NCBI RefSeq assembly: GCF_036088315.1
Contig: NZ_CP107996.1
Coordinates: 4,171,001-4,235,000 of the forward strand
Origin: Streptomyces sp. NBC_00344
Lineage (GTDB): Bacteria > Actinomycetota > Actinomycetes > Streptomycetales > Streptomycetaceae
Direction: 5' to 3'
DNA length: 64,000 nt
Below, in pieces: positions 1-64,000 of this stretch. Made by a program: the position numbers and the translations under genes. Within the stretch, counting starts at the first letter, position 1; every line of letters starts with the position of its first letter. The notes under the pieces were generated by a model, which had not been told where the DNA came from, searched no databases, and saw only the letters and a list, made by a program, of their open reading frames with translations.

Positions 1-1
1 C

Positions 2-517
2 GACATCTCGCTGATCGGCACGACCGCGACGGGCACCTGCATGTGCCCGACCACCGAGCGGGACCTCGCCGACGGCATCGGCCCGGCGGTCCAGCTCCAG
101 CACGCGGGCAGTCCGCTCTCGCTGGGCAGCGACAGTCACGCCGTCATCGACATCCTGGAGGAGTCGCGGGCCATGGAGCTCAATGAGCGCCTGCGCACCC
201 GCACCCGGGGGCACTGGACCGCGGCTGCCCTGCTGCGCGCCGCGACCGCCGACGGCCATGCCGCCATCGGCTGGGGCGACGCGGGCACCATCGAGCCGGG
301 TGCCCTCGCCGACCTCACCACGATCGCGCTGGACACCGTCAGAACAGCGGGGCCGGTGTCGAGGCTCGGAGCGGAGACCGCGGTATTCGCCGCTTCCGCG
401 GCGGACGTCCGGCACACGGTCGTCGGCGGCCGGCAGATCGTACGCGACGGTGTGCACACCCTGGTCCCGGACGTGCCGCAGGCCCTGGCGCGGTCCATCG
501 CCACACTGCACGCCTGA
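2..517 (+). CDS. hutF: Formimidoylglutamate deiminase, C-terminal part (cut by window edge)
   Basis: The reading frame is open from base 2 and the start lies outside the window; about 171 residues remain. The product is an amidohydrolase that removes the imino group of N-formimino-L-glutamate as ammonia, the step after imidazolonepropionase in histidine degradation. Visible family signatures are the segment TGTCMCPTTERDLADGIGPA near the left edge, the following SLGSDSHAVID with the metal-binding Asp of amidohydrolases, and a C-terminal stretch (GALADLTTIALD) typical of the composite beta-sandwich domain. hutI starts 47 bases downstream on the same strand, so the two are probably one operon. 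The full domain cannot be checked because the N-terminal metal-binding His pair is outside the window. Confidence 0.88.
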   Translation, partial: DISLIGTTATGTCMCPTTERDLADGIGPAVQLQHAGSPLSLGSDSHAVIDILEESRAMELNERLRTRTRGHWTAAALLRAATADGHAAIGWGDAGTIEPGALADLTTIALDTVRTAGPVSRLGAETAVFAASAADVRHTVVGGRQIVRDGVHTLVPDVPQALARSIATLHA

Positions 518-564
518 GCCAGACCGGCCGGAGCACGGCCCCGTACGCGTAGGAGCACACCGCG

Positions 565-1743
565 ATGAAGACCGGCACCACCGCACTCACCCACATCAGC
601 ACCTTGGTCACCAACGACCCCTCCCTCGGCGACGGTTCCCCTCTCGGTCTGATCCAGGACGCGGCGCTCGTCATCGACGGCGACCGCATCGCCTGGGTCG
701 GTGAGACCAGCAAAGCACCCGCCGCTGACAACGCGGTCGACGCGGGCGGACGGGCGGTGATTCCCGGCTTCGTCGACTCCCACTCGCATCTGGTCTTCGC
801 GGGCGACCGCACGGCGGAGTTCAACGCCCGGATGTCCGGCCGCAGTTATTCGGCGGGCGGCATCCGCACCACGGTCGCCGCGACCAGGGCGGCGACCGAC
901 GACGAGCTCTCGGCGAACGTCGCGAGATATCTGCGGGAGGCCCTCCGCCAGGGCACCACCACGCTGGAGACCAAGTCCGGTTACGGGCTGACCGTCGCCG
1001 ACGAGACCAGGGCGCTGCGCATCGCGGCCTCGCACACCGATGAGGTCACCTATCTGGGCGCCCACATCGTGCCGCCCGAGCACGCGGACGACCCGGCCGC
1101 CTATGTGGCGCTGGTGACCGGTGAGATGCTCGAATCCTGTGCCCCGCACGCCCGGTGGATCGATGTGTTCTGCGAGAAGGGAGCCTTCGACGGCGACCAG
1201 GCCCGCGCGATCCTCACCGCCGGCCTGGCCCGCGGACTGCACCCCCGGATCCACGCCAACCAGCTGGGGCACGGTCCGGGTGTCCAGCTCGCGGTGGAGC
1301 TGGACGCGGCATCGGCCGACCACTGCACCCATCTGACCGACGCGGACGTAGCGGCTCTGGCGAGCGGCAGCACGGTGGCCACACTGCTCCCCGGCGCCGA
1401 GTTCTCCACCCGGGCCGAGTGGCCGGACGCCCGCCGTCTGCTCGACGCGGGAGCCACCGTCGCCCTCTCCACCGACTGCAACCCCGGCTCGTCCTTCACC
1501 TCCTCCATGCCGTTCTGCATCGCCCTCGCGGTACGGGACATGGGCATGACCCCCGACGAGGCGGTCTGGGCGGCCACCGCGGGCGGCGCGGCCGCTCTGC
1601 GGCGCACCGACATCGGCCGCCTCGCCCCGGGAGCCCTCGCCGACCTCGCGCTCCTGGACGCCCCGTCGCCCGTGCATCTCGCCTACCGGCCGGGTGTTCC
1701 GCTGGTCTCGGCGGTCTGGCGGCGCGGCGAACGCAAGCTCTGA
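565..1743 (+). CDS. hutI: Imidazolonepropionase
   Basis: Cytoplasmic zinc/iron amidohydrolase that hydrolyses 4-imidazolone-5-propionate to N-formimino-L-glutamate in the histidine utilisation pathway. The 392-residue length is normal for the family. The first metal-binding motif is DSHSHLVF (His73 and His75), followed by the family block [13 protein letters not shown] and a late STDCNPGSS segment holding the catalytic Asp. The ATG is preceded by AGGAG nine bases upstream. It follows hutF closely, so product and substrate of the two neighbours connect. A G+C-rich inverted repeat follows the stop codon. Confidence 0.95.
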
Positions 1744-1753
1744 CCCGCGTGCG

Positions 1754-1779
1754 TGCCGGGGCGGCCGGCCGCCCCGGCA
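1754..1779 (+). terminator. Hairpin after hutI
   Basis: An 11-bp perfect inverted repeat (TGCCGGGGCGG against CCGCCCCGGCA, loop CCGG) begins 11 bases after the hutI stop. There is no T-run, as is usual for Streptomyces hairpin terminators. The rest of the interval up to 1977 probably carries the promoter of the next operon, but I see no convincing -35/-10 pair. Confidence 0.6.
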
Positions 1780-1977
1780 TCCCGCAGGACCGGGTGCCGG
1801 AGATCACGGATGTCGGGCATTCACCACAACGACGCACCCGGTAGTCGAAGATCTGTCGCAGTTGTCACCCCTTTCGCAACTTGGTCACAAGATGGGTGAG
1901 ACTCCCTACCGTGCGGCCATAGCGCCCGGTACCGTCCCTTCCAGGATGTTTCAAGGGGGGCCGACCGGGGGGTCGAG

Positions 1978-3063
1978 TTGAGCGCTGTACACATCCGTGT
2001 GAAGAGGCCTGGCGAGCTGGACCAGGGGGAGATCGAGAGCTGGCGCGAGCTGCGGGCCATGTCCGGCGCACGGGCCAATCCGTTCATGGAGCCCGAATTC
2101 ACTCTTGCCGTCGGGCGGCAGCGGCCGGGAGCCCGGGTCGCCGTGGTGCACGATGCGGGGTGGACGGCCGGCTTCTTCCCCTACGAGAAGGGGCTGTTCG
2201 GGCATGGCAGAGCCATCGGCTTCGGAGTGTCGGACTGCCAGGGCGCGGTGCTCGGGCCAGGTCTGCGGCTGGAAGCCCGGGAACTGCTGCGGGCCTGCGG
2301 GCTCTCCGCGTGGGAGTACGACAATCTCGAGGCGGGGCAGGAGCTCTTCCGGCCGTCGGCCGCCGATGAGTACGCCTCGTATGTCATCGACGTGGCGCAG
2401 GGGTACGAGCAGTACCAGCAGCTCCTGCGGAAGCAGTCGCCCAAGTTCCTGAGGACCACGCTCGCCAAGGAACGGAGAATGGGCCGCCAGATCGGCCCGC
2501 TCCGCTTCGTCCTCGACGAGCGGGACCCGGCGGCACTGGAACGGCTGATGGCGTGGAAGTCCGCGCAGTACCGGAGGACCGGGCGCGGAGACCGGTTCGC
2601 CAAGGAGTGGATCAGCAGCCTCGTGCACTACCTCGCGCACCTCAGGGAGCCGGGTTGTTCGGGTCTGCTGTCCGTGCTGTACGCGGCGGACCGCCCGGTG
2701 GCCGCTCACTTCGGACTGCGGTCGCGCACCGTGCTCGCCTGCTGGTTCCCGGCCTACGAACCGGAGTTCGCGAGATTCTCACCGGGCCTGATCCTGCATC
2801 TGCGGATGGCCGAGGCGGCCGCGGAGGTGGGGATCGGCATGCTCGACCTGGGACGCGGGGCCGCCGAGTACAAGGAAGCCCTGAAAACCGGGGAGCAACG
2901 GGTCTTCGAGGGAGCGTCGTTACGGCCGGGGGCGGGGGCCGCACTGCACTGGGCCGGCCGCGAACCCTCCCGCAGAGCGCACGGCTTCGTACGCCGGAGG
3001 CCCGCCCTCGCGGCCTTCGCGCAGCGGAGTCTCGAGCGGGCGGGGCGACTCCGTGCCGAGTGA
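1978..3063 (+). CDS. GNAT/FemAB-like acyltransferase of polysaccharide locus
   Basis: A 361-residue soluble protein resembling the BioF2-like/Acetyltransf_6 branch of the GNAT superfamily, whose members often lie in exopolysaccharide clusters and may acylate a sugar or lipid-linked intermediate. Typical features are the central segment with YEQYQQLLRKQSPKFLRTTLAKERR, the later strand YAADRPVAAHFGLRS, and a closing LDLGRGAAEYKEALKTG block seen in these transferases (LD.G.G...YK..). The start is a TTG preceded by G-rich sequence; a later start is possible but would trim the N-terminal domain. The next gene starts inside its last codons (11-base overlap), indicating a translationally coupled operon. 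Substrate and acyl donor are not known. Confidence 0.75.
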   Translation: MSAVHIRVKRPGELDQGEIESWRELRAMSGARANPFMEPEFTLAVGRQRPGARVAVVHDAGWTAGFFPYEKGLFGHGRAIGFGVSDCQGAVLGPGLRLEARELLRACGLSAWEYDNLEAGQELFRPSAADEYASYVIDVAQGYEQYQQLLRKQSPKFLRTTLAKERRMGRQIGPLRFVLDERDPAALERLMAWKSAQYRRTGRGDRFAKEWISSLVHYLAHLREPGCSGLLSVLYAADRPVAAHFGLRSRTVLACWFPAYEPEFARFSPGLILHLRMAEAAAEVGIGMLDLGRGAAEYKEALKTGEQRVFEGASLRPGAGAALHWAGREPSRRAHGFVRRRPALAAFAQRSLERAGRLRAE

Positions 3064-4489
3064 CACCGCCGCCGGACGGATCGCCAGGAGGATCCGCGGG
3101 CGGACCGGCGGCCCGGCCGGCGAGGGGGCCGGCGGGCCTGCCCGTAGCCGCCGTACGCCGCAGGCCGTCCAGGCACCGCACACGGCACAGCGGCCGACCG
3201 GAGCGGTGGACCGGGCGGGGCCGGGCGGGATCGCCGTCGCCGAGCTGGATCTCGCCGGGCTCGGAGGGCGGGTGATCTCCCTGCGTCCCGCGCCGGGCGG
3301 ACCACCGGTGACCGACGGCCCCGTGTACGCGCTGATACGCGTCGGCGGTGTTCCCGCCGGTGTGGTTCTCGCCCTGGTGCCGGAGGGCGCCGAGGCCGCC
3401 CCGGTGCTCGCGGCCGCGGCGCGCGACCGGCTGCGGCACTGCGTCAGGGGCACTCCGGGGAAGCGGCAGGCGCCCACCGGAATGCCCAGGGCCAGCATCA
3501 TCGTCGCGTCCCGGGAGCGCCCCGCACGCCTGGCGGGCGCACTGGACTCGCTGCTTGCCCAGGACCACCCGGATTACGAGATCGTCGTCGTCGACAACGC
3601 ACCGGCCACCACGGCGACCCGCCGTCTGATCGAGGAGAACTACGCACCCAGGGGAGTGCGTTACGTCCAGGAGCCGGTCCCGGGACTCGCCTGTGCGCAC
3701 AACCGGGGCATCGCCGTGGCCGAGGGCTCGGTCCTCGCCTTCACCGACGACGACGTCATCGCCGACCCGCACTGGCTCACCGCCCTCGCGGCCCCGTTCA
3801 CCGCCGATCCGCGACTGGCCTGCGTCACCGGGCTGATACTGCCCGCCCGGCTGACCACCCCGGCGCAGATCCTGCTCGAGAGCCACGGCGGATTCACCAA
3901 GGGCTTCGCACCCCGGGGGTTCGACCCGCGGCGCCCGCCCGCCGGCGACCCACTCTTCCCGTTCACCGCAGGGATGTTCGGCTCCGGAGCCAATATGGCC
4001 TTCCGTGCGGGACCGCTGCGTGACATCGGCGGCTTCGACCCCGCCACCGGAGTCGGTACGCCGGCCAGGGGCGGCGACGACCTGTACGCCTTCACCCGGA
4101 TCGTGGCCGCAGGGCACCGGTTGCGCTACACACCCGACGCACTGGTCTGGCACCACCACCGGGAGACGTGGCAGGACCTGAGAAACCAGGCGTACGGATA
4201 CGGAGCGGGCCTCACCGCGTATCTCACCGCGACCGTGGTCCGCCGCCCCGCCCTGCTGCCGGCGCTGCTCGCCCGGCTGCCGCGCGGCCTCCTCCACGCT
4301 GTGTCGATCACCGCTCACCGGAGTGCGGCCGAGGGAGCAGGGGTGCCCGGCGAGCACGGAACCCAGGGCTATCCATGGCCGCGCAGTCTCTCCCGGCTCG
4401 AACGCCGGGGGATGCTGTACGGGCCGCTCGGCTACCTCAGGGCACGGCACGCGGTCCGCGGCAGACAGCTGCCCTGGGAGGAGCGATGA
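3053..4489 (+). CDS. Family 2 glycosyltransferase with N-terminal extension
   Basis: A 478-residue protein. From about residue 144 it shows a GT2 (GT-A fold) domain: PRASIIVASRERPARLAGAL, then the nucleotide-binding EIVVVDNAPA, and FTDDDV near residue 230 as the metal-binding DXD motif; the acceptor-side GANMAFR and GGDDLYAF motifs follow. The first ~140 residues are a separate module with an Ala/Gly/Arg-rich start and a short folded-looking segment (VYALIRVGGVPAGVVLALVP) that I cannot name. GTG start overlaps the previous gene by 11 bases, and its stop overlaps the next ATG (ATGA). It probably adds sugars to a cytoplasmic carrier-linked glycan; donor unknown. Confidence 0.87.
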   Translation: MPSDTAAGRIARRIRGRTGGPAGEGAGGPARSRRTPQAVQAPHTAQRPTGAVDRAGPGGIAVAELDLAGLGGRVISLRPAPGGPPVTDGPVYALIRVGGVPAGVVLALVPEGAEAAPVLAAAARDRLRHCVRGTPGKRQAPTGMPRASIIVASRERPARLAGALDSLLAQDHPDYEIVVVDNAPATTATRRLIEENYAPRGVRYVQEPVPGLACAHNRGIAVAEGSVLAFTDDDVIADPHWLTALAAPFTADPRLACVTGLILPARLTTPAQILLESHGGFTKGFAPRGFDPRRPPAGDPLFPFTAGMFGSGANMAFRAGPLRDIGGFDPATGVGTPARGGDDLYAFTRIVAAGHRLRYTPDALVWHHHRETWQDLRNQAYGYGAGLTAYLTATVVRRPALLPALLARLPRGLLHAVSITAHRSAAEGAGVPGEHGTQGYPWPRSLSRLERRGMLYGPLGYLRARHAVRGRQLPWEER

Positions 4490-5292
4490 GACCCCGGGAC
4501 AACGGCCGGATACCGGTCCTGCTCTACCACGCGGTGATGGACGACCCGCCGGACTGGATCGCGGAATTCACCGTCGCCCCGCAGGAGTTCGGGGCGCAGC
4601 TCGACGCCATCGCCGCGAGCGGCCGCACCCCGGTCAGCATCGGCACGCTGGCCGGCCACTTCGCCGGCCGGGCCGCGCTGCCGCACCGGCCGGTCGTGCT
4701 CACCTTCGACGACGGGTTCGCCGATCTGCCGGGGCCCACGGCCGAAGCTCTCGCCGTCCGGGATCTGCCCGCCACCGCCTACCTGACCACCGGCGCCATC
4801 ACCGCGGGCGGGCGCTGTCTGCTGCCCCCGGCACCGATGATGGCCCTGGCGCAGGCGCCGCTCCTCGAACAGTACGGCCTGGAGGTCGGCGCCCACACGG
4901 TCTCCCACCCCCAGCTGGACACCCTGCCGGCCCGGGCCCTGCGCGCTGAACTCACCGATTCCAAGAAGGCGCTGGAGGACGTCCTCGGTCACCGGGTGGA
5001 CCATCTCGCCTATCCGCACGGCTACAACAACGGGGCGGTCCGCAGAGCCGCCCGCAGTGCCGGTTACGCCAGTGCGGTCGCCGTACGCCATGCGCTGAGC
5101 TCGGCGGCCGACGACACCTACCGCGTCGCCCGGCTGATCGTGCGCCGGGGTCACACGGTCCGGGACGTCGAGGCCTGGATGGCGGGGCGGGGCGCCCGGG
5201 CGGCGCCGTACCGGGACTCCCTGCCCACGGTGGGCTGGCGCGTCTACCGGCGGGGCAGGGCCGCGCTGCGGGGGGATGTGTTCGCCGGATAG
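4486..5292 (+). CDS. Polysaccharide deacetylase (NodB homology domain)
   Basis: A 268-residue carbohydrate esterase family 4 protein that would remove N- or O-acetyl groups from a polysaccharide or sugar intermediate using a metal ion. Motif 1 is LTFDDGF near residue 74-80 (the catalytic Asp and metal-binding Asp), and motif 2 is HTVSHP around residues 137-142 with the two metal-binding His. The following LAYPHGYNN is the usual motif 3. The ATG at 4486 overlaps the stop of the glycosyltransferase; an upstream in-frame extension exists but lies entirely inside that gene. There is no obvious signal peptide, so it may act in the cytoplasm or by an unusual export route. Confidence 0.88.
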   Translation: MRPRDNGRIPVLLYHAVMDDPPDWIAEFTVAPQEFGAQLDAIAASGRTPVSIGTLAGHFAGRAALPHRPVVLTFDDGFADLPGPTAEALAVRDLPATAYLTTGAITAGGRCLLPPAPMMALAQAPLLEQYGLEVGAHTVSHPQLDTLPARALRAELTDSKKALEDVLGHRVDHLAYPHGYNNGAVRRAARSAGYASAVAVRHALSSAADDTYRVARLIVRRGHTVRDVEAWMAGRGARAAPYRDSLPTVGWRVYRRGRAALRGDVFAG

Positions 5293-5348
5293 ACGCGCAC
5301 CGGGGTGGAGTTCAGCAGGACATCGGTCTCGTCGGGGGGAGTCGAACG

Positions 5349-7241
5349 GTGCAGCAACGCATGCCCACGCCGGTCACCGGGGACCCGGCACCGCCGGGCC
5401 GGGCCGGGCCGGCGGACGGGCCGCGGGACCGGCCCGGACCCGGATCCCGGATCGAGCGGCGGCTCCGGGCGGCAGCCGGCGCCGGGGTCCGACAGTGGCT
5501 CACCGCCGGGCTGTTACCGGCGGCGGCGATCCTGTGGACCCTCTCGCTGCCGCTGATCGACTTCCGCCACATGGGCGACTACGGCCTGCTGGACAGGTTC
5601 CCGCCGGTCTTCTACCTCTCGCTTGCGCTGCTCACCACCGGCTTTCTGGCCGGCCTGCGCCGCGCGGGCACCTGGTGGCCGGCCGCCTACTGTGCGGCGC
5701 TGCTGGTGGCGGTCAAGGCGCCGACCGCCGTGCTGTACGACTCGGTGCGGTACCCCTGGGCCTCCAAGCACGACGCCGTCATCGGCCACCTGCTCGGCAA
5801 CGGCCTCCACCCCCAGGCGCACCTTTCGGGCAACATGGCCGCGTACGACCAGTGGCCGGGCTTCTTCACCCTCAACGCCGCCCTGGTCAGGGCCTTCGGC
5901 GTGGACTCGGCGGCGGCCTTCCTCAACTGGGCGCCGATCGTCTTCGGCCTGCTGACCATGCCGGTGCTGGTCCTGATCTACCGCACGTTCACCGAGGACC
6001 GGCGGCTGGTGTGGACCGCGGTCTGGATCTTCCAGCTGGCCAACTGGGTGGGACAGGACTACTTCTCACCCCAGGGCATGTCGTACCTCCTCTACCTCGC
6101 CGTGATCGCCGTGGTGCTGCGCCACTTCGTACGCCCGGGATCGGCCGGCCGGCTGCGCTCGCGCGTTCATCTCGACCCGGCGGCCGCCGCTGTCCCGCCG
6201 CCCACCACCGCCCGCCAGCGGGCGGTGTGCGTGGCGGTCCTCGCCCCGCTCATCGCCGCTATCAACGTCTCGCACCAGCTGACCCCGGTGATGCTCTGTG
6301 CGTCCCTGGTCGCGCTCAATCTGACCCGCCGCTACCGCAACGCGGGGCTGCTGGTGGTCACCGGCGTCATCATGCTGATCTGGGACCTCACCATGGGCCG
6401 CCCGCTCTTCGTCGAGACGCTGGAGTCGCTGCGCCGGTCGGCCGGTGATCTGCTGGAGAACTCCAGGGCCGGATACGCGGGACAGCTCACCGGGCCCGGC
6501 CCGGTGCTTCAGGGGCATGCCAACGTGGCGATGGTCCTCGCGGTGGTGGTGCCGGCCGCGGTGGCCCTGCTGATCCGGCGGAAGCTGCTGCGGAGCGCGC
6601 TGCCGCTGCTGCTGGTCTCCGTGGCCCCGGTGCCGCTGTTCGCCGTCAACGACTACGGCGGCGAGATGCTCTTCCGGGTCTATCTCTTCGGGCTGCCGGG
6701 GGCGGCGTTCTTCGCCGCTGCCGCGCTCGTCCCGGCCGCCGGGGGGCGTACGCCGGGACCGGCCGGCCGGCGGATCGGCGCGGCGGCCCTGCCGGTCGTG
6801 GTGTTCGCACTGGTCGGCGGATTCCTGCTGTCGTACTACGGCAAGGAGAAGATGTACTACACGCCGCCCGCCGAGACCGCGATGGTCGTCCGGGCGATCG
6901 ACCGGGCCCCCGACGGGACACTGGTCCTCGCCGCGACCGGCTCCTTCCCGATGGCCCTGCACCGGTACGACGAACTGGAGCACTGGTTCTTCGTCGAACA
7001 GGAGGAGCCGGCGAACATCAGGATGCTCGAGGACCCGGCGGGCTACCTGGCGACGCAGATCCCCGACGGCGGCCGGGCGATCGTCGTCCTCACCAGGACC
7101 CAGGAGACCTTCACGGCCGGCGAGGGGCTGCTGCCGCCGGGTGGCTTCGTGACGCTGCGGACCAGACTGGAGCAGTCCCCCGAGTTCCGGGTCCTCGAGC
7201 GGAACCAGTACGGCGTGATCCTCCAATACCGTTCTCAGTAA
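5349..7241 (+). CDS. Large polytopic membrane protein, possible polymerase or lipid-linked glycosyltransferase
   Basis: A 630-residue protein with an N-terminal Pro/Gly-rich cytoplasmic tail of about 50 residues followed by many hydrophobic segments (for example AILWTLSLPLIDF, VFYLSLALLTTGFLAGL, VAMVLAVVVPAAVALLI, ALPVVVFALVGGFLLSYY) and a C-terminal soluble domain of roughly 140 residues. This layout is like GT-C glycosyltransferases or Wzy-type polymerases, but I see no diagnostic motif. GTG start preceded by GGGGGG. It sits 56 bases after the deacetylase and 11 bases before the next gene, within the same operon. No other candidate polymerase is present in the locus, which is the main reason to consider that role. 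Confidence 0.72.
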   Translation: MQQRMPTPVTGDPAPPGRAGPADGPRDRPGPGSRIERRLRAAAGAGVRQWLTAGLLPAAAILWTLSLPLIDFRHMGDYGLLDRFPPVFYLSLALLTTGFLAGLRRAGTWWPAAYCAALLVAVKAPTAVLYDSVRYPWASKHDAVIGHLLGNGLHPQAHLSGNMAAYDQWPGFFTLNAALVRAFGVDSAAAFLNWAPIVFGLLTMPVLVLIYRTFTEDRRLVWTAVWIFQLANWVGQDYFSPQGMSYLLYLAVIAVVLRHFVRPGSAGRLRSRVHLDPAAAAVPPPTTARQRAVCVAVLAPLIAAINVSHQLTPVMLCASLVALNLTRRYRNAGLLVVTGVIMLIWDLTMGRPLFVETLESLRRSAGDLLENSRAGYAGQLTGPGPVLQGHANVAMVLAVVVPAAVALLIRRKLLRSALPLLLVSVAPVPLFAVNDYGGEMLFRVYLFGLPGAAFFAAAALVPAAGGRTPGPAGRRIGAAALPVVVFALVGGFLLSYYGKEKMYYTPPAETAMVVRAIDRAPDGTLVLAATGSFPMALHRYDELEHWFFVEQEEPANIRMLEDPAGYLATQIPDGGRAIVVLTRTQETFTAGEGLLPPGGFVTLRTRLEQSPEFRVLERNQYGVILQYRSQ

Positions 7242-7252
7242 GGGGAGTTGTC

Positions 7253-7666
7253 ATGGTCTCCAGTTCGTCGCCGGTCCTTGGCGGGGCCGCGCTCAGGGGT
7301 GCGGTAGCGGTGTCGGGATGGCTGGCTCTGGCGGCCACAGCGCTGCCAGGAGGCGCTCCGCTTCGCTGGATTCCGGTCCTGCTCTTCGTCTCCCTCGGGC
7401 CCGGACTCGCCCTGCTCCTTCCCCAGCCCGCCCGGCTAAGACCGGCCGCCCGCCTCGAGGCGCTGGCGCTGGCCGCTCCGGTCAGCCTCTCGCTCGGGGC
7501 GCTGGTCTCCACCTCGCTCTTCCTGGTGGAGGGGTTCTCCGCGACCGCGTTCCTCGTCTCGCTCGCGGTGTTCACCACGGTGGCCGCCGCGCTGCCGGGA
7601 CTGCCGCTGCCCGCTGCCACCCGGGGCGCGGTGGAGCGTGCCCGCACACCAGTGACGCGCCGGTGA
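7253..7666 (+). CDS. Small integral membrane protein
   Basis: A 137-residue hydrophobic protein with about four membrane spans (GAVAVSGWLALAATALPGG, WIPVLLFVSLGPGLALLL, LEALALAAPVSLSLGALVS, AFLVSLAVFTTVAAALPGL). ATG with GGGGAG seven bases upstream. No family recognised with confidence; the second span resembles the start of DUF1616-type membrane proteins. Its stop overlaps the GTG of the next gene (GTGA). Position inside the operon suggests a partner of the large membrane protein or of the glycanase. Confidence 0.7.
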   Translation: MVSSSSPVLGGAALRGAVAVSGWLALAATALPGGAPLRWIPVLLFVSLGPGLALLLPQPARLRPAARLEALALAAPVSLSLGALVSTSLFLVEGFSATAFLVSLAVFTTVAAALPGLPLPAATRGAVERARTPVTRR

Positions 7667-8781
7667 CCACAGGAAGGCCGGGACCGCCATGGCGCCCCCG
7701 GGCATGGCCGGCGCTGATCGCGCTGGCCGCGCTGCTCATCGGGATCGGCGTATGGATCGCCCGCACCGACGGTACGGGCGCCCGCTCAGGACTGCCCGGG
7801 AACGCCGCTTCGGGAGAACGCCCGCACGGCCCCTGCGCGCCGACCGCGGCACTGGTGCCCCCGTGCGGGGCCTGGTGGGGCGCCTACGTCCCGTACGCGA
7901 AGGACGGCTCGCTCACCCGGCCGGTGCACGCCTTCGAGAAGAGGATCGGCCGCAGGCTCGATCTGCTGTACACCTACCACGACATGTCCAGGGGCAGGCT
8001 GGACGGCCAGCTCCTCACCCCGCAGGAGCAGGAGCTCGGCAGGGACCGTCTGCTGATGCTCGCCTGGGAGTCCACGGTCTGGCGCGAACCGCACCACGCC
8101 CACTACACCGAGGACCAGCTCGGCTGGAGGAACATCGCGGACGGGACCTACGACGAGGACATCATCGATCCGGGCGCCGAGCGCATCAAGGCGTACGGAA
8201 AGCGGGTCTTCTTCTCCTTCGACCAGGAGGCCGACGCCCGGATCAGCGAGGGAGCGGGGACCCCCGCGCAGTACGTCGCCGCCTACCGCCACATCCATGA
8301 CCGCTTCGAGCGGCTCGGTGTGGACAACGTGGTGTGGGTGTGGACGGTCTCCGGCTATCTGGGCCAGGGCAACGACGCCGTCATCAAGTCCCTCTACCCG
8401 GGCGACGGTTACGTCGACTGGATCGGCATGGACCAGTACAACTACTACCTCTGCCACCGGACCACCGACTGGAACGGCTTCGCGCAGAGCCAGCGTCCCG
8501 CCTACGACTGGCTCCGCAGCCATGTATCCGGCGAGAAGCCCGTCATGATGGCCGAGTTCGCGACCGCCCCAGATCCCGGCGACCCGGCCCGCCAGCGCGA
8601 CTGGTACACCGGCATTCCGTCCGCCCTGCGGTCGATGCCCGGAGCGAAGGCACTGGTGCAGTGGGACCGCGCGGTCCCCGGGAAGGACTGTGATCTGACG
8701 GTCGACAGCGGTCCGGGTCTGGATGGTTACCGGCAGGCGGGCCGGGACAGCTACTTCGCCCAGCCGGTGCCGGGCCGCTAG
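7663..8781 (+). CDS. Membrane-anchored GH26-like glycoside hydrolase
   Basis: A 372-residue protein with a single N-terminal hydrophobic helix at about residues 14-32 (PALIALAALLIGIGVWIA) that is probably a signal anchor, then an extracytoplasmic TIM-barrel domain resembling family 26 beta-mannanases. The probable acid/base is Glu189 in FSFDQEAD, and the probable nucleophile is Glu298 in MMAEFAT; VVWVWTVSG and DWIGMDQYNYY are further family-like segments. GTG start overlaps the stop of the small membrane protein. In a polysaccharide locus such an enzyme may control chain length or release the polymer. A perfect palindrome spans its stop codon. The upstream in-frame extension to 7318 runs through the previous gene and is rejected. 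Confidence 0.8.
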   Translation: MTTGRPGPPWRPRAWPALIALAALLIGIGVWIARTDGTGARSGLPGNAASGERPHGPCAPTAALVPPCGAWWGAYVPYAKDGSLTRPVHAFEKRIGRRLDLLYTYHDMSRGRLDGQLLTPQEQELGRDRLLMLAWESTVWREPHHAHYTEDQLGWRNIADGTYDEDIIDPGAERIKAYGKRVFFSFDQEADARISEGAGTPAQYVAAYRHIHDRFERLGVDNVVWVWTVSGYLGQGNDAVIKSLYPGDGYVDWIGMDQYNYYLCHRTTDWNGFAQSQRPAYDWLRSHVSGEKPVMMAEFATAPDPGDPARQRDWYTGIPSALRSMPGAKALVQWDRAVPGKDCDLTVDSGPGLDGYRQAGRDSYFAQPVPGR

Positions 8782-8823
8782 CGGCCCGGCCTCCGTCTGC
8801 CGCCGGCAGGCCCTGCGGCAGAC
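8770..8823. terminator. Tandem hairpins between convergent genes
   Basis: A 20-base perfect palindrome CCGGGCCGCTAGCGGCCCGG at 8770-8789 includes the TAG stop of the glycanase gene, and a second inverted repeat (GTCTGCCGC/GCGGCAGAC, 11-base loop) occupies 8795-8823. They lie between the converging glycanase and flippase genes and can act in both directions. Confidence 0.6.
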
Positions 8824-8875
8824 CCCGCGGAGCCCCGGGCCGCGCCGCGCCCCGGCCCGCGACACCCTCCCCCCG

Positions 8876-10972
8876 TCACCGGGTCCGCTGTCCTGCGGTA
8901 CGGCGGCGGCCTGCGGCAACGGTCACCGCGGCCAGCGCGAGGAGGCCGAGGACGATCCATCCCCCCACCGCCGCGAACACCTCCCGGCCCACCCAGCCGG
9001 CCACCCCCGCCGTCCACATCACCACGGCGGTGACCCGCCAGTGCGTGCCGGGCGATCGCAGCGTGACGGCGAGCAGCCCCAGACAGAGCAGTTGGAGGGC
9101 GACGGGCAGGGCGCGAAGCACCACATCGCGGCTGCCAGGACCCGCTGTACCGGACAGGAACGCCGGTGCGCCGTGCCAGGGCGCCGACACGGGGTGCGCA
9201 GCGGGACCGTGGAACCAGGACGCGGTGTGCAGCGCGGTCAGGGTGGTCAGGAGCACCGGGACCAGGAGCGCGGGGCGGGGGTGCCGGAGACAGAGCGCCG
9301 TGCCGTAGACCACGGTCAGCAGCGTCACGGCGATCACGGTGAGGGGCGGGAGCACGTCGAGCGGGGGCGGGCCCGACGGACGGTGGCGGCCCGCCCCCGC
9401 CCATGGGGTGAGAGGTACCCAGAACAGTCCAGCGGCCAGACCGGAAAGCAGCCACAGGACGTCCGTCAGTGGCGAGTCGGGTGTCCCGCCGGAGCCGGAG
9501 CCGGAGCGCTGCCGCCCCCGTGCCGGCCCCCCGGCCCGCCGGGAGCCGGGCCCGCCGTCGTCGTGCGGGGCCGCGGCCCGGGCCCAGCTCGTGCCGTAGC
9601 GGTCGGGCCCCACGGACCGGCGGGCCGGACGGGCGCGGGTGCCGGAGAGGGCGGCCCGCAGTCCGAAGCCGCATCCCAGGGCGGTCAGTGACATGCTCAC
9701 CAGGACGGCCCAGCCGGCCCCGTCGATGCCCATGGGGCCGAGCAGTACTGCCGAACTGCCCAGCACCGCGGTGCACATGGCGCCCTGGACGACGGCGAGC
9801 GCGCCGGTTCGGCCCTGTACCCGCAGTACCCCGATGTACAGCTCGACGACCACGCGCGGCAGCGCCGCCGCCGCGAGCAGCCGCAGCACCGTGGTGCCGT
9901 GGGCGGCGTAGTGGTCACCGAAGGGCCGCAGGATCTGCGGCGCGAAGGCCACCAGAAGGGCCACCACGGGGACGAGCAGGAGGGTCATCCGGCGGAGCGC
10001 CCCGCGGACACCCTCCGTCAGCCGTCCGGGGGTGTGCGAGGCGTGCGCGGTGAGCGACGAGGCCATGTTGATGGCCATGTACTCCATGGTCCCGCCGACG
10101 GTGTAGGCGATGTAGAAGAAGCCGTTCTGGGCGGGCGGGAAGCGCACCGCGACCATCACGGGCAGCAGATTGATCATCGCCAGTGAGAACAGCGCGCCCA
10201 CCGAGTCGCCGGCGAGGAAGCGGCCGATCTCCCGCAGCCGCGGCGGTTCCCGGTCATGGTCGGCGGCGGCCTGACGGGGAATGAGCCTGCGGAAGACGAG
10301 CCAGCCGAGCGGCAGTACCGACAGCGCGATGGCCGCGGCCCAGGAGACGAAGATGCCCAGCACCGGGAGTGCCGCGGAGAACACCGCGAGCAGCAGCAGC
10401 TTGCCGGTCGAGAAGACCGCGTTGCCGACGGGCACCCAGAAGGCCCTGCGGAGCCCGGTCAGTACCCCGTCCTGCAGGGTCAGCAGCGCCCAGGCGGCAC
10501 AGGACGCGGTGAACAGAAGCCCGGCCCGGAGCGTGCCCAGCGGCGCGTACGCGGGCCCCCACCGGCCCAGCGTGAGCAGAAAGACACCGCAGCCCAGACA
10601 GACCACGACCGTGCTCGCCAGGTAGGCGCGCAGAACCAGCGGGGCGGTCGCCCGGCCCGCCCGGGGTACGTACCGGACCACCGCGCCGGTCATGGTGGTG
10701 GCGGTGACCGATGCCAGCAGGCGCATCGCGGCGATGGCGGCCGAACCCTGTCCGACGGCCTCCTCGGAGTAGTACCGGGCGGCGGCGAGCCAGAAGCCGA
10801 GGCCCAGCGCGGCGGAGACACCGGTGGAGAGCATCAGCGCATAGGCGTTGCGGAACATCGACGCGCTGCCGGCGGCCCCCGTCGGGTCCGGGGCCCGGTC
10901 CGCGGGGGCGAGCACGGCGGGCCCGGGGGCCCCGGCACCCCGGGGGGACGTGGCCCCGGCCGCCTCAGCCAC
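8876..10972 (-). CDS. Wzx-like polysaccharide flippase with extra C-terminal membrane domain
   Basis: A 698-residue polytopic membrane protein of the MATE/oligosaccharide-flippase superfamily. The first ~450 residues hold about 12 hydrophobic segments, beginning with FRNAYALMLSTGVSAALGLG, the normal opening of a polysaccharide flippase; it probably moves lipid-linked glycan across the membrane. A low-complexity linker (about residues 450-510) leads to a second hydrophobic block of about five spans (LWLLSGLAAGLFWVPL onward), which makes it ~200 residues longer than usual. GTG start; it overlaps the end of the upstream aminotransferase gene by 8 bases, so the two form a two-gene operon facing the glycosyltransferase operon. 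Confidence 0.82.
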   Translation of the reverse strand: MAEAAGATSPRGAGAPGPAVLAPADRAPDPTGAAGSASMFRNAYALMLSTGVSAALGLGFWLAAARYYSEEAVGQGSAAIAAMRLLASVTATTMTGAVVRYVPRAGRATAPLVLRAYLASTVVVCLGCGVFLLTLGRWGPAYAPLGTLRAGLLFTASCAAWALLTLQDGVLTGLRRAFWVPVGNAVFSTGKLLLLAVFSAALPVLGIFVSWAAAIALSVLPLGWLVFRRLIPRQAAADHDREPPRLREIGRFLAGDSVGALFSLAMINLLPVMVAVRFPPAQNGFFYIAYTVGGTMEYMAINMASSLTAHASHTPGRLTEGVRGALRRMTLLLVPVVALLVAFAPQILRPFGDHYAAHGTTVLRLLAAAALPRVVVELYIGVLRVQGRTGALAVVQGAMCTAVLGSSAVLLGPMGIDGAGWAVLVSMSLTALGCGFGLRAALSGTRARPARRSVGPDRYGTSWARAAAPHDDGGPGSRRAGGPARGRQRSGSGSGGTPDSPLTDVLWLLSGLAAGLFWVPLTPWAGAGRHRPSGPPPLDVLPPLTVIAVTLLTVVYGTALCLRHPRPALLVPVLLTTLTALHTASWFHGPAAHPVSAPWHGAPAFLSGTAGPGSRDVVLRALPVALQLLCLGLLAVTLRSPGTHWRVTAVVMWTAGVAGWVGREVFAAVGGWIVLGLLALAAVTVAAGRRRTAGQRTR

Positions 10973-12149
10973 CGTCCGGGCACCCCCGGGCCGGCTCGGC
11001 GCCCAGCGCGGTGAGGACCGCTACGACCTCGGCGGCTCTCAGCGGATCGACGGGCAGGGCGTGACGGGCGAACCAGCGCGCCGGTGCCGGTGACGGCGAG
11101 GGGTCGGTGAAGGACTCGCCCGCGTAGTCGTCCAGCGGAGGGTCGTAGAGATAGCCGACGGTGATGCGGCGCCGTGCCAGCGCCGCGATGGCCGCGTCCC
11201 GGTCCTCGACCAGCAGCGGCACCCGGAACAGCGGTTGCAGCGGGCCGGGGCGCGCCCACCGGGTGGCGTACAGCATCTCGGTGCCCGCGCGGTGCGCGGC
11301 CAGCGTGCGGTCCAGACGGCGTGTCAGCCGCTCCACTCTGCGCAGCCGTTGGGTTCCGGGGGTCAGCCGGTAGTCGTGCATGTCGACCCGTACCCAGGGG
11401 TCGAAGCCGGTGAGTGAGGGGGCGGTGTCCATCGCCCGCTTCAGCTCGCCGGGTCTCAGCGGCATCCGGATCGACTCGCGCTCCTGCATCCCGAGCAGCC
11501 GCATCGTGGCGTGGGCGGCCGGGGTGAGACGCAGCCCGCGCACCACCGCCTCGGCGTACGGGCGTACCGCGTAGGCGGCTTCGGCGGCCGGTCTGCGCGG
11601 CGCGAGGAGCTCGTCCCGTGCTCGCGCCAGTTCACCGCGCACCGTCGGGTCGGCGACGGAGAGGACACCGCCCGTCCTGGCGTGCGGGTGTTTGGAGAGC
11701 GAGAAGACGGAGGCGTCTCCGAAGCTGCCCACCGGCCGGCCGCCCACCAGGCTGCCGACGGCATGCGCCGCGTCCTCCACCATCGGGATGCCCAGCTCGT
11801 CGCAGCGGGCACGGAGTTCCGGCGCGGGGTCGGGGTTCCCGTACAGATTGGTGGTCAGCACGGCGGACAGGCCGCCCCAGACCGCGTCGGGAACCGCCGC
11901 CGGGTCGATGGATCCGTCCTGTGCGCGCAGCGGCGCCTGCACCGGCCGCAGTCCGGCCGCCAGCACCACGAAGAAGATGACGTCGTCGTTGACGGGTGAC
12001 ATCAGCACCCGGCCGCCGGGCGCGCACCATCTGCGCAACGCCAGGTACAGACCCGTCCTGCACGACGGTACGTAGAGACATTCACGGCCCAGACGGCGTC
12101 GCAGTACATCCTCGATCCGCGCTGCCCGGCCGCTCGTTGCGAGCGCCAT
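10965..12149 (-). CDS. DegT/DnrJ/EryC1/StrS-family aminotransferase
   Basis: A 394-residue fold-type I PLP enzyme of the sugar aminotransferase family. MVEDAAHAVGS contains the PLP-binding Asp, and FSLSKHPHARTGG carries Lys153 as the Schiff-base lysine, so it appears catalytically complete. Such enzymes transfer an amino group to a nucleotide 4- or 3-ketosugar, fitting supply of an amino sugar that could then be acylated by the GNAT-like protein and later deacetylated. The ATG at 12149 was chosen because AGGGGGGA lies about seven bases upstream; the longer frame lacks such a site and would cover the promoter. It precedes and overlaps the flippase gene. Confidence 0.85.
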   Translation of the reverse strand: MALATSGRAARIEDVLRRRLGRECLYVPSCRTGLYLALRRWCAPGGRVLMSPVNDDVIFFVVLAAGLRPVQAPLRAQDGSIDPAAVPDAVWGGLSAVLTTNLYGNPDPAPELRARCDELGIPMVEDAAHAVGSLVGGRPVGSFGDASVFSLSKHPHARTGGVLSVADPTVRGELARARDELLAPRRPAAEAAYAVRPYAEAVVRGLRLTPAAHATMRLLGMQERESIRMPLRPGELKRAMDTAPSLTGFDPWVRVDMHDYRLTPGTQRLRRVERLTRRLDRTLAAHRAGTEMLYATRWARPGPLQPLFRVPLLVEDRDAAIAALARRRITVGYLYDPPLDDYAGESFTDPSPSPAPARWFARHALPVDPLRAAEVVAVLTALGAEPARGCPDGG

Positions 12150-12177
12150 GCACAGTCCCCCCTGAGCCCTGCGGCCA

Positions 12178-12206
12178 ATCTGACGCAGGGTGGGGTGATT
12201 CGTCAA
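12178..12206 (-). promoter_or_regulatory. Promoter of the aminotransferase-flippase operon
   Basis: On the minus strand TTGACG (12206-12201) is followed after exactly 17 bases by TCAGAT (12183-12178), a good match to the housekeeping sigma consensus. Transcription would start near 12171, about 20 bases before the ATG at 12149, leaving room for the AGGGGGGA site. Confidence 0.65.
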
Positions 12207-12253
12207 TAATGCGGAGGGGTGGTGCAACAAGCCCGTGACGGGACGTCCGGAAC

Positions 12254-12294
12254 GCGGAAGAGCCGGTCCCGGCAAGCGGGACCGGCTCTTCCGC
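12254..12294 (-). terminator. Strong hairpin terminator of the sigma factor gene
   Basis: A perfect 18-bp stem (left arm GCGGAAGAGCCGGTCCCG, loop GCAAG) begins about 30 bases beyond the sigma factor stop codon. It separates the sigma gene from the aminotransferase promoter downstream on the same strand. Confidence 0.8.
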
Positions 12295-12323
12295 CGAGGG
12301 GCGTCAGTTCCTCGGGACGTGTG

Positions 12324-13196
12324 TCACTGCTCCAGGGTCAGGCCCTTGCGGAGCTTCACCAGGGTGCGGGAGAGCAGCCGCGAGACGTGCATCTGCGAGA
12401 TGCCCAGTTCCTCGCCGATCTCCGACTGCGTCATATTGGCGACGAAGCGGAGCGAGAGGATCTGCCGGTCGCGCGAGGGCAGTCCGGCGATGAGCGGCTT
12501 CAGCGACTCGATGTACTCGACGCCTTCGAGGTCGTGGTCCTCGTAGCCGATCCGGTCCGCCAGCGCGCCCTCCGACTCGTCGTCCTCGGGCTGGGCGTCG
12601 AGGGAGCTCGCCGTGTAGGCGTTGCTCGCCGTCATTCCCTCGACGACCTCTTCCCTGGTGAGGTCGAGGCGGGCGGCGAGTTCCGCCACGGTGGGGGCGC
12701 GGTCGAGCTGCTGAGAGAGTTCGTCCCCGGCCTTGGCGAGGTCGAGGCGGAGTTCCTGGAGGCGGCGCGGTACCCGGACCGACCAGGAGGTGTCACGGAA
12801 GAAGCGCTTGATCTCACCGATGATGGTCGGCATCGCGAAGGTGGGGAACTCCACACCTCTGCTGAGCTCGAAGCGGTCGATCGCCTTGATCAGGCCGATG
12901 GTGCCGACCTGGATGATGTCCTCCATCGGCTCGCTGCGGGAGCGGAAGCGGGAGGCGGCGAACTTGACCAGCGCGAGGTTCAGCTCGACCAGGGTGTTCC
13001 GTACGTATGCGTGCTCGTGTGTTCCCTCTTCGAGGGACTCGAGACGCGCGAAGAGCGTCTTCGAAAGGGCCCTGGCATCCAGCGGGCCCACCTCGTCGTA
13101 CGGCGGAATCTCGGGAATTTCCTCGAGTCCGGTCTCGATCCGGTTGGGGTGGGTAGTCGACGTACCGGCGGAGTGTTCGTCGAGCTGGGGTGACAT
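12324..13196 (-). CDS. sigI: SigB/SigF/SigG-type RNA polymerase sigma factor
   Basis: A 290-residue group 3 sigma factor. Region 2 includes LVKFAASRFRSR, the core-binding MEDIIQVGTIGLIKAIDRF and the -10-recognising GVEFPTFAMPTIIGEIKRFFRD; region 3 is PTVAELAARLDLTREEV; region 4 ends with MTQSEIGEELGISQMHVSRLLSRTLVKLR. The ATG at 13196 has GGAGG five to nine bases upstream, better than the longer start. It is divergent from an anti-anti-sigma gene and a kinase-like anti-sigma gene, the partner-switching set. The symbol is proposed from remembered conservation of the SigI/ArsI/PrsI set next to hut genes in S. coelicolor, not from a search. Likely role: stress or development-linked transcription. 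Confidence 0.85.
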   Translation of the reverse strand: MSPQLDEHSAGTSTTHPNRIETGLEEIPEIPPYDEVGPLDARALSKTLFARLESLEEGTHEHAYVRNTLVELNLALVKFAASRFRSRSEPMEDIIQVGTIGLIKAIDRFELSRGVEFPTFAMPTIIGEIKRFFRDTSWSVRVPRRLQELRLDLAKAGDELSQQLDRAPTVAELAARLDLTREEVVEGMTASNAYTASSLDAQPEDDESEGALADRIGYEDHDLEGVEYIESLKPLIAGLPSRDRQILSLRFVANMTQSEIGEELGISQMHVSRLLSRTLVKLRKGLTLEQ

Positions 13197-13453
13197 GGTG
13201 CCTCCATGGTTCTCGGCGTATGGCTGCCGATGCCTGTTCGGTGTCCGCGGTGTAGCGGCGCCTCCAAAGCCGGTCGTGTCGAATGATGACCCTCTAGGCC
13301 TATCGGCTCGGGATGGGCAAACGCAAGGACCAAATGTCCATAATTGTCGTGCTTGTTGGGGTTGCTCCGCTACCGGTCGGTCCCTCAAGGGCGTAGTCTT
13401 TCTCGCACGTCAGAGACATCTCACAACCACGGCGAAGAGGGACGGACACGGAC

Positions 13454-13822
13454 ATGGACCGCGGGACCGTCGGCAGTGCGAACCGGGGCCGGCTTCTGGT
13501 CGAAGTCCGGGCCGAGGGCCGAAGTGAAGTGGTGACCCCGGCGGGTGAGCTGGATCACCACACCGCCGAACTGCTCAGTGCGCCGCTGGACAAGGCCCTC
13601 GAGCGCGGCAGGACCCGGCTGGTCGTGGACTGCTCTGCGCTCGAATTCTGTGACTCCACCGGCTTGAACGTGCTGCTGGGCGCCCGCCTCAAGGCGGAAG
13701 CCGCGGGCGGCGGGGTCCATCTGGCCGGGATGCTCCCGGTGGTGGCCAGGGTGTTCGAGATCACGGGCGCCGAGGCGGTTTTCACCGTGCATGACTCTCT
13801 GGCCGACGCTCTGCGCGACTGA
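13454..13822 (+). CDS. STAS-domain anti-anti-sigma factor
   Basis: A 122-residue single STAS domain. The segment VVDCSALEFCDSTGLNVLLG contains the conserved DSTG with Ser68 as the expected phosphorylation site. In the partner-switch model the unphosphorylated form binds the anti-sigma kinase and frees the sigma factor. ATG preceded by GAGGGACGG. The kinase gene follows 117 bases downstream and the sigma gene is divergent 257 bases upstream. It probably corresponds to ArsI of S. coelicolor, judged from context only. Confidence 0.9.
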   Translation: MDRGTVGSANRGRLLVEVRAEGRSEVVTPAGELDHHTAELLSAPLDKALERGRTRLVVDCSALEFCDSTGLNVLLGARLKAEAAGGGVHLAGMLPVVARVFEITGAEAVFTVHDSLADALRD

Positions 13823-13939
13823 TCGGCACACTCTGTTGAAAAAATGAGTGTTGCGGCCATTCGACAGGGCAGGAGTCCCTGCGCAATCTTTTGTACCCCT
13901 GACTTTCTAGATCCGGTGAATCGGTGAGGTGAAGCGCTG

Positions 13940-14431
13940 ATGAGCACCACCCGGCAGCAGCCGCCGGGGGACCTCGGCCCCGAGCGCGACGGCGCCGGAC
14001 CAGCCTTTACCGTGTCCGCCGAAGGTCGCACCCGCACGCTCCTTCTGCGGGATGCAAGCGGCATCGTCCCTCTGGCCCGCGATTTCACGCGCCAGGCGCT
14101 GTACGACTGGGGCTGGCTGCCCGCGGAGGCCGCCGATCGCCGTGCGGCCGCCGAGGATGTCCTGCTGGTCGTCTCCGAGCTGGTCACCAACGCGTGCCTG
14201 CACGCCGAGGGCCCCGAGGACCTGCGGGTCTCCTACGGACAGAAGGTGCTCCGTCTGGAGGTCTCCGACCGCGGCACGGGTCAGCCGACCCCCCGCAGCC
14301 CGCACCGGGCGGGCCGGCCCGGCGGCCACGGCATGTTCATCGTCGAGCGGCTCTGTCTCGACTGGGGAGTGGTCCGTACGCCGGGAATGCCCGGCAAGAT
14401 GGTCTGGGCGGAGCTCTCCGCTCCGGCCTGA
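13940..14431 (+). CDS. Anti-sigma factor, RsbW-like ATP-binding protein
   Basis: A 163-residue GHKL/HATPase_c_2 protein. The N-box is VVSELVTNACLHA, the G1 box is VSDRGTGQPTP and the G2 region is GRPGGHGMFIVERLC, so ATP binding appears intact. Such proteins hold the sigma factor inactive and phosphorylate the STAS partner. The start ATG follows GAGGTGAAGCGCTG. It is the last gene before a textbook terminator, and with the preceding STAS gene and divergent sigma gene it completes the module. Proposed counterpart: PrsI. Confidence 0.88.
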   Translation: MSTTRQQPPGDLGPERDGAGPAFTVSAEGRTRTLLLRDASGIVPLARDFTRQALYDWGWLPAEAADRRAAAEDVLLVVSELVTNACLHAEGPEDLRVSYGQKVLRLEVSDRGTGQPTPRSPHRAGRPGGHGMFIVERLCLDWGVVRTPGMPGKMVWAELSAPA

Positions 14432-14456
14432 CCCGCCACCCCTTCCGCACCGCCTC

Positions 14457-14486
14457 TGAGCGCACCTGCCCGGTGCGCTCTTTTTC
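14457..14486 (+). terminator. Rho-independent terminator of the anti-sigma operon
   Basis: A perfect 9-bp stem (GAGCGCACC, loop TGCCC, GGTGCGCTC) is followed by TTTTTCTTTC. This is the only terminator I noticed in the window with a clear T-run. It begins about 25 bases after the stop codon of the anti-sigma gene. Confidence 0.93.
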
Positions 14487-14644
14487 TTTCCGCGCCTTCG
14501 TGCGGCACGCCTCCTGAGCGCACTGCTGCCGTGCCTTCCTGCCGCACGGCCCCTGCCGGGCACCGCTGCCGCAGTTCCTGCCGGGCGCTCCTGCCACGCG
14601 CGGAGGCGCCGGTCCGCGCGGCAGGCTGACGGCGGAGTACGCGG

Positions 14645-14683
14645 CAGGGCCCGCCCGCACCGGATCGGTGCGGGCGGGCCCTG
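14645..14683 (-). terminator. Long hairpin after the peptide transporter gene
   Basis: A perfect 18-bp stem with loop GAT (left arm CAGGGCCCGCCCGCACCG). It starts 23 bases beyond the transporter stop on the minus strand. There is no T-run; it could also back up the terminator of the convergent anti-sigma operon. Confidence 0.75.
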
Positions 14684-14705
14684 GGTGGAGCGTGAGCGGT
14701 CCGCG

Positions 14706-16202
14706 TCAGCGGACGTCGCCCATGAGCTCCTTGACCTTGCTGCGGTTCAGCCACACCGCCACACCGGCGAGCACCGCGACGGCGGCCTCGATGGCGACGA
14801 TGCCGCTCTTGTTCAGGTTGAGGCTGAACGGCGGAAGGGACAGCATGCCGGTGACGCAGTCGCCGGCGGTGACGGCCAGGAACCAGACACCCATCATCTG
14901 GCTGGCGTACTTGGCGGGAGCCATCTTCGTGGTGACCGAGAGGCCGACCGGAGAGAGCGTCAGCTCACCCACGGTCTGCACGAAGTAGATGGCGACCAGC
15001 CACAGCGCGCCCGCCTTGGCACCGTCCGTCGCGATCGTCAGCGGCGCCAGGAAGACGAAGAACGAGGCGCCGACCAGCACCAGGCCGGAAGCGAACTTCA
15101 CGACCGTGCTCGGCTCCTTGCCGCGGCGGTTCATCGCCAGCCAGAGGGAGGCGAAGACCGGCGCGAGCGCCATGATCAGGACCGGGTTGACCGACTGGTA
15201 CCAGGAGACCGGGAAGTTCCAGCCGAAGACCGAGTTGTCGGCCGAGGCGTCGGCGAAGATCGACATGGTCGATCCGCCCTGGTCGTAGATCATCCAGAAG
15301 ACGGCGGCGGCCACGAAGAACCAGATGTAGCCGGACATCTTCCGCTGCTCGACGTCGCTGAGGTCCTTGTCCCGCTTGATGCGGAACAGCACGACAGCGG
15401 GGATGACCAGACCGGCGAGGGTGATCGGGATCAGCACCCAGTTGAGGGTGTAGACACCGGTGACGACCGTGCCGAGGTAGAAGACGGCGGCGACGGCCAT
15501 CCAGATCATGGCCTTGCGGAGCGAGGAGGTCCGCTCCTCGGCCGAGAGCGGCTTCGGGACGAAGCTGCTGCGCTCGCTCAGGTGGCGGGAGCCGATCAGG
15601 AACTGGCCGAGGCCCAGCGCCATGCCGAGAGCGGCGAGCGCGAAGCCGAAGTGCCAGTTGACGTTCTCGCCGATGGTGCCGATGGTCAGCGGGGCGGCGA
15701 AGGCGCCGAGGTTGATCCCCATGTAGAAGACGGTGAAGCCGCCGTCGCGACGGGGGTCGTCCGGGCCGTCGTAGAGGTGGCCGACCATCGTGGAGATGTT
15801 GGACTTCAGCAGGCCGGAGCCGAGCGCGACCAGAGCGAGACCCACGAAGAACGTGCCCTGCGAGGGCAGTGCCAGCGTCAGGTGGCCGACCATGATCACG
15901 CCGCCGGCGATGGCGACCGTTTTGCGCGGGCCCCAGACCCGGTCGCCGAACCAGCCGCCGGGCATGGCGAGCAGGTACACCAGCGACAGGTAGACCGAGT
16001 AGATCGCGGTGGCCGTGGCCGGGTTCATATGGAGCCCGTTGGGCGCGATCAGGTACAGCGGGAGAAGGGCGCGCATGCCGTAGTAGGAGAAACGCTCCCA
16101 CATCTCGGTCATGAAGAGAGTAGCCAGGCCGCGGGGGTGGCCGAAGAAGGTCTTCCCGGTGCCGGTCGAACCGGCCGAGTCCTTCGTCAGGCTGGACGCC
16201 AT
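14706..16202 (-). CDS. Proton-dependent oligopeptide (POT/PTR) transporter
   Basis: A 498-residue MFS protein with about 14 hydrophobic segments. The opening FGHPRGLATLFMTEMWERFSYYGMRALLPLYL contains the E..ER.SYYGMR signature of POT transporters (the ExxERFxYYG motif for proton coupling), and MGINLGAFAAPL matches the second PTR signature. It would import di- and tripeptides with protons across the cytoplasmic membrane. The ATG has AAGGA upstream. No obvious operon partner; the two-component system starts divergently 480 bases away. Confidence 0.93.
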   Translation of the reverse strand: MASSLTKDSAGSTGTGKTFFGHPRGLATLFMTEMWERFSYYGMRALLPLYLIAPNGLHMNPATATAIYSVYLSLVYLLAMPGGWFGDRVWGPRKTVAIAGGVIMVGHLTLALPSQGTFFVGLALVALGSGLLKSNISTMVGHLYDGPDDPRRDGGFTVFYMGINLGAFAAPLTIGTIGENVNWHFGFALAALGMALGLGQFLIGSRHLSERSSFVPKPLSAEERTSSLRKAMIWMAVAAVFYLGTVVTGVYTLNWVLIPITLAGLVIPAVVLFRIKRDKDLSDVEQRKMSGYIWFFVAAAVFWMIYDQGGSTMSIFADASADNSVFGWNFPVSWYQSVNPVLIMALAPVFASLWLAMNRRGKEPSTVVKFASGLVLVGASFFVFLAPLTIATDGAKAGALWLVAIYFVQTVGELTLSPVGLSVTTKMAPAKYASQMMGVWFLAVTAGDCVTGMLSLPPFSLNLNKSGIVAIEAAVAVLAGVAVWLNRSKVKELMGDVR

Positions 16203-16682
16203 GGTCGTTCCTTGCTTTTGCGGGACGCGCCGCGAAACGGTGCCGCGCCCGGTGGGGGGTGGCCGGCACCGGCATGGTTCTTCCCCACCCCACGCCTAGG
16301 GGGTCCGGCCGGAATCGCTCCGTGCCGAAGGGGAGACCACACCGGGATCCTCGCTCCGCACGCAACATCGCACGCGGGGCCCGGCCGTCAGGTCATTTAC
16401 TCGCTGGGTCGTTGACTGCCGGCGATGCCGGCGATGCCAACCGCACACAGAAAAGGGATCCTTGGCGTGTCATAGCAGGCTAAAGAGTCCCGAGTGGTGC
16501 TACAGGCGTCTCGCCACCATAAGGAGGCAGACACGGCATTTGGAAGGACTTGAGACATGGATCACAGGTGAACGTGGAACCAGGTTCCCATATTCGAAGG
16601 CCTTGACCAGTGTTGCATCCCAGACCCGCAGGGGTTGTCGATCACCTCACGAGCAGTACCTGTCGCGGACTACCATCACCTC
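16203..16682. other. 480-base intergenic region between transporter and response regulator
   Basis: No gene is supported here. It must hold the divergent promoters of the peptide transporter and the two-component system. I see TTGACT at 16412-16417, a short direct repeat of GGCGATGCC near 16421-16438, and an AAGGAGG at about 16520 not followed by a usable start. The sequence is less G+C-rich than its surroundings, as expected of promoter DNA, but I cannot assign a convincing -35/-10 pair. Confidence 0.5.
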
Positions 16683-17360
<678 letters not shown>

Positions 17361-17407
17361 CGGTCTCCTGAGGGCAGGCGCCGGGCACCGGCTGCGACAC
17401 TGACGGC

Positions 17408-18697
17408 ATGCGCCGCCGCCTGATCAATTCCACCCTCGCCGTCGTGCTCGTCGTGATCGCCGTCTTCGGCGTCTCGCTGGTCATCGTCGAGACGCGCACC
17501 ATCAGCAGCAGCGCCCAGGAGAGCGTGGACTCCGAGGCGCTGAGGCTCGCCAGCATCGTGGAGAGCCGGCTGGTGAGCGACGAGCGGGTCACCACGGCGA
17601 TCCTGCGCGACCAGGTCGACGTCAACCGCTACGCGGTGATCAGGATCCCCGGCAAGGAGACCATCAGGCTGGGCACCGAGCCCCAGGGCGGCGTGATCCG
17701 GGGTACGGCGACCGGCGGCCGCGGTGAGAAGGTCTCCGTCGAGGAACCGGGCTCCACCGTCACCCGCGAGGTCGGCCGCACCCTGATGATCATCGCGGCG
17801 GTGGCGCTGCTCGCGATCATCTCGGCGGTGCTGCTGGCCGTACGCCAGGCCAACCGGCTCGCGTCGCCGCTCACCGATCTCGCCGAGACCGCCGAGCGCC
17901 TCGGCTCGGGCGACCCGCGACCGCGGCACAAGCGGTACGCGGTGCCCGAGCTGGACCGGGTCGCCGACGTACTGGACTCGTCGGCCGAGCGGATCACCCG
18001 GATGCTGACCGCGGAGCGCAGACTCGCGGCGGACGCCTCGCATCAGCTCCGGACTCCGCTGACCGCGCTCTCCATGCGGCTGGAGGAGATCACCCTCACC
18101 GATGACCTGGACACGGTGAAGGAGGAGGCGACCATCGCGCTGACCCAGGTGGAGCGGCTCACCGACGTGGTGGAGCGGCTGCTCACCAACTCCCGGGACC
18201 CGCGTACGGGCTCCGCCGTCACGTTCGATCTCGACGAGGTCGTCAAGCAGCAGCTGGAGGAGTGGCGTCCGGCGTACCGCAGCGCCGGCCGGGCGATCGT
18301 ACGGTCCGGGAAGCACGGGCTGCGCGCCGTGGGGACGCCGGGAGCCGTAGCCCAGGTGATGGCCGCGCTGATCGAGAACTCGCTGATGCACGGCGGGGGC
18401 ACGGTGGCGGTGCGCACCAGGGTCACCGGCACCCAGACGGTCGTCGAGGTGACCGATGACGGCCCCGGGGTGCCGCCCGAGCTCGGAGCGCGGATCTTCG
18501 AGCGGACCATCAGCGGCCGCAACTCCACCGGGATCGGACTTGCCGTGGCCCGCGACCTGGCGGAGGCCGACGGCGGACGGCTGGAAATGCTGCAACAGGA
18601 CCCGCCGGTGTTCGCGCTCTTCCTGAGCCGGGTGGCCAAGGGGGCGGCACCGGCAGCGGACGAGCCGGAGGAACCGGACGAGCCGACGATCAGATGA
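17408..18697 (+). CDS. Sensor histidine kinase
   Basis: A 429-residue membrane kinase. Two spans flank a short extracellular sensor region: residues about 6-25 (INSTLAVVLVVIAVFGVSLV) and about 125-148 (RTLMIIAAVALLAIISAVLLAV). A HAMP-like segment (ANRLASPLTDLAETAERL) follows. The phospho-acceptor is His212 in ADASHQLRTPL; the ATP-binding domain has ALIENSLMHG (N box), VTDDGPGVPPE (G1) and TGIGLAVARDLAEADGG (G2). Partner of the response regulator just upstream. The C-terminus ends in a short acidic tail. The signal sensed is unknown. Confidence 0.92.
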   Translation: MRRRLINSTLAVVLVVIAVFGVSLVIVETRTISSSAQESVDSEALRLASIVESRLVSDERVTTAILRDQVDVNRYAVIRIPGKETIRLGTEPQGGVIRGTATGGRGEKVSVEEPGSTVTREVGRTLMIIAAVALLAIISAVLLAVRQANRLASPLTDLAETAERLGSGDPRPRHKRYAVPELDRVADVLDSSAERITRMLTAERRLAADASHQLRTPLTALSMRLEEITLTDDLDTVKEEATIALTQVERLTDVVERLLTNSRDPRTGSAVTFDLDEVVKQQLEEWRPAYRSAGRAIVRSGKHGLRAVGTPGAVAQVMAALIENSLMHGGGTVAVRTRVTGTQTVVEVTDDGPGVPPELGARIFERTISGRNSTGIGLAVARDLAEADGGRLEMLQQDPPVFALFLSRVAKGAAPAADEPEEPDEPTIR

Positions 18698-18719
18698 CCC
18701 TGGTCATCCGCGGCGCGGG

Positions 18720-18769
18720 CCCGGAGCCCGGCCGGTCAGCGGAACGGTTCGCCGCGGCCGGGCTCCGGG
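18720..18769. terminator. Hairpin between convergent kinase and GtrA genes
   Basis: A perfect 15-bp inverted repeat (CCCGGAGCCCGGCCG and its complement) with a 20-base loop that can itself partly pair. It lies between the stops of two converging genes, so it can end both transcripts. Confidence 0.65.
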
Positions 18770-18804
18770 ACGGCTTCGGGCGGTCACCGAGGCGGCTCTG
18801 CGGA

Positions 18805-19314
18805 TCACCGGCGGTTCGACCGGGCCGACTGGCTTCCCTTGTCGAGAAAGGACTCCGCGGTCTGTACCGCCTCCCGGGCGGGCAGCGCGCGGAACACCCA
18901 GGTCCGGTAGGACCAGAAACGGAAGACGGTGCCCAGGCCGAGCCCGACGACGTTCTTCGCCATGTTGTCGGCGAGCGTGGACGTGAAGCCGAGACCGTAG
19001 TGCGAGAGGGCGAGGATGCCGTTCTCGATGACCAGGCCGATACCGCTGAAGAGCAGGAAGAGCATCAGCTCGCGGGTGCGCTTGCTGCGGTCCGTGTGGC
19101 GGTAGGTCCAGTAGCGGTTGCCGACGTAGTTCGTCGCGATGGCGACACAGGTGGCGATGACCCCGGACCGGACGACCGCAAGGTCGAAAGCGTGCGTGCA
19201 GATATTGAAAACGATCGCATTGACCACAAAACCTATCGCCCCGACCGCGCCGAACTTGGCGAGCTCGCGAGCGAGCGCATCCAGCCGTATCCGCAGCGCG
19301 CCCCGTTCGCCCAT
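18805..19314 (-). CDS. GtrA family membrane protein
   Basis: A 169-residue protein with four membrane spans (about 18-38 FGAVGAIGFVVNAIVFNIC, 48-66 SGVIATCVAIATNYVGNRYW, 85-105, 115-135), the GtrA/DPMS-type fold linked to flipping or anchoring of polyprenyl-phosphate sugars for glycan decoration. The signature YVGNRYWTYRHTD is typical, where the second span runs into N.YWTF. A second similar motif, FRFWSYRTWVF, closes the last span. ATG start. It is divergent from purK by 161 bases. Confidence 0.9.
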   Translation of the reverse strand: MGERGALRIRLDALARELAKFGAVGAIGFVVNAIVFNICTHAFDLAVVRSGVIATCVAIATNYVGNRYWTYRHTDRSKRTRELMLFLLFSGIGLVIENGILALSHYGLGFTSTLADNMAKNVVGLGLGTVFRFWSYRTWVFRALPAREAVQTAESFLDKGSQSARSNRR

Positions 19315-19475
19315 GGTGTGGCTCAGCCCCGTCCCGTGTCACCGGCGCAGGTACCGGTCGCCTGCTGTTCGGTCGTCGTCAACCCGGCCATGCTAACCAG
19401 TGGGCCAACCCGGTGCCCTGCCGATCGGGAAGGGGCGGCGATGCGGTGACGTGACCGGCGGATACCCTGGGACAT

Positions 19476-20615
19476 GTGACGTTCCCCGTAGTCGGCATGG
19501 TCGGTGGCGGTCAGCTCGCCCGTATGACCCACGAGGCGGGCATCCCCCTCGGCATCAGATTCAAGCTGCTCAGTGACACCCCGCAGGATTCGGCCGCCCA
19601 GGTGGTGAGCGAAGTCGTCATCGGCGACTACCGCGACCTGGCCACGCTGCGGGACTTCGCGCGCGGCTGTGACGTGATCACCTTTGATCACGAGCATGTG
19701 CCCACCGAGCACCTCAGGGCCCTGGAGGCGGACGGCATCCCCGTCCGGCCCGGGCCCGACGCGCTCGTGCACGCCCAGGACAAGGGGGCGATGCGTGAGA
19801 AGCTCACCGCGATCGGCGCGCCCTGTCCCCGCCACCGGATCGTGACCGGCCCCGACGACGCGATGGCCTTCGCGGATGAGGTGGGCGGGCTCCCCGTCAT
19901 CCTCAAGACCGTCCGGGGCGGTTACGACGGCAAGGGCGTGTGGTTCGTGAGGTCCAGGGCGGACGCGGAGGCTCCGTTCAACGCGGGTGTCCCGGTGCTC
20001 GCCGAGGAGAAGGTGGACTTCGTACGGGAGCTGGCGGCGAACGTCGTGCGCTCGCCGCACGGACAGGCCGTCGCCTACCCGGTCGTGGAGTCCCGCCAGG
20101 TCGACGGGGTCTGCGACACGGTGATCGCGCCCGCCCCCGGTCTGGACGAGGACCTGGCGGGCCGGGCCCAGCAGCTCGCCCTGCGGATCGCGGCCGAGCT
20201 GGAGGTGACCGGCCACCTCGCGGTCGAGCTCTTCGAGACCCGCGACGGACGCGTCCTCGTCAACGAGCTCGCGATGCGCCCGCACAACTCCGGTCACTGG
20301 AGCCAGGACGGTGCGGTCACCTCGCAGTTCGCCAACCATGTGAGGGCCGTACTCGACCTTCCGCTGGGTGACCCGCGCCCGCGCGTCCGCTGGACCGTGA
20401 TGTGCAACGTCCTCGGCGGCGACTTCCCCGACATGTACCAGGCGTATCTGCACTGCATGGCCCGCGACCCGCAGCTGAAGATCCATATGTACGGCAAGGA
20501 CGTCAAGCCGGGACGCAAGGTCGGCCACGTCAACACCTACGGTGACGACCTCGACGAGGTGCTGGAGCGCGCCCGTCACGCCGCCGGATATCTGCGAGGG
20601 ACGATCACGGAATGA
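19476..20615 (+). CDS. purK: 5-(carboxyamino)imidazole ribonucleotide synthase
   Basis: ATP-grasp enzyme of purine biosynthesis that joins bicarbonate to aminoimidazole ribonucleotide. 379 residues, normal length. The N-terminal Rossmann-like start [20 protein letters not shown]-binding [13 protein letters not shown] and the metal-binding end [14 protein letters not shown] are clear family signatures. GTG start with no strong ribosome binding site; GGATACCCT sits about seven bases upstream and could be a -10 element of a nearly leaderless transcript. The stop overlaps the purE start (ATGA), so the two consecutive steps are translationally coupled. Confidence 0.96.
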
Positions 20616-21136
20616 CCACTCCTCTCATCGGCATCGTCATGGGTTCGGACTCCGACTGGCCCGTCATGGAGGCCGCCGCGACCGCGCTGGACGAGTTCTC
20701 CGTTCCCTACGAGGTCGATGTCCTCTCCGCGCACCGGATGCCGCGCGAGATGATCTCGTACGGCGAGGAGGCTGCCGGGCGCGGTCTCAAGGCGGTCATC
20801 GCGGGAGCAGGGGGAGCGGCCCATCTGCCCGGCATGCTGGCTTCGGTGACCCCGCTCCCGGTGATCGGCGTCCCCGTGCCGCTGAAGTACCTGGACGGCA
20901 TGGACTCGCTGCTCTCCATCGTCCAGATGCCGGCGGGTGTCCCGGTGGCGGCGGTCTCGGTCGGCGGCGCGCGGAACGCAGGTCTGCTCGCCGCCCGCAT
21001 CCTGGCCACCGCCGATCCCGAACTCCTGGAGAGGATGCGGGAGTTCCAGCAGGAGCTGAACGACTCCGCCACGGAGAAGGGCAAGCGGCTGCGTGCCAAG
21101 GTCGAGGGGACAGGCTCCTTCGGATTCGGAAAGTAG
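20612..21136 (+). CDS. purE: N5-carboxyaminoimidazole ribonucleotide mutase
   Basis: Class I PurE, 174 residues, which shifts the carboxyl group from N5 to C4 of the imidazole ring, using the PurK product. The substrate-binding opening [19 protein letters not shown] and the SAHRMPREM and [15 protein letters not shown] segments ([18 protein letters not shown]) are diagnostic. ATG overlaps the purK stop. A dipeptidase gene follows after only nine bases and may be co-transcribed. Confidence 0.96.
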
Positions 21137-21145
21137 GCGCTAGCC

Positions 21146-22333
21146 ATGACGGCTCATCTCACCGAGGCCCTCGAACTGCTTGCCGACTGTCCGGTCGTCG
21201 ACGGTCACAACGACCTGCCGTGGGCGCTGCGCGAACACGTCCGCTACGACCTGGACCGGCTCGACATCGCCCGCGACCAGCAGGGTGTTCTCCACACCGA
21301 CCTGCACCGGCTGCGCAAGGGTGGTGTGGGCGCCCAGTTCTGGTCGGTGTACGTCCGCAGCGACCTGACGGGCGACGATGCGGTCAGTGCGACGCTGGAA
21401 CAGATCGACGTGGTGGCCCAGCTGATCGCCCGCTACCCGGGTGACCTGGTCCGCGCGCTGACCGCTGACGACATGGAGTCGGCCAGGAGCCAGGGCCGTA
21501 TCGCCTCGCTGATGGGCGCCGAGGGCGGGCACTCCATCAACAACTCGCTGGGCACCCTGCGCTCACTGCACGCGCTGGGTGTGCGGTACATGACCCTCAC
21601 CCACAACAACAACATCGCCTGGGCGGACTCGGCGACCGATGTCGAGAAGGCACACGGACTGACCGCCTTCGGCCACGAGGTCGTACGGGAGATGAACCGC
21701 ACCGGCATGCTGGTGGACCTCTCGCACGTGTCGGCGAAGACGATGCGCGCCGCGCTGGAGACCTCGGTCGCGCCGGTGATCTTCTCGCACTCCTCGGCCC
21801 GCGCGGTCTGCGACCATCCGCGCAACATCCCGGACGACGTGCTGGCCCAGCTCCCGGCCAACGGCGGCATCGCGATGGCGACCTTCGTGCCGAAGTTCAT
21901 CCTCCCCGACGCGGTCGCCTGGACCGCCCGCGCGGACGAGAACATGCGCACCCACGGTCTGCACCACCTGGACACGACACCCGCGGGCATGAAGGTCCAG
22001 CGTGCCTTCGAGGAGGCGCACCCGCGTCCGGTGGCCACCGCGTCCACCGTCGCCGACCACCTCGACCACATGCGTGAGGTCGCGGGTGTCGACCACATCG
22101 GCATCGGCGGCGACTACGACGGCACGGCGTTCACCCCGGACGGCCTCGAGGACGTCGCCGGCTACCCCCACCTGATCGGCGAACTGATCGGGCGTGGCTG
22201 GTCGTCAGCCGACCTGGCCAAGCTGACCTGGCAGAACGCGGTACGGGTACTGCGCGCGGCGGAGGATGTGGCCCGCGCCGTGCAGGCGCAGCGCGGTCCG
22301 TCCAACGCGACCCTGGCCGATCTCGACGGCTGA
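21146..22333 (+). CDS. Membrane (renal-type) dipeptidase, peptidase family M19
   Basis: A 395-residue zinc dipeptidase. The metal-binding opening is [10 protein letters not shown] (His21 and Asp23); GAEGGHSI supplies the bridging Glu; the later [16 protein letters not shown] and [15 protein letters not shown] give further ligands and family signature; [10 protein letters not shown] closes the active site. No signal peptide is seen, so it is probably cytoplasmic and hydrolyses dipeptides. It starts nine bases after purE, with a weak GGCGC-type leader, and is followed by a convergent VOC gene. Confidence 0.94.
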
Positions 22334-22344
22334 TCGCCGCCACC

Positions 22345-22376
22345 GGTCCGGGGGCGCGGCGCCGCACCCCCGGACC
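22345..22376. terminator. Hairpin between convergent dipeptidase and VOC genes
   Basis: Inverted repeat GGTCCGGGGG/CCCCCGGACC with a 12-base loop that contains a further GCGGC/GCCGC pair. It sits 12 bases past the dipeptidase stop and nine bases past the VOC gene stop on the other strand. Confidence 0.65.
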
Positions 22377-22384
22377 AGCCGCGC

Positions 22385-22747
22385 TCAGCAGGCGCAGAGG
22401 CAGAACGGGTGCCCGGCGATGTCCGTGTAGACCCGCCAGGTGCGCACCGGGTCGCCGGCGTCGACAGCCTTCGCACCCAGTGCCAGCACCCGCGTCTCGG
22501 CCGCGTCCAGATCCTCGACCGTCAGATCCAGGTGGAACTGCTGCGATCCGTCCTCGGCCGGCCACCGCGGCGGCACGTAGCCCGGCGACTTCTGGAACGC
22601 GAGCGGAGTGCCCTCGTGCCCGGTGAGTTCGACCCAGCCCTCCTCGGTCTCCTCGGCCTTGCCGCCGATGATCTCGGCGTAGAAGGCGGCGAGCGCAAGC
22701 GGGTCGGGACAGTCGAGTACGACAGTGCCGAGTCTGGCGACAGCCAT
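22385..22747 (-). CDS. VOC (glyoxalase/bleomycin resistance) family protein
   Basis: A 120-residue vicinal-oxygen-chelate domain protein built of two beta-alpha-beta-beta-beta modules: module 1 opens with LGTVVLDCPDPLALAAFYAEII, module 2 with QFHLDLTVEDLDAAETRVLALGAK, and it ends with the strand DIAGHPFCLC. The ATG at 22747 has GGGAGGAA upstream and begins right at the domain; the longer frame adds no domain. Function is unknown; relatives include lyases, dioxygenases and binding proteins. It is divergent from a CGNR regulator with palindromic operator-like repeats in between. Confidence 0.85.
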   Translation of the reverse strand: MAVARLGTVVLDCPDPLALAAFYAEIIGGKAEETEEGWVELTGHEGTPLAFQKSPGYVPPRWPAEDGSQQFHLDLTVEDLDAAETRVLALGAKAVDAGDPVRTWRVYTDIAGHPFCLCAC

Positions 22748-22768
22748 GTGTTCCTCCCTGGGCAGTGT

Positions 22769-22828
22769 GTTACCGGCAGAAGCCATTAACAGGTAACCGT
22801 TACCTCATGCTGCCCCACTGGAGGTAAC
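22769..22828. promoter_or_regulatory. AGGTAAC/GTTACCT operator-like array
   Basis: A perfect 15-base palindrome AGGTAACCGTTACCT occupies 22791-22805. A further half-site GTTACC lies at 22769-22774 and another AGGTAAC at 22822-22828, all between the divergent VOC and CGNR genes. The spacing (centres about 27 bases apart) suggests several bound dimers. The CGNR protein encoded next door is the obvious candidate ligand, but this is inference. Confidence 0.6.
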
Positions 22829-22837
22829 GTCGCAAGG

Positions 22838-23341
22838 GTGAGTGACAGAGCGGTTGCACCCGGAGGTCTCGCACTGGTCGAGGCGCTGGTGAACACCCGG
22901 AGCGTCGACAGCGGAGCGGACCGGCTGGCCGATGAGTTCGGGCTCGGCGGCGAAGCCCTGGCGGAGGCGAGGGAGCTGCGCGAAGCGCTCCGCGCGGCCT
23001 GTCTGGCTCATGCGGGCCAGGACATGGCCCCCGCCGCGAGGGACACCCTGACCCGGCTGCTGTCCCGGGCGCCGCTGCTGGTCGCATTCGACGAGGCGGG
23101 CGGGGCGACCCTGGCTCCGGCGGATCCCGCTCCGCTGGCTTCCCGTGTCGCGGCGGCCGTTGCCGCGGCTGTCGCCGACGGAACCTGGCAGCGTCTCAAG
23201 GCCTGTGAGGCGGACGACTGCCTGTGGGCCTACTACGACCGCAGCCCGGCGGGCCGCAGCCGCTGGTGCACGATGGCGGTCTGCGGCAGCCGGGCGAAGA
23301 TGCGGGCCTACCGGGCTCGCCGTTCGGTGCCGCCGGCCTGA
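22838..23341 (+). CDS. CGNR zinc-finger / ABATE-domain putative regulator
   Basis: A 167-residue protein with an N-terminal ABATE-type helical region (about 1-115, LALVEALVNTRSVDSGADRLADEF onward) and a C-terminal CGNR zinc-finger (about 118-165) with Cys pairs in KACEADDCLWAYYDRS and WCTMAVCGSRAKMRAYR. In the usual family the motif reads CGNR; here it is CGSR. Family members are presumed DNA-binding regulators. GTG start; divergent from the VOC gene, across an array of matching half-sites, which suggests local autoregulation. Confidence 0.85.
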   Translation: MSDRAVAPGGLALVEALVNTRSVDSGADRLADEFGLGGEALAEARELREALRAACLAHAGQDMAPAARDTLTRLLSRAPLLVAFDEAGGATLAPADPAPLASRVAAAVAAAVADGTWQRLKACEADDCLWAYYDRSPAGRSRWCTMAVCGSRAKMRAYRARRSVPPA

Positions 23342-23405
23342 ACGGTGCGGCCGGCCTCAGCGGCGGGGCAGCCGTCCGCCGGCCGGCGGACGGGTCCGGC
23401 CGTGA

Positions 23406-24749
23406 TCAGGCCCGGGGCCTACCCATCGCGCGGTAGACCCACCCGGCCTCCCGCCAGGCCGCCGCGTCCAGCGCGTTGCGGCCGTCCAGCAGTATCCGCT
23501 CGGCCGCCACCGCACCCAGCTCCGCGGGGTCCAGCTCGCGGAATTCGCGCCACTCCGTCAGATGCAGCACGACATCCGCGCCCCGCACCGCGTCGAGCGC
23601 GGTCTCGGCATAGCCGAGCGTCGGGAAGAGCCGTCGGGCGTTCGCCATGCCCTTGGGGTCGTACACCGTCACCTGACCGCCCTGCAGGTGGATCTGTCCC
23701 GCGACGTTCAGCGCGGGCGAATCCCGTACGTCGTCGGAGTCCGGTTTGAAGGCCGCACCCAGCACCCCGATCCGCTTGCCCAGGAACGATCCGCCACCCA
23801 CCGCCTCGCGCGCCAGCTCGACCATGTGCCCGCGGCGCCGCATGTTGATCGAGTCGACCTCGCGCAGAAACGTCAGTGCCTGGTCGGCGCCGAGCTCACC
23901 GGCGCGTGCCATGAACGCCCGGATGTCCTTCGGCAGACACCCTCCGCCGAACCCGATGCCGGCCCGCAGGAACTTCGCGCCGATCCGATCGTCATGTCCG
24001 AGCGCCTCGGCCAGCTTCGCCACGTCGCCGTCGGCGGCCTCGCACACCTCGGCCATCGCGTTGATGAACGAGATCTTCGTGGCCAGGAAGGAGTTGGCCG
24101 CGGTCTTCACCAGCTCGGCGGTGGGGAAGTCGGTCACCACGAACGGCGAACCCTCGCTCACCGGGCCCGCGTACACCTCGCGCAGCAGCTTCTCCGCGCG
24201 CTCGCTCCGCACGCCCACCACGATCCGGTCCGGGTGCAGCGTGTCCTTCACGGCGAAGCCCTCACGCAGGAACTCCGGATTCCATGCCAGCTCGACACCC
24301 TCGCCCGCCGGCGCCAGCGAGCTCAGCAGCCCGGCCAGCCGCTCGGCACTGCCGACCGGCACGGTCGACTTCCCGACCACCAGCGCATCCCGCTTCAGAT
24401 GCGGGGCGAGCGAGCTGAAGGCGCTGTTCACGTACGACATGTCACAGGCGTACTCGCCGTGCTTCTGCGGTGTGTTCACGCAGACGAAGTGGACATCGCC
24501 GAACTCCCCGGCCTCCTCCCACGACGTGGTGAACCGCAGCCGCCCGCTGGACCCCTCGAGCCCGGCGACATGGCGCTGCAGGATCTCCTCGAGCCCCGGC
24601 TCGTACATCGGGACGCGCCCGGTCGAGAGCATCTCGATCTTCTCGGGAACCACATCGAGACCCAGCACTTCGAAGCCCAGCTCAGCCATGGCCGCGGCGT
24701 GCGTGGCGCCGAGATAGCCGGTACCGATCACGGTGATTTTCAGGGCCAT
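23406..24749 (-). CDS. UDP-glucose/GDP-mannose dehydrogenase family protein
   Basis: A 447-residue NAD-dependent oxidoreductase that converts a nucleotide sugar (most likely UDP-glucose) to the uronic acid in two oxidation steps. N-terminal Rossmann motif ITVIGTGYLGATHA, central VNTPQ and WNPEFLREG segments, and the catalytic Cys271 in GFGGGCLPKDIRA. The C-terminal UDP-binding domain has GAAFKPDSDDVRDSPA. The ATG at 24749 was preferred over a TTG two codons earlier; CTGGAG lies about eight bases upstream. Product UDP-glucuronate would feed envelope polymers assembled by neighbouring glycosyltransferases. Confidence 0.93.
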   Translation of the reverse strand: MALKITVIGTGYLGATHAAAMAELGFEVLGLDVVPEKIEMLSTGRVPMYEPGLEEILQRHVAGLEGSSGRLRFTTSWEEAGEFGDVHFVCVNTPQKHGEYACDMSYVNSAFSSLAPHLKRDALVVGKSTVPVGSAERLAGLLSSLAPAGEGVELAWNPEFLREGFAVKDTLHPDRIVVGVRSERAEKLLREVYAGPVSEGSPFVVTDFPTAELVKTAANSFLATKISFINAMAEVCEAADGDVAKLAEALGHDDRIGAKFLRAGIGFGGGCLPKDIRAFMARAGELGADQALTFLREVDSINMRRRGHMVELAREAVGGGSFLGKRIGVLGAAFKPDSDDVRDSPALNVAGQIHLQGGQVTVYDPKGMANARRLFPTLGYAETALDAVRGADVVLHLTEWREFRELDPAELGAVAAERILLDGRNALDAAAWREAGWVYRAMGRPRA

Positions 24750-24865
24750 CAGCAAGCTCCAGGGGGCGTACGGGATCAGGTGCGCGCCCGAGCATATCCG
24801 GGCGCCGGGAAGGCCCGGATTCCCGCTGTCGCCAACCTCACGTATACCCGTGGCGGCCGGCCGTC

Positions 24866-24896
24866 TAAAATGATGTTACTTAACGGTAGTTAGCAT
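24866..24896 (+). promoter_or_regulatory. Candidate -10 and palindromic operator before the acyl-CoA dehydrogenase gene
   Basis: TAAAAT at 24866-24871 could be a -10 element. It is followed by a 24-base imperfect palindrome (24873-24896, arms ATGTTACTTAAC and GGTAGTTAGCAT, 8 of 12 positions paired). Such sites are typical of TetR- or GntR-type regulators of fatty-acid genes. No regulator gene adjoins it. No clear -35 element was found. Confidence 0.45.
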
Positions 24897-24908
24897 CTTG
24901 GGGAGTGA

Positions 24909-26072
24909 GTGACCTTGGCAGGTTCGCCCGATTTCGACCTGTACCGCCCGGCCGAAGAGCACGACATGCTCCGCGACTCGGTCCGCTCCCTGGCCGAGGC
25001 GAAGATCGCGCCGTTCGCCGCAGCGGTCGACGAGGAAGCCCGCTTCCCGCAGGAGGCGCTGGACGCCCTGACATCGGCCGACCTGCACGCGGTGCATGTG
25101 CCCGAGGAGTACGGCGGCGCGGGCGCCGACGCGCTCGCCACGGTCATCGTCATCGAGGAAGTGGCCCGGGTCTGCGCCTCGTCCTCCCTGATCCCCGCGG
25201 TGAACAAGCTCGGCTCGCTCCCGGTGATCCTCTCCGGCTCCGAGGATCTGAAGAAGAAGTACATGGCCCCGCTCGCCAAGGGCGACGGAATGTTCTCGTA
25301 CTGCCTCTCCGAGCCCGACGCGGGCTCGGACGCCGCCGGCATGAAGACCAGGGCCGTCCGTGACGGTGACTTCTGGGTCCTCAACGGTGTGAAGCGCTGG
25401 ATCACCAACGCCGGTGTCTCCGAGTACTACACGGTCATGGCCGTGACCGACCCCACCAAGCGGTCCAAGGGCATAAGCGCGTTCGTCGTCGAGAAGTCCG
25501 ACGAGGGTGTCTCCTTCGGCGCCCCGGAGAAGAAGCTCGGCATCAAGGGCTCCCCGACGCGCGAGGTCTACCTCGACAACGTCCGTATCCCCGCCGACCG
25601 CATGATCGGCGAGGAGGGCACCGGCTTCGCCACCGCGATGAAGACCCTCGACCACACCCGCATCACCATCGCGGCCCAGGCGCTGGGTATCGCGCAGGGC
25701 GCGCTGGACTACGCGAAGGGCTACGTCCAGGAGCGGAAGCAGTTCGGCAAGCCGATCGCGGACTTCCAGGGCATCCAGTTCATGCTCGCCGACATGGCCA
25801 TGAAGATCGAGGCGGCCCGCCAGCTCACCTACGCGGCGGCGGCAAAGTCCGAGCGCCTCGACGACGACCTGACCTTCGCGGGCGCAGCGGCCAAGTGCTT
25901 CGCGTCCGATGTCGCGATGGAGGTCACCACGGACGCGGTCCAGCTGCTCGGTGGCTACGGCTACACCCGGGACTACCCGGTGGAGCGCATGATGCGCGAC
26001 GCGAAGATCACGCAGATCTATGAAGGCACGAACCAGGTGCAGCGGATCGTCATGGCCCGCAACCTGCCGTAA
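24909..26072 (+). CDS. Acyl-CoA dehydrogenase
   Basis: A 387-residue FAD enzyme that introduces the alpha-beta double bond of acyl-CoA in fatty-acid or branched-chain amino-acid oxidation. The flavin/substrate motif FSYCLSEPDAGSDAAGMKT, WITNAG, and the C-terminal QLLGGYGYTRDYPVERMMRDAKITQIYEGTNQVQR all match; Glu in YEGTNQ is the usual catalytic base of short-chain enzymes. GTG start follows GGGGAG by five bases. It stands alone, downstream of a palindromic operator candidate, and ends before two strong hairpins. Substrate chain length cannot be inferred. Confidence 0.94.
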   Translation: MTLAGSPDFDLYRPAEEHDMLRDSVRSLAEAKIAPFAAAVDEEARFPQEALDALTSADLHAVHVPEEYGGAGADALATVIVIEEVARVCASSSLIPAVNKLGSLPVILSGSEDLKKKYMAPLAKGDGMFSYCLSEPDAGSDAAGMKTRAVRDGDFWVLNGVKRWITNAGVSEYYTVMAVTDPTKRSKGISAFVVEKSDEGVSFGAPEKKLGIKGSPTREVYLDNVRIPADRMIGEEGTGFATAMKTLDHTRITIAAQALGIAQGALDYAKGYVQERKQFGKPIADFQGIQFMLADMAMKIEAARQLTYAAAAKSERLDDDLTFAGAAAKCFASDVAMEVTTDAVQLLGGYGYTRDYPVERMMRDAKITQIYEGTNQVQRIVMARNLP

Positions 26073-26102
26073 CCCGGCGGGAGGGTACGCACGCAGCACG
26101 CC

Positions 26103-26126
26103 AGGGGCGCCCGGGAGGGCGCCCCT
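26103..26126 (+). terminator. Hairpin after the acyl-CoA dehydrogenase gene
   Basis: Perfect 10-bp stem AGGGGCGCCC/GGGCGCCCCT with a 4-base loop, 31 bases past the stop codon. Confidence 0.65.
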
Positions 26127-26205
26127 CCGCGTTGCCGGTGGGCGGTGTCCCCACGGCGAAGTGCCGGGTGGCGGTGTGACGGGCCCCCGGTGGCAAAGGG
26201 CTCAA

Positions 26206-26252
26206 ACGCGGTGCGGGCCCGGACGGTCACGCCGTCCGGGCCCGCACCGCGT
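26206..26252. terminator. Very long perfect hairpin between convergent genes
   Basis: A 21-bp uninterrupted stem with a 5-base loop (TCACG); the left arm starts ACGCGGTGCGGGCCCGGACG. It lies four bases beyond the stop of the LCP gene on the minus strand and also faces the acyl-CoA dehydrogenase gene. There is no T-run on either side. Confidence 0.8.
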
Positions 26253-26256
26253 GGCG

Positions 26257-27495
26257 CTAGTTGCCCGACACCGTCACCTTGTCGTCGTTCTTCAGCTCCT
26301 GCACCAGCTGCTTGACCTTGGTCTTGTCCCAGACCAGGTTGCCGCCGTTCGAGCCGGACACCGGCATGTTCATCTGCTTGCCGTCACCGCCTGAGACGCC
26401 CTTCATGGCCCAGAACATCGAGGCCAGGTTCCACAGGCTCATGTCCTTGTCCACGATCACCGTGTCCAGGCCCGCACCCATCACCGGGTAGAGCTTGAAG
26501 GGGTTCAGCACCGTCGACGGGGTCGCCGTCTGGCTGGCCAGGGCCGCCAGGAACTTCTGCTGGTTCTTGGTGCGCTCCAGGTCGCTCGCGGCGAAGGCGT
26601 GCCGGGTGCGGACGAAGGCGAGGGCCTGCTGACCGTTGAGCGTCTGCTCGCCGGACTTGAAGTCGGCGCCCGAGTACTTGTCCTTGAAGCCCTGCGGGAG
26701 GTTCATGTCCACCCCGCCGACCGCGTCCACGATGCTCGCGAAGCCGTCGAAACCGATCTCCGCGTAGTGGTCGATGTGCAGACCGGTGTTGTACTCGATG
26801 GTGCGCACCAGCAGTTCGGGGCCGTCCATCGCGTACGTGGCGTTCAGCTTGGTGCGCTTGCCGGTTCCCGGGTAGGTCTTGCCCGATTCGGAGCCCTTGA
26901 ACGAGGGGATCTCGACGTCCGAGTCACGGGGCAGCGAGACCATCGTGTTCCCGTTGTCACCGACATGCAGAATGATCATGGAGTCGGTGCGCTTGCCCTC
27001 GGCGGAGCCGGTGTGCAGCTTCTTCTTGTCGGCGGCCGACATGCCCTCACGGCTGTCCGAACCCACGATCAGGTAGTTCGTGCCCTTGCCGGTGTCGGGG
27101 CGGTCGATCACCTTGGACAGGTCGACCTCCCGCCGGAGCTTGCCGTCGGCCCAGAAGTAGGTGCCTATGGAGACGCCGAGGAAGGCGATGACCAGGACCA
27201 GCACGCCGACCTTGATCCGCCGTCCCCAGTTCGGGGCGGCGCCGGGGCGCTCACCGGAGCGGGGGCGCGGGATGCCCGGGCCGCCGCCCTGCCCGTGACC
27301 GCCCTGGCCGTAGACCTGGCCGGAGTTGTAGCCACTGTCGTAGGGGGCGTCGTAACCGTCGTCGTATCCCTGGGCGCGCGGCTGCTCACGGCGCTGCCGC
27401 TGGGCAGGGGCCGACCGCGGCACCTGCCGCATGACCCGAGCGCCCTCGGGCTGCGCATTCTCGCTGCCGCGTCCGTAGCGGTCCCTGTCGTTCAT
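26257..27495 (-). CDS. LCP family glycopolymer transferase 1
   Basis: A 412-residue LytR-CpsA-Psr enzyme: about 90 disordered cytoplasmic residues rich in Gly/Tyr/Gln, one membrane helix (about 93-114, IKVGVLVLVIAFLGVSIGTY), then the extracytoplasmic LCP domain. Signature segments are TNYLIVGSDSREG, DSMIILHV followed by MVSLPRDSDVEIP, KLNATYA, and ALAFVRTRHAFAASDLERTKNQQKFL, including the Arg and Asp residues that bind the pyrophosphate of polyprenyl-linked substrate. It would attach a glycopolymer to peptidoglycan. No LytR_C tail. Start uncertain: an in-frame ATG at 27528 is possible; neither has a good ribosome site. Divergent from the thioesterase gene. Confidence 0.9.
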   Translation of the reverse strand: MNDRDRYGRGSENAQPEGARVMRQVPRSAPAQRQRREQPRAQGYDDGYDAPYDSGYNSGQVYGQGGHGQGGGPGIPRPRSGERPGAAPNWGRRIKVGVLVLVIAFLGVSIGTYFWADGKLRREVDLSKVIDRPDTGKGTNYLIVGSDSREGMSAADKKKLHTGSAEGKRTDSMIILHVGDNGNTMVSLPRDSDVEIPSFKGSESGKTYPGTGKRTKLNATYAMDGPELLVRTIEYNTGLHIDHYAEIGFDGFASIVDAVGGVDMNLPQGFKDKYSGADFKSGEQTLNGQQALAFVRTRHAFAASDLERTKNQQKFLAALASQTATPSTVLNPFKLYPVMGAGLDTVIVDKDMSLWNLASMFWAMKGVSGGDGKQMNMPVSGSNGGNLVWDKTKVKQLVQELKNDDKVTVSGN

Positions 27496-27612
27496 ACGGA
27501 CCAGTGTGCCGTCACCCGGCGTGCTCATCACAGGGCGGGTGAGGAATCGGGGCAGGGCTGTTGCCAAGCTGATGCAATGGGCCCACATCAGGCCCCGCAT
27601 AAGCTGGCACGT

Positions 27613-28137
27613 ATGACAGATCTTCCGGGCAAGCCCACCTCGGCCTCCCGTACCACCCTGAGCCACATCATGACGGGCACGGACACCAACCTTCTGGGCA
27701 CGGTGCACGGCGGGGTGATCATGAAACTGGTGGACGACGCGGCGGGCGCCGTGGCCGGCCGGCACTCCGGCGGGCCCGCGGTCACCGCGTCCATGGACGA
27801 GATGGTGTTCCTGGAGCCGGTGCGGGTCGGCGACCTCGTTCATGTGAAGGCCCAGGTCAACTGGACGGGCCGGTCCTCGATGGAGGTCGGTGTACGGGTG
27901 ATGGCCGAGCGCTGGAACGAGTCGTCACCGGCCCAGCAGGTGGGCAGCGCCTATCTGGTCTTCGCCGCGGTCGACGCGGACGGCAAGCCCAGGACCGTAC
28001 CGCCGGTGGTCCCCGAGACCGAGAGGGACAAGCGCCGCTACCAGGAGGCCCAGATCCGGCGTACCCACCGGCTCGCCAGGCGGCGCGCTATCAAGGAGCT
28101 CCGCGAGCAGCGGGTCGCCGACGGGATCGGCGACTGA
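27613..28137 (+). CDS. Acyl-CoA thioesterase, hotdog fold (YciA/BACH type)
   Basis: A 174-residue hotdog-fold enzyme that hydrolyses acyl-CoA. The segment TDTNLLGTVHGGVIMKLVDDAAGAVAGRH carries the hotdog helix and catalytic Asp/His region (GTVHGG, then DDAA), and VRVGDLVHVKAQVNWTGRSSMEVGVRV completes the sheet. The C-terminus is an Arg/Lys-rich helix (RRTHRLARRRAIKELREQR) that is longer than in YciA. The ATG at 27613 is chosen because family similarity begins here; the much longer open frame runs antisense through the LCP gene. No clear ribosome binding site. Confidence 0.9.
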   Translation: MTDLPGKPTSASRTTLSHIMTGTDTNLLGTVHGGVIMKLVDDAAGAVAGRHSGGPAVTASMDEMVFLEPVRVGDLVHVKAQVNWTGRSSMEVGVRVMAERWNESSPAQQVGSAYLVFAAVDADGKPRTVPPVVPETERDKRRYQEAQIRRTHRLARRRAIKELREQRVADGIGD

Positions 28138-28200
28138 GGGCTCGCGGCGCCCGGAGTGTGGTTCCGGTGTTCCCGGTGCGGCCCGACCGCGCGGTGAGCG

Positions 28201-29628
28201 CTACCGGCAGACCACCTCGTCGCCCTTGACCGCGGTGAACGCGTCTGCCGCCGGTTCGTCGGCCCTGACCGGTGTGACCGAGGTGAAGTCGGGTCCGGCG
28301 GTCACCCGCAGCGTCCCGCCGAGGTTGGCCACCGGCCGCAGCTCGGCCCCGGGCAGCGCCGCGGCCACGGACTTCACCGAGCGGTTCCAGCGCGGGTCGT
28401 ACTCGATGACGGTGCGCTGCACATGCGGTGAAACGGCCCGGCCAGGCACGGCGGGCGCGACCGACGACAGGAATCCGGTGGCGTGCAGCTCATTGGCCGC
28501 ACGGGTGGCCAGACCGATCGTGGCGGTGCCGTTGACCACCTGGACCCGGATCTGCTCCGGCGGTACGTCGACCCGCGTGGAGTTCGGCAGCTCGGGCTTC
28601 TGCGCGGCGATCGGCTGGTCCGCGCGCAGCGCCCCGAAGAGCTTCGCGGCCTTCACCGTGTCCCATTTCACGGTCGAGCCCAGCCCGCCGACCGCGTAGT
28701 TCGTCCGCTCGAGAGGTACGGATGTGAACTCGGACGACGACGGGGTGAATCCGCGCATCGCCTGTCCGAGTGCGAGCATCTCGTCGGTGCCGAAGCCCTT
28801 ATCGGCACGGACCGAGTCGAAGATCGTGGCGGCCACATCACGGAACCTGACCGGGTGCAGCAGCACCCCGCTGCTCGTCGCCCGGGCGATGAGGGACGCC
28901 AGGAACCGCTGCTGGCGCTGCATCCGGCCGAGGTCGGACGCCGCGTCGAGATGCCGGGAACGTACGTACTGGAGCGCCTCGCCGCCGTCCAGTCTTGTGG
29001 TGCCGACCGGCAGGTCGAGACCGGTGTACGAGTCCTTCAGCGGACGGGCCGAGCAGATGTCGACCCCGCCCAGCACATCGACCGTCTTCATGAAGCTGGT
29101 GAAGTCGACCTCCAGATAGTGGTTGATCTTCACATGGGTCATCTGCTCCACGGTCCGGACAGTGAGCCCGGGGCCGCCCTCGGCATAGGCCGCGTTGATC
29201 TTGATCGGGTGGGCGGCCCGCAGCGTCCCGGTGGCCGGATCGGTGCGCGCGGGCACCTCGGCCAGACTGTCGCGCGGCAGGCTCACCACGCTCACCCGGG
29301 AACGGTCCGCGGAAACGTGGATGATCATGATGGTGTCGGTGCAGTGGCACGGCGCGCCGCCGAGGTGGTATTTCGCCCTCTCGGCGGGTGTGATCTTGTC
29401 GCGGCCGTCGGTCCCGACCAGCAGCACGTTCATGCCCTGGCCACCGTGCGGGCGGTTCTTCATGTCCCGGAAGGGGTCGACCCTGCCGATGCTGCTCAGC
29501 TGGGTGACGACCGCGTGACCGATCCCGCCCGCGCCCAGCACCATGGCGGACAGCGCGGTGGCCATGCGCATGCCCCAGCGCGGGCCTGCTCTGCGCCTGC
29601 TTCGACGGCGTGCGGGCACGGGGGACAC
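28201..29628 (-). CDS. LCP family glycopolymer transferase 2 with LytR_C tail
   Basis: A 475-residue LCP enzyme. A short Arg-rich start precedes one membrane helix (MATALSAMVLGAGGIGHAVV), then the LCP domain: MNVLLVGTDGRD, DTIMIIHV, VSLPRDSLAEVP, INAAYAEGG, and ALQYVRSRHLDAASDLGRMQRQQRFL. A C-terminal LytR_C domain begins near PPEQIRVQVVNGTATIGLA. The GTG at 29628 was chosen because GGAGG lies eight bases upstream; an earlier GTG at 29670 lacks such a site. It would transfer glycopolymer onto peptidoglycan outside the membrane. Divergent from the following glycosyltransferase gene. Confidence 0.88.
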   Translation of the reverse strand: MSPVPARRRSRRRAGPRWGMRMATALSAMVLGAGGIGHAVVTQLSSIGRVDPFRDMKNRPHGGQGMNVLLVGTDGRDKITPAERAKYHLGGAPCHCTDTIMIIHVSADRSRVSVVSLPRDSLAEVPARTDPATGTLRAAHPIKINAAYAEGGPGLTVRTVEQMTHVKINHYLEVDFTSFMKTVDVLGGVDICSARPLKDSYTGLDLPVGTTRLDGGEALQYVRSRHLDAASDLGRMQRQQRFLASLIARATSSGVLLHPVRFRDVAATIFDSVRADKGFGTDEMLALGQAMRGFTPSSSEFTSVPLERTNYAVGGLGSTVKWDTVKAAKLFGALRADQPIAAQKPELPNSTRVDVPPEQIRVQVVNGTATIGLATRAANELHATGFLSSVAPAVPGRAVSPHVQRTVIEYDPRWNRSVKSVAAALPGAELRPVANLGGTLRVTAGPDFTSVTPVRADEPAADAFTAVKGDEVVCR

Positions 29629-29754
29629 GGGGGGCACCTCCGCGGGAGTCGGGCAGGGAATTGCGAGCACGGTAGGCCGCTGTGATCAACATCCCGGGGA
29701 GGCCACCCGGGCGCCGCGCCCGGTGTCCCTCGTTCGCGGTAACGTGACCTCCCT

Positions 29755-30768
29755 ATGAACGCCAAGCCCGCTGTTTCTGTGATCATGCCGGTCCTCAATG
29801 AGGAGCGGCATCTGCGCAACTCGGTCCGCCACATCCTGGAGCAGGAGTACGACGGCGAGATGGAGGTGGTGATCGCCATCGGCCCCTCGTCGGACCGTAC
29901 CGAGGAGATCGCCGCCGAGCTGGTGCGGGAGGACCCCAGGGTCCACACCGTCCCCAATCCCACCGGCCGTACCCCCGCGGCGCTTAACGCCGCGATCAAG
30001 GCGTCCAGGCATCCCATCGTGGTACGGGTCGACGGTCACGGCATGCTCTCCGCCGACTACATCGCCACCGCGGTCCGGCTCCTGGAGGAGACCGGCGCGA
30101 TGAACGTGGGCGGCATCATGCACGCCGAGGGCGAGAACCCCTGGGAGGACGCGGTCGCCGCCGCGATGACCTCGAAGATCGGTGTGGGCAACGCGGCCTT
30201 CCACACCGGCGGGCGGGCGGGCCCGGCCGAGACCGTCTTCCTGGGCGTTTTCCGGCGCGAGGCGCTGGAGCGGCAGGGCGGCTACAACGAGGAGTTCATC
30301 CGTGCCCAGGACTGGGAACTGAACTTCCGGATCCGCGAGGCGGGCGGGCTGATCTGGTTCTCGCCCGAGCTGCGCGTCCAGTACCGTCCGCGCCCGTCCG
30401 TCCGGGCCCTCGCCAAGCAGTACAAGGACTACGGCCGCTGGCGTCATGTGGTGGCCCGGTACCACGAGGGCTCGATCAACCTCCGCTATCTCGCACCGCC
30501 GACCGCGGTCTGCGTGATCGCCGCCGCCGTCGTGGCCGGCGCGGCCGTCACCCCGTGGGCGTTCCTGGTGCCCGCCGGATACCTCGCGGCCATCGTGGCC
30601 GGGTCGGTCCCGGCAGGCAGGGGTCTCTCCCCGAAGGCGCGGGTGCGGATCCCCCTCGCGCTGGCCACCATGCACATGTGCTGGGGCTACGGCTTTCTGA
30701 CCAGCCCCCGGGCGCTGGCCCGGAAGGTCATCGCCAGCCGCCGCCCCGCGGTGCGGGCCACCGTCTGA
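29755..30768 (+). CDS. Family 2 glycosyltransferase with C-terminal membrane helices
   Basis: A 337-residue GT2 enzyme. SVIMPVLNEERHLRNSVRHI opens the GT-A domain, VVIAIGPSSDRTEEIA binds the nucleotide, and VRVDGHGMLS is the DXD-equivalent; AQDWELNFRIREAGG matches the ED/QXXRW-like region. About three hydrophobic segments follow residue 245 (AVCVIAAAVVAGAAVTPWAF, PAGYLAAIVAGSVPA). It probably uses a polyprenyl-phosphate acceptor or extrudes a chain. The ATG has no ribosome binding site just upstream, so translation may be leaderless. It lies among LCP genes, consistent with making a glycopolymer they attach. Confidence 0.87.
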   Translation: MNAKPAVSVIMPVLNEERHLRNSVRHILEQEYDGEMEVVIAIGPSSDRTEEIAAELVREDPRVHTVPNPTGRTPAALNAAIKASRHPIVVRVDGHGMLSADYIATAVRLLEETGAMNVGGIMHAEGENPWEDAVAAAMTSKIGVGNAAFHTGGRAGPAETVFLGVFRREALERQGGYNEEFIRAQDWELNFRIREAGGLIWFSPELRVQYRPRPSVRALAKQYKDYGRWRHVVARYHEGSINLRYLAPPTAVCVIAAAVVAGAAVTPWAFLVPAGYLAAIVAGSVPAGRGLSPKARVRIPLALATMHMCWGYGFLTSPRALARKVIASRRPAVRATV

Positions 30769-30792
30769 CGCGGTCCTGCGACACCAGCTGTT

Positions 30793-30823
30793 CCGAGCGG
30801 GGCCGGGATCCGGCCCCGCTCGG
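30793..30823. terminator. Hairpin between convergent glycosyltransferase and LCP genes
   Basis: Perfect 14-bp stem CCGAGCGGGGCCGG/CCGGCCCCGCTCGG with a 3-base loop (GAT), 24 bases past the glycosyltransferase stop and about 40 bases past the LCP stop. Confidence 0.75.
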
Positions 30824-30864
30824 TCGTTCACTGCGACCCGCCGGGCAGGGTGCCCGGCCCGGTG

Positions 30865-32535
30865 TCAGGACGTCCAGGTGTACGCCGGATCGACGTGCAT
30901 GCAGGCCGACTTGTCGTCGCCGTGGATCACGTCGGCCGTTTCCGGGGTCTTGCCGTCGTCGGCGGCGGACCTGGGATAGACCGTCCCGGTACGCCAGTCA
31001 CTGCCCACCACGACGGTGACGCCCGATACGCCGGTGGACTTCCGCACCGAAGTCAGCGGCAGCCCGATGGCCTTGGCCACCGCCTGTGCGTCGCCCTCGA
31101 GGTCGGCGCTGGGGAACATGATGGCGGTCTTCTTCTGTGGTTCCTGCTGTGTGTCGGCGATGGCCCGGGTGAAGCCCCGGCCGCTGAGCAGGGCCGCGAC
31201 GGATCCCGCGCGGCCGCGGGCCGGTGGTGCGCCGTCGCCGCCGGTGCCGTTCCGCACGGTGACGCCGATCTGGTCCCTCGCCGCCGCCGGATCGTCGGAG
31301 ACCTTCTCGGCCGGCGCCTTCTTCTTCGACGCCTTGCCGTCCAGCGGGGTGTCGTCGCGGACCATTGCGAACAGCTTGTCCGCGTCGCCCGCCTTGGGGT
31401 CGACCTTCTCACCGAACCCGGGCCGGGTGGAGTTCACGTTCGGCATGGTGGTCATGGTGATGCGGGAGGTCGGCACCTTCTTCAGCTCGCCCGCCAGGTC
31501 GTAGAGCTTCTTGACGGTGCCGATGCCGGGGTCCACGGTGAGCGCCTTGGTGGCGGACTCGGCCAGGTCCATCAGCTTGCCCGGGTCGGTGAGTTTGGTG
31601 CCCTCGCGCAGCTGCCGGACCATCGAGTTCATGTACTGGTGCTGGGCCCTGGTACGTACGACGTCGGTGTCGGGCCAGAATCCATATCGGGTGCGCAGCC
31701 ACTGGAGTGCCTGCCGGCCCTTGACGGATGTGGTGCCGTCCTTCAGCTTCAGGCCCGATCCGTGGCCGTCCCGGGTGTGCGAGTAGACGTTCGCGTCCAC
31801 GCAGACGGGCACCCCGCCTATGGCGTCGGCCATGGAGACCACACCCGAGAAATCGATCTTCATGAAGTGGTCGATGTGGATGTCGGTGAGGGCTTCCCAG
31901 GTGGCGACGGTGCAGCCGGGGCCACCGCGGCCGAGCGACTCATTGGCCAGGGTCCAGCCGGTCGCCGGGTAGGACTTGCCTTCCGGATCGGTGCACTTGG
32001 GGATCTGCAGCACGGTGTCGCGCGGCAGGCTGACGACCGACATGTTGCTGCGGTCCGCGGAGACGTGCAGAAGCATCTGCACATCCGCCAGGGGAGGGGC
32101 GCCGAAGGTGTTCTTCGCTCCGCCGAGCTTCTGGTTCTCCTTGGAGTCCCGCGCGTCCGAGCCGATCAGCAGAATGTTCAGCGGGGTCTGGCCGGCAGCG
32201 TTGGCCTTCGCCGCGGGTGCCTTGTGGTCGCCGAGGTTGAGCGCGTCCTTCTGCAGGTTGCTGTTGAGATGGCGGTAATAGAGATAACCGGCGCCCGCGG
32301 CACCGATGATCGCCAGGGACACAACTGCCGCCACCCAGCGAAGTATTCGGCGCTTCCCGCGTCTGCCGCGCCGGCGTGGCCCGGCACGCCGGGCGCCGCC
32401 CCCGCCGCCCCCGCCGCCCCCGCCGGTTTCCGTCTGTGCGGCACCTGGCTCGTACAGGCCGTCGTCCCAGCCGAGCCGGCCGGCGTGTGAAACGCTGTGC
32501 CGCGTTTCCTCCCTCCGCGCGCTGCTGTGTCCCAC
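30865..32535 (-). CDS. LCP family glycopolymer transferase 3 with LytR_C tail
   Basis: A 556-residue LCP enzyme. The N-terminal cytoplasmic region has a run of ten Gly followed by Arg-rich sequence; a membrane helix follows (ILRWVAAVVSLAIIGAAGAG). The LCP domain shows LNILLIGSDARDSKENQ, DVQMLLHV, MSVVSLPRDTVLQIPKC, and ALQWLRTRYGFWPDTDVVRTRAQHQYM, slightly diverged from the usual RTRH. A LytR_C domain near residues 440-520 (IGVTVRNGTGGDGAPPARG) closes the protein. GTG start with AGGGGGGA six bases upstream. The three LCP genes 30865, 32585 and 34580 all point the same way with short gaps. Confidence 0.9.
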   Translation of the reverse strand: MGHSSARREETRHSVSHAGRLGWDDGLYEPGAAQTETGGGGGGGGGGARRAGPRRRGRRGKRRILRWVAAVVSLAIIGAAGAGYLYYRHLNSNLQKDALNLGDHKAPAAKANAAGQTPLNILLIGSDARDSKENQKLGGAKNTFGAPPLADVQMLLHVSADRSNMSVVSLPRDTVLQIPKCTDPEGKSYPATGWTLANESLGRGGPGCTVATWEALTDIHIDHFMKIDFSGVVSMADAIGGVPVCVDANVYSHTRDGHGSGLKLKDGTTSVKGRQALQWLRTRYGFWPDTDVVRTRAQHQYMNSMVRQLREGTKLTDPGKLMDLAESATKALTVDPGIGTVKKLYDLAGELKKVPTSRITMTTMPNVNSTRPGFGEKVDPKAGDADKLFAMVRDDTPLDGKASKKKAPAEKVSDDPAAARDQIGVTVRNGTGGDGAPPARGRAGSVAALLSGRGFTRAIADTQQEPQKKTAIMFPSADLEGDAQAVAKAIGLPLTSVRKSTGVSGVTVVVGSDWRTGTVYPRSAADDGKTPETADVIHGDDKSACMHVDPAYTWTS

Positions 32536-32584
32536 CAGCGTCCCCCCTGCTATTCAGCTGTCTGCACACCCCGGTGACCTCATG

Positions 32585-34351
32585 TCACTTGGCGCACACG
32601 GTCTTGTCGGCTTCCACCTTCTGGATGTCCTTCGGCGCCTTTGCCGGAGCTGCGATCGGTGTTCCTGCCGCCTTGAAGTCGGCCCCCAGAATCAGCGTCA
32701 TCGGGGTGAGGCCGACCGAGTCCTTGGTGCCCGGCTTCATCGCCGACCCCGGGAGCCCCATCTGATCGGCCAGTTCACGGGCCTGGTCGGCCTGGTTCGG
32801 CGCGTACTTCAGGATCGTCTTCTGGAGAGTCGGCGTGTAGTTCCCGCCGTTCTCGGACTTGAGTACACCCTCGGTGTTCTGCAGCCAGGTCAGCGTGGTC
32901 TGCGCGGAGCCCGCCACGGCGCCGCCGTTGAGTACCTTGACCCGGACGTCGGACGCCGCGGCCCGGGTTCCCTTCAGGAGTGCGTCCTGCTTGCTCTTGG
33001 CCGTCTTCGCCTTCTGTTTGACCTCGGTGAGCGAGACGTCGTCCCGCATCATCGAGAAGAGCGGGTCGGCCTGGGTGTGGTTGACGACCACGGTCGCGTG
33101 GACCTTCTCCGCAGGGTTGTCGAGCACCGGCAGCGTGGTGAAGGTGACGTTCTTCGGATTGACCTTCTTCAGGTCCAGCGCGAGGCTCTTGAGCTTGCTG
33201 ATGCTGCCTATCCCGCGGTCGACGGTGAGCGCCTTGGTGGCCGCGTTCGCGAGGCTGTAGAGCTTGGTCGGGCTGGTCAGCGTGTCGCCCGACGTCATCT
33301 TGCGGATCAGCGAGGAGAGGAACTGCTGCTGCACCTGGATACGGTCGAGGTCGCCCTGGTTGCCGAAGCTGTGCCGGGTGCGTACGAACGCGAGCGCCTG
33401 CTCGCCCTCGACCGTCGACTTCCCGGCGGGAAGCTTGAGGTGCGATTCCTTGTCGTCGACGGGGTGGGCGACACAGACATCGACCCCGCCCACCGCAGTG
33501 CTGAGCGTCTTGATGGCGTTGAAGTCGGCCATCATGAAGTGATCGACGGTGATGCCGGTTATGGCCTTGACCGTTTTCATGGTGCAGCCGGGGTCGCGGG
33601 AGTCCTGGCCGAGGCTGGTGTTGAACCGCACCTGCTGAGTGCCCGGGATGATCTTGTTGTCGCCGCCGTCCTGCTGCTTGATCTCGCAGTCCGGGATGTC
33701 CGTTATCAGGTCACGCGGGATGGAGAGCGCGGTGGCGTTGGTGCGGTCCTTGGAGACATGGAACAGGATGTTGGTGTCGGCATGGCCGACGCTGCCCTTG
33801 TCGCCGTAGCCCTCGTTGCCCTTGCCGGTGCGCTTGTCCGTACCGATCAGCAGGATGTTGACGGCCTTGTCCTTGGTGGAGCCGCTGGTGCCGCCGACCA
33901 CGTCGACCGAGTTGATGTTGCTCTGGAAGTGCTCGTAGAGGAGATACGCGCCCACCGAGCCGCCGACGAGGACGAAGGCCATCACCCCGCCGGTCCAGAT
34001 CAGCGCCTTCTTCCTGCGGGACTTCTGCGGCTTGCGCTTGCGGCGTCCGGGCTGCGGGTCGCCTGCGTAGTTCTCCTGGCCGCCCGGTGCGCGGCGGCTG
34101 CGCTGCCCCGGCACATCGCGGCGCGGGGACTGCGGCGGCGCCGCCGGCTGGCGCGACTGGCGGCGGGACTGCGGAGGCGGCGTCTCTCTGCGGCGGGCTG
34201 ACCCGGACCCCGAATCGGACCCCCGGCTTCCCGCGCCCGATTGCGGACCGGAAGGGCTCAGTCGCAGTTCGTAGTTGCCGGTTTCCGGGTTGAGTACCCA
34301 CTGGTCTGCGGGGTCGATGTCGTCCGCCCGCCCACGGCTATGCGCGTCCAC
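32585..34351 (-). CDS. LCP family glycopolymer transferase 4 with LytR_C tail
   Basis: A 588-residue LCP enzyme. A long cytoplasmic region (DPADQWVLNPETGNYELRL, then Ser/Gly/Arg/Gln-rich) precedes one membrane helix (ALIWTGGVMAFVLVGGSVGA). LCP signatures: VNILLIGTDKRTGKGNEG, DTNILFHVSKDR, LSIPRDLITDIPDC, ALAFVRTRHSFGNQGDLDRIQVQQQFL. A LytR_C domain follows (VRVKVLNGGAVAGSAQTTL). The GTG at 34351 was preferred because GGAGG lies 12 bases upstream and similarity among relatives starts with the DAHSRGRADD segment; the track-length frame to 34456 adds unrelated residues. It would ligate glycopolymer to the wall. Confidence 0.88.
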   Translation of the reverse strand: MDAHSRGRADDIDPADQWVLNPETGNYELRLSPSGPQSGAGSRGSDSGSGSARRRETPPPQSRRQSRQPAAPPQSPRRDVPGQRSRRAPGGQENYAGDPQPGRRKRKPQKSRRKKALIWTGGVMAFVLVGGSVGAYLLYEHFQSNINSVDVVGGTSGSTKDKAVNILLIGTDKRTGKGNEGYGDKGSVGHADTNILFHVSKDRTNATALSIPRDLITDIPDCEIKQQDGGDNKIIPGTQQVRFNTSLGQDSRDPGCTMKTVKAITGITVDHFMMADFNAIKTLSTAVGGVDVCVAHPVDDKESHLKLPAGKSTVEGEQALAFVRTRHSFGNQGDLDRIQVQQQFLSSLIRKMTSGDTLTSPTKLYSLANAATKALTVDRGIGSISKLKSLALDLKKVNPKNVTFTTLPVLDNPAEKVHATVVVNHTQADPLFSMMRDDVSLTEVKQKAKTAKSKQDALLKGTRAAASDVRVKVLNGGAVAGSAQTTLTWLQNTEGVLKSENGGNYTPTLQKTILKYAPNQADQARELADQMGLPGSAMKPGTKDSVGLTPMTLILGADFKAAGTPIAAPAKAPKDIQKVEADKTVCAK

Positions 34352-34579
34352 GGTTGCCTGTGTCCTCCGTCGGTGCCACGCGAGGCGCCCTCCCCCAAGG
34401 CGCTCGGTCATTCGGTCCTGCGATCCTGCAGTGCGCGACCACATGGCCGAGTGCACCGGATCGCGTCACACTATCTGCCCAGCTCAGCGTAGGTCGACGT
34501 CCGTGACACATTCCACGCTCCTTACAACTGGGCATACCACCCAATCCACATGCCCTGTGCATCCCGGTTGGGAATTGTT

Positions 34580-35812
34580 TTACCCGCACGTGCCGGAGGA
34601 GGCGTCGGTTCCGGCGAAAGTGGGTTGCGAAGCGGATGTCTCCCTCCCCTTTCCATCCCCGCCGGCCGCTCCCGGAGCACTCGCCGACGGATTCGGCGAA
34701 CCACCCGTGGACGCGTCGGCGTGACCATGGCTCACCACGATCGGGACGTCGTTGCGCAGCAGATGGAAGAGCTTGTCGGCCTCGGGCTGCACGAGCTGGT
34801 CGCGGTTCGGGTCGGCGGTGTACGGCTCCCGCGGCACCGTCAGGAACCGGATGTTCGCCGTGGGGATGTCCCGCATCCGGCGGGTCAGGTCGTACAGATC
34901 CTTGAGGGTGGCCAGGCCGGGGTCCGTGGTCAGCGACTTGGTCGCCGCGTCGAGCACCGGGTACAGCCGGGTCGGATTGAGCAGGACACCGTTGCTCTGC
35001 ACCTTCTTCACCAGGGAGCCGAGGAACTGCTGCTGGCGTTCCATGCGTTCGGTGTCGCTGCCGTTGCCGATGGAGTGCCGGGCGCGTACGTAGCCGAGGG
35101 CCTGCTCGCCGTGCAGCGTCTGGCGGCCCGCCGGCAGCTTCAGATGGGCGTCCTTGTCGTTCACCGGCTTCTTGAGGCAGACCTCCACCCCGTCCACCGC
35201 GTCGACCATGCCCTTGAAGCCGTTGAAGTCGATGACCATGTAGTGGTTGATGCGGATTCCGGTCATCTTCTCGACGGTCCGCACGGTGCAGGCCGTGCCG
35301 CCGAACTCGAACGCCCAGTTGAACTGTGCGAACTGCTTCCTGGTGCGCGTCTTGTCGGCCTTCGCGCAGCTGGGGATGTCCGTCATCAGATCCCGCGGGA
35401 TCGAAACGGCCGTCGCGTTCTGCTTGTCCGCCGTGAGGTGCAGCAGGATCGTCGTGTCGGAGCGCTGCGTCCCGGAGTCCCTGCCGTACTTCTTGTTGTC
35501 GCCCGAGCGCGAGTCGGACCCGATCAGCAGGATGTTCTCCGCGTCGACCGCGACCGGGGTCGGGCGCTCCTTCTCGTACGTCCGGAGCTCGGCGCTGGCG
35601 GTGGTGTCCGTCCTGATGTTGTGATCGAGCTTGTTGTAGAACCACCAGCCGGTGCCCGCGATGGCGAGGATCAGGACCGAGAGCCCGAGCGCCGCCCAGC
35701 GCAGCCAGTGCCGTTTCCGCCCGACCGGCACCGCCGCCGGGCCCGCCTCCGGCGTGTCCTTCTGCCGCTCGTCGTCGGGCCTGCCGGGACTGTCCGTCAC
35801 GTCTGCGTCCAT
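34580..35812 (-). CDS. LCP family glycopolymer transferase 5
   Basis: A 410-residue LCP enzyme without a LytR_C domain. About 35 cytoplasmic residues precede a membrane helix (WLRWAALGLSVLILAIAGTGWWFY). LCP signatures: ENILLIGSDSRSGDNKK, DTTILLHLTADK, VSIPRDLMTDIPSC, and ALGYVRARHSIGNGSDTERMERQQQFL. The C-terminus is Gly/Ala/Ser/Pro-rich. ATG start with GAAGG almost adjacent. A threonine/proline-type tail may cross the wall. First gene of the three-gene LCP series; the others follow downstream on the same strand with gaps of about 50 to 230 bases. Confidence 0.9.
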   Translation of the reverse strand: MDADVTDSPGRPDDERQKDTPEAGPAAVPVGRKRHWLRWAALGLSVLILAIAGTGWWFYNKLDHNIRTDTTASAELRTYEKERPTPVAVDAENILLIGSDSRSGDNKKYGRDSGTQRSDTTILLHLTADKQNATAVSIPRDLMTDIPSCAKADKTRTRKQFAQFNWAFEFGGTACTVRTVEKMTGIRINHYMVIDFNGFKGMVDAVDGVEVCLKKPVNDKDAHLKLPAGRQTLHGEQALGYVRARHSIGNGSDTERMERQQQFLGSLVKKVQSNGVLLNPTRLYPVLDAATKSLTTDPGLATLKDLYDLTRRMRDIPTANIRFLTVPREPYTADPNRDQLVQPEADKLFHLLRNDVPIVVSHGHADASTGGSPNPSASAPGAAGGDGKGRETSASQPTFAGTDASSGTCG

Positions 35813-35986
35813 CCTTCACGGAGTCGGCGACGCGCTGGGCCGCCGATCGAACGGATAGACGACTGAACCCCGCGCATGGTTGTGCTCTCGCCCGATCATG
35901 TACCGGTGAGGGCGCGTGTTCCCGGGGGCTCGGCCCGCGGTGGGCCAGATGAGTGTCCGGTCATCCGGGGGATCTTCCGGATACGG

Positions 35987-36739
35987 CTACGCCACGGTGT
36001 GGGTGACCCGCTCGCTCCCGACGCGCTTTTCCAGGCCGCCGTCCGCCAGTTCGCCGAGATTGCGGCAGAGCACCACCGAGGCGCCGGCGGCGAGCGGAGC
36101 GAACAGACCTGCGGACAGTCCGTCCCAGCTGTCGTAGGGGCGGCCGGACAGCAGTCGTGCGCCAGGTGTCAGCCCCAGCGCCGCCGCGTCCTCGCGGGCC
36201 CGCTCGACCAGTTGCGCGCCGGACAGCTGGATTCCGCCGATGCCGAGCGCGGGCGCGTCCGGGTCCACCGGGGCGTACGGCGCGAACCGGTCGCCCTGGG
36301 CCGGTACCTCGACGGCGTAGTCGGCGAAGCCGGCCGGCGGCTGAGGAAAGCGGCCGCCCAGCGGACGCAGTGCGAGCGCGACGCGCTCACCACCGCAGGC
36401 CCGTGCCCGGTCCAGCGTTCCGGGACCGCTCACCACGACATCGGCCGCCGCCGCGTCGCCGTCCACCTCGGCCACCACTCCCACCGACGAACAGGCGAGC
36501 AGCCAGACCGCGGTCTGCCAGTGGGCGGGAAGCAGCAGTGCGAGCCGGTCACCGGGTTCGGCGGAGAGCTCGCCCTGGAGCAGATTCGAGGTCTTGGCCA
36601 CCCAATTGGCGAAGGTCGCGACGGAAAGTTCGACGCGCTCACCGGTCGCATCGTCGTAGAAGGTGACAAGGGGACGGCCCGGGTCCGCGGTGAGCGCGGA
36701 TCGCAGCAGGTCGGCAGGGGTGCGGTCACTGGCAGTCAT
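35987..36739 (-). CDS. TIGR03089-type half-size adenylation-like protein
   Basis: A 250-residue protein that resembles only the N-terminal part of acyl-CoA synthetase/AMP-binding enzymes: TFYDDATGERVELSVATFANWVAKTSNLL and GDRLALLLPAHWQTAVWLLACSSVGVVAE match their opening. The ATP-binding P-loop (TSGTTG) and the C-terminal lid domain are absent, so adenylation is unlikely. Short actinobacterial proteins of this kind are known as family TIGR03089 with no assigned role. ATG at 36739. It is divergent from the PGRP amidase gene by about 130 bases, near LCP genes. Confidence 0.8.
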   Translation of the reverse strand: MTASDRTPADLLRSALTADPGRPLVTFYDDATGERVELSVATFANWVAKTSNLLQGELSAEPGDRLALLLPAHWQTAVWLLACSSVGVVAEVDGDAAAADVVVSGPGTLDRARACGGERVALALRPLGGRFPQPPAGFADYAVEVPAQGDRFAPYAPVDPDAPALGIGGIQLSGAQLVERAREDAAALGLTPGARLLSGRPYDSWDGLSAGLFAPLAAGASVVLCRNLGELADGGLEKRVGSERVTHTVA

Positions 36740-36867
36740 CTGCGCAAGGGTACGCGGCGGGGCAGGCGCGGGGCGGCCCCGCGGACGGGGCAGGCATGCA
36801 GGTTCAGCCGATGTGCCGTCAGTTCCTGGATGGACAGAATTATATGAACATGTACACGATTCTGTGC

Positions 36868-38283
36868 ATGCGTCCACTTCTGTCCTCAGCCGTTCTTTCC
36901 GTCTCGATCGCTGTGGTGTCCGCGACCGCGCTGGCCCTCCCGCTCGCCGCACCGGCCGGCGCGGGGACTCCGGCCGGCGGGGTGCGGGCAGCCGGGGTCC
37001 CCGGGTCCACCCAGTCCCTGCGGCTCGCGCCGCTCTCCTCGTCCGACCGCTCGCCGGCACCGGCGGAGGCCGGGCTCTCCAAGCGGACCGTCACACCCTT
37101 CTCGCTGGTCGGTGTGGTCTGGGACGACCCGCGCGCCGAACTCGCCGGTACCGCCCAGGTGCGCACCAGACCGGTGGGCTCCAGAACCTGGACCGGCTGG
37201 CAGAACATCGAGGTCCACAACGACGACCACGCGGCCGACCCCGGTACCCCGGAGGCGGATGCGCCCACGGTGCACGGGTCCACCGCCCCGCTCTGGGTGG
37301 GTGCTTCGGACGGTGTTCAGCTGCGGGTCCGTCAGGCGACGGCCGCCACCTCCGCCCGCGCCGCGGCCACCCGGCTGCCGCGCGGACTGCATCTCGATCT
37401 CGTCGACCCCGGACCCGACCCCGATTCCCTCACGAAGACCGCGGCCGGCAGTGATGCGGCCCGTGCCAGCTCCGCGGCCAACGCCGGGCTCGCTCCGCTC
37501 GGCGCCAACGAGATCCCGGCCCTCAGCAAGCAGGCGACCGAGGCGTCGCTGCGTGATGACACCATGACCACCGGGCCCACCGGCACCACCGGCACAGGGA
37601 CCACCGCGACTACCGGCACCACCGACACCGCGGGTACGGCCGGCACCACGGGCCCCACCGATCTGAAGGTGAAATCGTTCATCGGGGCCCGTCCCAGCAT
37701 CGTCACCCGTAAGGGATGGGGCGCCGACGAGACCATCCGGGAGAGCGCCTTCCGGTACACCGACACCGTGAAGGCCGCGTTCGTGCACCACACCGCGACA
37801 GGCAACAACTACACGTGTGCGCAGGCCCCCTCACTACTGCGTGGTATCTACCGCTACCACGTGAAGAGCAACGGCTGGCGCGACATCGGCTACAACTTCG
37901 CCATCGACAAGTGCGGGACCATCTACGAAGGCCGTGCGGGGGGTGTGGCCAAGCCGGTGATGGGCGCGCACACGCTCGGTTTCAACACCGACAGCACCGG
38001 CATCGCCGTCCTCGGCACCTTCGGCACGTCGAATCCGCCCGCCGCCGTGACCCGGGCCCTGGCCTCTCTGACGGCCTGGAAGCTCGGTCTGACCGGGGCC
38101 GACCCCAACGGGAGAACGACGCTGATCTCCGGCGGCGGCAACCGCTTCGCGAAAGGCAGCGCAGTCAGTCTCCATGTGATCTCCGGGCACCGGGACGGGT
38201 TCGCGACCGACTGCCCCGGGGCACTCCTCTACAGCAAACTCGGCTCGATCCGTACCGCATCCGCGCGCGCCCAGGGACGCTGA
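36868..38283 (+). CDS. Secreted PGRP-type N-acetylmuramoyl-L-alanine amidase
   Basis: A 471-residue exported wall hydrolase. The N-terminus from this ATG is a Sec signal peptide (RPLLSSAVLSVSIAVVSATA, cleavage probably after PAGAG). A middle domain (about 60-190) is of unknown fold, followed by a Thr/Gly-rich linker near residues 232-262. The PGRP/amidase domain (about 275-465) has the zinc ligands in AFVHHTATGNNYTC, IGYNFAIDKCGTIYEGR, the Tyr, and HVISGHRDGFATDCPG. It would cut the bond between muramic acid and L-Ala. The start is uncertain: an in-frame ATG at 36844 is also possible, and neither has a good ribosome site. Confidence 0.9.
   Translation: MRPLLSSAVLSVSIAVVSATALALPLAAPAGAGTPAGGVRAAGVPGSTQSLRLAPLSSSDRSPAPAEAGLSKRTVTPFSLVGVVWDDPRAELAGTAQVRTRPVGSRTWTGWQNIEVHNDDHAADPGTPEADAPTVHGSTAPLWVGASDGVQLRVRQATAATSARAAATRLPRGLHLDLVDPGPDPDSLTKTAAGSDAARASSAANAGLAPLGANEIPALSKQATEASLRDDTMTTGPTGTTGTGTTATTGTTDTAGTAGTTGPTDLKVKSFIGARPSIVTRKGWGADETIRESAFRYTDTVKAAFVHHTATGNNYTCAQAPSLLRGIYRYHVKSNGWRDIGYNFAIDKCGTIYEGRAGGVAKPVMGAHTLGFNTDSTGIAVLGTFGTSNPPAAVTRALASLTAWKLGLTGADPNGRTTLISGGGNRFAKGSAVSLHVISGHRDGFATDCPGALLYSKLGSIRTASARAQGR
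37570..37660 (+). repeat. Thr/Gly-coding low-complexity repeat inside the PGRP amidase gene
   Basis: About 90 bases consist of ACC-GGC-type codon repeats (units such as GGCACCACCGGCAC) that encode alternating Thr, Gly and Ala. It forms the linker between the middle and amidase domains and is likely to vary in length between strains. Confidence 0.7.
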
Positions 38284-38388
38284 ACACCACGACGGATCCG
38301 CACCCTCTGCCCGCACCGGCCCGCCACGGTCTGCATACACTGGCCAGCCCGTTAACGGCCGGCCCCGGCAGGAAGCAGAGACGTCAAG

Positions 38389-39471
38389 GTGACAGAAGCG
38401 ATTCTCCTGGTCGGTGGCAAGGGCACGCGGCTGCGACCGCTCACGGTCAACACACCCAAACCAATGGTTCCGGCGGCAGGGGTCCCGTTCCTCACCCATC
38501 AGCTGGCACGGGCGCGTGCCGCCGGAATCGACCATGTCGTCCTGGCCACCTCGTACCTCGCGGAGGTCTTCGAGCCGTACTTCGGCGACGGCTCCTCGCT
38601 CGGGCTGCGTCTGGAGTACGTGACCGAGGAGGAGCCCCTCGGCACGGGCGGGGCCATCCGTAACGTCGCATCGAGGCTGGACTCCGGTCCTGACGAGCCC
38701 GTGCTGATCTTCAACGGGGACATACTCACCGGCCTGGACATCGGGGCGCTGGTCGCCACCCATGAGGCCGAAGGGGCGGATGTCTCGCTCCATCTCACCC
38801 GGGTCGAGGACCCGAGGGCCTTCGGGCTGGTGCCCACGGACAGCACGGGCCGGGTGACGGCCTTCCTGGAGAAGCCGCAGACCCCGGAAGAGATCGTCAC
38901 CGACCAGATCAACGCGGGTGCCTATGTCTTCAGGCGCTCGGTCATCGACACCATTCCGGCCGGCCGGCCGGTCTCGGTGGAACGGGAGACCTTCCCCGGT
39001 CTGCTGCTCTCCGGAGCCCATCTCCAGGGCATGGTCGACTCCACGTACTGGCTCGACCTCGGCACACCGCAGGCCTTTGTACGCGGCTCGGCCGACCTCG
39101 TCCTCGGCCGTGCGCCGTCCCCCGCGGTGCCGGGCCGCTGCGGCGACCGGCTGGTGCTGGAGACCGCTTCGGTGGCCCCCGGCGCCAAGCTCACCGGCGG
39201 CACGGTGATCGGGGAGGGCGCGGTGATCGGGGAGGGCGCGCGGATCGACGGCAGCACGGTGCTGGCCGGTGCGGTCGTCGAGGACGAAGCGGTGATTTCC
39301 GACTCACTCATCGGGGCGGGCGCCCGGATCGGGGCACGCTCGGTGCTGGACGGCGCGGTCATCGGGGACGGGGCGCGGGTCGGCGCGGACAACGAGCTGC
39401 GCGCCGGGGTGCGGATCTGGTGCGAGGCGGTTCTGCCGGACGCGTCCGTGCGCTTCTCGTCGGACCAGTAG
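38389..39471 (+). CDS. Sugar-1-phosphate nucleotidylyltransferase, probably mannose-1-phosphate guanylyltransferase
   Basis: A 360-residue enzyme that forms NDP-sugar from sugar-1-phosphate and NTP. The nucleotidyltransferase domain opens with AILLVGGKGTRLRPLTVNTPKPMVPAAG; the metal-binding IFNGDILTG follows. From about residue 255 it has a left-handed beta-helix with hexapeptide repeats (VIGEGAVIGEGARIDGSTVLAGA). This two-domain layout is typical of actinobacterial ManC/GmpP-like enzymes making GDP-mannose. GTG start. The adjacent genome region holds manA and manB, which makes the GDP-mannose route likely; glucose-1-phosphate or thymidylyl use cannot be excluded. Confidence 0.87.
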   Translation: MTEAILLVGGKGTRLRPLTVNTPKPMVPAAGVPFLTHQLARARAAGIDHVVLATSYLAEVFEPYFGDGSSLGLRLEYVTEEEPLGTGGAIRNVASRLDSGPDEPVLIFNGDILTGLDIGALVATHEAEGADVSLHLTRVEDPRAFGLVPTDSTGRVTAFLEKPQTPEEIVTDQINAGAYVFRRSVIDTIPAGRPVSVERETFPGLLLSGAHLQGMVDSTYWLDLGTPQAFVRGSADLVLGRAPSPAVPGRCGDRLVLETASVAPGAKLTGGTVIGEGAVIGEGARIDGSTVLAGAVVEDEAVISDSLIGAGARIGARSVLDGAVIGDGARVGADNELRAGVRIWCEAVLPDASVRFSSDQ

Positions 39472-39481
39472 CCTCTACCGG

Positions 39482-40381
39482 GTGGCAGGACGTTTCATCG
39501 CGAAGCGCGGCCCCGCCGACCTCGGACTGGTCCTCGGGGTGCTCCGCCGTGGCCCGGGCGACCCCACGTTCCGTATGACGCCCGACGGGGCGGTGTGGCG
39601 GGCCAGCCTCACACCCGAGGGACCCGGCACGCTGCGCGTGGCGGTGGACGGGGCGGAGGCGTGGGGCCCCGGCGCGGACTGGCTGATCTCCCAACTCCCG
39701 TCCCTGATGGGGGACGCGGACGATCCTTCGGCGTTCGTACCACGGCACCGCCTGATCGCCGATGCACACCGCAGGCGCCCGAATCTCCGGCTCTGCCGGA
39801 CCGGCCTCGTGCTGGAATCGCTGATCCCGTCGATCCTGGAACAGAAGGTCACGGTGGACGAGGCCTATCGGGCCTGGCGTCTGCTGGTCCGCACATTCGG
39901 CACCCCGGCACCCGGCCCCGCCCCCGAGCGCATGCATGTCATGCCGGACCCGCGGACGTGGGCGCTGATCCCGTCCTGGGAATGGCACCGGGCGGGTGTC
40001 GACAACAAGCGCGCCTCGACCATCCTGCGAGCGGTCCGGGTGGCCCGCCGTCTGGAGGAGGCCGCGGCCATGCCGCTGCCCGAGGCAGTACGCCGGCTTG
40101 AACTGATCCCCGGCGTCGGCCCCTGGACCTCGGCGGAAACCCTCCAGCGGGCGATCGGCGCACCGGACGCGGTGACGGTCGGGGACCTGCATCTGCCGGG
40201 CATCGTCGGGTACGCGCTGACCGGGCGCAGGGACGTGGACGACGCCGGGATGCTGGAACTGCTGGAGCCGTACGCGGAGACCGGGCAGCGGCATCGGGCG
40301 GTGCGGCTGATCCTGCTGACCGGGAGGGTACCGGCGCGGCGGGTGCCGAAGATGCCGAAGGTGGACATCGCCCGGCTGTGA
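39482..40381 (+). CDS. AlkA-like DNA-3-methyladenine glycosylase family protein
   Basis: A 299-residue HhH-GPD superfamily protein. Residues about 120-260 contain the helix-hairpin-helix region: LEQKVTVDEAYRAWRLLVRTFG, LELIPGVGPWTSAETLQRAIG with the HhH turn (PGVGPWT), and the downstream DAVTVGDLHLPGIVGYALTG with the catalytic Asp position of AlkA enzymes. It would excise alkylated bases from DNA. GTG start ten bases after the previous stop, so it may be co-transcribed with the nucleotidylyltransferase although their roles do not connect. Confidence 0.87.
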   Translation: MAGRFIAKRGPADLGLVLGVLRRGPGDPTFRMTPDGAVWRASLTPEGPGTLRVAVDGAEAWGPGADWLISQLPSLMGDADDPSAFVPRHRLIADAHRRRPNLRLCRTGLVLESLIPSILEQKVTVDEAYRAWRLLVRTFGTPAPGPAPERMHVMPDPRTWALIPSWEWHRAGVDNKRASTILRAVRVARRLEEAAAMPLPEAVRRLELIPGVGPWTSAETLQRAIGAPDAVTVGDLHLPGIVGYALTGRRDVDDAGMLELLEPYAETGQRHRAVRLILLTGRVPARRVPKMPKVDIARL

Positions 40382-40433
40382 AGCCCGGATACGTCCCCGG
40401 CGCCGGAGGTGCGGCACCGGGAACGGCCGGGCC

Positions 40434-41753
40434 TCACCGCACCGTGACGAACGCCTCAGGGTCCCGCTCGGCCCGGGGTGCGGGCTGGGCCAGCGGGTGA
40501 CCGACGGCGACCGCGCCCATCGGCTCCCACTCCGCGGGCAGGGCCAGGGCCGCGCGCACCACGTCCCGGCAGAACATCGTCGACGAGACCCACGCCGACC
40601 CGAGCCGCTCACCGGCGAGCGCCACCAGGAAGTTCTGTACGCCCGCGCCCGTGGCGACGACGAACATCTCGCGTTCCGCGGCGTCCCGCGCGTCCCCGTA
40701 ACGGTGCGAGCCGTCCGTCACCATGCACGGCACCACCAGATACGGCGCCCGGCGCAGCACATCGCCGCGGCGCACCCGCTTGGCGATCGACTCCTCCGAC
40801 TTGCCGTCGCCCCGCAGGTCTTCGATCCACGCGTCCCGCATCGCGTCGAGCAGCCGGGTGCGTGAGTCATCGGACTCCAGGAGCACGAAGCGCCAGGGGG
40901 TGGTGTGGTGCGGCGCGGGTGCGGTGACGGCGGCGGCGACCGCCCTGCGCACCGCGCCCGGGTCCACCGGTTCGCCGGTGAAGTCACGGACCGTGCGACG
41001 CTGGCTGACCGCTTCGCGGACCGCCTCGGACGTACCGAGCCGGAACATGTCGTCCGCTGCGACCCGGACCATGGCGGCGGCCCCCCGGTCCGCGGCCTCC
41101 TGGCCGGCGGCCTGCTGCTCCGGCGGAGTGACGACGTGCGGCAGACCGCGGACCACCGCGACCGGCAGCCCCGCCGCCTTCCCCTTCACCAGGTCGCCCG
41201 CGGCGGCCAGTTCGTCGGCGGTGGCCACGACCGTGGCACTGAGCGGATTGCCGTGCGCATCCGTGCCACCGCGCAGATCGTCGAGGACCCGTACCCCGGC
41301 GGCCCCGATCGCCACATCGGTGAGGCCGTTGCGCCACGGCCGCCCGAAGGTGTCCGTGACGATGACACCGACCTCCACACCCAGCGTGTCCCGGAGTCCC
41401 CCGCGGATCTCCCGGGCGGAGCGGTCGGAGTCCTCGGGCAGCAGCAGCACGGTGCCGGGCGGGGTGTTGGACGCGTCCACACCGGCGGCGGCCATCACCA
41501 GACCCTGCCGGTTCTCGACGATGCGGAGGGTGCCGCGACGGGCCACCACCCGTACCGTCTCGGCGTCGATGGACGCCTCGCGGTCCTCGGCCCGGACGGT
41601 TCTGCCCTCGGCCTTCGAGACGATCTTGGAGGTGACCAGGACGACATCACCGTCCGCCAGGTCGGGCGACGCGCCGGCGATGAGCTTGGCGAGGTCGTCG
41701 CCCTGCTGCACCTCGGGAAGTCCGGGTACGGCCCAGACGTGGTAGGAGGTCAC
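40434..41753 (-). CDS. fbiB: Bifunctional F420 biosynthesis protein FbiB
   Basis: A 439-residue two-domain enzyme. Residues about 1-245 form the CofE domain (F420-0:gamma-glutamyl ligase), with [38 protein letters not shown] and [15 protein letters not shown]. Residues about 250-439 form a nitroreductase-like FMN domain ([29 protein letters not shown]) that reduces dehydro-F420-0. Together they finish the poly-glutamylated deazaflavin cofactor. The GTG at 41753 overlaps the fbiA stop (GTGA); longer frames run through fbiA. FbiC and FbiD are not in this window. The full fusion matches the mycobacterial form. Confidence 0.94.
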
Positions 41754-42706
41754 ACGCGTACCTCTTCGGCCAGGGCGAGCGCCTCGCGGGCCATGACCGC
41801 CGTGGCGTCCTGATCGGTCATCATCAGCGGAACGGCCCGGCAGCGGATACCCGCCTGCTCCACGCGCTCGACGGAATCCGTGTCGACGGTGTCGACGAGC
41901 CAGCCGTCCAGCAGGCCCGAGCCGTAGTGCTCGGCGACCGCGGCCGCGGTGGACTCCACCCCTACAGCCGCGAGGACCTTGTCCGCCATCCCGCGCACGG
42001 GTGCGTCCCCGACGATGGGAGAGAGCCCGACGACGGGCACACCCGCATCGGCGATCGCCTCGCGGATCCCTGGCACGGCCAGGATGGTGCCCACCGAGAC
42101 CACCGGATTGGACGGCGGGAAGAGAATGACGTCGGCGGACCCGATCGCCTCGAGGACACCCGGCGCGGGCTTCGCCTGATCGGCGCCGACCGGTACGACG
42201 GCGTGTGCCTCGACCGAGGCACGCAGACGCACCCAGTACTCCTGGAAATGGACCGCCTTGCGCTCCCCGTCCACGTCGACCGCGACATGGGTCTCGATGC
42301 GGTCGTCCGACATGGGGATGAGCCGTACGCCGGGCTTCCACCGCTCGCACAGGGCCTCGGTGACCGCGCTGAGCGGATAGCCCGCGCCCAGCATCTGGGT
42401 GCGGACGACATGCGTGGCGAAGTCACGGTCGCCGAGCCCGAACCACTCGGGTCCGACGCCGTAAGCGGCGAGTTCGTCCTTCATGGTGAAGGACTCGTCG
42501 GTACGCCCCCAGCCCTGCTCCTCGTTGATGCCACCGCCGAGGGTGTACATCACCGTGTCGAGGTCGGGACAGACCTTCAGCCCGAACAGATGGATGTCGT
42601 CACCGGTGTTGCCGATGACGGTGATGTCCGCGTCTGGCGCGGCCTGCTTGAGGCCGCGCAGGAATCGGGCACCACCGATGCCGCCGGCCAGAACCACAAT
42701 GCGCAT
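41750..42706 (-). CDS. fbiA: F420 biosynthesis transferase FbiA/CofD
   Basis: A 318-residue enzyme that transfers a phosphoenolpyruvyl/phospholactyl group from its GDP-activated form to the deazaflavin Fo, giving dehydro-F420-0. Family signatures: [25 protein letters not shown] at the N-terminus, [31 protein letters not shown], the [14 protein letters not shown] block, and [16 protein letters not shown]. Length is normal. ATG start with no strong ribosome site. Overlaps fbiB by 4 bases, so both act as one transcription unit. Confidence 0.95.
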
Positions 42707-42768
42707 GCGGACAGTCTGTCAGGCGGGGGACCGGACGAGGGGCGGTGGTCGGGGTGCCGGGGGAATTG

Positions 42769-43287
42769 TCAGGCGGTCACGACATCGCGGGCGTCCGGTG
42801 CGCAGCGCGCGCTGTGCATCGGCATCTCGGTCAGGCCCGGGAAGTAGACGTGCAGGCTGACGGCCGGCTCCAGGGCATCGTTGACGACCTCGTGGGTGTA
42901 GCCGGGGGCGAAGACCCGCTGTGTGCCCGCTTCCAGCGCGCGCGCGGCGCGCGGGGTGCGCTCGGTCAGCCGGCCTTCGAGGACGGTGAGCACACCCGAT
43001 GAGCTGCCGTGGCCGTGCAGTCCGCTGCCCTGGCCTGGGACCCAGCTGAGCAGCCAGACCTCATAGCCGGGGCCGGTGTGCAGGCGGTGGTACCAGCGGG
43101 ACACCGCGTCGTACTCGACGAGGTCCTGCCACCGGCCGCGGTCGGCGGCGATGGAGCGCGCGAGTCCGGCGAATTCGGCAACGGTGGCCGGATGCTCGGG
43201 GGCGGGCCGGAGCAGGTGCTGGACGGCGAGGATGTCGCCGCCGATCTGGATGTCGCTGTCGTTGTTCACGGTGCTGTTGCTGTTCAT
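42769..43287 (-). CDS. Cysteine dioxygenase family protein
   Basis: A 172-residue cupin that oxidises L-cysteine to cysteine sulfinate with iron and oxygen. The iron ligands are His91 and His93 in SGLHGHGSSSG and His132 in PGYTHEVVN, as in bacterial type I enzymes; WLLSWVPGQ precedes them. The ATG at 43287 has GAGGAA ten bases upstream. A cysteine-rich leader ORF ends 87 bases upstream, and its coding RNA contains GGGUUCC, complementary to the GGAACCC that overlaps this ribosome binding site. This suggests cysteine-dependent control of translation. fbiA is downstream, 62 bases on, same strand. Confidence 0.9.
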   Translation of the reverse strand: MNSNSTVNNDSDIQIGGDILAVQHLLRPAPEHPATVAEFAGLARSIAADRGRWQDLVEYDAVSRWYHRLHTGPGYEVWLLSWVPGQGSGLHGHGSSSGVLTVLEGRLTERTPRAARALEAGTQRVFAPGYTHEVVNDALEPAVSLHVYFPGLTEMPMHSARCAPDARDVVTA

Positions 43288-43294
43288 GGCGCGG

Positions 43295-43434
43295 GGGTTC
43301 CTCGGCAGTGGCAGTGCTGGGGTCTCGCAGAAGGTGCAGTCAAGGCTGCGGAAAGAGGCTGGAGCTCAGTGGCTTCAACAGCTGGAACAGCAACAGCGCG
43401 CCTGGACAGCGCTGCGGAACCCACGGACGTGGGT
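43295..43434 (-). promoter_or_regulatory. Candidate attenuator structures before cysteine dioxygenase
   Basis: On the minus-strand RNA, ACCCAC (43434-43429) pairs with GTGGGT (43424-43419) in a 6-bp hairpin with loop GUCC inside the leader ORF. The overlapping segment GGGUUCC (43422-43416) is instead complementary over seven bases to GGAACCC (43301-43295), which covers half of the cysteine dioxygenase ribosome site GAGGAA. The two pairings exclude each other, giving a possible switch driven by ribosome position on the cysteine codons. Confidence 0.5.
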
Positions 43435-43461
43435 TGCGGGGAGCACTGTGGTCGCTGGCAT
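43375..43461 (-). CDS. Leaderless cysteine-rich leader peptide (28 codons)
   Basis: A 28-codon ORF, ATG at 43461, stop TGA at 43375, too short for a normal ORF scan. It begins M-P-A-T-T-V-L-P and ends R-C-C-C-S-S-C, with four Cys among the last six residues. No ribosome binding site precedes the ATG; TTGACA (43497-43492) lies exactly 30 bases before it, the spacing expected if the transcript starts at the ATG itself. Cys-rich leaderless short ORFs upstream of sulfur genes are an established attenuation mechanism in mycobacteria. Here it precedes cysteine dioxygenase by 87 bases, so a cysteine-sensing role is inferred. Confidence 0.65.
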   Translation of the reverse strand: MPATTVLPATHVRGFRSAVQARCCCSSC

Positions 43462-43491
43462 GAAATCAAGGAGAACGGCTGATTGTTCACT

Positions 43492-43497
43492 TGTCAA
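43492..43497 (-). promoter_or_regulatory. -35 element for the leader-cysteine dioxygenase transcript
   Basis: Perfect TTGACA on the minus strand. A start 36 bases from its first base would fall on the leader ATG. The expected -10 region reads TCTCCT, a poor match, so the promoter may be weak or activated. Confidence 0.45.
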
Positions 43498-43815
43498 CTC
43501 CATAACCGATTTGGGTGCAATGTTTCACCTCATCCGGTTACTGCCCCGGGGGAAAGGTTTGTGCTGGCGGCCCCGCGGAGATGTGGCGCAACAAGTCGCG
43601 CCGTAAACGCCGCGGCTGTCTTGTGATCGGACTGTGATCCAAATCCCTTCCGCGGAGGGGACGCAACAAGATCAAGCCGGCTCGCGTCTTTCCCCGGCAA
43701 GGGGGAAGGCGCACGAATGGGCCGGTGGCATGTGTCAGATTTCTAATGATTTGAACACTTTCTGCATGGCCTTGGTTCCGCAGAGTGAATAAGGGACCCA
43801 ATAGCAGATCTCGGC

Positions 43816-43844
43816 TTGACTGGCCTGGATCACACGCTTGTAAT
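43816..43844 (+). promoter_or_regulatory. whiB promoter
   Basis: TTGACT (43816-43821) and TGTAAT (43839-43844) are separated by exactly 17 bases, each differing from consensus at one position. Transcription would start near 43851, leaving a leader of about 66 bases before the ATG. A GTGTC, the reverse of the GACAC core that WhiA binds, lies at the predicted start site (43852-43856). Confidence 0.7.
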
Positions 43845-43916
43845 TTCACTCGTGTCGTTCGGCCGAAATCGGTAGCGACAGCAACACGGGGACGCAAAGA
43901 CGGACAAGGGGCGCAC

Positions 43917-44180
43917 ATGACCGAGCTGTTCCAGCAACTGCTGGTCGAGGACGCGGATGAGGAATTCGGCTGGCAGGAGCGTGCACTCTGCGCCCAGACC
44001 GACCCCGAGTCCTTCTTCCCCGAGAAGGGCGGGTCCACCCGCGAGGCCAAGAAGGTCTGCCTGGCCTGCGAGGTCCGTTCCGAATGCCTCGAGTACGCCC
44101 TCGCCAACGACGAGCGGTTCGGCATCTGGGGCGGTCTTTCCGAGCGTGAGCGCCGGCGGCTCAAGAAGGCCGCCGTCTAG
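43917..44180 (+). CDS. whiB: Sporulation regulator WhiB
   Basis: An 87-residue Wbl-family iron-sulfur protein, the same length as S. coelicolor WhiB. The four cluster ligands are Cys25, Cys48, Cys51 and Cys57 in the pattern C-X22-C-X2-C-X5-C, and GIWGG (about 69-73) is the conserved turn before the basic C-terminal helix (RERRRLKKAAV). With WhiA it controls genes that stop aerial growth and begin sporulation septation. The ATG at 43917 is preceded by GGACAAGGGGCGCAC; the longer frame is leader sequence. A near-consensus promoter lies about 70 bases upstream and tandem hairpins follow. Confidence 0.96.
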   Translation: MTELFQQLLVEDADEEFGWQERALCAQTDPESFFPEKGGSTREAKKVCLACEVRSECLEYALANDERFGIWGGLSERERRRLKKAAV

Positions 44181-44584
44181 CTGCCCGGAGGCCGCTCCGG
44201 CGCCCCCCCGGCGGGCGCCCGACAAAGGCCGCGAGCCTCGCCGCGTCGTGGCGGGCCCGGATGCGCCCGGCGCAAGGCCGGCTCCCGCCCCTGCCCGGCG
44301 CCACATCCGACGCTGAACGCGGATCCACCGGATTCACCGGTCGGCTCCCGGCGGGGCGGGGTACCTCGCTTCTCGCTCAATCGGTACAAGTCCGTACGGA
44401 ACATCCGGTCCGCCGCCCGTCTCCACCCGACGGGCGGCGGACCGCTGCCGTAGGCAGCCGTTAGTGTGGGGCCCCGTCCGCGATGCACCGACCTCCTCAG
44501 GGGACGCGTGCGTCCACCGCATCCGCAACGCAGCCTTCCGGGGGGAACGACCCCCGGACCCCGGCCGGAGGGGCCCGTACCTCG
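44181..44584. other. 404-base interval between whiB and the giant glycosyltransferase
   Basis: Holds the whiB hairpins and probably the promoter of the next gene; TAGTGT at 44462-44467 may be its -10 element. The frame of the next gene is open back to 44483, so translation could begin there, but the composition of that stretch is low-complexity and family similarity begins at MSVHSQ. Confidence 0.5.
44199..44458 (+). terminator. Tandem hairpins after whiB
   Basis: Three inverted repeats follow the whiB stop: a 7-bp stem GGCGCCC/GGGCGCC at 44199-44219; a long 16-bp stem with a 7-base loop at 44406-44444 (left arm CGGTCCGCCGCCCGTC); and GCTGCC-GTA-GGCAGC at 44444-44458. The second is the most likely terminator. 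The stretch between 44220 and 44405 shows nothing else recognisable. Confidence 0.65.
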
Positions 44585-47500
44585 ATGTCCGTGCACAGCC
44601 AATCGACGGCCCCTCAAGAGGCCGCAACGCCAGAGTTCCCGCGACATGTCGTCACCGCCGTGCTCGTCTCCCACGACGGCGCCCGCTGGCTGCCCGACGC
44701 GCTCGCAGGGCTGCTCGGGCAGGAACGGCCCGTACAGAACGTCATCGCGGCCGACACCGGCAGTGCCGACGCGTCGGCCGGCCTCGTCACCGAAGCGCTG
44801 GGCGCCGAGCGGGTGTTGCACCTCGCACGCCGTACCGGCTTCGGCACGGCGGTCGACGAGGCAGCCCGCACGGCAGGCGTCCTCACCCCCGAGGACCTGC
44901 CGTACCTGAAGCGGCCGAGCGGCTGGGACCCGGTGAGCCGCAGCTGGCGCGACGACACCTATGACATGCCCGAACTGCCGCACGGGGAGCCGGTGCAGTG
45001 GCTCTGGCTGCTGCACGACGACTGTGCGCCGGCCCCTGACGCACTGGCCGAACTGCTGCGCGTCGTCGATTCCGATCCGCACACCGTCATCGCCGGCCCC
45101 AAGCTCCGCGGCTGGTACGACCGCAAGCAGCTGCTCGAGGTCGGCGTCTCGATCGCCAACAGCGGGCGGCGCTGGACCGGCCTCGACCGGCGGGAGCAGG
45201 ACCAGGGCCAGCACGACCAGGTCCGTTCGGTGCTCTCCGTATCGACTGCCGGAATGCTCATCAGACGTGATGTCTGGGAAGAGCTGGGCGGATTCGACCG
45301 CAGACTGCCGCTGATGCGTGACGACGTCGATCTCTGCTGGCGTGCGCATGCCGCGGGCCACCGGGTCGTGGTGGCACCCGACGCCGTGCTGCGGCACGCG
45401 GAGGCATCGGCCCGCGAACGCAGGCCCATCGACTGTGTGGGGCGTTCGGTGGCCAACCCGCACCGGGTCGACAAGGCCGGCGCCGTGTACACACTGCTGG
45501 TCAACACCCCGGGCAGGGCGCTGCCCTACGTCATGCTGCGCCTGGTTCTCGGCACCCTGATGCGGGTGGTCGCGTATCTGGTCGGCAAGGTGCCGGGACA
45601 GGCGCTCGACGAGATCGCCGGATTCATGGGCACGGTGCTGCGTCCCGAACGGATCCTCGCCGCCCGGCGCAAACGCGGGAAGGGTGCGGTCGAAGCCAAC
45701 GAGCTGCGACCGCTCTTCCCGCCGCCGGGAGCCACCGTCAAGGCGACAGCCGAGCAGGTCGTCAGCCATTTCGGCGGTAGCTCCGACGTGGAGGCCGGCG
45801 GGTCGCGGCACGGCGTCGTCGAGTCGGGGCCCGGCGGGGACGACGCGGACTTCCTGGAGGTCGAGCAGTTCGCACGGCTGAAGCGGCTCGCCCGCAAGCC
45901 GGCCCCGGTGCTCTTCGCCGTGCTGCTGTTCGTCTCGCTCGTCGCCTGCCGGCAACTGCTCGGCTCGGGGGCGCTCGCGGGCGGTGCGCTGCTGCCCGCG
46001 CCCGAGCACGTCTCGGAGCTCTGGGGCCGCTACGCGGACGCCTGGCATCCCTTCGGTACCGGGGGCACACAGGCGGCGCCCCCTTATCCGGCCGTCATCG
46101 CGGTGCTCTCCGCGGTGCTCCTCGGCCATGTCGGGCTCGCCCTCACCGTGCTGCTGGTCTGCTCGGTGCCGCTGGCCGGCCTCACCGCCTACTTCGTCTC
46201 GCGCCCGCTCACCGAGTCACGCCTGCTCCGTGCCTGGGGGAGCATCGCCTACGCGTTTCTGCCCGCGGCGACCGGTGCGCTGGCCTCCGGGCGGCTCGGG
46301 ACCGCCGTACTGGCCGTGCTGCTGCCGCTCATCGCGCGCTGCGCGGTGTCCGCCGCCGGACTCCGCGGGGTGCGCGGGAGCTGGCGGGCCGTCTGGGCGT
46401 ACACCTTCCTGCTGACCTTCGCGATGGCCTTCACGCCGATCGTGTGGCCGTTCGCGCTGGTGCTCGGGATCGTCGTACTGGCGCTGCGGCGCGACGACAT
46501 CACCGCGTACGGCCTGCGCTTCCTGGCCGTCGTCGGCACACCGGTCCTGGTGCTCGCGCCCTGGTCGCTCTCTCTGCTCACCGGCCCCTCAGGCTTCTTC
46601 CGTGAGGCCGGGCTGGAGTTCGGCAAGGGTTCCGCATCCGCCCTCGATCTGCTGGGCATGAGCCCCGGCGGACCGAAGGCGGCGGGGGGCGTGCTGCTGA
46701 TCGGTGTGGTGCTCGCCGCGCTGGCCGCCCTGCTGCGCGGAGAACGGCAGTTCGCCATCCGCGGTGCCTGGGCGGTCGCCCTGGTGGGTCTGTTCTTCTC
46801 GGCCCTCGCCAACAGCTCGGGCTGGGCGGGCCCCGCGACTCTGGTCTACGGCATCGCTCTGCTGGCCGCCGCGGTCCTCGGCGCCGAAGGGGCACGCGAA
46901 CGGGTCGCGAGCCAGAGCTTCGGCTGGCGCCAGCCGGTCGCCGGACTCATCGCCGTCGCGGCCGTCCTCGCACCCGTGGTCGCCGCCTTCGGATGGATGA
47001 TCAGTGGCGCCGACGGCCCGCTGGAACGGCGCGACCCGGTGCAGGTCCCGGCCTTCGTCGCGGAGGAGAGCGGCACCCGCGACCAGGCCCGCACCCTGGT
47101 ACTCGGCGGGAGCTCACCGGCCGAGGTCTCGTACACCCTGGTCCGGGGCTCCGGTGGCCGGCTCGGTGACGCCGAGCTCGCCGGGTCCGGCGGCAGCAGC
47201 TCCCGCCTCGACAGGGTTGTCGCCAACCTGGTCGCCGGATCGGGCGCCGACCAGTCGACCCAGCTCAGCGGGTACGCGGTGCGCTATGTGCTGGTACGGG
47301 ACGGCGCACCGCGCGAGATGAGCCGGGTACTCGATGCCACGCCGGGTCTGAGCAGGCTGAGCCAGCTGGACGGCAGCGCGCTGTGGCGGGTGGACCGCCA
47401 GGTCGCGCGGGCCACGATCATCTCCGGCACATCGGGTTCGCCGGCGGACGCCGCCGAACCCCGTTCCGTCGCCGCCGGCCCGGTGGACATCCATACGACC

Positions 47501-48358
47501 GTGCCGGCCGGCACGGCGGGCCGGGTCCTGCGGATCGCCGACTCCGTGGCCCCGGGCTGGCAGGCCACCCTGGACGGCCGTGCGCTGACCGGGACCACCG
47601 TCGACGGCTGGGCGCAGGGCTTCCGGCTGCCGGCCGAGGGCGGCAGGCTCGACGTGACCTACAGCACCCCGATCACCCACACGGCGTGGGTCTGGACGCA
47701 GGGCCTGCTGGCCGTGGTCCTGCTGGTGCTCGCGCTGCCCGGCCGGCGCAAGAAGGTCGACGACGACCTCCCCGACGAGGAGATCGCCGTTCCAGCGCAG
47801 CCGGTGGAGGGCGAAGGCCGGCGGGCGCGCAGGCTGCGCGCCGCGGCCCAGGCGGACACCGATGAGGGCGCCGCGACGGGAACCCTCCTGGCGACCGACG
47901 ACGGGTACGCACCCGACGCCGAGCCCGCGACCCCCGCGGTCGAGGGCGACTTCGAGCCGCAGTACGGGGCCGAGGTGCCTCAGCAGCCCGCGTACGGGGA
48001 GTGGCAGCAGCCCGCGTACCAGGCCGCCGACTACCAGCAGTACCCGGCGGACGGGTACGGCGGCGAGCAGTACGGCTCCGGTCCCTACCCCGGCGAGCAG
48101 TACGGCTCCGGCCCCTACCCCGGCGAGCAGCAGTCGGCCGGGCAGTACGGCAACGAGCAGTATCAGGGCGGGGAGTACCAGGACGGCTCCTATCCCGGTG
48201 AGCCGTACGACCCGTACCAGCAGCAGCCGTCACAGGAGGGTGGATACGCCCCGTACGGCTACCAGCAGCCTGAGGATCCGCAGCAGCCGCCCAGGCCGTC
48301 GCACCCGCCGTACCCCGACGAGAACGAGCAGCACCGCCCTGACGGGAGCAACCAGTGA
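44585..48358 (+). CDS. Giant membrane glycosyltransferase, GT2 domain fused to polytopic domain
   Basis: A 1257-residue protein. Residues about 15-320 form a GT2 domain: HVVTAVLVSHDGARWLPDAL, VIAADTGSADAS, and the metal-binding LLHDDCAP; SVSTAGMLIRRDVWEELGGFDRRLPLMRDDVDLCWR is the acceptor-side block. From about residue 435 there are some 12 membrane spans (VLFAVLLFVSLVACR onward), then a periplasmic domain, one more span (AWVWTQGLLAVVLLVLALPG) and a tail rich in Gln, Tyr, Gly and Pro with 10-residue repeats. It is conserved beside whiB in Streptomyces as far as I recall. Its stop overlaps the next gene (GTGA). Envelope polymer synthesis is likely; the product is unknown. Confidence 0.87.
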   Translation: MSVHSQSTAPQEAATPEFPRHVVTAVLVSHDGARWLPDALAGLLGQERPVQNVIAADTGSADASAGLVTEALGAERVLHLARRTGFGTAVDEAARTAGVLTPEDLPYLKRPSGWDPVSRSWRDDTYDMPELPHGEPVQWLWLLHDDCAPAPDALAELLRVVDSDPHTVIAGPKLRGWYDRKQLLEVGVSIANSGRRWTGLDRREQDQGQHDQVRSVLSVSTAGMLIRRDVWEELGGFDRRLPLMRDDVDLCWRAHAAGHRVVVAPDAVLRHAEASARERRPIDCVGRSVANPHRVDKAGAVYTLLVNTPGRALPYVMLRLVLGTLMRVVAYLVGKVPGQALDEIAGFMGTVLRPERILAARRKRGKGAVEANELRPLFPPPGATVKATAEQVVSHFGGSSDVEAGGSRHGVVESGPGGDDADFLEVEQFARLKRLARKPAPVLFAVLLFVSLVACRQLLGSGALAGGALLPAPEHVSELWGRYADAWHPFGTGGTQAAPPYPAVIAVLSAVLLGHVGLALTVLLVCSVPLAGLTAYFVSRPLTESRLLRAWGSIAYAFLPAATGALASGRLGTAVLAVLLPLIARCAVSAAGLRGVRGSWRAVWAYTFLLTFAMAFTPIVWPFALVLGIVVLALRRDDITAYGLRFLAVVGTPVLVLAPWSLSLLTGPSGFFREAGLEFGKGSASALDLLGMSPGGPKAAGGVLLIGVVLAALAALLRGERQFAIRGAWAVALVGLFFSALANSSGWAGPATLVYGIALLAAAVLGAEGARERVASQSFGWRQPVAGLIAVAAVLAPVVAAFGWMISGADGPLERRDPVQVPAFVAEESGTRDQARTLVLGGSSPAEVSYTLVRGSGGRLGDAELAGSGGSSSRLDRVVANLVAGSGADQSTQLSGYAVRYVLVRDGAPREMSRVLDATPGLSRLSQLDGSALWRVDRQVARATIISGTSGSPADAAEPRSVAAGPVDIHTTVPAGTAGRVLRIADSVAPGWQATLDGRALTGTTVDGWAQGFRLPAEGGRLDVTYSTPITHTAWVWTQGLLAVVLLVLALPGRRKKVDDDLPDEEIAVPAQPVEGEGRRARRLRAAAQADTDEGAATGTLLATDDGYAPDAEPATPAVEGDFEPQYGAEVPQQPAYGEWQQPAYQAADYQQYPADGYGGEQYGSGPYPGEQYGSGPYPGEQQSAGQYGNEQYQGGEYQDGSYPGEPYDPYQQQPSQEGGYAPYGYQQPEDPQQPPRPSHPPYPDENEQHRPDGSNQ
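48061..48130 (+). repeat. 30-bp tandem repeat in the glycosyltransferase tail
   Basis: Two nearly identical 30-base units (48061-48090 and 48091-48120, one difference noted) and a partial third, each encoding GEQYGSGPYP. They lie in the Tyr/Gln/Gly/Pro-rich C-terminal tail, so copy number is probably variable. Confidence 0.8.
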
Positions 48359-49875
48359 ACCGCACCGCCCTCGCCCTCGCCGCGGCGGTCACCGCCCTGG
48401 CGGCGATCACCGGATTCGCCTCGCTGACCGCTCCGTCCGGGGGGCCTGCCGAGGCGAAGGCCGCTGCCAGGCTGCCCGTGGAGCGTTCCAGCCTGCTGTG
48501 CCCGGCGCCCAGCACATCCCAGCTCGCCGAGACCACGTACACCTCCTTCACACCGGCCGGGGAGCAGGGAGGGGCGACCGGGTCGGCCCGGCTGCTGCCC
48601 TCCGCCGCCGGGCAGGGGACGGACGCCGCCGATGGCGGCAAGAAGGGCGGCAAGAAGAGCAAGGGCCCGGACCAGGACAAGCCCGTGGTGTCACTCAAGG
48701 CGCCGGGCAGGCCCGTCACCGCCAAGGACTCGGGGGGAGAGTCCCCGGCCCTCATCGGCTCCGCCGATGGCCGGCTCGCGCCCGGCTGGACAACCCAGCA
48801 GACCACCACGGTCGACGCCGGCGGCTCACGCGGAGTGCTGGGTACCCGCTGCACCGCGCCGGACACCGACTTCTGGTTCCCCGGCGCGAGTACATCGGCG
48901 GACCGGCAGGACTACGTCCATCTCACCAACCCGGACGACACCGCAGCGGTCGCCGACATCGAGCTGTACGGCAAGGACGGGGCCATCAAGTCCGATGTGG
49001 GGGAGGGCATCACGGTTCCTGCCGGATCGTCGGTGCCGGTACTGCTCTCCACCCTGGCGCCCGACCCTGCCGACAACGTGACCGTCCATGTGAGCACCCG
49101 CACCGGCCGGGTCGGCGCCGCGGTCCAGTCCCTGGACCAGAAGCTCGGCAGCGACTGGCTGTCCGCGTCCGCCGCCCCGGCCGGCCGGATGGTGCTCCCC
49201 GGTATCCCGGCGGACGCCACGTCGGTCCGGCTGGTGGCCTTCGCACCCGGGTCCGACGACGTCGACCTCAAGGTCCAACTGGCCGCGGCCGACGGCACGA
49301 TCACCCCGGCCGGCCACGAGGGCCTGCATCTCAAGGCGGGCATGACGGCGGCCGCCGACCTGGGCGACGTCACCAAGGGCGCCGCAGGGTCGCTGGTGCT
49401 GTCCCAGGACGGCGGCCGCAAGGTGCCGTTCGTGGCAGCCCTGCGCGTGGTGCGCGGCAAGGGCAGCAAGCAGGAGGTCGCCTTCATCCCGGCGACCGAG
49501 CCAGTGGGCGCGCGCTCCACGGCGGCCGACAACCGGTCCAAGGGCTCGACGCTCTCGCTGGCCGCCCCCGGGGCGACCGCGAAGGTGAAGGTCACCTCGT
49601 CGGCGGGAACCGGAGGCGGGGACCAGGTGGTCAAGACGTACACGGTCAAGGGCGGCACGACGCTCGCCGTGAAGCCCTCAGTGCCGTCCGGGCTCAAGGG
49701 GTCGTACGCGCTCACGGTCCAGCCCGAGTCCGGCGGCGGCGAGGTCTACGCGGCACGGACCCTCGAACTCCCCGAGGACGGCATTCCGATGTTCACGGTG
49801 CAGACCCTGCCGGACGACCGCGGGACGGTCTCCGTGCCGGCGGCCCGGCAGGATCTCTCCCTGCTGGACGACTGA
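48355..49875 (+). CDS. DUF5719 family secreted protein
   Basis: A 506-residue protein with an N-terminal signal peptide (TALALAAAVTALAAITGFASLTAPSG). The rest is predicted extracytoplasmic: a Gly/Lys-rich low-complexity stretch (about 90-110) followed by beta-rich repeats such as DFWFPGASTSADRQDYVHLTNPDDTAAVADIELYG and the similar closing domain. Its GTG overlaps the stop of the giant glycosyltransferase, and such DUF5719 genes are typical neighbours of that gene family, so the two probably work together at the envelope. No catalytic motif is visible. Confidence 0.82.
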   Translation: MNRTALALAAAVTALAAITGFASLTAPSGGPAEAKAAARLPVERSSLLCPAPSTSQLAETTYTSFTPAGEQGGATGSARLLPSAAGQGTDAADGGKKGGKKSKGPDQDKPVVSLKAPGRPVTAKDSGGESPALIGSADGRLAPGWTTQQTTTVDAGGSRGVLGTRCTAPDTDFWFPGASTSADRQDYVHLTNPDDTAAVADIELYGKDGAIKSDVGEGITVPAGSSVPVLLSTLAPDPADNVTVHVSTRTGRVGAAVQSLDQKLGSDWLSASAAPAGRMVLPGIPADATSVRLVAFAPGSDDVDLKVQLAAADGTITPAGHEGLHLKAGMTAAADLGDVTKGAAGSLVLSQDGGRKVPFVAALRVVRGKGSKQEVAFIPATEPVGARSTAADNRSKGSTLSLAAPGATAKVKVTSSAGTGGGDQVVKTYTVKGGTTLAVKPSVPSGLKGSYALTVQPESGGGEVYAARTLELPEDGIPMFTVQTLPDDRGTVSVPAARQDLSLLDD

Positions 49876-49894
49876 CGTCCGCGGCCCGCGCCGG

Positions 49895-50428
49895 TCAGTC
49901 CTGGCCGTACCGCGGGTCGACGGACTCCGGTGCCAGACCGAGCAGTTCGGCGACCTGCTCGACGACGACCTCGTGCACCAGCAGGGCGCGCTCGTCGCGG
50001 TTCTTGGTGCGGATCTCGACGGGGCGCCGGTAGACGACGATCTGCGCGGGCCGCTCCTTCCCGGCCGCGACCGCGCTGCCGAGTGGGACGGAGGTCTCGC
50101 CGGGCCAGTCATCGGGGCTGTCGGCACCGCCCGCGCTGGGCACATCGAGAACCACGAAATCCACTTCGGACAGCTGCGGCCAGCGCCTTTCCAGCCGTTC
50201 CACGGAGTCCTGCACGAGATCGCGGAAGGACTCCGCCCTGCTCGCGGAGAGCGGCACCTGGGGCGGCGCCAGGGGCCCGCGCATCCCGCGGCCGTGCCGG
50301 TCCCGCCGGCGCTGCCGAGGCTCGGCCGGCGGGGTCGGCGGCGAGCTGTCCATCGAGCTGTCCATCACTGACGCAGCGTAACTCTCCGGGGGACGCGACG
50401 AAGCCGTCGACCGGCGGGTGCGCGCCAT
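49895..50428 (-). CDS. Zincin-like metallopeptidase-family protein, active site degenerate
   Basis: A 177-residue protein of the small metallopeptidase (Zincin_1-like) family. Its core VEIRTKNRDERALLVHEVVVEQVAELLGLAPESVDP aligns with the family's helix that normally reads HExxHH. Here only HEVVVEQ is present: the first His and Glu remain, but the second His is replaced by Glu, so zinc binding as a protease is doubtful. N-terminal 60 residues are Arg/Pro-rich. Start uncertain: an in-frame ATG at 50365 is also possible. Converges with the DUF5719 gene. Confidence 0.75.
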   Translation of the reverse strand: MARTRRSTASSRPPESYAASVMDSSMDSSPPTPPAEPRQRRRDRHGRGMRGPLAPPQVPLSASRAESFRDLVQDSVERLERRWPQLSEVDFVVLDVPSAGGADSPDDWPGETSVPLGSAVAAGKERPAQIVVYRRPVEIRTKNRDERALLVHEVVVEQVAELLGLAPESVDPRYGQD

Positions 50429-50684
50429 GTCGGATATTGCGCGTTCCAGGTATGTCGCAGATCGATCGTCTGGCTGTTTCCGACCGGTCGACTTATGGCG
50501 AATGACTGGATATCGCCGCAGTGGTGATGGAAATCTGTCGGTTGCTGCCTATTCGGCCCGGTAGCCGTGCAGGTCAAGCGAGTTGCCCCGATGGGCGCGG
50601 GGTGGAGATCGCGCCACGACACGGTGGGGTGACGCCGGGGCGCGTCGTCGCGGCCCGCTCAAGAGTGCGGTACCGTCCAATATC

Positions 50685-51053
50685 GTGAGCCCTGTACGTC
50701 GCTGTTCTCGCACTGCGTGCGGCCGCCCCGCCGTCGCGACGCTGACGTACGTCTACGCCGACTCGACCGCGGTCCTCGGTCCGCTCGCCACCTATGCCGA
50801 GCCCCACTGCTACGACCTGTGCGCCGAGCACAGCGAGCGGCTGACCGCGCCGCGCGGCTGGGAGGTCGTGCGTCTCACCGACGGCTCGGCCCCCGCCGGG
50901 CCCAGCGGCGATGATCTCGAGGCCCTCGCGAACGCCGTGCGCGAAGCGGCCAGGCCGCACGACCGCGCGGCCGAGCCCGGGGGTGGACGTTCGGCCAACC
51001 CGGTGGAGGCCGGCCGCCGTGGGCATCTGCGGGTACTGCGCTCGCCCGAGTGA
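50685..51053 (+). CDS. DUF3499 family protein
   Basis: A 122-residue actinobacterial protein. The conserved part contains RRCSRTACGRPAVATLTYVYADSTAVLGPLA and HCYDLCAEHSERLTAPRGW, with four cysteines that may bind a metal as in a zinc ribbon. The C-terminal third is low-complexity. GTG at 50685 fits the start of the conserved region; a longer frame to 50583 is non-homologous. It lies divergent from the metallopeptidase-like gene. Role unknown. Confidence 0.85.
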   Translation: MSPVRRCSRTACGRPAVATLTYVYADSTAVLGPLATYAEPHCYDLCAEHSERLTAPRGWEVVRLTDGSAPAGPSGDDLEALANAVREAARPHDRAAEPGGGRSANPVEAGRRGHLRVLRSPE

Positions 51054-51180
51054 GTCCTGGGCCCGAGTCGACGGCTCCTGGGTTCCGGGCTCTGGGCTCC
51101 AGGGTCCTGATTTTCGGGTCCCGGGTCCTCCCGTATGCGCCTTCTGCCGTCCTCCTCGGCGCCGCATCCTGTCCGGAGCA
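51054..51180 (+). repeat. Low-complexity GGGTCC/GGGCTC repeats after the DUF3499 gene
   Basis: The 180-base interval before the lactate permease gene contains many imperfect repeats of the type GGCTCC, GGGTTCC, GGGCTC and GGGTCC at about 51080-51130, which can fold on themselves. No gene and no clear terminator were identified. Confidence 0.5.
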
Positions 51181-51237
51181 TTGACTTCCGCTTGCCATGA
51201 ACACGACGATTCCCTCACCCGTGAGGATCGAGGCCCC

Positions 51238-52854
51238 GTGTTTGTCCAGCAGCTGGAACCCGTCGCCGGTTCGCTCATTCTCTCCGCCCTTGTTGCCGCG
51301 CTCCCGCTGCTCACCGTGCTGGTCCTGCTCGGCGGCCTGCGGATGAAAGCCCACTGGGCGGGTCTTGCCGGGCTCGCCGTGGCCGTCGCTGTCGCCCTGC
51401 TCGCCTATCGGATGCCGTTCGGTCAGACCGTCTCATCAGGTGTGCAAGGCGCACTGTTCGGGCTCTTCCCCATCCTGTGGATCGTCGTCAACGCCCTCTG
51501 GGTGTACCGGATGACGGTCCTCACCCACCACTTCGACATCCTGCGGCGCTCCTTCGGACGGCTCGCCGACGACCCCCGCATCCAGGCACTGGTCATCGGC
51601 TTCTGCTTCGGCGCGCTCCTCGAAGCGCTCGCCGGATTCGGCGCACCGGTGGCCATCTGCGCGGTGATGCTGGTGGCACTCGGCTTCGACCCGGCCAGAG
51701 CGGCGGTCGTCGCGCTCGTCGCCAACACCGCACCGGTCGCCTTCGGCGCCATGGGCACACCGGTGGTGACGCTCGCCCAGATCACCGGTCTGCCGCTGGA
51801 CTCGGTCGCCTCCGTCGTCGGCCGTCAGACACCGCTGCTCGCCCTGGTCGTACCGCTGTTGCTGGTGATCATCGTCGACGGCCGCCGCGGACTGCGGGAG
51901 ACCTGGCTGCCCGCCCTCGTCTGCGGACTCGCCTTCGCCGTGGCCCAGTTCACCGCTTCGAACTTCCTCTCCGTCCAACTCGCCGACATCGTGGCCGCGC
52001 TGGCCGGCGCCGCGGCCCTGATGGCGGTGCCCGCCGCCCGCAGGCCGGCGGCCGAGCCGGTCAGGGCGACCGTGCTCACCGGAGTGCGCAGCGCGGATCT
52101 CGACCAGCAGGACCCGCGACGTGAAGTGGTGCGCGCCTACGCGCCGTACGCGCTGATCGTCGCGGTCTTCTCCGTCGCGCAGATCCCGCCCGTCAAGAGC
52201 CTGCTCGCCCGGGCGACCCGGGTCTTCGACTGGCCTTTCCTGCACGTGGCGGGGCCGGACGGCACACCGGTCTCCGGCAATGACTTCTCACTGCCGCTGA
52301 TCGCCACCGGGGGGACCCTGGTGCTGTTCGCCGGCGTGCTCAGCGCGGTGGTCCTGGGGGTGGGCGCCGGCCCCGCACTGCGGGAGTGGGGGGCCACGGT
52401 CCACGAACTGCGGTACGCGGTGCTCACCGTCACCTCGGTGCTCGCCCTCGCCTATGTCATGAACCTCTCCGGGCAGGCCGCCACCATCGGCCACTTCGTG
52501 GCGGCCGCGGGCGCCGGACTCGCCTTCCTCTCGCCGGTGCTCGGCTGGTTCGGGGTCGCGGTCTCCGGTTCCGACACCTCGTCCAACGCCCTCTTCGGCG
52601 CCCTTCAGGTGTCGGCTGCCCATGAATCGGGACTTCCGCCCGATCTCCTCGCCGCGGCCAACAGCTCGGGCGGTGTGCTCGGCAAGATGATCTCCCCGCA
52701 GAATCTGACCATCGCCTGCGCGGCCGTCGGGCTGAAGGGGCGGGAGGGGGATCTGCTGCGCAAAGTCCTGCCATGGAGTCTCGGTCTGCTGCTCGTGATG
52801 TGCGTGATCGTCGTGCTCCAGAGCACAGCGGTGCTGAGCTGGATGCTGCCGTGA
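51238..52854 (+). CDS. L-lactate permease (LctP family)
   Basis: A 538-residue polytopic transporter with about 13 spans. Family signatures include LPILTVLVLLGGLRMKAHWAG-like opening, GLFPILWIVVNALWVYRMTV, FGALLEALAGFGAPVAICAVMLVALGF, and SGSDTSSNALFGALQVSAA with NSSGGVLGKMISPQNL near the C-terminus. It would bring in lactate or glycolate with protons. GTG at 51238 preceded by GAGGATCGAGG; longer frames run through the previous gene. No accessory lactate dehydrogenase gene is near. Confidence 0.92.
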   Translation: MFVQQLEPVAGSLILSALVAALPLLTVLVLLGGLRMKAHWAGLAGLAVAVAVALLAYRMPFGQTVSSGVQGALFGLFPILWIVVNALWVYRMTVLTHHFDILRRSFGRLADDPRIQALVIGFCFGALLEALAGFGAPVAICAVMLVALGFDPARAAVVALVANTAPVAFGAMGTPVVTLAQITGLPLDSVASVVGRQTPLLALVVPLLLVIIVDGRRGLRETWLPALVCGLAFAVAQFTASNFLSVQLADIVAALAGAAALMAVPAARRPAAEPVRATVLTGVRSADLDQQDPRREVVRAYAPYALIVAVFSVAQIPPVKSLLARATRVFDWPFLHVAGPDGTPVSGNDFSLPLIATGGTLVLFAGVLSAVVLGVGAGPALREWGATVHELRYAVLTVTSVLALAYVMNLSGQAATIGHFVAAAGAGLAFLSPVLGWFGVAVSGSDTSSNALFGALQVSAAHESGLPPDLLAAANSSGGVLGKMISPQNLTIACAAVGLKGREGDLLRKVLPWSLGLLLVMCVIVVLQSTAVLSWMLP

Positions 52855-52931
52855 CGCGGAGCCGGGGAGCGGGGGCCCTTCATCCCTGCGGGTAGTTTGA
52901 GTGGCCCGTAGCGGATCTCAGGAGGACCGAA

Positions 52932-54308
52932 GTGGCTGCTGCCGTCGACTTGTCGCAGGTCGTGAAGGCGTACGACGTACGCGGAGTGGTTCCCGACCAG
53001 TGGGACGAGTCGACGGCCGAGCTGTTCGGCGCCGCGTTCGTGCAGGTGACGGGCGCATCGGCGATCGTGGTGGGCCACGACATGCGTCCCTCGTCGCCCG
53101 GTCTGTCCGGCGCCTTCGCCCGCGGCGCCGCCGCCCGGGGCGCCGACGTCACGCTCATCGGCCTCTGCTCGACGGATCAGCTGTACTTCGCCTCCGGCCA
53201 ACTCGACCTGCCCGGAGCGATGTTCACCGCCTCGCACAACCCCGCTCAGTACAACGGCATCAAGATGTGCCGGGCCGGTGCGTCACCGGTCGGCCAGGAC
53301 ACCGGCCTCACCGAGATCCGCACTCTGGTCGAGGACTGGTCGGCCGCCGGCGCCCCGGCGCCCGCCGCCGATCCAGGTGCCGTCACCGAACGTGACACGC
53401 TGCAGGACTACGCGGCCTATCTTCACTCCCTGGTGGATCTCTCCGGGCTCCGCCCGCTGAAGGTGGTGGTCGACGCGGGCAACGGGATGGGCGGCCACAC
53501 GGTTCCCACGGTCTTCGACCGGCTGCCGATCGACCTCGTACCGCTCTACTTCGAGCTTGACGGCACCTTCCCCAACCACGAGGCCAACCCGCTGGACCCG
53601 GCGAACCTCGTCGATCTGCAGGCCCGGGTGCGTGCCGAGGGCGCGGACCTCGGCCTGGCCTTCGACGGGGACGCCGACCGCTGCTTCGTCGTGGACGAAC
53701 GCGGCGAGGGTGTCTCCCCGTCGGTGATCACCGCCCTGGTGGCAGCCCGTGAACTGGCCAAGCACCCGGGCGGCACGGTGATCCACAATCTGATCACCTC
53801 CTGGTCGGTCCCCGAGGTCGTCCGCGAGAACGGCGGCCGCCCGGTCCGCACCCGGGTCGGCCACTCCTTCATCAAGCAGGAGATGGCAGCCACCGGTGCG
53901 ATCTTCGGCGGCGAGCATTCGGCGCACTACTACTTCCACGACTTCTGGAACGCCGACACCGGCATGCTCGCCGCCCTGCACGTGCTGTCGGCGCTCGGCA
54001 GCAGTCCGGACAGCCTGTCCTCCCTGGTGGCCCAGTACGACCGATACGCCGCGTCCGGTGAGATCAACTCCACGGTCAGCGATCAGCGGGCCTGCACAGC
54101 GGCCGTACGCGCGGCCTTCGCCGGCCGCCCGGGCATCACGACCGACGACCTCGACGGCCTGACCGTGACGGCCGACACCTGGTGGTTCAACCTCCGGCCG
54201 TCCAACACCGAGCCCCTGCTGCGCCTCAACGTGGAGGCCCGGGACGCGACGACGATGACGAAAACACGGGACGAGGTCCTGCACCTCGTCCGCGCCACGG
54301 ATTCCTGA
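52932..54308 (+). CDS. manB: Phosphomannomutase/phosphoglucomutase
   Basis: A 458-residue alpha-D-phosphohexomutase that interconverts mannose-6-phosphate and mannose-1-phosphate (often also glucose phosphates). The phosphoserine is Ser101 in [16 protein letters not shown]; the metal-binding loop is [11 protein letters not shown] near residues 243-252; the sugar-binding [10 protein letters not shown] follows, and the phosphate-binding [15 protein letters not shown] closes. GTG start with GGAGG about eight bases upstream. manA is nearby, and a nucleotidylyltransferase lies further up, completing the GDP-mannose route. Confidence 0.94.
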
Positions 54309-54457
54309 ACGTCCCGGACCGTGTCGCGGATCCGGTCCCCGTGCCCGGCGCTCCGCGCCCGTTCCCGGCACCCCGCAACCGCCCCGGCACCCCGCACCAG
54401 CCCCGCCCCGGCGGTAGGCTGACCAGGCCCAAACCGTATGTTCGAAGGGACCACCCC

Positions 54458-54640
54458 ATGCCGCTCGAAGCCGGCCTCCTGGAGATCCTCGCCTGCCCGG
54501 TCTGTCACGCTCCGCTCGACGACCGGTCGGCCGATGAGAACCCCGAGCTGATCTGCACCGGCAAGGACTGCGGGCTCGCCTATCCCGTCAGGGACGACAT
54601 CCCCGTGCTCCTCGTCGACGAGGCCCGCCGCCCGGCCTGA
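54458..54640 (+). CDS. Trm112 family protein
   Basis: A 60-residue zinc-ribbon-like protein, the size of bacterial Trm112/YcaR proteins. [13 protein letters not shown] contains the CxxC pair, then [27 protein letters not shown] with the second C-x(4)-C type pair and the conserved [11 protein letters not shown]. Bacterial Trm112 proteins may activate methyltransferases or act as chaperones. ATG at 54458 preceded by GAAGGGA. It lies between manB and the SIS protein, a conserved actinobacterial arrangement. Confidence 0.9.
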
Positions 54641-54726
54641 GAACGTCCCGGCGGCGCCACCGCCGGGAGCCCACACCACAGCCGCGCATGCGCACACGCG
54701 AGGCCGATCGGAGGAGGCAGACCCCG

Positions 54727-55860
54727 ATGCTCGACGAGTCGTTGCTCGACGCCCCGGAAGCCCTGGCACGAGCCGACCGCCGCGGCTTGCTCCGCGGGGC
54801 CGCCGAAGCCGGGGCCCGCGTCCGCACCGCCGCACGGCACGCGGCCGAGGCCGGCCTCGCGGACCTTCAGCCGGAGGGCCGTCCGCGTGCCGTCATGGTC
54901 GCAGGGGCCGGCACGGCCGCCACCGGGGTCGCCGACCTGCTCGGCGCGCTGGCGGGCGCTGCCGCCCCCGTCGTCAGCCTCAGGCCGACCGGTGTGGCCC
55001 CGGCGGCCGGCGCCCTGCGCTGGACCCTGCCCGGGTGGTCCGGCTCCGTGGACCTGCTGCTGATCGCCACCGCGGACGGTTCGGAGCCGGGTCTCGCGCT
55101 GCTGGCCGAGCAGGCCTACCGCCGGGGATGCACGGTCGTCGCGGTGGCCCCGCTCCGCTCCCCGCTGACGGAGGCCGTCGACGGGGTGCACGGGATGGTC
55201 GTACCGATGGCGAAGGCCCCGTACGAGGAGGAGAACGAAGCTCCGTTCACCGGCGCGGGGTCGGGTGCGCTGTGGGCGCTCTTCACGCCGTTGCTCGTCC
55301 TCCTCGACCGGGTCGGACTCGTCGCCGCTCCGCCCGATGCGCTCCAGCAGGTGGCCGACCGGCTCGACGGAATCGCGGAACGCTGCGGCCCGGCCACCGC
55401 GACCTACAGCAACCCGGCGAAGACCCTCGCATCGGAGCTCGCCGACTCCCTTCCGCTCATCTGGACGGAGGGCACGGCCGCGGGCCCGGTGGGGCGCCGC
55501 TTCGCCGCCGTACTGACCGAACTGGCCGGCCGCCCCGCACTCGCGGCCGCACTTCCCGAGGCGCTGCCCCAGCACGGCGCGCTGCTCGTCGGTGCGCTGT
55601 CCGGTGACGCGGACCCGGAGGACTTCTTCCGCGACCGGGTGGACGAACAGCAGGCACTGCACGCGCGGGTCGTGCTCCTCCGCGACCGCCCGGCAGGCGG
55701 TCTCACCGCCGCCCCGGCGGCCCGCGAACTCGCCCTCGGCCAGGACACCGCCATCAGCGAGCTGGAGCCGGAGGAGGGCAGCGAGCTCGAAGCGCTCGCC
55801 GAACTCGTCGCCGTCACCGACTTCGCCGCCGTCTATCTGGCGCTCGCCGCCTCGGCCTGA
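54727..55860 (+). CDS. SIS-domain sugar isomerase-like protein
   Basis: A 377-residue protein of the actinobacterial bifunctional phosphoglucose/phosphomannose isomerase-like group. AVMVAGAGTAATGVADLLGALAG is the phosphosugar-binding SIS loop, followed by LLIATADGSEPGLALLAEQAYRRG. The second half is the isomerase-like region (LPLIWTEGTAAGPVGRRF). The ATG at 54727 has GGAGGAGG nine bases upstream; an earlier ATG at 54688 would precede that site. It lies directly before manA and probably helps sugar-phosphate supply for mannosylation. Catalytic residues cannot be judged by eye. Confidence 0.82.
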   Translation: MLDESLLDAPEALARADRRGLLRGAAEAGARVRTAARHAAEAGLADLQPEGRPRAVMVAGAGTAATGVADLLGALAGAAAPVVSLRPTGVAPAAGALRWTLPGWSGSVDLLLIATADGSEPGLALLAEQAYRRGCTVVAVAPLRSPLTEAVDGVHGMVVPMAKAPYEEENEAPFTGAGSGALWALFTPLLVLLDRVGLVAAPPDALQQVADRLDGIAERCGPATATYSNPAKTLASELADSLPLIWTEGTAAGPVGRRFAAVLTELAGRPALAAALPEALPQHGALLVGALSGDADPEDFFRDRVDEQQALHARVVLLRDRPAGGLTAAPAARELALGQDTAISELEPEEGSELEALAELVAVTDFAAVYLALAASA

Positions 55861-55923
55861 ACCCGCGGGCCGGGCGGGGCCCGGCCCACTCGGCCCACTC
55901 GAAGCACACCGGAAAGTAGCGTC

Positions 55924-57087
55924 ATGGACCGCCTCGCCAACACCGTGCGCCCCTACGCCTGGGGCTCTACGACCGCCATCCCGGCTCTGCTCGGCACTCG
56001 GCCCACCGGCGAGCCGCAGGCCGAGATGTGGATGGGAGCGCATCCCGGTGCGCCGTCACACGTCGACCGCGGCGCCGGGGGAACGCCCCTGTCCACGGTC
56101 ATCGACGCGGCCCCCGAGGCCGAACTCGGCGCTGCCGCGGTCAAGAAGTTCGGCCCGCGTCTTCCCTTCCTGCTCAAGATCCTCGCGGCCGGCGCCCCGC
56201 TCTCCGTCCAGGTGCACCCCGACCTGTCGCAGGCGAGGGAAGGGTACGAGGACGAGGAGCGCAGGGCCGTCCCGATCGACGCCCCGCACCGCAACTACAA
56301 GGACGCGAACCACAAACCGGAACTGATCTGCGCGCTCACGCCCTTCGACGGCCTGTGCGGCTTCCGCACCCCCGGCGATGCCGCGGAACTGCTCGCGGCC
56401 CTCGAAGTCGACTCCCTCAAGCCGTATGTGGACATCCTGCGCGCCAGTCCGGACGAGGCCGCGCTGCGCGAGGTCCTCACCGCGGTGCTGACCGCGGATC
56501 CCGAGGAGATGAAAGCCACCGTCGCCGACGCGGCGGCGGCCGCCGGGCGTCTCGGCGGCGCACACGCCCCGTACGCCTCGATCGCCCACCACTATCCGGG
56601 CGACCCTGGTGTCATCGCCGCGATGTTGCTCAACTACGTTCAACTGCAGCCGGGCGAAGCGCTGTTCCTCGGCGCGGGGATCCCGCACGCCTATCTCAAC
56701 GGTCTCGGCGTCGAGATCATGGCCAACTCCGACAATGTGCTGCGCTGCGGTCTGACCCCGAAGCACGTCGATGTCCCGGAACTGCTCCGCGTCGTCAGGT
56801 TCGAGGCGACCGACCCGGGTGTCCTGCGGCCGGAGGCCGCGCCCGACGGTGAGGAGCTCTACGACACCCCGATCGACGAGTTCCGGCTGTCACGGTACGT
56901 GCGGCCCGAGGACGCGGCCCCGCTCACCCTTCCCGCAGGCACCGCGCAGATCCTGCTCTGCACCGCGGGCGAGCCCGCGATCGGTGAACTGGCCCTCGCT
57001 CCTGGACGGTCGGTGTTCGTGCCCGCGGGCGAGCGCGTCACACTGTCGGGAGCGGGCACGATCTTCCGCGCCACCGTTGTGGCCTGA
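55924..57087 (+). CDS. manA: Mannose-6-phosphate isomerase, class I
   Basis: A 387-residue zinc cupin that interconverts fructose-6-phosphate and mannose-6-phosphate. Signatures: WGSTTAIPALLG at the start, FLLKILAAGAPLSVQVHPD with the zinc-binding Gln and His, NHKPELICALTPFDGLCGFR with another Glu, and GAGIPHAYLNGLGVEIMANSDNVLRCGLTPKHVDV with the last ligand. ATG with GGAAAG upstream. Together with the neighbouring manB and nucleotidylyltransferase it feeds GDP-mannose for glycans and protein mannosylation. Confidence 0.95.
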   Translation: MDRLANTVRPYAWGSTTAIPALLGTRPTGEPQAEMWMGAHPGAPSHVDRGAGGTPLSTVIDAAPEAELGAAAVKKFGPRLPFLLKILAAGAPLSVQVHPDLSQAREGYEDEERRAVPIDAPHRNYKDANHKPELICALTPFDGLCGFRTPGDAAELLAALEVDSLKPYVDILRASPDEAALREVLTAVLTADPEEMKATVADAAAAAGRLGGAHAPYASIAHHYPGDPGVIAAMLLNYVQLQPGEALFLGAGIPHAYLNGLGVEIMANSDNVLRCGLTPKHVDVPELLRVVRFEATDPGVLRPEAAPDGEELYDTPIDEFRLSRYVRPEDAAPLTLPAGTAQILLCTAGEPAIGELALAPGRSVFVPAGERVTLSGAGTIFRATVVA

Positions 57088-57165
57088 TGCGACAATGTGC
57101 GGCCGGACGGCGGCCGCAGCAGCGGTGCCGGGCCCGCAGCAGCGACGAAGGGAATATGTCCACCT

Positions 57166-58143
57166 ATGAGTGCGTCAGGCGGAACCAGGGCGATTGTGGC
57201 GGCGCTCGGCGCCAACCTCGCGATCGCGGCAGCGAAGTTCGTGGCGTTCCTCTTCAGTGGCTCGTCGTCGATGCTTGCCGAGAGCGTGCACTCGCTCGCC
57301 GACTCGGGCAATCAGGGCCTGCTGCTGCTCGGCGGTAAGAAGGCGCAGCGCGAGGCGACACCGCAACATCCCTTCGGCTACGGCCGTGAGCGCTACATCT
57401 ACGCCTTCCTCGTCTCGATCGTGCTCTTCTCGGTCGGCGGCATGTTCGCGCTCTACGAGGGCTACGAGAAGGTCAAGCACCCGCACTCCCTCGACAACTG
57501 GTACTGGCCGGTGGGTGTCCTGGTATTCGCGATCATCGCGGAGGGCTACTCCTTCCGTACGGCCATCAAGGAGTCCAACCAGACCCGGGGCTCGCTCTCC
57601 TGGTCGCAGTTCATCCGCCGCGCCAAGGCTCCGGAACTCCCTGTTGTGCTGCTCGAGGACTTCGGCGCGCTGATCGGCCTGGTCCTGGCGCTGGCCGGAG
57701 TGGGTCTGGCGATCGGCACGGACAACGGTGTCTGGGACGGGATCGGCACTCTCTGCATCGGTACCCTGCTCATCCTGATCGCGTTGGTCCTGGCGGCGGA
57801 GACCAAGTCACTGCTGCTCGGCGAGGCGGCGGGCACTGAGGAGGTCGAACGGATCAGGGAGGCCATCGTCGACCACGAGACGGTCACCTCGGTGATCCAC
57901 ATGCGGACGCTCCACCTCGGTCCTGAGGAACTGCTGGTCGCCGCCAAGATCGCTGTTCAGCACGACGACACGGCGACCCAGGTGGCCCATGCGATCAACG
58001 CCGCCGAGGACCGCATCAGGTCCGCGGTCCCGATCGCCCGGGTGATCTACCTGGAGCCGGACATCTACAGCGAGGCGCAGGCCGCCGCCGGCGACGACCC
58101 CGCGGCGACACCGGGCGGCCCGTCCCCCGTGCCGGAGCACTGA
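57166..58143 (+). CDS. Cation diffusion facilitator family transporter
   Basis: A 325-residue CDF protein with six spans and a C-terminal cytoplasmic domain. MLAESVHSLADSGNQGLLLLG carries the HxxxD metal site in span 2, FGYGRERYIYAFLVSIVLF the third span, and VVLLEDFGALIGLVLALAGVGLAI the fifth span with Glu-Asp in place of the usual second HxxxD. The cytoplasmic end (VIHMRTLHLGPEELLVAAKIAV) is the usual dimerising domain. Probable efflux of zinc or another divalent ion. The start ATG is chosen because the membrane part begins right after it; a nearby ATG at 57156 is in another frame. Confidence 0.9.
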   Translation: MSASGGTRAIVAALGANLAIAAAKFVAFLFSGSSSMLAESVHSLADSGNQGLLLLGGKKAQREATPQHPFGYGRERYIYAFLVSIVLFSVGGMFALYEGYEKVKHPHSLDNWYWPVGVLVFAIIAEGYSFRTAIKESNQTRGSLSWSQFIRRAKAPELPVVLLEDFGALIGLVLALAGVGLAIGTDNGVWDGIGTLCIGTLLILIALVLAAETKSLLLGEAAGTEEVERIREAIVDHETVTSVIHMRTLHLGPEELLVAAKIAVQHDDTATQVAHAINAAEDRIRSAVPIARVIYLEPDIYSEAQAAAGDDPAATPGGPSPVPEH

Positions 58144-58261
58144 CCCGCCGGGGGAGTGACTGGGGAGTGACGGCCGGGGCGGTGACCACCAGGGGAAAGA
58201 GGCCGGGGCAGTGGGAGCGTGGACGCTGACCGCCTGGACGCCGGCCGCCTGGTTCTGGCCG

Positions 58262-58710
58262 GCCCCGGTGCTGGGGCTGTGGCCGGCTGCACCTGCTGGC
58301 GTCCTGACCCGCCCGGTCCAGGTGCCGTAGCCGTGGCCGTCTGAACCTGGTGAAGTCCTGGGCGTACGCGGGTGCCGGAGCGCTGAGCGTCTGCACCTGT
58401 CGGAACCCAGGACGTTCAGGGCGCCGGCGCCCTGAACGTCTGACCCTGCCGGGGCGCCGACCGTTCCCGGGTGCCGGGCGCTGATCCGGCCCGTGCGGGG
58501 CTGCCGGTGCCGTGACCGTGTGAACCTGCCGGGGCGCAGGCCGCTCGTGGCTGCCGGGGTGCTGATCGGCCCACGGGGTGCCCCGCTGCCGGTGCCGGGG
58601 GCCGTGACCGTTCGAGCCGGCCGGGCCCTGATCTGCCCGGCGTGGGGTGGCCACGGTGCCGGGGTCCTCGGCGGCTGCACCTGCCGGAGCGCCGACCGTA
58701 CGCCGTACGG
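58262..58710. repeat. Degenerate tandem repeats upstream of ahcY
   Basis: Units of about 50-90 bases begin with CTGnACCTGnnGG at 58287, 58341, 58391, 58440, 58520 and 58675. The copies at 58440 and 58675 (CTGACCCTGCCGGGGCGCCG and CTGCACCTGCCGGAGCGCCG) differ at two of 20 bases. CTGCCGGTGCCG recurs at 58501 and 58585, each soon followed by GTGACCGT. The spacing is irregular, so these are old, diverged repeats rather than a coding minisatellite. Confidence 0.65.
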
Positions 58711-58861
58711 CGTACGCCGACTGCTGTCGTCGATGACGGGGACCAGTCGTCCATCTGGCGGCCCGGTCCCCGGGCGTCGTCCGGCACCGGTCGCTCCCGA
58801 GCGGCCGCCCCCGGCCCAGGCGGGCTGGGGCCGACCGAGCAGGTCGGTGTAGATTCGAGGT

Positions 58862-59035
58862 GAGCCAGACGTCGCTGCTGATGGCGGTCGGGCGGTCCGT
58901 AGTACGGACCGGCCGAGGGAGAGAGGGCCTCCGACGGACTGCGCCGCGAGCGCTCGGGCATTCCTGTGCCTCCACGCCCGTCGCCGCAGCATCCGGTCCC
59001 TACACCCTCGACCAACCTTCCGAGGAGCAGCTCAT
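58862..59035 (+). promoter_or_regulatory. Structured leader of ahcY
   Basis: If transcription starts from TAGATT (58850-58855), the leader is about 170 bases. It contains the palindrome CGGTCCGTAGTACGGACCG (58897-58915), a G/A-rich GGGAGAGAGGG segment and further G+C-rich hairpin potential. I compared it by eye with S-adenosylhomocysteine and SAM riboswitch cores and saw no match. Any regulatory role is a guess. Confidence 0.35.
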
Positions 59036-60493
<1,458 letters not shown>

Positions 60494-60612
60494 CCGCGTC
60501 CGGGACCGACCCGGGTTCCGGACCACTCCGCAGCGGTGCGTGCCGTCACCCGCGGCCGTTGTCGTCAGCGGCTGCGGGATATCCGCTGCCGGCGGACGGC
60601 CGCAGTAGTCAA

Positions 60613-60660
60613 GTACCGGGCAGGCCCCCGCACCCCCGTGTCGGGGGGCCTGCCCCGTAC
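60613..60660 (+). terminator. Hairpin terminator after ahcY
   Basis: A 12-bp perfect stem GGGCAGGCCCCC/GGGGGCCTGCCC (60618-60629 with 60644-60655), extended by a GTAC/GTAC outer pair across one mismatch. It begins about 120 bases past the ahcY stop and 27 bases before the next gene. Confidence 0.7.
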
Positions 60661-60686
60661 CGGCCTCAGACAGCCCCAAGGACCCC

Positions 60687-61301
60687 ATGCCCCGCGGCCG
60701 TTATTCGCTCCACGATCTGCACGACCACACCCCTCTCGGCGAAGAACACTTCCACTGTGCGCCCGGCCCTTCCGGCTGGCGCTACGTCTCGCAGACCACG
60801 ACCCCCTCCGGTGACCACGCCGGCTCCGTCGATCTGGCCATCGACGAACTGGGCCGCCCCATCCGCCTCGAAGTCCACGCCGCGAGCTGGCAGGTGCGCG
60901 GCGCCGCCATCGAGGGAGTCACCTGGGTGCGTACCGATCCCACCGGTGCCTATGCCACCGAAGGCAATGCCCCCGCTCACGCCTTCACCGGCACCTCCCC
61001 CGCCTTCCTTGTCGCAACAGCCCGTCTGCTCGGTCTCACCCCCGAATCCCCCGCTACTCGCGTCCGCCTGGTCGCCCTTACCGACCCGGTGCTGGCGCCC
61101 CGTACCGTCGACCAGTCCTGGGCGCTACTGAAGAGTGAAGCGCACGCCACTGACAACGGCCCCCTGCTGGTGGACGAATACCAGGTCAGCGCCCTGGACA
61201 CCGGTGAGCAGTACGCGGTCCACATCGCCGGTGACGTAGTCCTGGCGGCCCCCGGCATCGAGCTCGAACACCTGGAGACCCCGCCTTCTGTCTTTCCCTG
61301 A
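60687..61301 (+). CDS. Hypothetical protein of unknown family
   Basis: A 204-residue protein without membrane spans or signal peptide. It opens RYSLHDLHDHTPLGEEHFHCAPG, which is His/Asp-rich, then shows alternating beta-type segments (GWRYVSQTTTPSGDHAGSVDLAIDELGRPIRLEVHAASWQVRG) and ends YQVSALDTGEQYAVHIAGDVVLAAPGIELEHL. Several residues pairs suggest a beta-barrel similar to lipocalin-like or calycin proteins, but I cannot name a family. ATG with CCAAGGA upstream. It is just after the ahcY terminator and converges with the RDD gene. Confidence 0.75.
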   Translation: MPRGRYSLHDLHDHTPLGEEHFHCAPGPSGWRYVSQTTTPSGDHAGSVDLAIDELGRPIRLEVHAASWQVRGAAIEGVTWVRTDPTGAYATEGNAPAHAFTGTSPAFLVATARLLGLTPESPATRVRLVALTDPVLAPRTVDQSWALLKSEAHATDNGPLLVDEYQVSALDTGEQYAVHIAGDVVLAAPGIELEHLETPPSVFP

Positions 61302-61347
61302 CCGCCGGGTCCACCGGATCGGCCTGGTCCGCCGCAGAAGCTGTCGG

Positions 61348-62424
61348 CTACGCAGGCGGTACGAAGCCCGTCGCGGGAGGCGCATCCGCACGGCCGGTCC
61401 GTTCAACACCCGGGCCGGAAGACGGTGTTGCAGAGGTGACGCGACCAGCGGAGTCGCCGGGTCCGGCCGGCGCACCGGGACCTGCCTGGGTGCCCGGAGA
61501 GCTGCCCTGTAGCCCCGGTGCGGCAGGTGCGGCCGGTACGGCCGCGAGCCCGTCCGGAGTTCCGGGCCCCCACGGTGACCTGGGTCCCGCGAACGACATG
61601 GAACACTCGGGCTCCGCCGTCTCCGGCGAACCCACCGCCGTCGCCCCCACGTCCGGACCGGCCGGACGCGACGCGGGCCCCCCGAACATCCGCCGGGCCT
61701 CCCTCGCCTGCCGCTCGTTCACCACAGCCGCCAAGTAGGCCGCCGGAGGCACTCCCTGGGGCGCCTGCACCCCCGTGGCGGCCACCAGATCAGCGGCCAG
61801 CCGCTCCGCCATCGCCCAGCTCACCGCCGCGTCGAGCTGCCGCATCCGGGTCAGGTACTGCCGAACGGCCAGCCACAGTCCATCGGGCACCGCGGAAAGA
61901 TCCAATTGCCCGAACCGCCCGACCAGCCACGGCGGTGGGGGTGGCACGGCGCCGGCCCGCCCCGTATACACCCGCTCCCGGACGACCAGGGTTCCGGCGA
62001 AGACGTCACCGATCCGGCGCCCCCGCGCGGAAACCAGTGAGGCGATGCACGCGACGATCCCGAACGTCATCAGGATCTCCACCACACCGATCGCGCCGCG
62101 CACCAGCGCGTGGCGGAACCGGATCGGTCCCCCGTCGTCCCGCACCACCCGCAGCCCGCACGCCAGCTTTCCCAGTGAGCGCCCATGGCTGAGCGTCTCG
62201 ACCGCGATCGGCGCCCCCACCAGCACCAGAAGGAAATTCGCCACGGTGATCGCTGCCTGCGCGGCATCGTCCAGGGACGCGGTGGCGGCCAGCAAGGCGA
62301 TCGACCCCGCCAGATACACCGTCCACACCAGCACCAGGTCGATCGCCAGGGCCAGCGCCCGGCTCGGCAACCTCGCCGTGCGCAGCCCGAGTACGACTGC
62401 GTCCCCTGTCACGAGTTCACTCAC
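61348..62424 (-). CDS. RDD family membrane protein
   Basis: A 358-residue protein. Its N-terminal half is an RDD domain with Arg-Ala/Asp pairs at the start (RTARLPSRALALAIDLVLVWTVYL) and four spans (AIDLVLVWTVYLAGSIALLA, AAITVANFLLVLVGAPIAVE, VRGAIGVVEILMTFGIVACIASL). The GRSLGKLACGLRVVRDDGGPIRFRHALVRG block is typical of RDD proteins. The C-terminal ~150 residues are Ala/Pro/Gly-rich. GTG at 62424 chosen since GAGGGG lies about ten bases upstream and the family starts SELVTGDAV. Divergent from the SpoIIM-like gene by 107 bases. Confidence 0.88.
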   Translation of the reverse strand: MSELVTGDAVVLGLRTARLPSRALALAIDLVLVWTVYLAGSIALLAATASLDDAAQAAITVANFLLVLVGAPIAVETLSHGRSLGKLACGLRVVRDDGGPIRFRHALVRGAIGVVEILMTFGIVACIASLVSARGRRIGDVFAGTLVVRERVYTGRAGAVPPPPPWLVGRFGQLDLSAVPDGLWLAVRQYLTRMRQLDAAVSWAMAERLAADLVAATGVQAPQGVPPAAYLAAVVNERQAREARRMFGGPASRPAGPDVGATAVGSPETAEPECSMSFAGPRSPWGPGTPDGLAAVPAAPAAPGLQGSSPGTQAGPGAPAGPGDSAGRVTSATPSSGPGVERTGRADAPPATGFVPPA

Positions 62425-62531
62425 CGGTGCCCACCCCTCAGTCGCCGCCCTTTCGCGCATCGCCGGACATCAGTCTGCCAAGCTGGCCCCAAGCGCGCCG
62501 TACGGACCGAGTGCTGGAGCTGCAGCCGACG

Positions 62532-63539
62532 ATGGACCTCGACGTATTCGTCACCGCCCACCATGCCGAGTGGGACCGCCTGAACACCCTGCTGCACCGA
62601 GGGCGCCGTCTCACCGGAGCGGAAGCGGACGAGCTCGTCGTGCTGTATCAGCGGACCGCCACGCATCTTTCCCGTATTCAGTCGAGCGCTCCGGACCCGG
62701 TGCTCATCGCACGCCTGACGGAACTGGTGGCGCGCGCCCGTGCCACGGTGACCGGCACCCGGCAGGCCGGATGGCGGGACGCCGTCCACTTCCTCACGGC
62801 GGGATTTCCCGCCGCCGTCTACCGCGCCAGGCACTGGTGGGTGCCCACCGCGCTGATCTCCACCGGGCTCGCGGCTCTGATCGGCTGGTGGATCGCCACG
62901 CACCCCGAGGTCCAGGCGGCCATCGCACCCCCCGCGGAACTGCACGGTATGACCAGGCCCGGCGGTGAGTACGAGACGTACTACTCGAGCCACCCCGCAG
63001 CCTCCTTCGCCGCTCAGGTCTGGACGAACAACGCCCAGGCTGCGGCCATGTGCCTGACACTCGGCGTCTTCATCGGCATACCGGTCCTGTGGATCCTCTT
63101 CCTCAACATGCTCAACCTCGGAGTGGGAGCCGGTCTGATGTCGTCGGCAGGCCGCCTCGACACCTTCCTCGGCCTGGTGCTGCCGCACGGACTCCTCGAA
63201 CTCACCGCGGTCTTCGTCGCGGCGGGCACGGGTCTGAGACTCGGCTGGACGCTCATCGATCCCGGGCCCAGGTCCAGGCGCACCGCCATGGCGGAGCAGG
63301 GCCGCGCCGCGATCGGAATGGCCATCGGCCTGGCCCTCGTCCTATTCGTCTCCGGTGCCATCGAGGGGTTCGTGACGCCGTCCGGCCTGCCGACCTGGTC
63401 CCGTATCGCCATCGGGATCGCGGTCGAGGCCCTGTTCCTGCTGTACGTCTACGCAGTGGGTGGCCGAGCCGCACGCGTGGGTGAGACCGGAGACCTGGAG
63501 GACGCCGGGCGCAGCGCCGTTCTCCCCGTCGCAGCGTGA
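62532..63539 (+). CDS. Stage II sporulation protein M-like membrane protein
   Basis: A 335-residue protein with a cytoplasmic helical N-terminal region (about 1-100) and about six spans (WWVPTALISTGLAALIGWWIA, AQAAAMCLTLGVFIGIPVLWILFL, GLVLPHGLLELTAVFVAAGTGLRLGW, and two later). The pattern HPAASFAAQVWTNNAQAAAMCL and LPHGLLELTAVFVA are typical of SpoIIM/DUF95 proteins, which in Bacillus degrade peptidoglycan during engulfment as part of the DMP complex; in Streptomyces the role is open. ATG at 62532; GGAG lies about 12 bases upstream, and a GTG at 62511 is an alternative. Confidence 0.87.
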   Translation: MDLDVFVTAHHAEWDRLNTLLHRGRRLTGAEADELVVLYQRTATHLSRIQSSAPDPVLIARLTELVARARATVTGTRQAGWRDAVHFLTAGFPAAVYRARHWWVPTALISTGLAALIGWWIATHPEVQAAIAPPAELHGMTRPGGEYETYYSSHPAASFAAQVWTNNAQAAAMCLTLGVFIGIPVLWILFLNMLNLGVGAGLMSSAGRLDTFLGLVLPHGLLELTAVFVAAGTGLRLGWTLIDPGPRSRRTAMAEQGRAAIGMAIGLALVLFVSGAIEGFVTPSGLPTWSRIAIGIAVEALFLLYVYAVGGRAARVGETGDLEDAGRSAVLPVAA

Positions 63540-63591
63540 TGTGCGTACGACCCCTCTGAGCTGCTAGTGTCTCCCTCGCCCACAAAAGCCG

Positions 63592-63620
63592 TTGACACGG
63601 TTCGCGTGGGGAGGTAGATT
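63592..63620 (+). promoter_or_regulatory. rRNA promoter P-a
   Basis: TTGACA (63592-63597) with TAGATT (63615-63620), spacer exactly 17 bases. Start expected near 63627. This is the strongest consensus promoter in the window. Confidence 0.85.
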
Positions 63621-63638
63621 AGAACGGTTGCCCCAAAC

Positions 63639-63668
63639 TGGACAGGTTCGGGGCTCGACGGTTAGAGT
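63639..63668 (+). promoter_or_regulatory. rRNA promoter P-b
   Basis: TGGACA (63639-63644) and TAGAGT (63663-63668) with an 18-base spacer, just downstream of the first rRNA promoter. Tandem promoters are normal for Streptomyces rRNA operons. Confidence 0.7.
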
Positions 63669-64000
63669 CTCTCTCGCTCGCGGAAATCATTTCCGCTGAG
63701 CCTTCCGATTTTCGAATCAAGTAGCCGATTAGCTCGGCCGAAATGATTCTGATAAAGTCGGAGTCGCCGGAAAGGGAAACGCGAAAGCGAAGAACTGGAA
63801 AGCAATCCCCGGCCGACCGGGAATCGGACACGAAAGAGTCTGATAGAGTCGGAAACGCAAGACCGAAGGGAAAAGCCCGGAGGAAAGCCCGAGAGGGTGA
63901 GTACAAAGGAAGCGTCCGTTCCTTGAGAACTCAACAGCGTGCCAAAAGTCAACGCCAGATATGTTGATACCCCGTCTCGTAAGAGACGCGGTTCCTTTGA

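Follow-up and report, generated by a model that had tools for sequence, protein, structure and literature searches.

We found that the cysteine dioxygenase (CDO) gene of Streptomyces sp. NBC_00344 is preceded by a short open reading frame (ORF) with a run of Cys codons at its end, and that this leader is conserved across Streptomycetaceae. We propose, at a probability of about 0.55, that the leader senses cysteine and controls CDO translation, which would be on at low Cys-tRNA through unmasking of the first CDO codons. The analysis started from a 64,000-nt stretch of this genome (the window; contig NZ_CP107996.1, positions 4,171,001 to 4,235,000), and coordinates below count from its first letter. 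An earlier note on this DNA had described a cysteine switch for CDO; its Cys-codon leader, leaderless geometry and link to CDO were borne out, whereas the switch that it proposed was not. The features concerned are the following.

42769..43287, minus strand: CDO gene, 172 aa (PF05995, E 1.8e-17; matches to PDB cysteine dioxygenases).
43273..43285, minus strand: CDO bases +3 to +15, GAACAGCAACAGC, from the G of the ATG to codon 5, predicted target of the Cys tract.
43299..43303, minus strand: GAGGA, Shine-Dalgarno-like site of CDO, from the sequence.
43310..43374, minus strand: spacer between the leader stop and the CDO ribosome site, C-rich and G-poor (28 C and 13 G in 65 nt).
43375..43461, minus strand: leader ORF, 28 codons, ending RCCCSSC, predicted to be leaderless.
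43385..43397, minus strand: Cys codon tract GCTGTTGCTGTTC, the predicted masking strand.
43407..43448, minus strand: outer stem, CAGTGC (43448-43443) with GCGCTG (43412-43407), enclosing P1 in the minimum-free-energy fold.
43418..43435, minus strand: P1 hairpin AACCCAC-GTCC-GTGGGTT (arms 43435-43429 and 43424-43418), lying within the leader ORF, 22 nt ahead of the first Cys codon.
43469..43474, minus strand: TCTCCT, a weak, non-consensus -10 element after a 17-nt spacer.
43492..43497, minus strand: TTGACA, the -35 box.
43520..43539, minus strand: box AACCGGATGAGGTGAAACAT upstream of the -35, a possible activator site, from promoter consensus by group.

The CDO product is a CDO_I-family protein, and its probable action on cysteine rests on this family membership; it presumably keeps the catalytic residues, judging by an alignment with PDB cysteine dioxygenases. 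On the minus strand the gene order is leader ORF, 87 nt, CDO and a CofD-family gene, and a divergent WhiB-family gene lies upstream of the leader. The 28-codon ORF was as the earlier note had read it, running from ATG 43461-43459 to a TGA that ends at 43375 and encoding MPATTVLPATHVRGFRSAVQARCCCSSC, and the perfect TTGACA that the note placed exactly 30 nt before this ATG was found at 43497-43492. Two longer readings were rejected. An in-frame extension would begin at ATG 43503, but an ATG stands there in 10/195 related copies and 142/195 have an in-frame stop at most 36 nt upstream of the leader ATG, so we prefer the 28-codon start. A 68-codon GTG ORF (43284-43490, minus strand), whose stop overlaps the CDO ATG, was discarded because its GTG is kept in the same place in 2/195. 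The promoter scan of 42700-43700 gave no sigma-70-type match. Conservation of box AACCGGATGAGGTGAAACAT is strong in the two main forms of Streptomyces and weaker elsewhere (distinct promoters, by group), which makes it a candidate activator site and control of the CDO promoter by an activator likely. The stretch from this box up to the -35 is partly palindromic. Five Rfam matches in 42500-44500 had E values of 0.52 to 4.1, all far below gathering scores.

The 80 best CDO loci of a scan of public genomes were all from Streptomyces. To these we added 56 Streptomyces loci, 40 low-similarity Streptomyces places (part of those listed) and 40 places from 16 other Streptomycetaceae genera, lying in 39 of the 93 genomes listed. 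To count as a leader, an ORF had to be 8-59 codons long, carry 3 or more Cys among its final 14 residues and have a TTGAC 26-33 nt upstream. A polycysteine ORF lay upstream of CDO in 212/217 Streptomycetaceae regions, a count that, like the other conservation counts here, is not independent because the species are related. The first 80 Streptomyces loci all had one, as did 15 of the 16 other genera sampled, the 16th yielding one doubtful copy. The C-terminal Cys codons before CDO, whose conservation the earlier note had named as a check, are kept across Streptomyces. The same criteria found no leader in 217 antisense regions, 2,170 shuffles or 1,724 other 420-nt windows of the same loci; when TTGAC was not required, the controls gave 6/217, 21/651 shuffles and 36/1,724, respectively. 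Every region with a polycysteine ORF also had TTGAC, and TTGACA occurred in 81/81 copies that had been chosen regardless of it and in each of the 195 distinct copies.

In the five regions that lack a leader, a polycysteine ORF of any kind was absent; one of these regions was a 75-nt fragment (L209). Two of them, from Streptomyces, kept the TTGACA region and lacked the ORF (L149 and L161), a natural loss. Another (L220) was a second CDO copy in one genome, and several other genomes held weaker second CDO matches. Outside Streptomycetaceae, CDO relatives of at most 49% identity were found in 36 genomes, and the 8 loci examined there had no such leader.

The five regions lacking the ORF (the four named and L207) were dropped, and the RNA tests did not include L206, which has a doubtful CDO start and TTGACT. 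This gave 211 rows, or 195 distinct copies after removal of identical sequences: 59 copies (65 rows) of form A, to which the window belongs, 66 (74) of form B, 34 (36) of the remaining Streptomyces and 36 (36) of other genera. Duplex cross-comparison, partition-function folding of the Shine-Dalgarno (SD) region with the leader, tract-CDO helix scores and Cys codon order used the 211 rows, and the scan of ribosome positions used 161.

TTGACA stood 30 nt before the leader ATG in 119/195 copies, 31 nt in 74/195 and 29 nt in 2/195, within an allowed range of 26-33. In agreement with the earlier note, no Shine-Dalgarno-like site preceded the leader ATG in the window or in any of the 195 distinct copies. 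Such a constant spacing between promoter and ATG, with no ribosome site, suggests that translation is leaderless. The -10 position read TCTCCT in 70 and TGTCCT in 55 copies (125/195 together), neither being a consensus -10. Leaders carried 3 to 11 Cys, 3 being the search minimum. Form A reads MPAT...SAVQARCCCSSC and form B MLAN...ARCSCCCCSSC; the two have little in common outside the Cys run, and the other genera diverge further.

Polycysteine leaderless short ORFs have been reported as attenuators in mycobacteria by Canestrari et al. in 2020. According to passages in papers that cite this work, they attenuate cysteine genes and act through ribosome speed on Cys codons. The CDO leader shares with them leaderless geometry, a short ORF, a Cys cluster near its 3' end and a cysteine-related gene downstream. 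It differs in preceding a cysteine-degrading gene and in having Cys codons that are predicted to mask the first codons of that gene. Clustered Cys near the ORF end and conservation before a cysteine-related gene, two marks of the attenuator class, were each found in the same 212 of 217 regions; the geometry of the 195 copies fits the third, a start at the transcript 5' end, with a weak -10. Neither NCBIfam NF042933 (leader_Ms5788A) nor NF042934 (cis_reg_atten) was hit by 15 CDO-leader sequences and one composite at E <= 10, and five leaders, one composite included, hit no Pfam family. The CDO leaders are therefore not members of the described families, although they would work like the mycobacterial class. 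The same genome does contain a leader of the described kind:

L252:372-479, plus strand: leader MQRYSSGLRTRGLAVLTKRRAVDLCRVAAMLCRAV before a cysA-type sulfurtransferase gene of the genome that contains the window; a relative of the mycobacterial Ms5788A leaders.

This leader has 2 Cys and scored 41.1 bits with NF042933 (cut-off 45) and 29.6 with NF042934 (cut-off 27). The folding test that we applied to CDO gave no start mask for it (18.5 free, 17.4 without the leader). The cysI and Prok-JAB loci of this genome had no TTGAC-plus-Cys leader in a strict or relaxed scan; one 10-codon ORF containing C lies inside cysI. Runs of four Cys-type codons showed no excess in the genome (67 versus 65 in the reversed control). 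In the open-licence literature searched, we found no account of the CDO leader.

Folding pointed to the Cys tract itself as the regulatory strand. In the predicted fold of the window sequence (-71 kcal/mol, z -2.37; 3/200 shuffles as stable), the tract GCUGUUGCUGUUC (43397-43385) forms 13 bp with 43285-43273, and bases +3 to +15 pair with it at a probability of 0.84. The mean probability of this pairing was 0.86 in form A, 0.85 in form B, 0.64 in the remaining Streptomyces and 0.08 in other genera. The best contiguous helix between tract and CDO had mean z values over shuffled tracts of 6.60, 4.64, 3.95 and -0.29 in these groups, and native pairs beat dissimilar partners in 94% of form A, 97% of form B, 39% of remaining and 6% of other-genera rows. 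In Streptomyces, the prediction is thus dominated by pairing of the Cys codons with the first CDO codons. When a ribosome occupied the middle Cys codon, +3 to +15 became freer in 58/59 form A, 63/66 form B and 29/34 remaining copies and less free in none, the unpaired probability rising from 0.02 to 0.47, from 0.07 to 0.44 and from 0.20 to 0.46, respectively. It did not rise in other genera (0.46 to 0.45). The start codon gained no more than 0.02 on stalling (0.62 to 0.51 in form A, 0.67 to 0.69 in form B), and the SD region, which by eye reads GAGGA or a close variant in most relatives, did not gain (0.54 to 0.52 and 0.58 to 0.52). Because stalling leaves SD and start-codon accessibility unchanged, the predicted mask covers the first CDO codons rather than the SD or AUG. 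A mask on codons 1-5 makes its strength in the cell uncertain.

We also calculated the cost of opening the CDO site from -20 to +14 in the free RNA, without the leader, and with the middle Cys codon occupied by a ribosome. In this order, it was 22.6, 11.3 and 11.4 kcal/mol in form A, 19.1, 11.8 and 12.0 in form B, 16.0, 11.2 and 12.0 in the remaining Streptomyces and 13.0, 11.4 and 11.4 in other genera; the window gave 20.9, 8.4 and 9.3. The ribosome brought relief of more than 3 kcal/mol in 59/59, 59/66, 16/34 and 10/36 copies of the four groups, and the site became harder to open by more than 1 kcal/mol in none of forms A and B, 4/34 and 3/36. Part of this relief is built into the calculation, in which a ribosome placed on one strand necessarily disrupts the helix. 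When the ribosome stood at the stop codon, the site was relieved in 29, 41, 14 and 8 cases. In the averages of forms A and B, the cost shifted by no more than roughly 2.5 kcal/mol when the ribosome was at least 13 codons before the stop. For the window, upstream ribosomes lowered it from 20.9 to 14.7-17.4 kcal/mol (a drop of about 3.5-6); the cost was 8.6-9.3 with the ribosome on the Cys codons and 10.4 with it at the stop codon (a drop of 10.5). Taken by group, the mask is a feature of Streptomyces for which the evidence of selection is moderate; the Cys-codon leader is conserved more widely.

Codon usage in the leader was unusual. Its Cys codons were TGT in 760/1,000 cases, versus 106/654 in neighbouring genes. 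The bias extends to other genera (124/181), so pairing with CDO is not its sole explanation, and it would agree with slow decoding of a rare TGT codon. Streptomyces leaders often have the order TGT-TGC-TGT or TGT-TGC-TGT-TGC-TGT, as pairing with AACAGCGACAGC would require. The local ACCCAC/GTGGGT hairpin noticed earlier (P1) is present, and its stem letters change on both sides among relatives (GACCCG/CGGGTC, GACCCGC/GCGGGTT, GATCCAC/GTGGATT and GGACTCGC/GCGAGTCC). A perfect 6-bp stem was found at P1 in 122/195 copies versus 134/975 shuffles, and the distance from its 3' end to the first Cys codon was 22-25 nt in 51/59 form A, 47/66 form B, 7/34 remaining and 13/36 other-genera copies. The 5' domain as a whole exceeded shuffles in stability by a modest margin (mean z -1.0, -1.1, -1.2 and -0.4).

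From these results we propose the following mechanism. Transcription would begin at the A of the leader ATG or at a neighbouring base, and the leader would be translated without a 5' untranslated region. The Cys codons, which read UGU UGC UGU in the window, are predicted to pair in the free RNA with the first five CDO codons, and this pairing, beginning at the G of the CDO AUG, would make it harder for a ribosome to settle. If charged Cys-tRNA runs short, a ribosome would halt on the Cys codons, with P1 sitting just behind it; the CDO codons would be freed and CDO made. With plentiful cysteine, the ribosome would pass quickly and the mask would re-form. In the leader-peptide translational attenuation of the ermC type, a halted ribosome likewise alters pairing and frees a downstream start; the CDO-leader ribosome would differ in sitting directly on the masking strand, with no drug and no rearranged second hairpin.

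As a stalled ribosome frees the first CDO codons in this model, low charged Cys-tRNA should turn CDO on. That a cysteine-degrading enzyme should be made at low cysteine is physiologically odd. One speculation is that cysteine is spent on sulfite, which frees more external cystine sulfur. SCO3035 of S. coelicolor is probably its CDO gene, judging by its whiB neighbourhood. The adjacent number, SCO3034, is whiB in the relevant passage of PMC4255298. The expression data given in PMC4991794, where a table labels SCO3035 hypothetical, report its RNA 6.5-fold up in the wild type with H2O2, together with cysN/D/C/H/I, cysA and cysM, and no gene up in the hsr mutant. In S. shaoguanensis at 96 h, two CDO genes and cysD/NC/C/H rise together, and sulfur compounds in the broth are also higher by then, according to the portion of PMC12763843 that deals with them. 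For strain SCUT-3, PMC7181669 gives two CDO genes as 50- and 8-fold up in feather medium, in which the proposed role of sulfite is to cleave the disulfides of keratin. We count the rise of CDO RNA with cysteine-biosynthesis genes in favour of the low-cysteine ON sign, although the sign itself is not proven. The S. coelicolor and S. shaoguanensis data are at the RNA level and could be explained by a shared activator, and high cysteine could explain the SCUT-3 induction, which leaves the sign unfixed.

Another possible explanation, which we think unlikely, is Rho-dependent attenuation, in which the C-rich spacer would load Rho when leader translation is uncoupled, so that control acts on transcription. 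Consistent with a possible Rho-loading region, C exceeded G in the spacer of 195/195 copies, a consensus scan of the minus strand from 42700 to 43700 found no intrinsic terminator, either there or between leader and CDO, and other genera keep the leader while the mask is absent. However, the Streptomyces mask would then need a separate explanation.

The leader peptide or its translation may also matter in some other way, with the CDO pairing a by-product of Cys codons facing Asn-Ser-Asp codons. Synonymous recoding of the leader side gave p <= 0.05 in 14/59 form A, 8/66 form B, 3/34 remaining and 1/36 other-genera copies, and for the window p was 0.21 on the leader side and 0.047 on the CDO side, which shows that the encoded amino acids supply much of the pairing. 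That the pairing is not conserved in other genera, and that stalling leaves the SD and start codon as accessible as before, would also suit a by-product. By contrast, the peptides are poorly conserved outside the Cys run, and the codon order and P1 point to a constraint at the RNA level. On balance, we regard this account as improbable too.

A third account, modelled on TnaC, has the Cys-rich nascent chain halting the ribosome at high cysteine, which would lift the mask and induce CDO. TnaC, the leader peptide of the tna operon, likewise controls an amino-acid-degrading enzyme, but it is an arrest peptide with Rho masking, whereas the CDO leader has no demonstrated arrest sequence. Any halt on the Cys codons is predicted to open the mask, the sign suits CDO, and the residues before the Cys run look loosely alike across genera by eye. 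However, the leader peptides otherwise differ strongly between groups, unlike known arrest peptides, the preference for a rare codon fits slow decoding, and CDO rises with biosynthesis genes; we consider arrest quite unlikely. If it did occur, the leader would be inducible, with sensing codons doubling as the masking strand and an enzyme that disposes of cysteine.

Equally doubtful is the switch of the earlier note, in which a stall at low cysteine frees GGGUUCC to shut the CDO ribosome site, so that CDO is on at high cysteine. Both sequences exist (GGGTTCC 43422-43416 and GGAACCC 43301-43295) and are complementary as described, and the sign suits a degradative enzyme; the feather-medium induction would agree with this switch. 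A match of at least 6 nt between the P1 and SD regions was kept in 48/59 form A, 32/66 form B, 6/34 remaining and 3/36 other-genera copies, but the complete 7-nt pair, which the note expected to be conserved, occurred in 19/195, and native runs averaged 5.30 versus 4.96 for cross pairs. In duplex folding, a comparison that is noisy in such GC-rich sequence, leader and ribosome-site segments had no advantage with their own over other-species partners (mean -24.0 versus -24.0 kcal/mol). Pairing of the SD with the leader was rare in Streptomyces folds, at probabilities of 0.003 in form A and 0.013 in form B in free RNA; with a ribosome at the first Cys codon it rose to 0.06 and 0.17. In other genera it fell from 0.25 to 0.17, which in these folds goes against the proposed sign. 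Moreover, GGGU is held in the P1 hairpin, uncovered by the stalled ribosome, the stalled state makes the CDO site cheaper to open, and CDO RNA rises with biosynthesis genes. The duplex, partition-function and match-count tests thus gave no support to GGGUUCC as the main switch, despite the matches kept in form A, and the predicted sign, on when stalled, is the opposite of the note's. In three divergent Streptomyces (L151, L158 and L166), visual inspection showed that the part of the leader just ahead of the Cys run has a match of 9-11 bases to the CDO ribosome site (CCTTCGCGCTG/CAGCGCGAAGG for L166), so other masking pairs may exist.

If unmasking of the first CDO codons by a ribosome stalled at low Cys-tRNA is the correct reading, cysteine-codon leader control would extend from mycobacteria to a degradative gene across Streptomycetaceae. 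Its design would be compact, the sensing codons being the masking strand, and it would raise the question of why a cysteine-destroying enzyme is switched on alongside cysteine-making genes.
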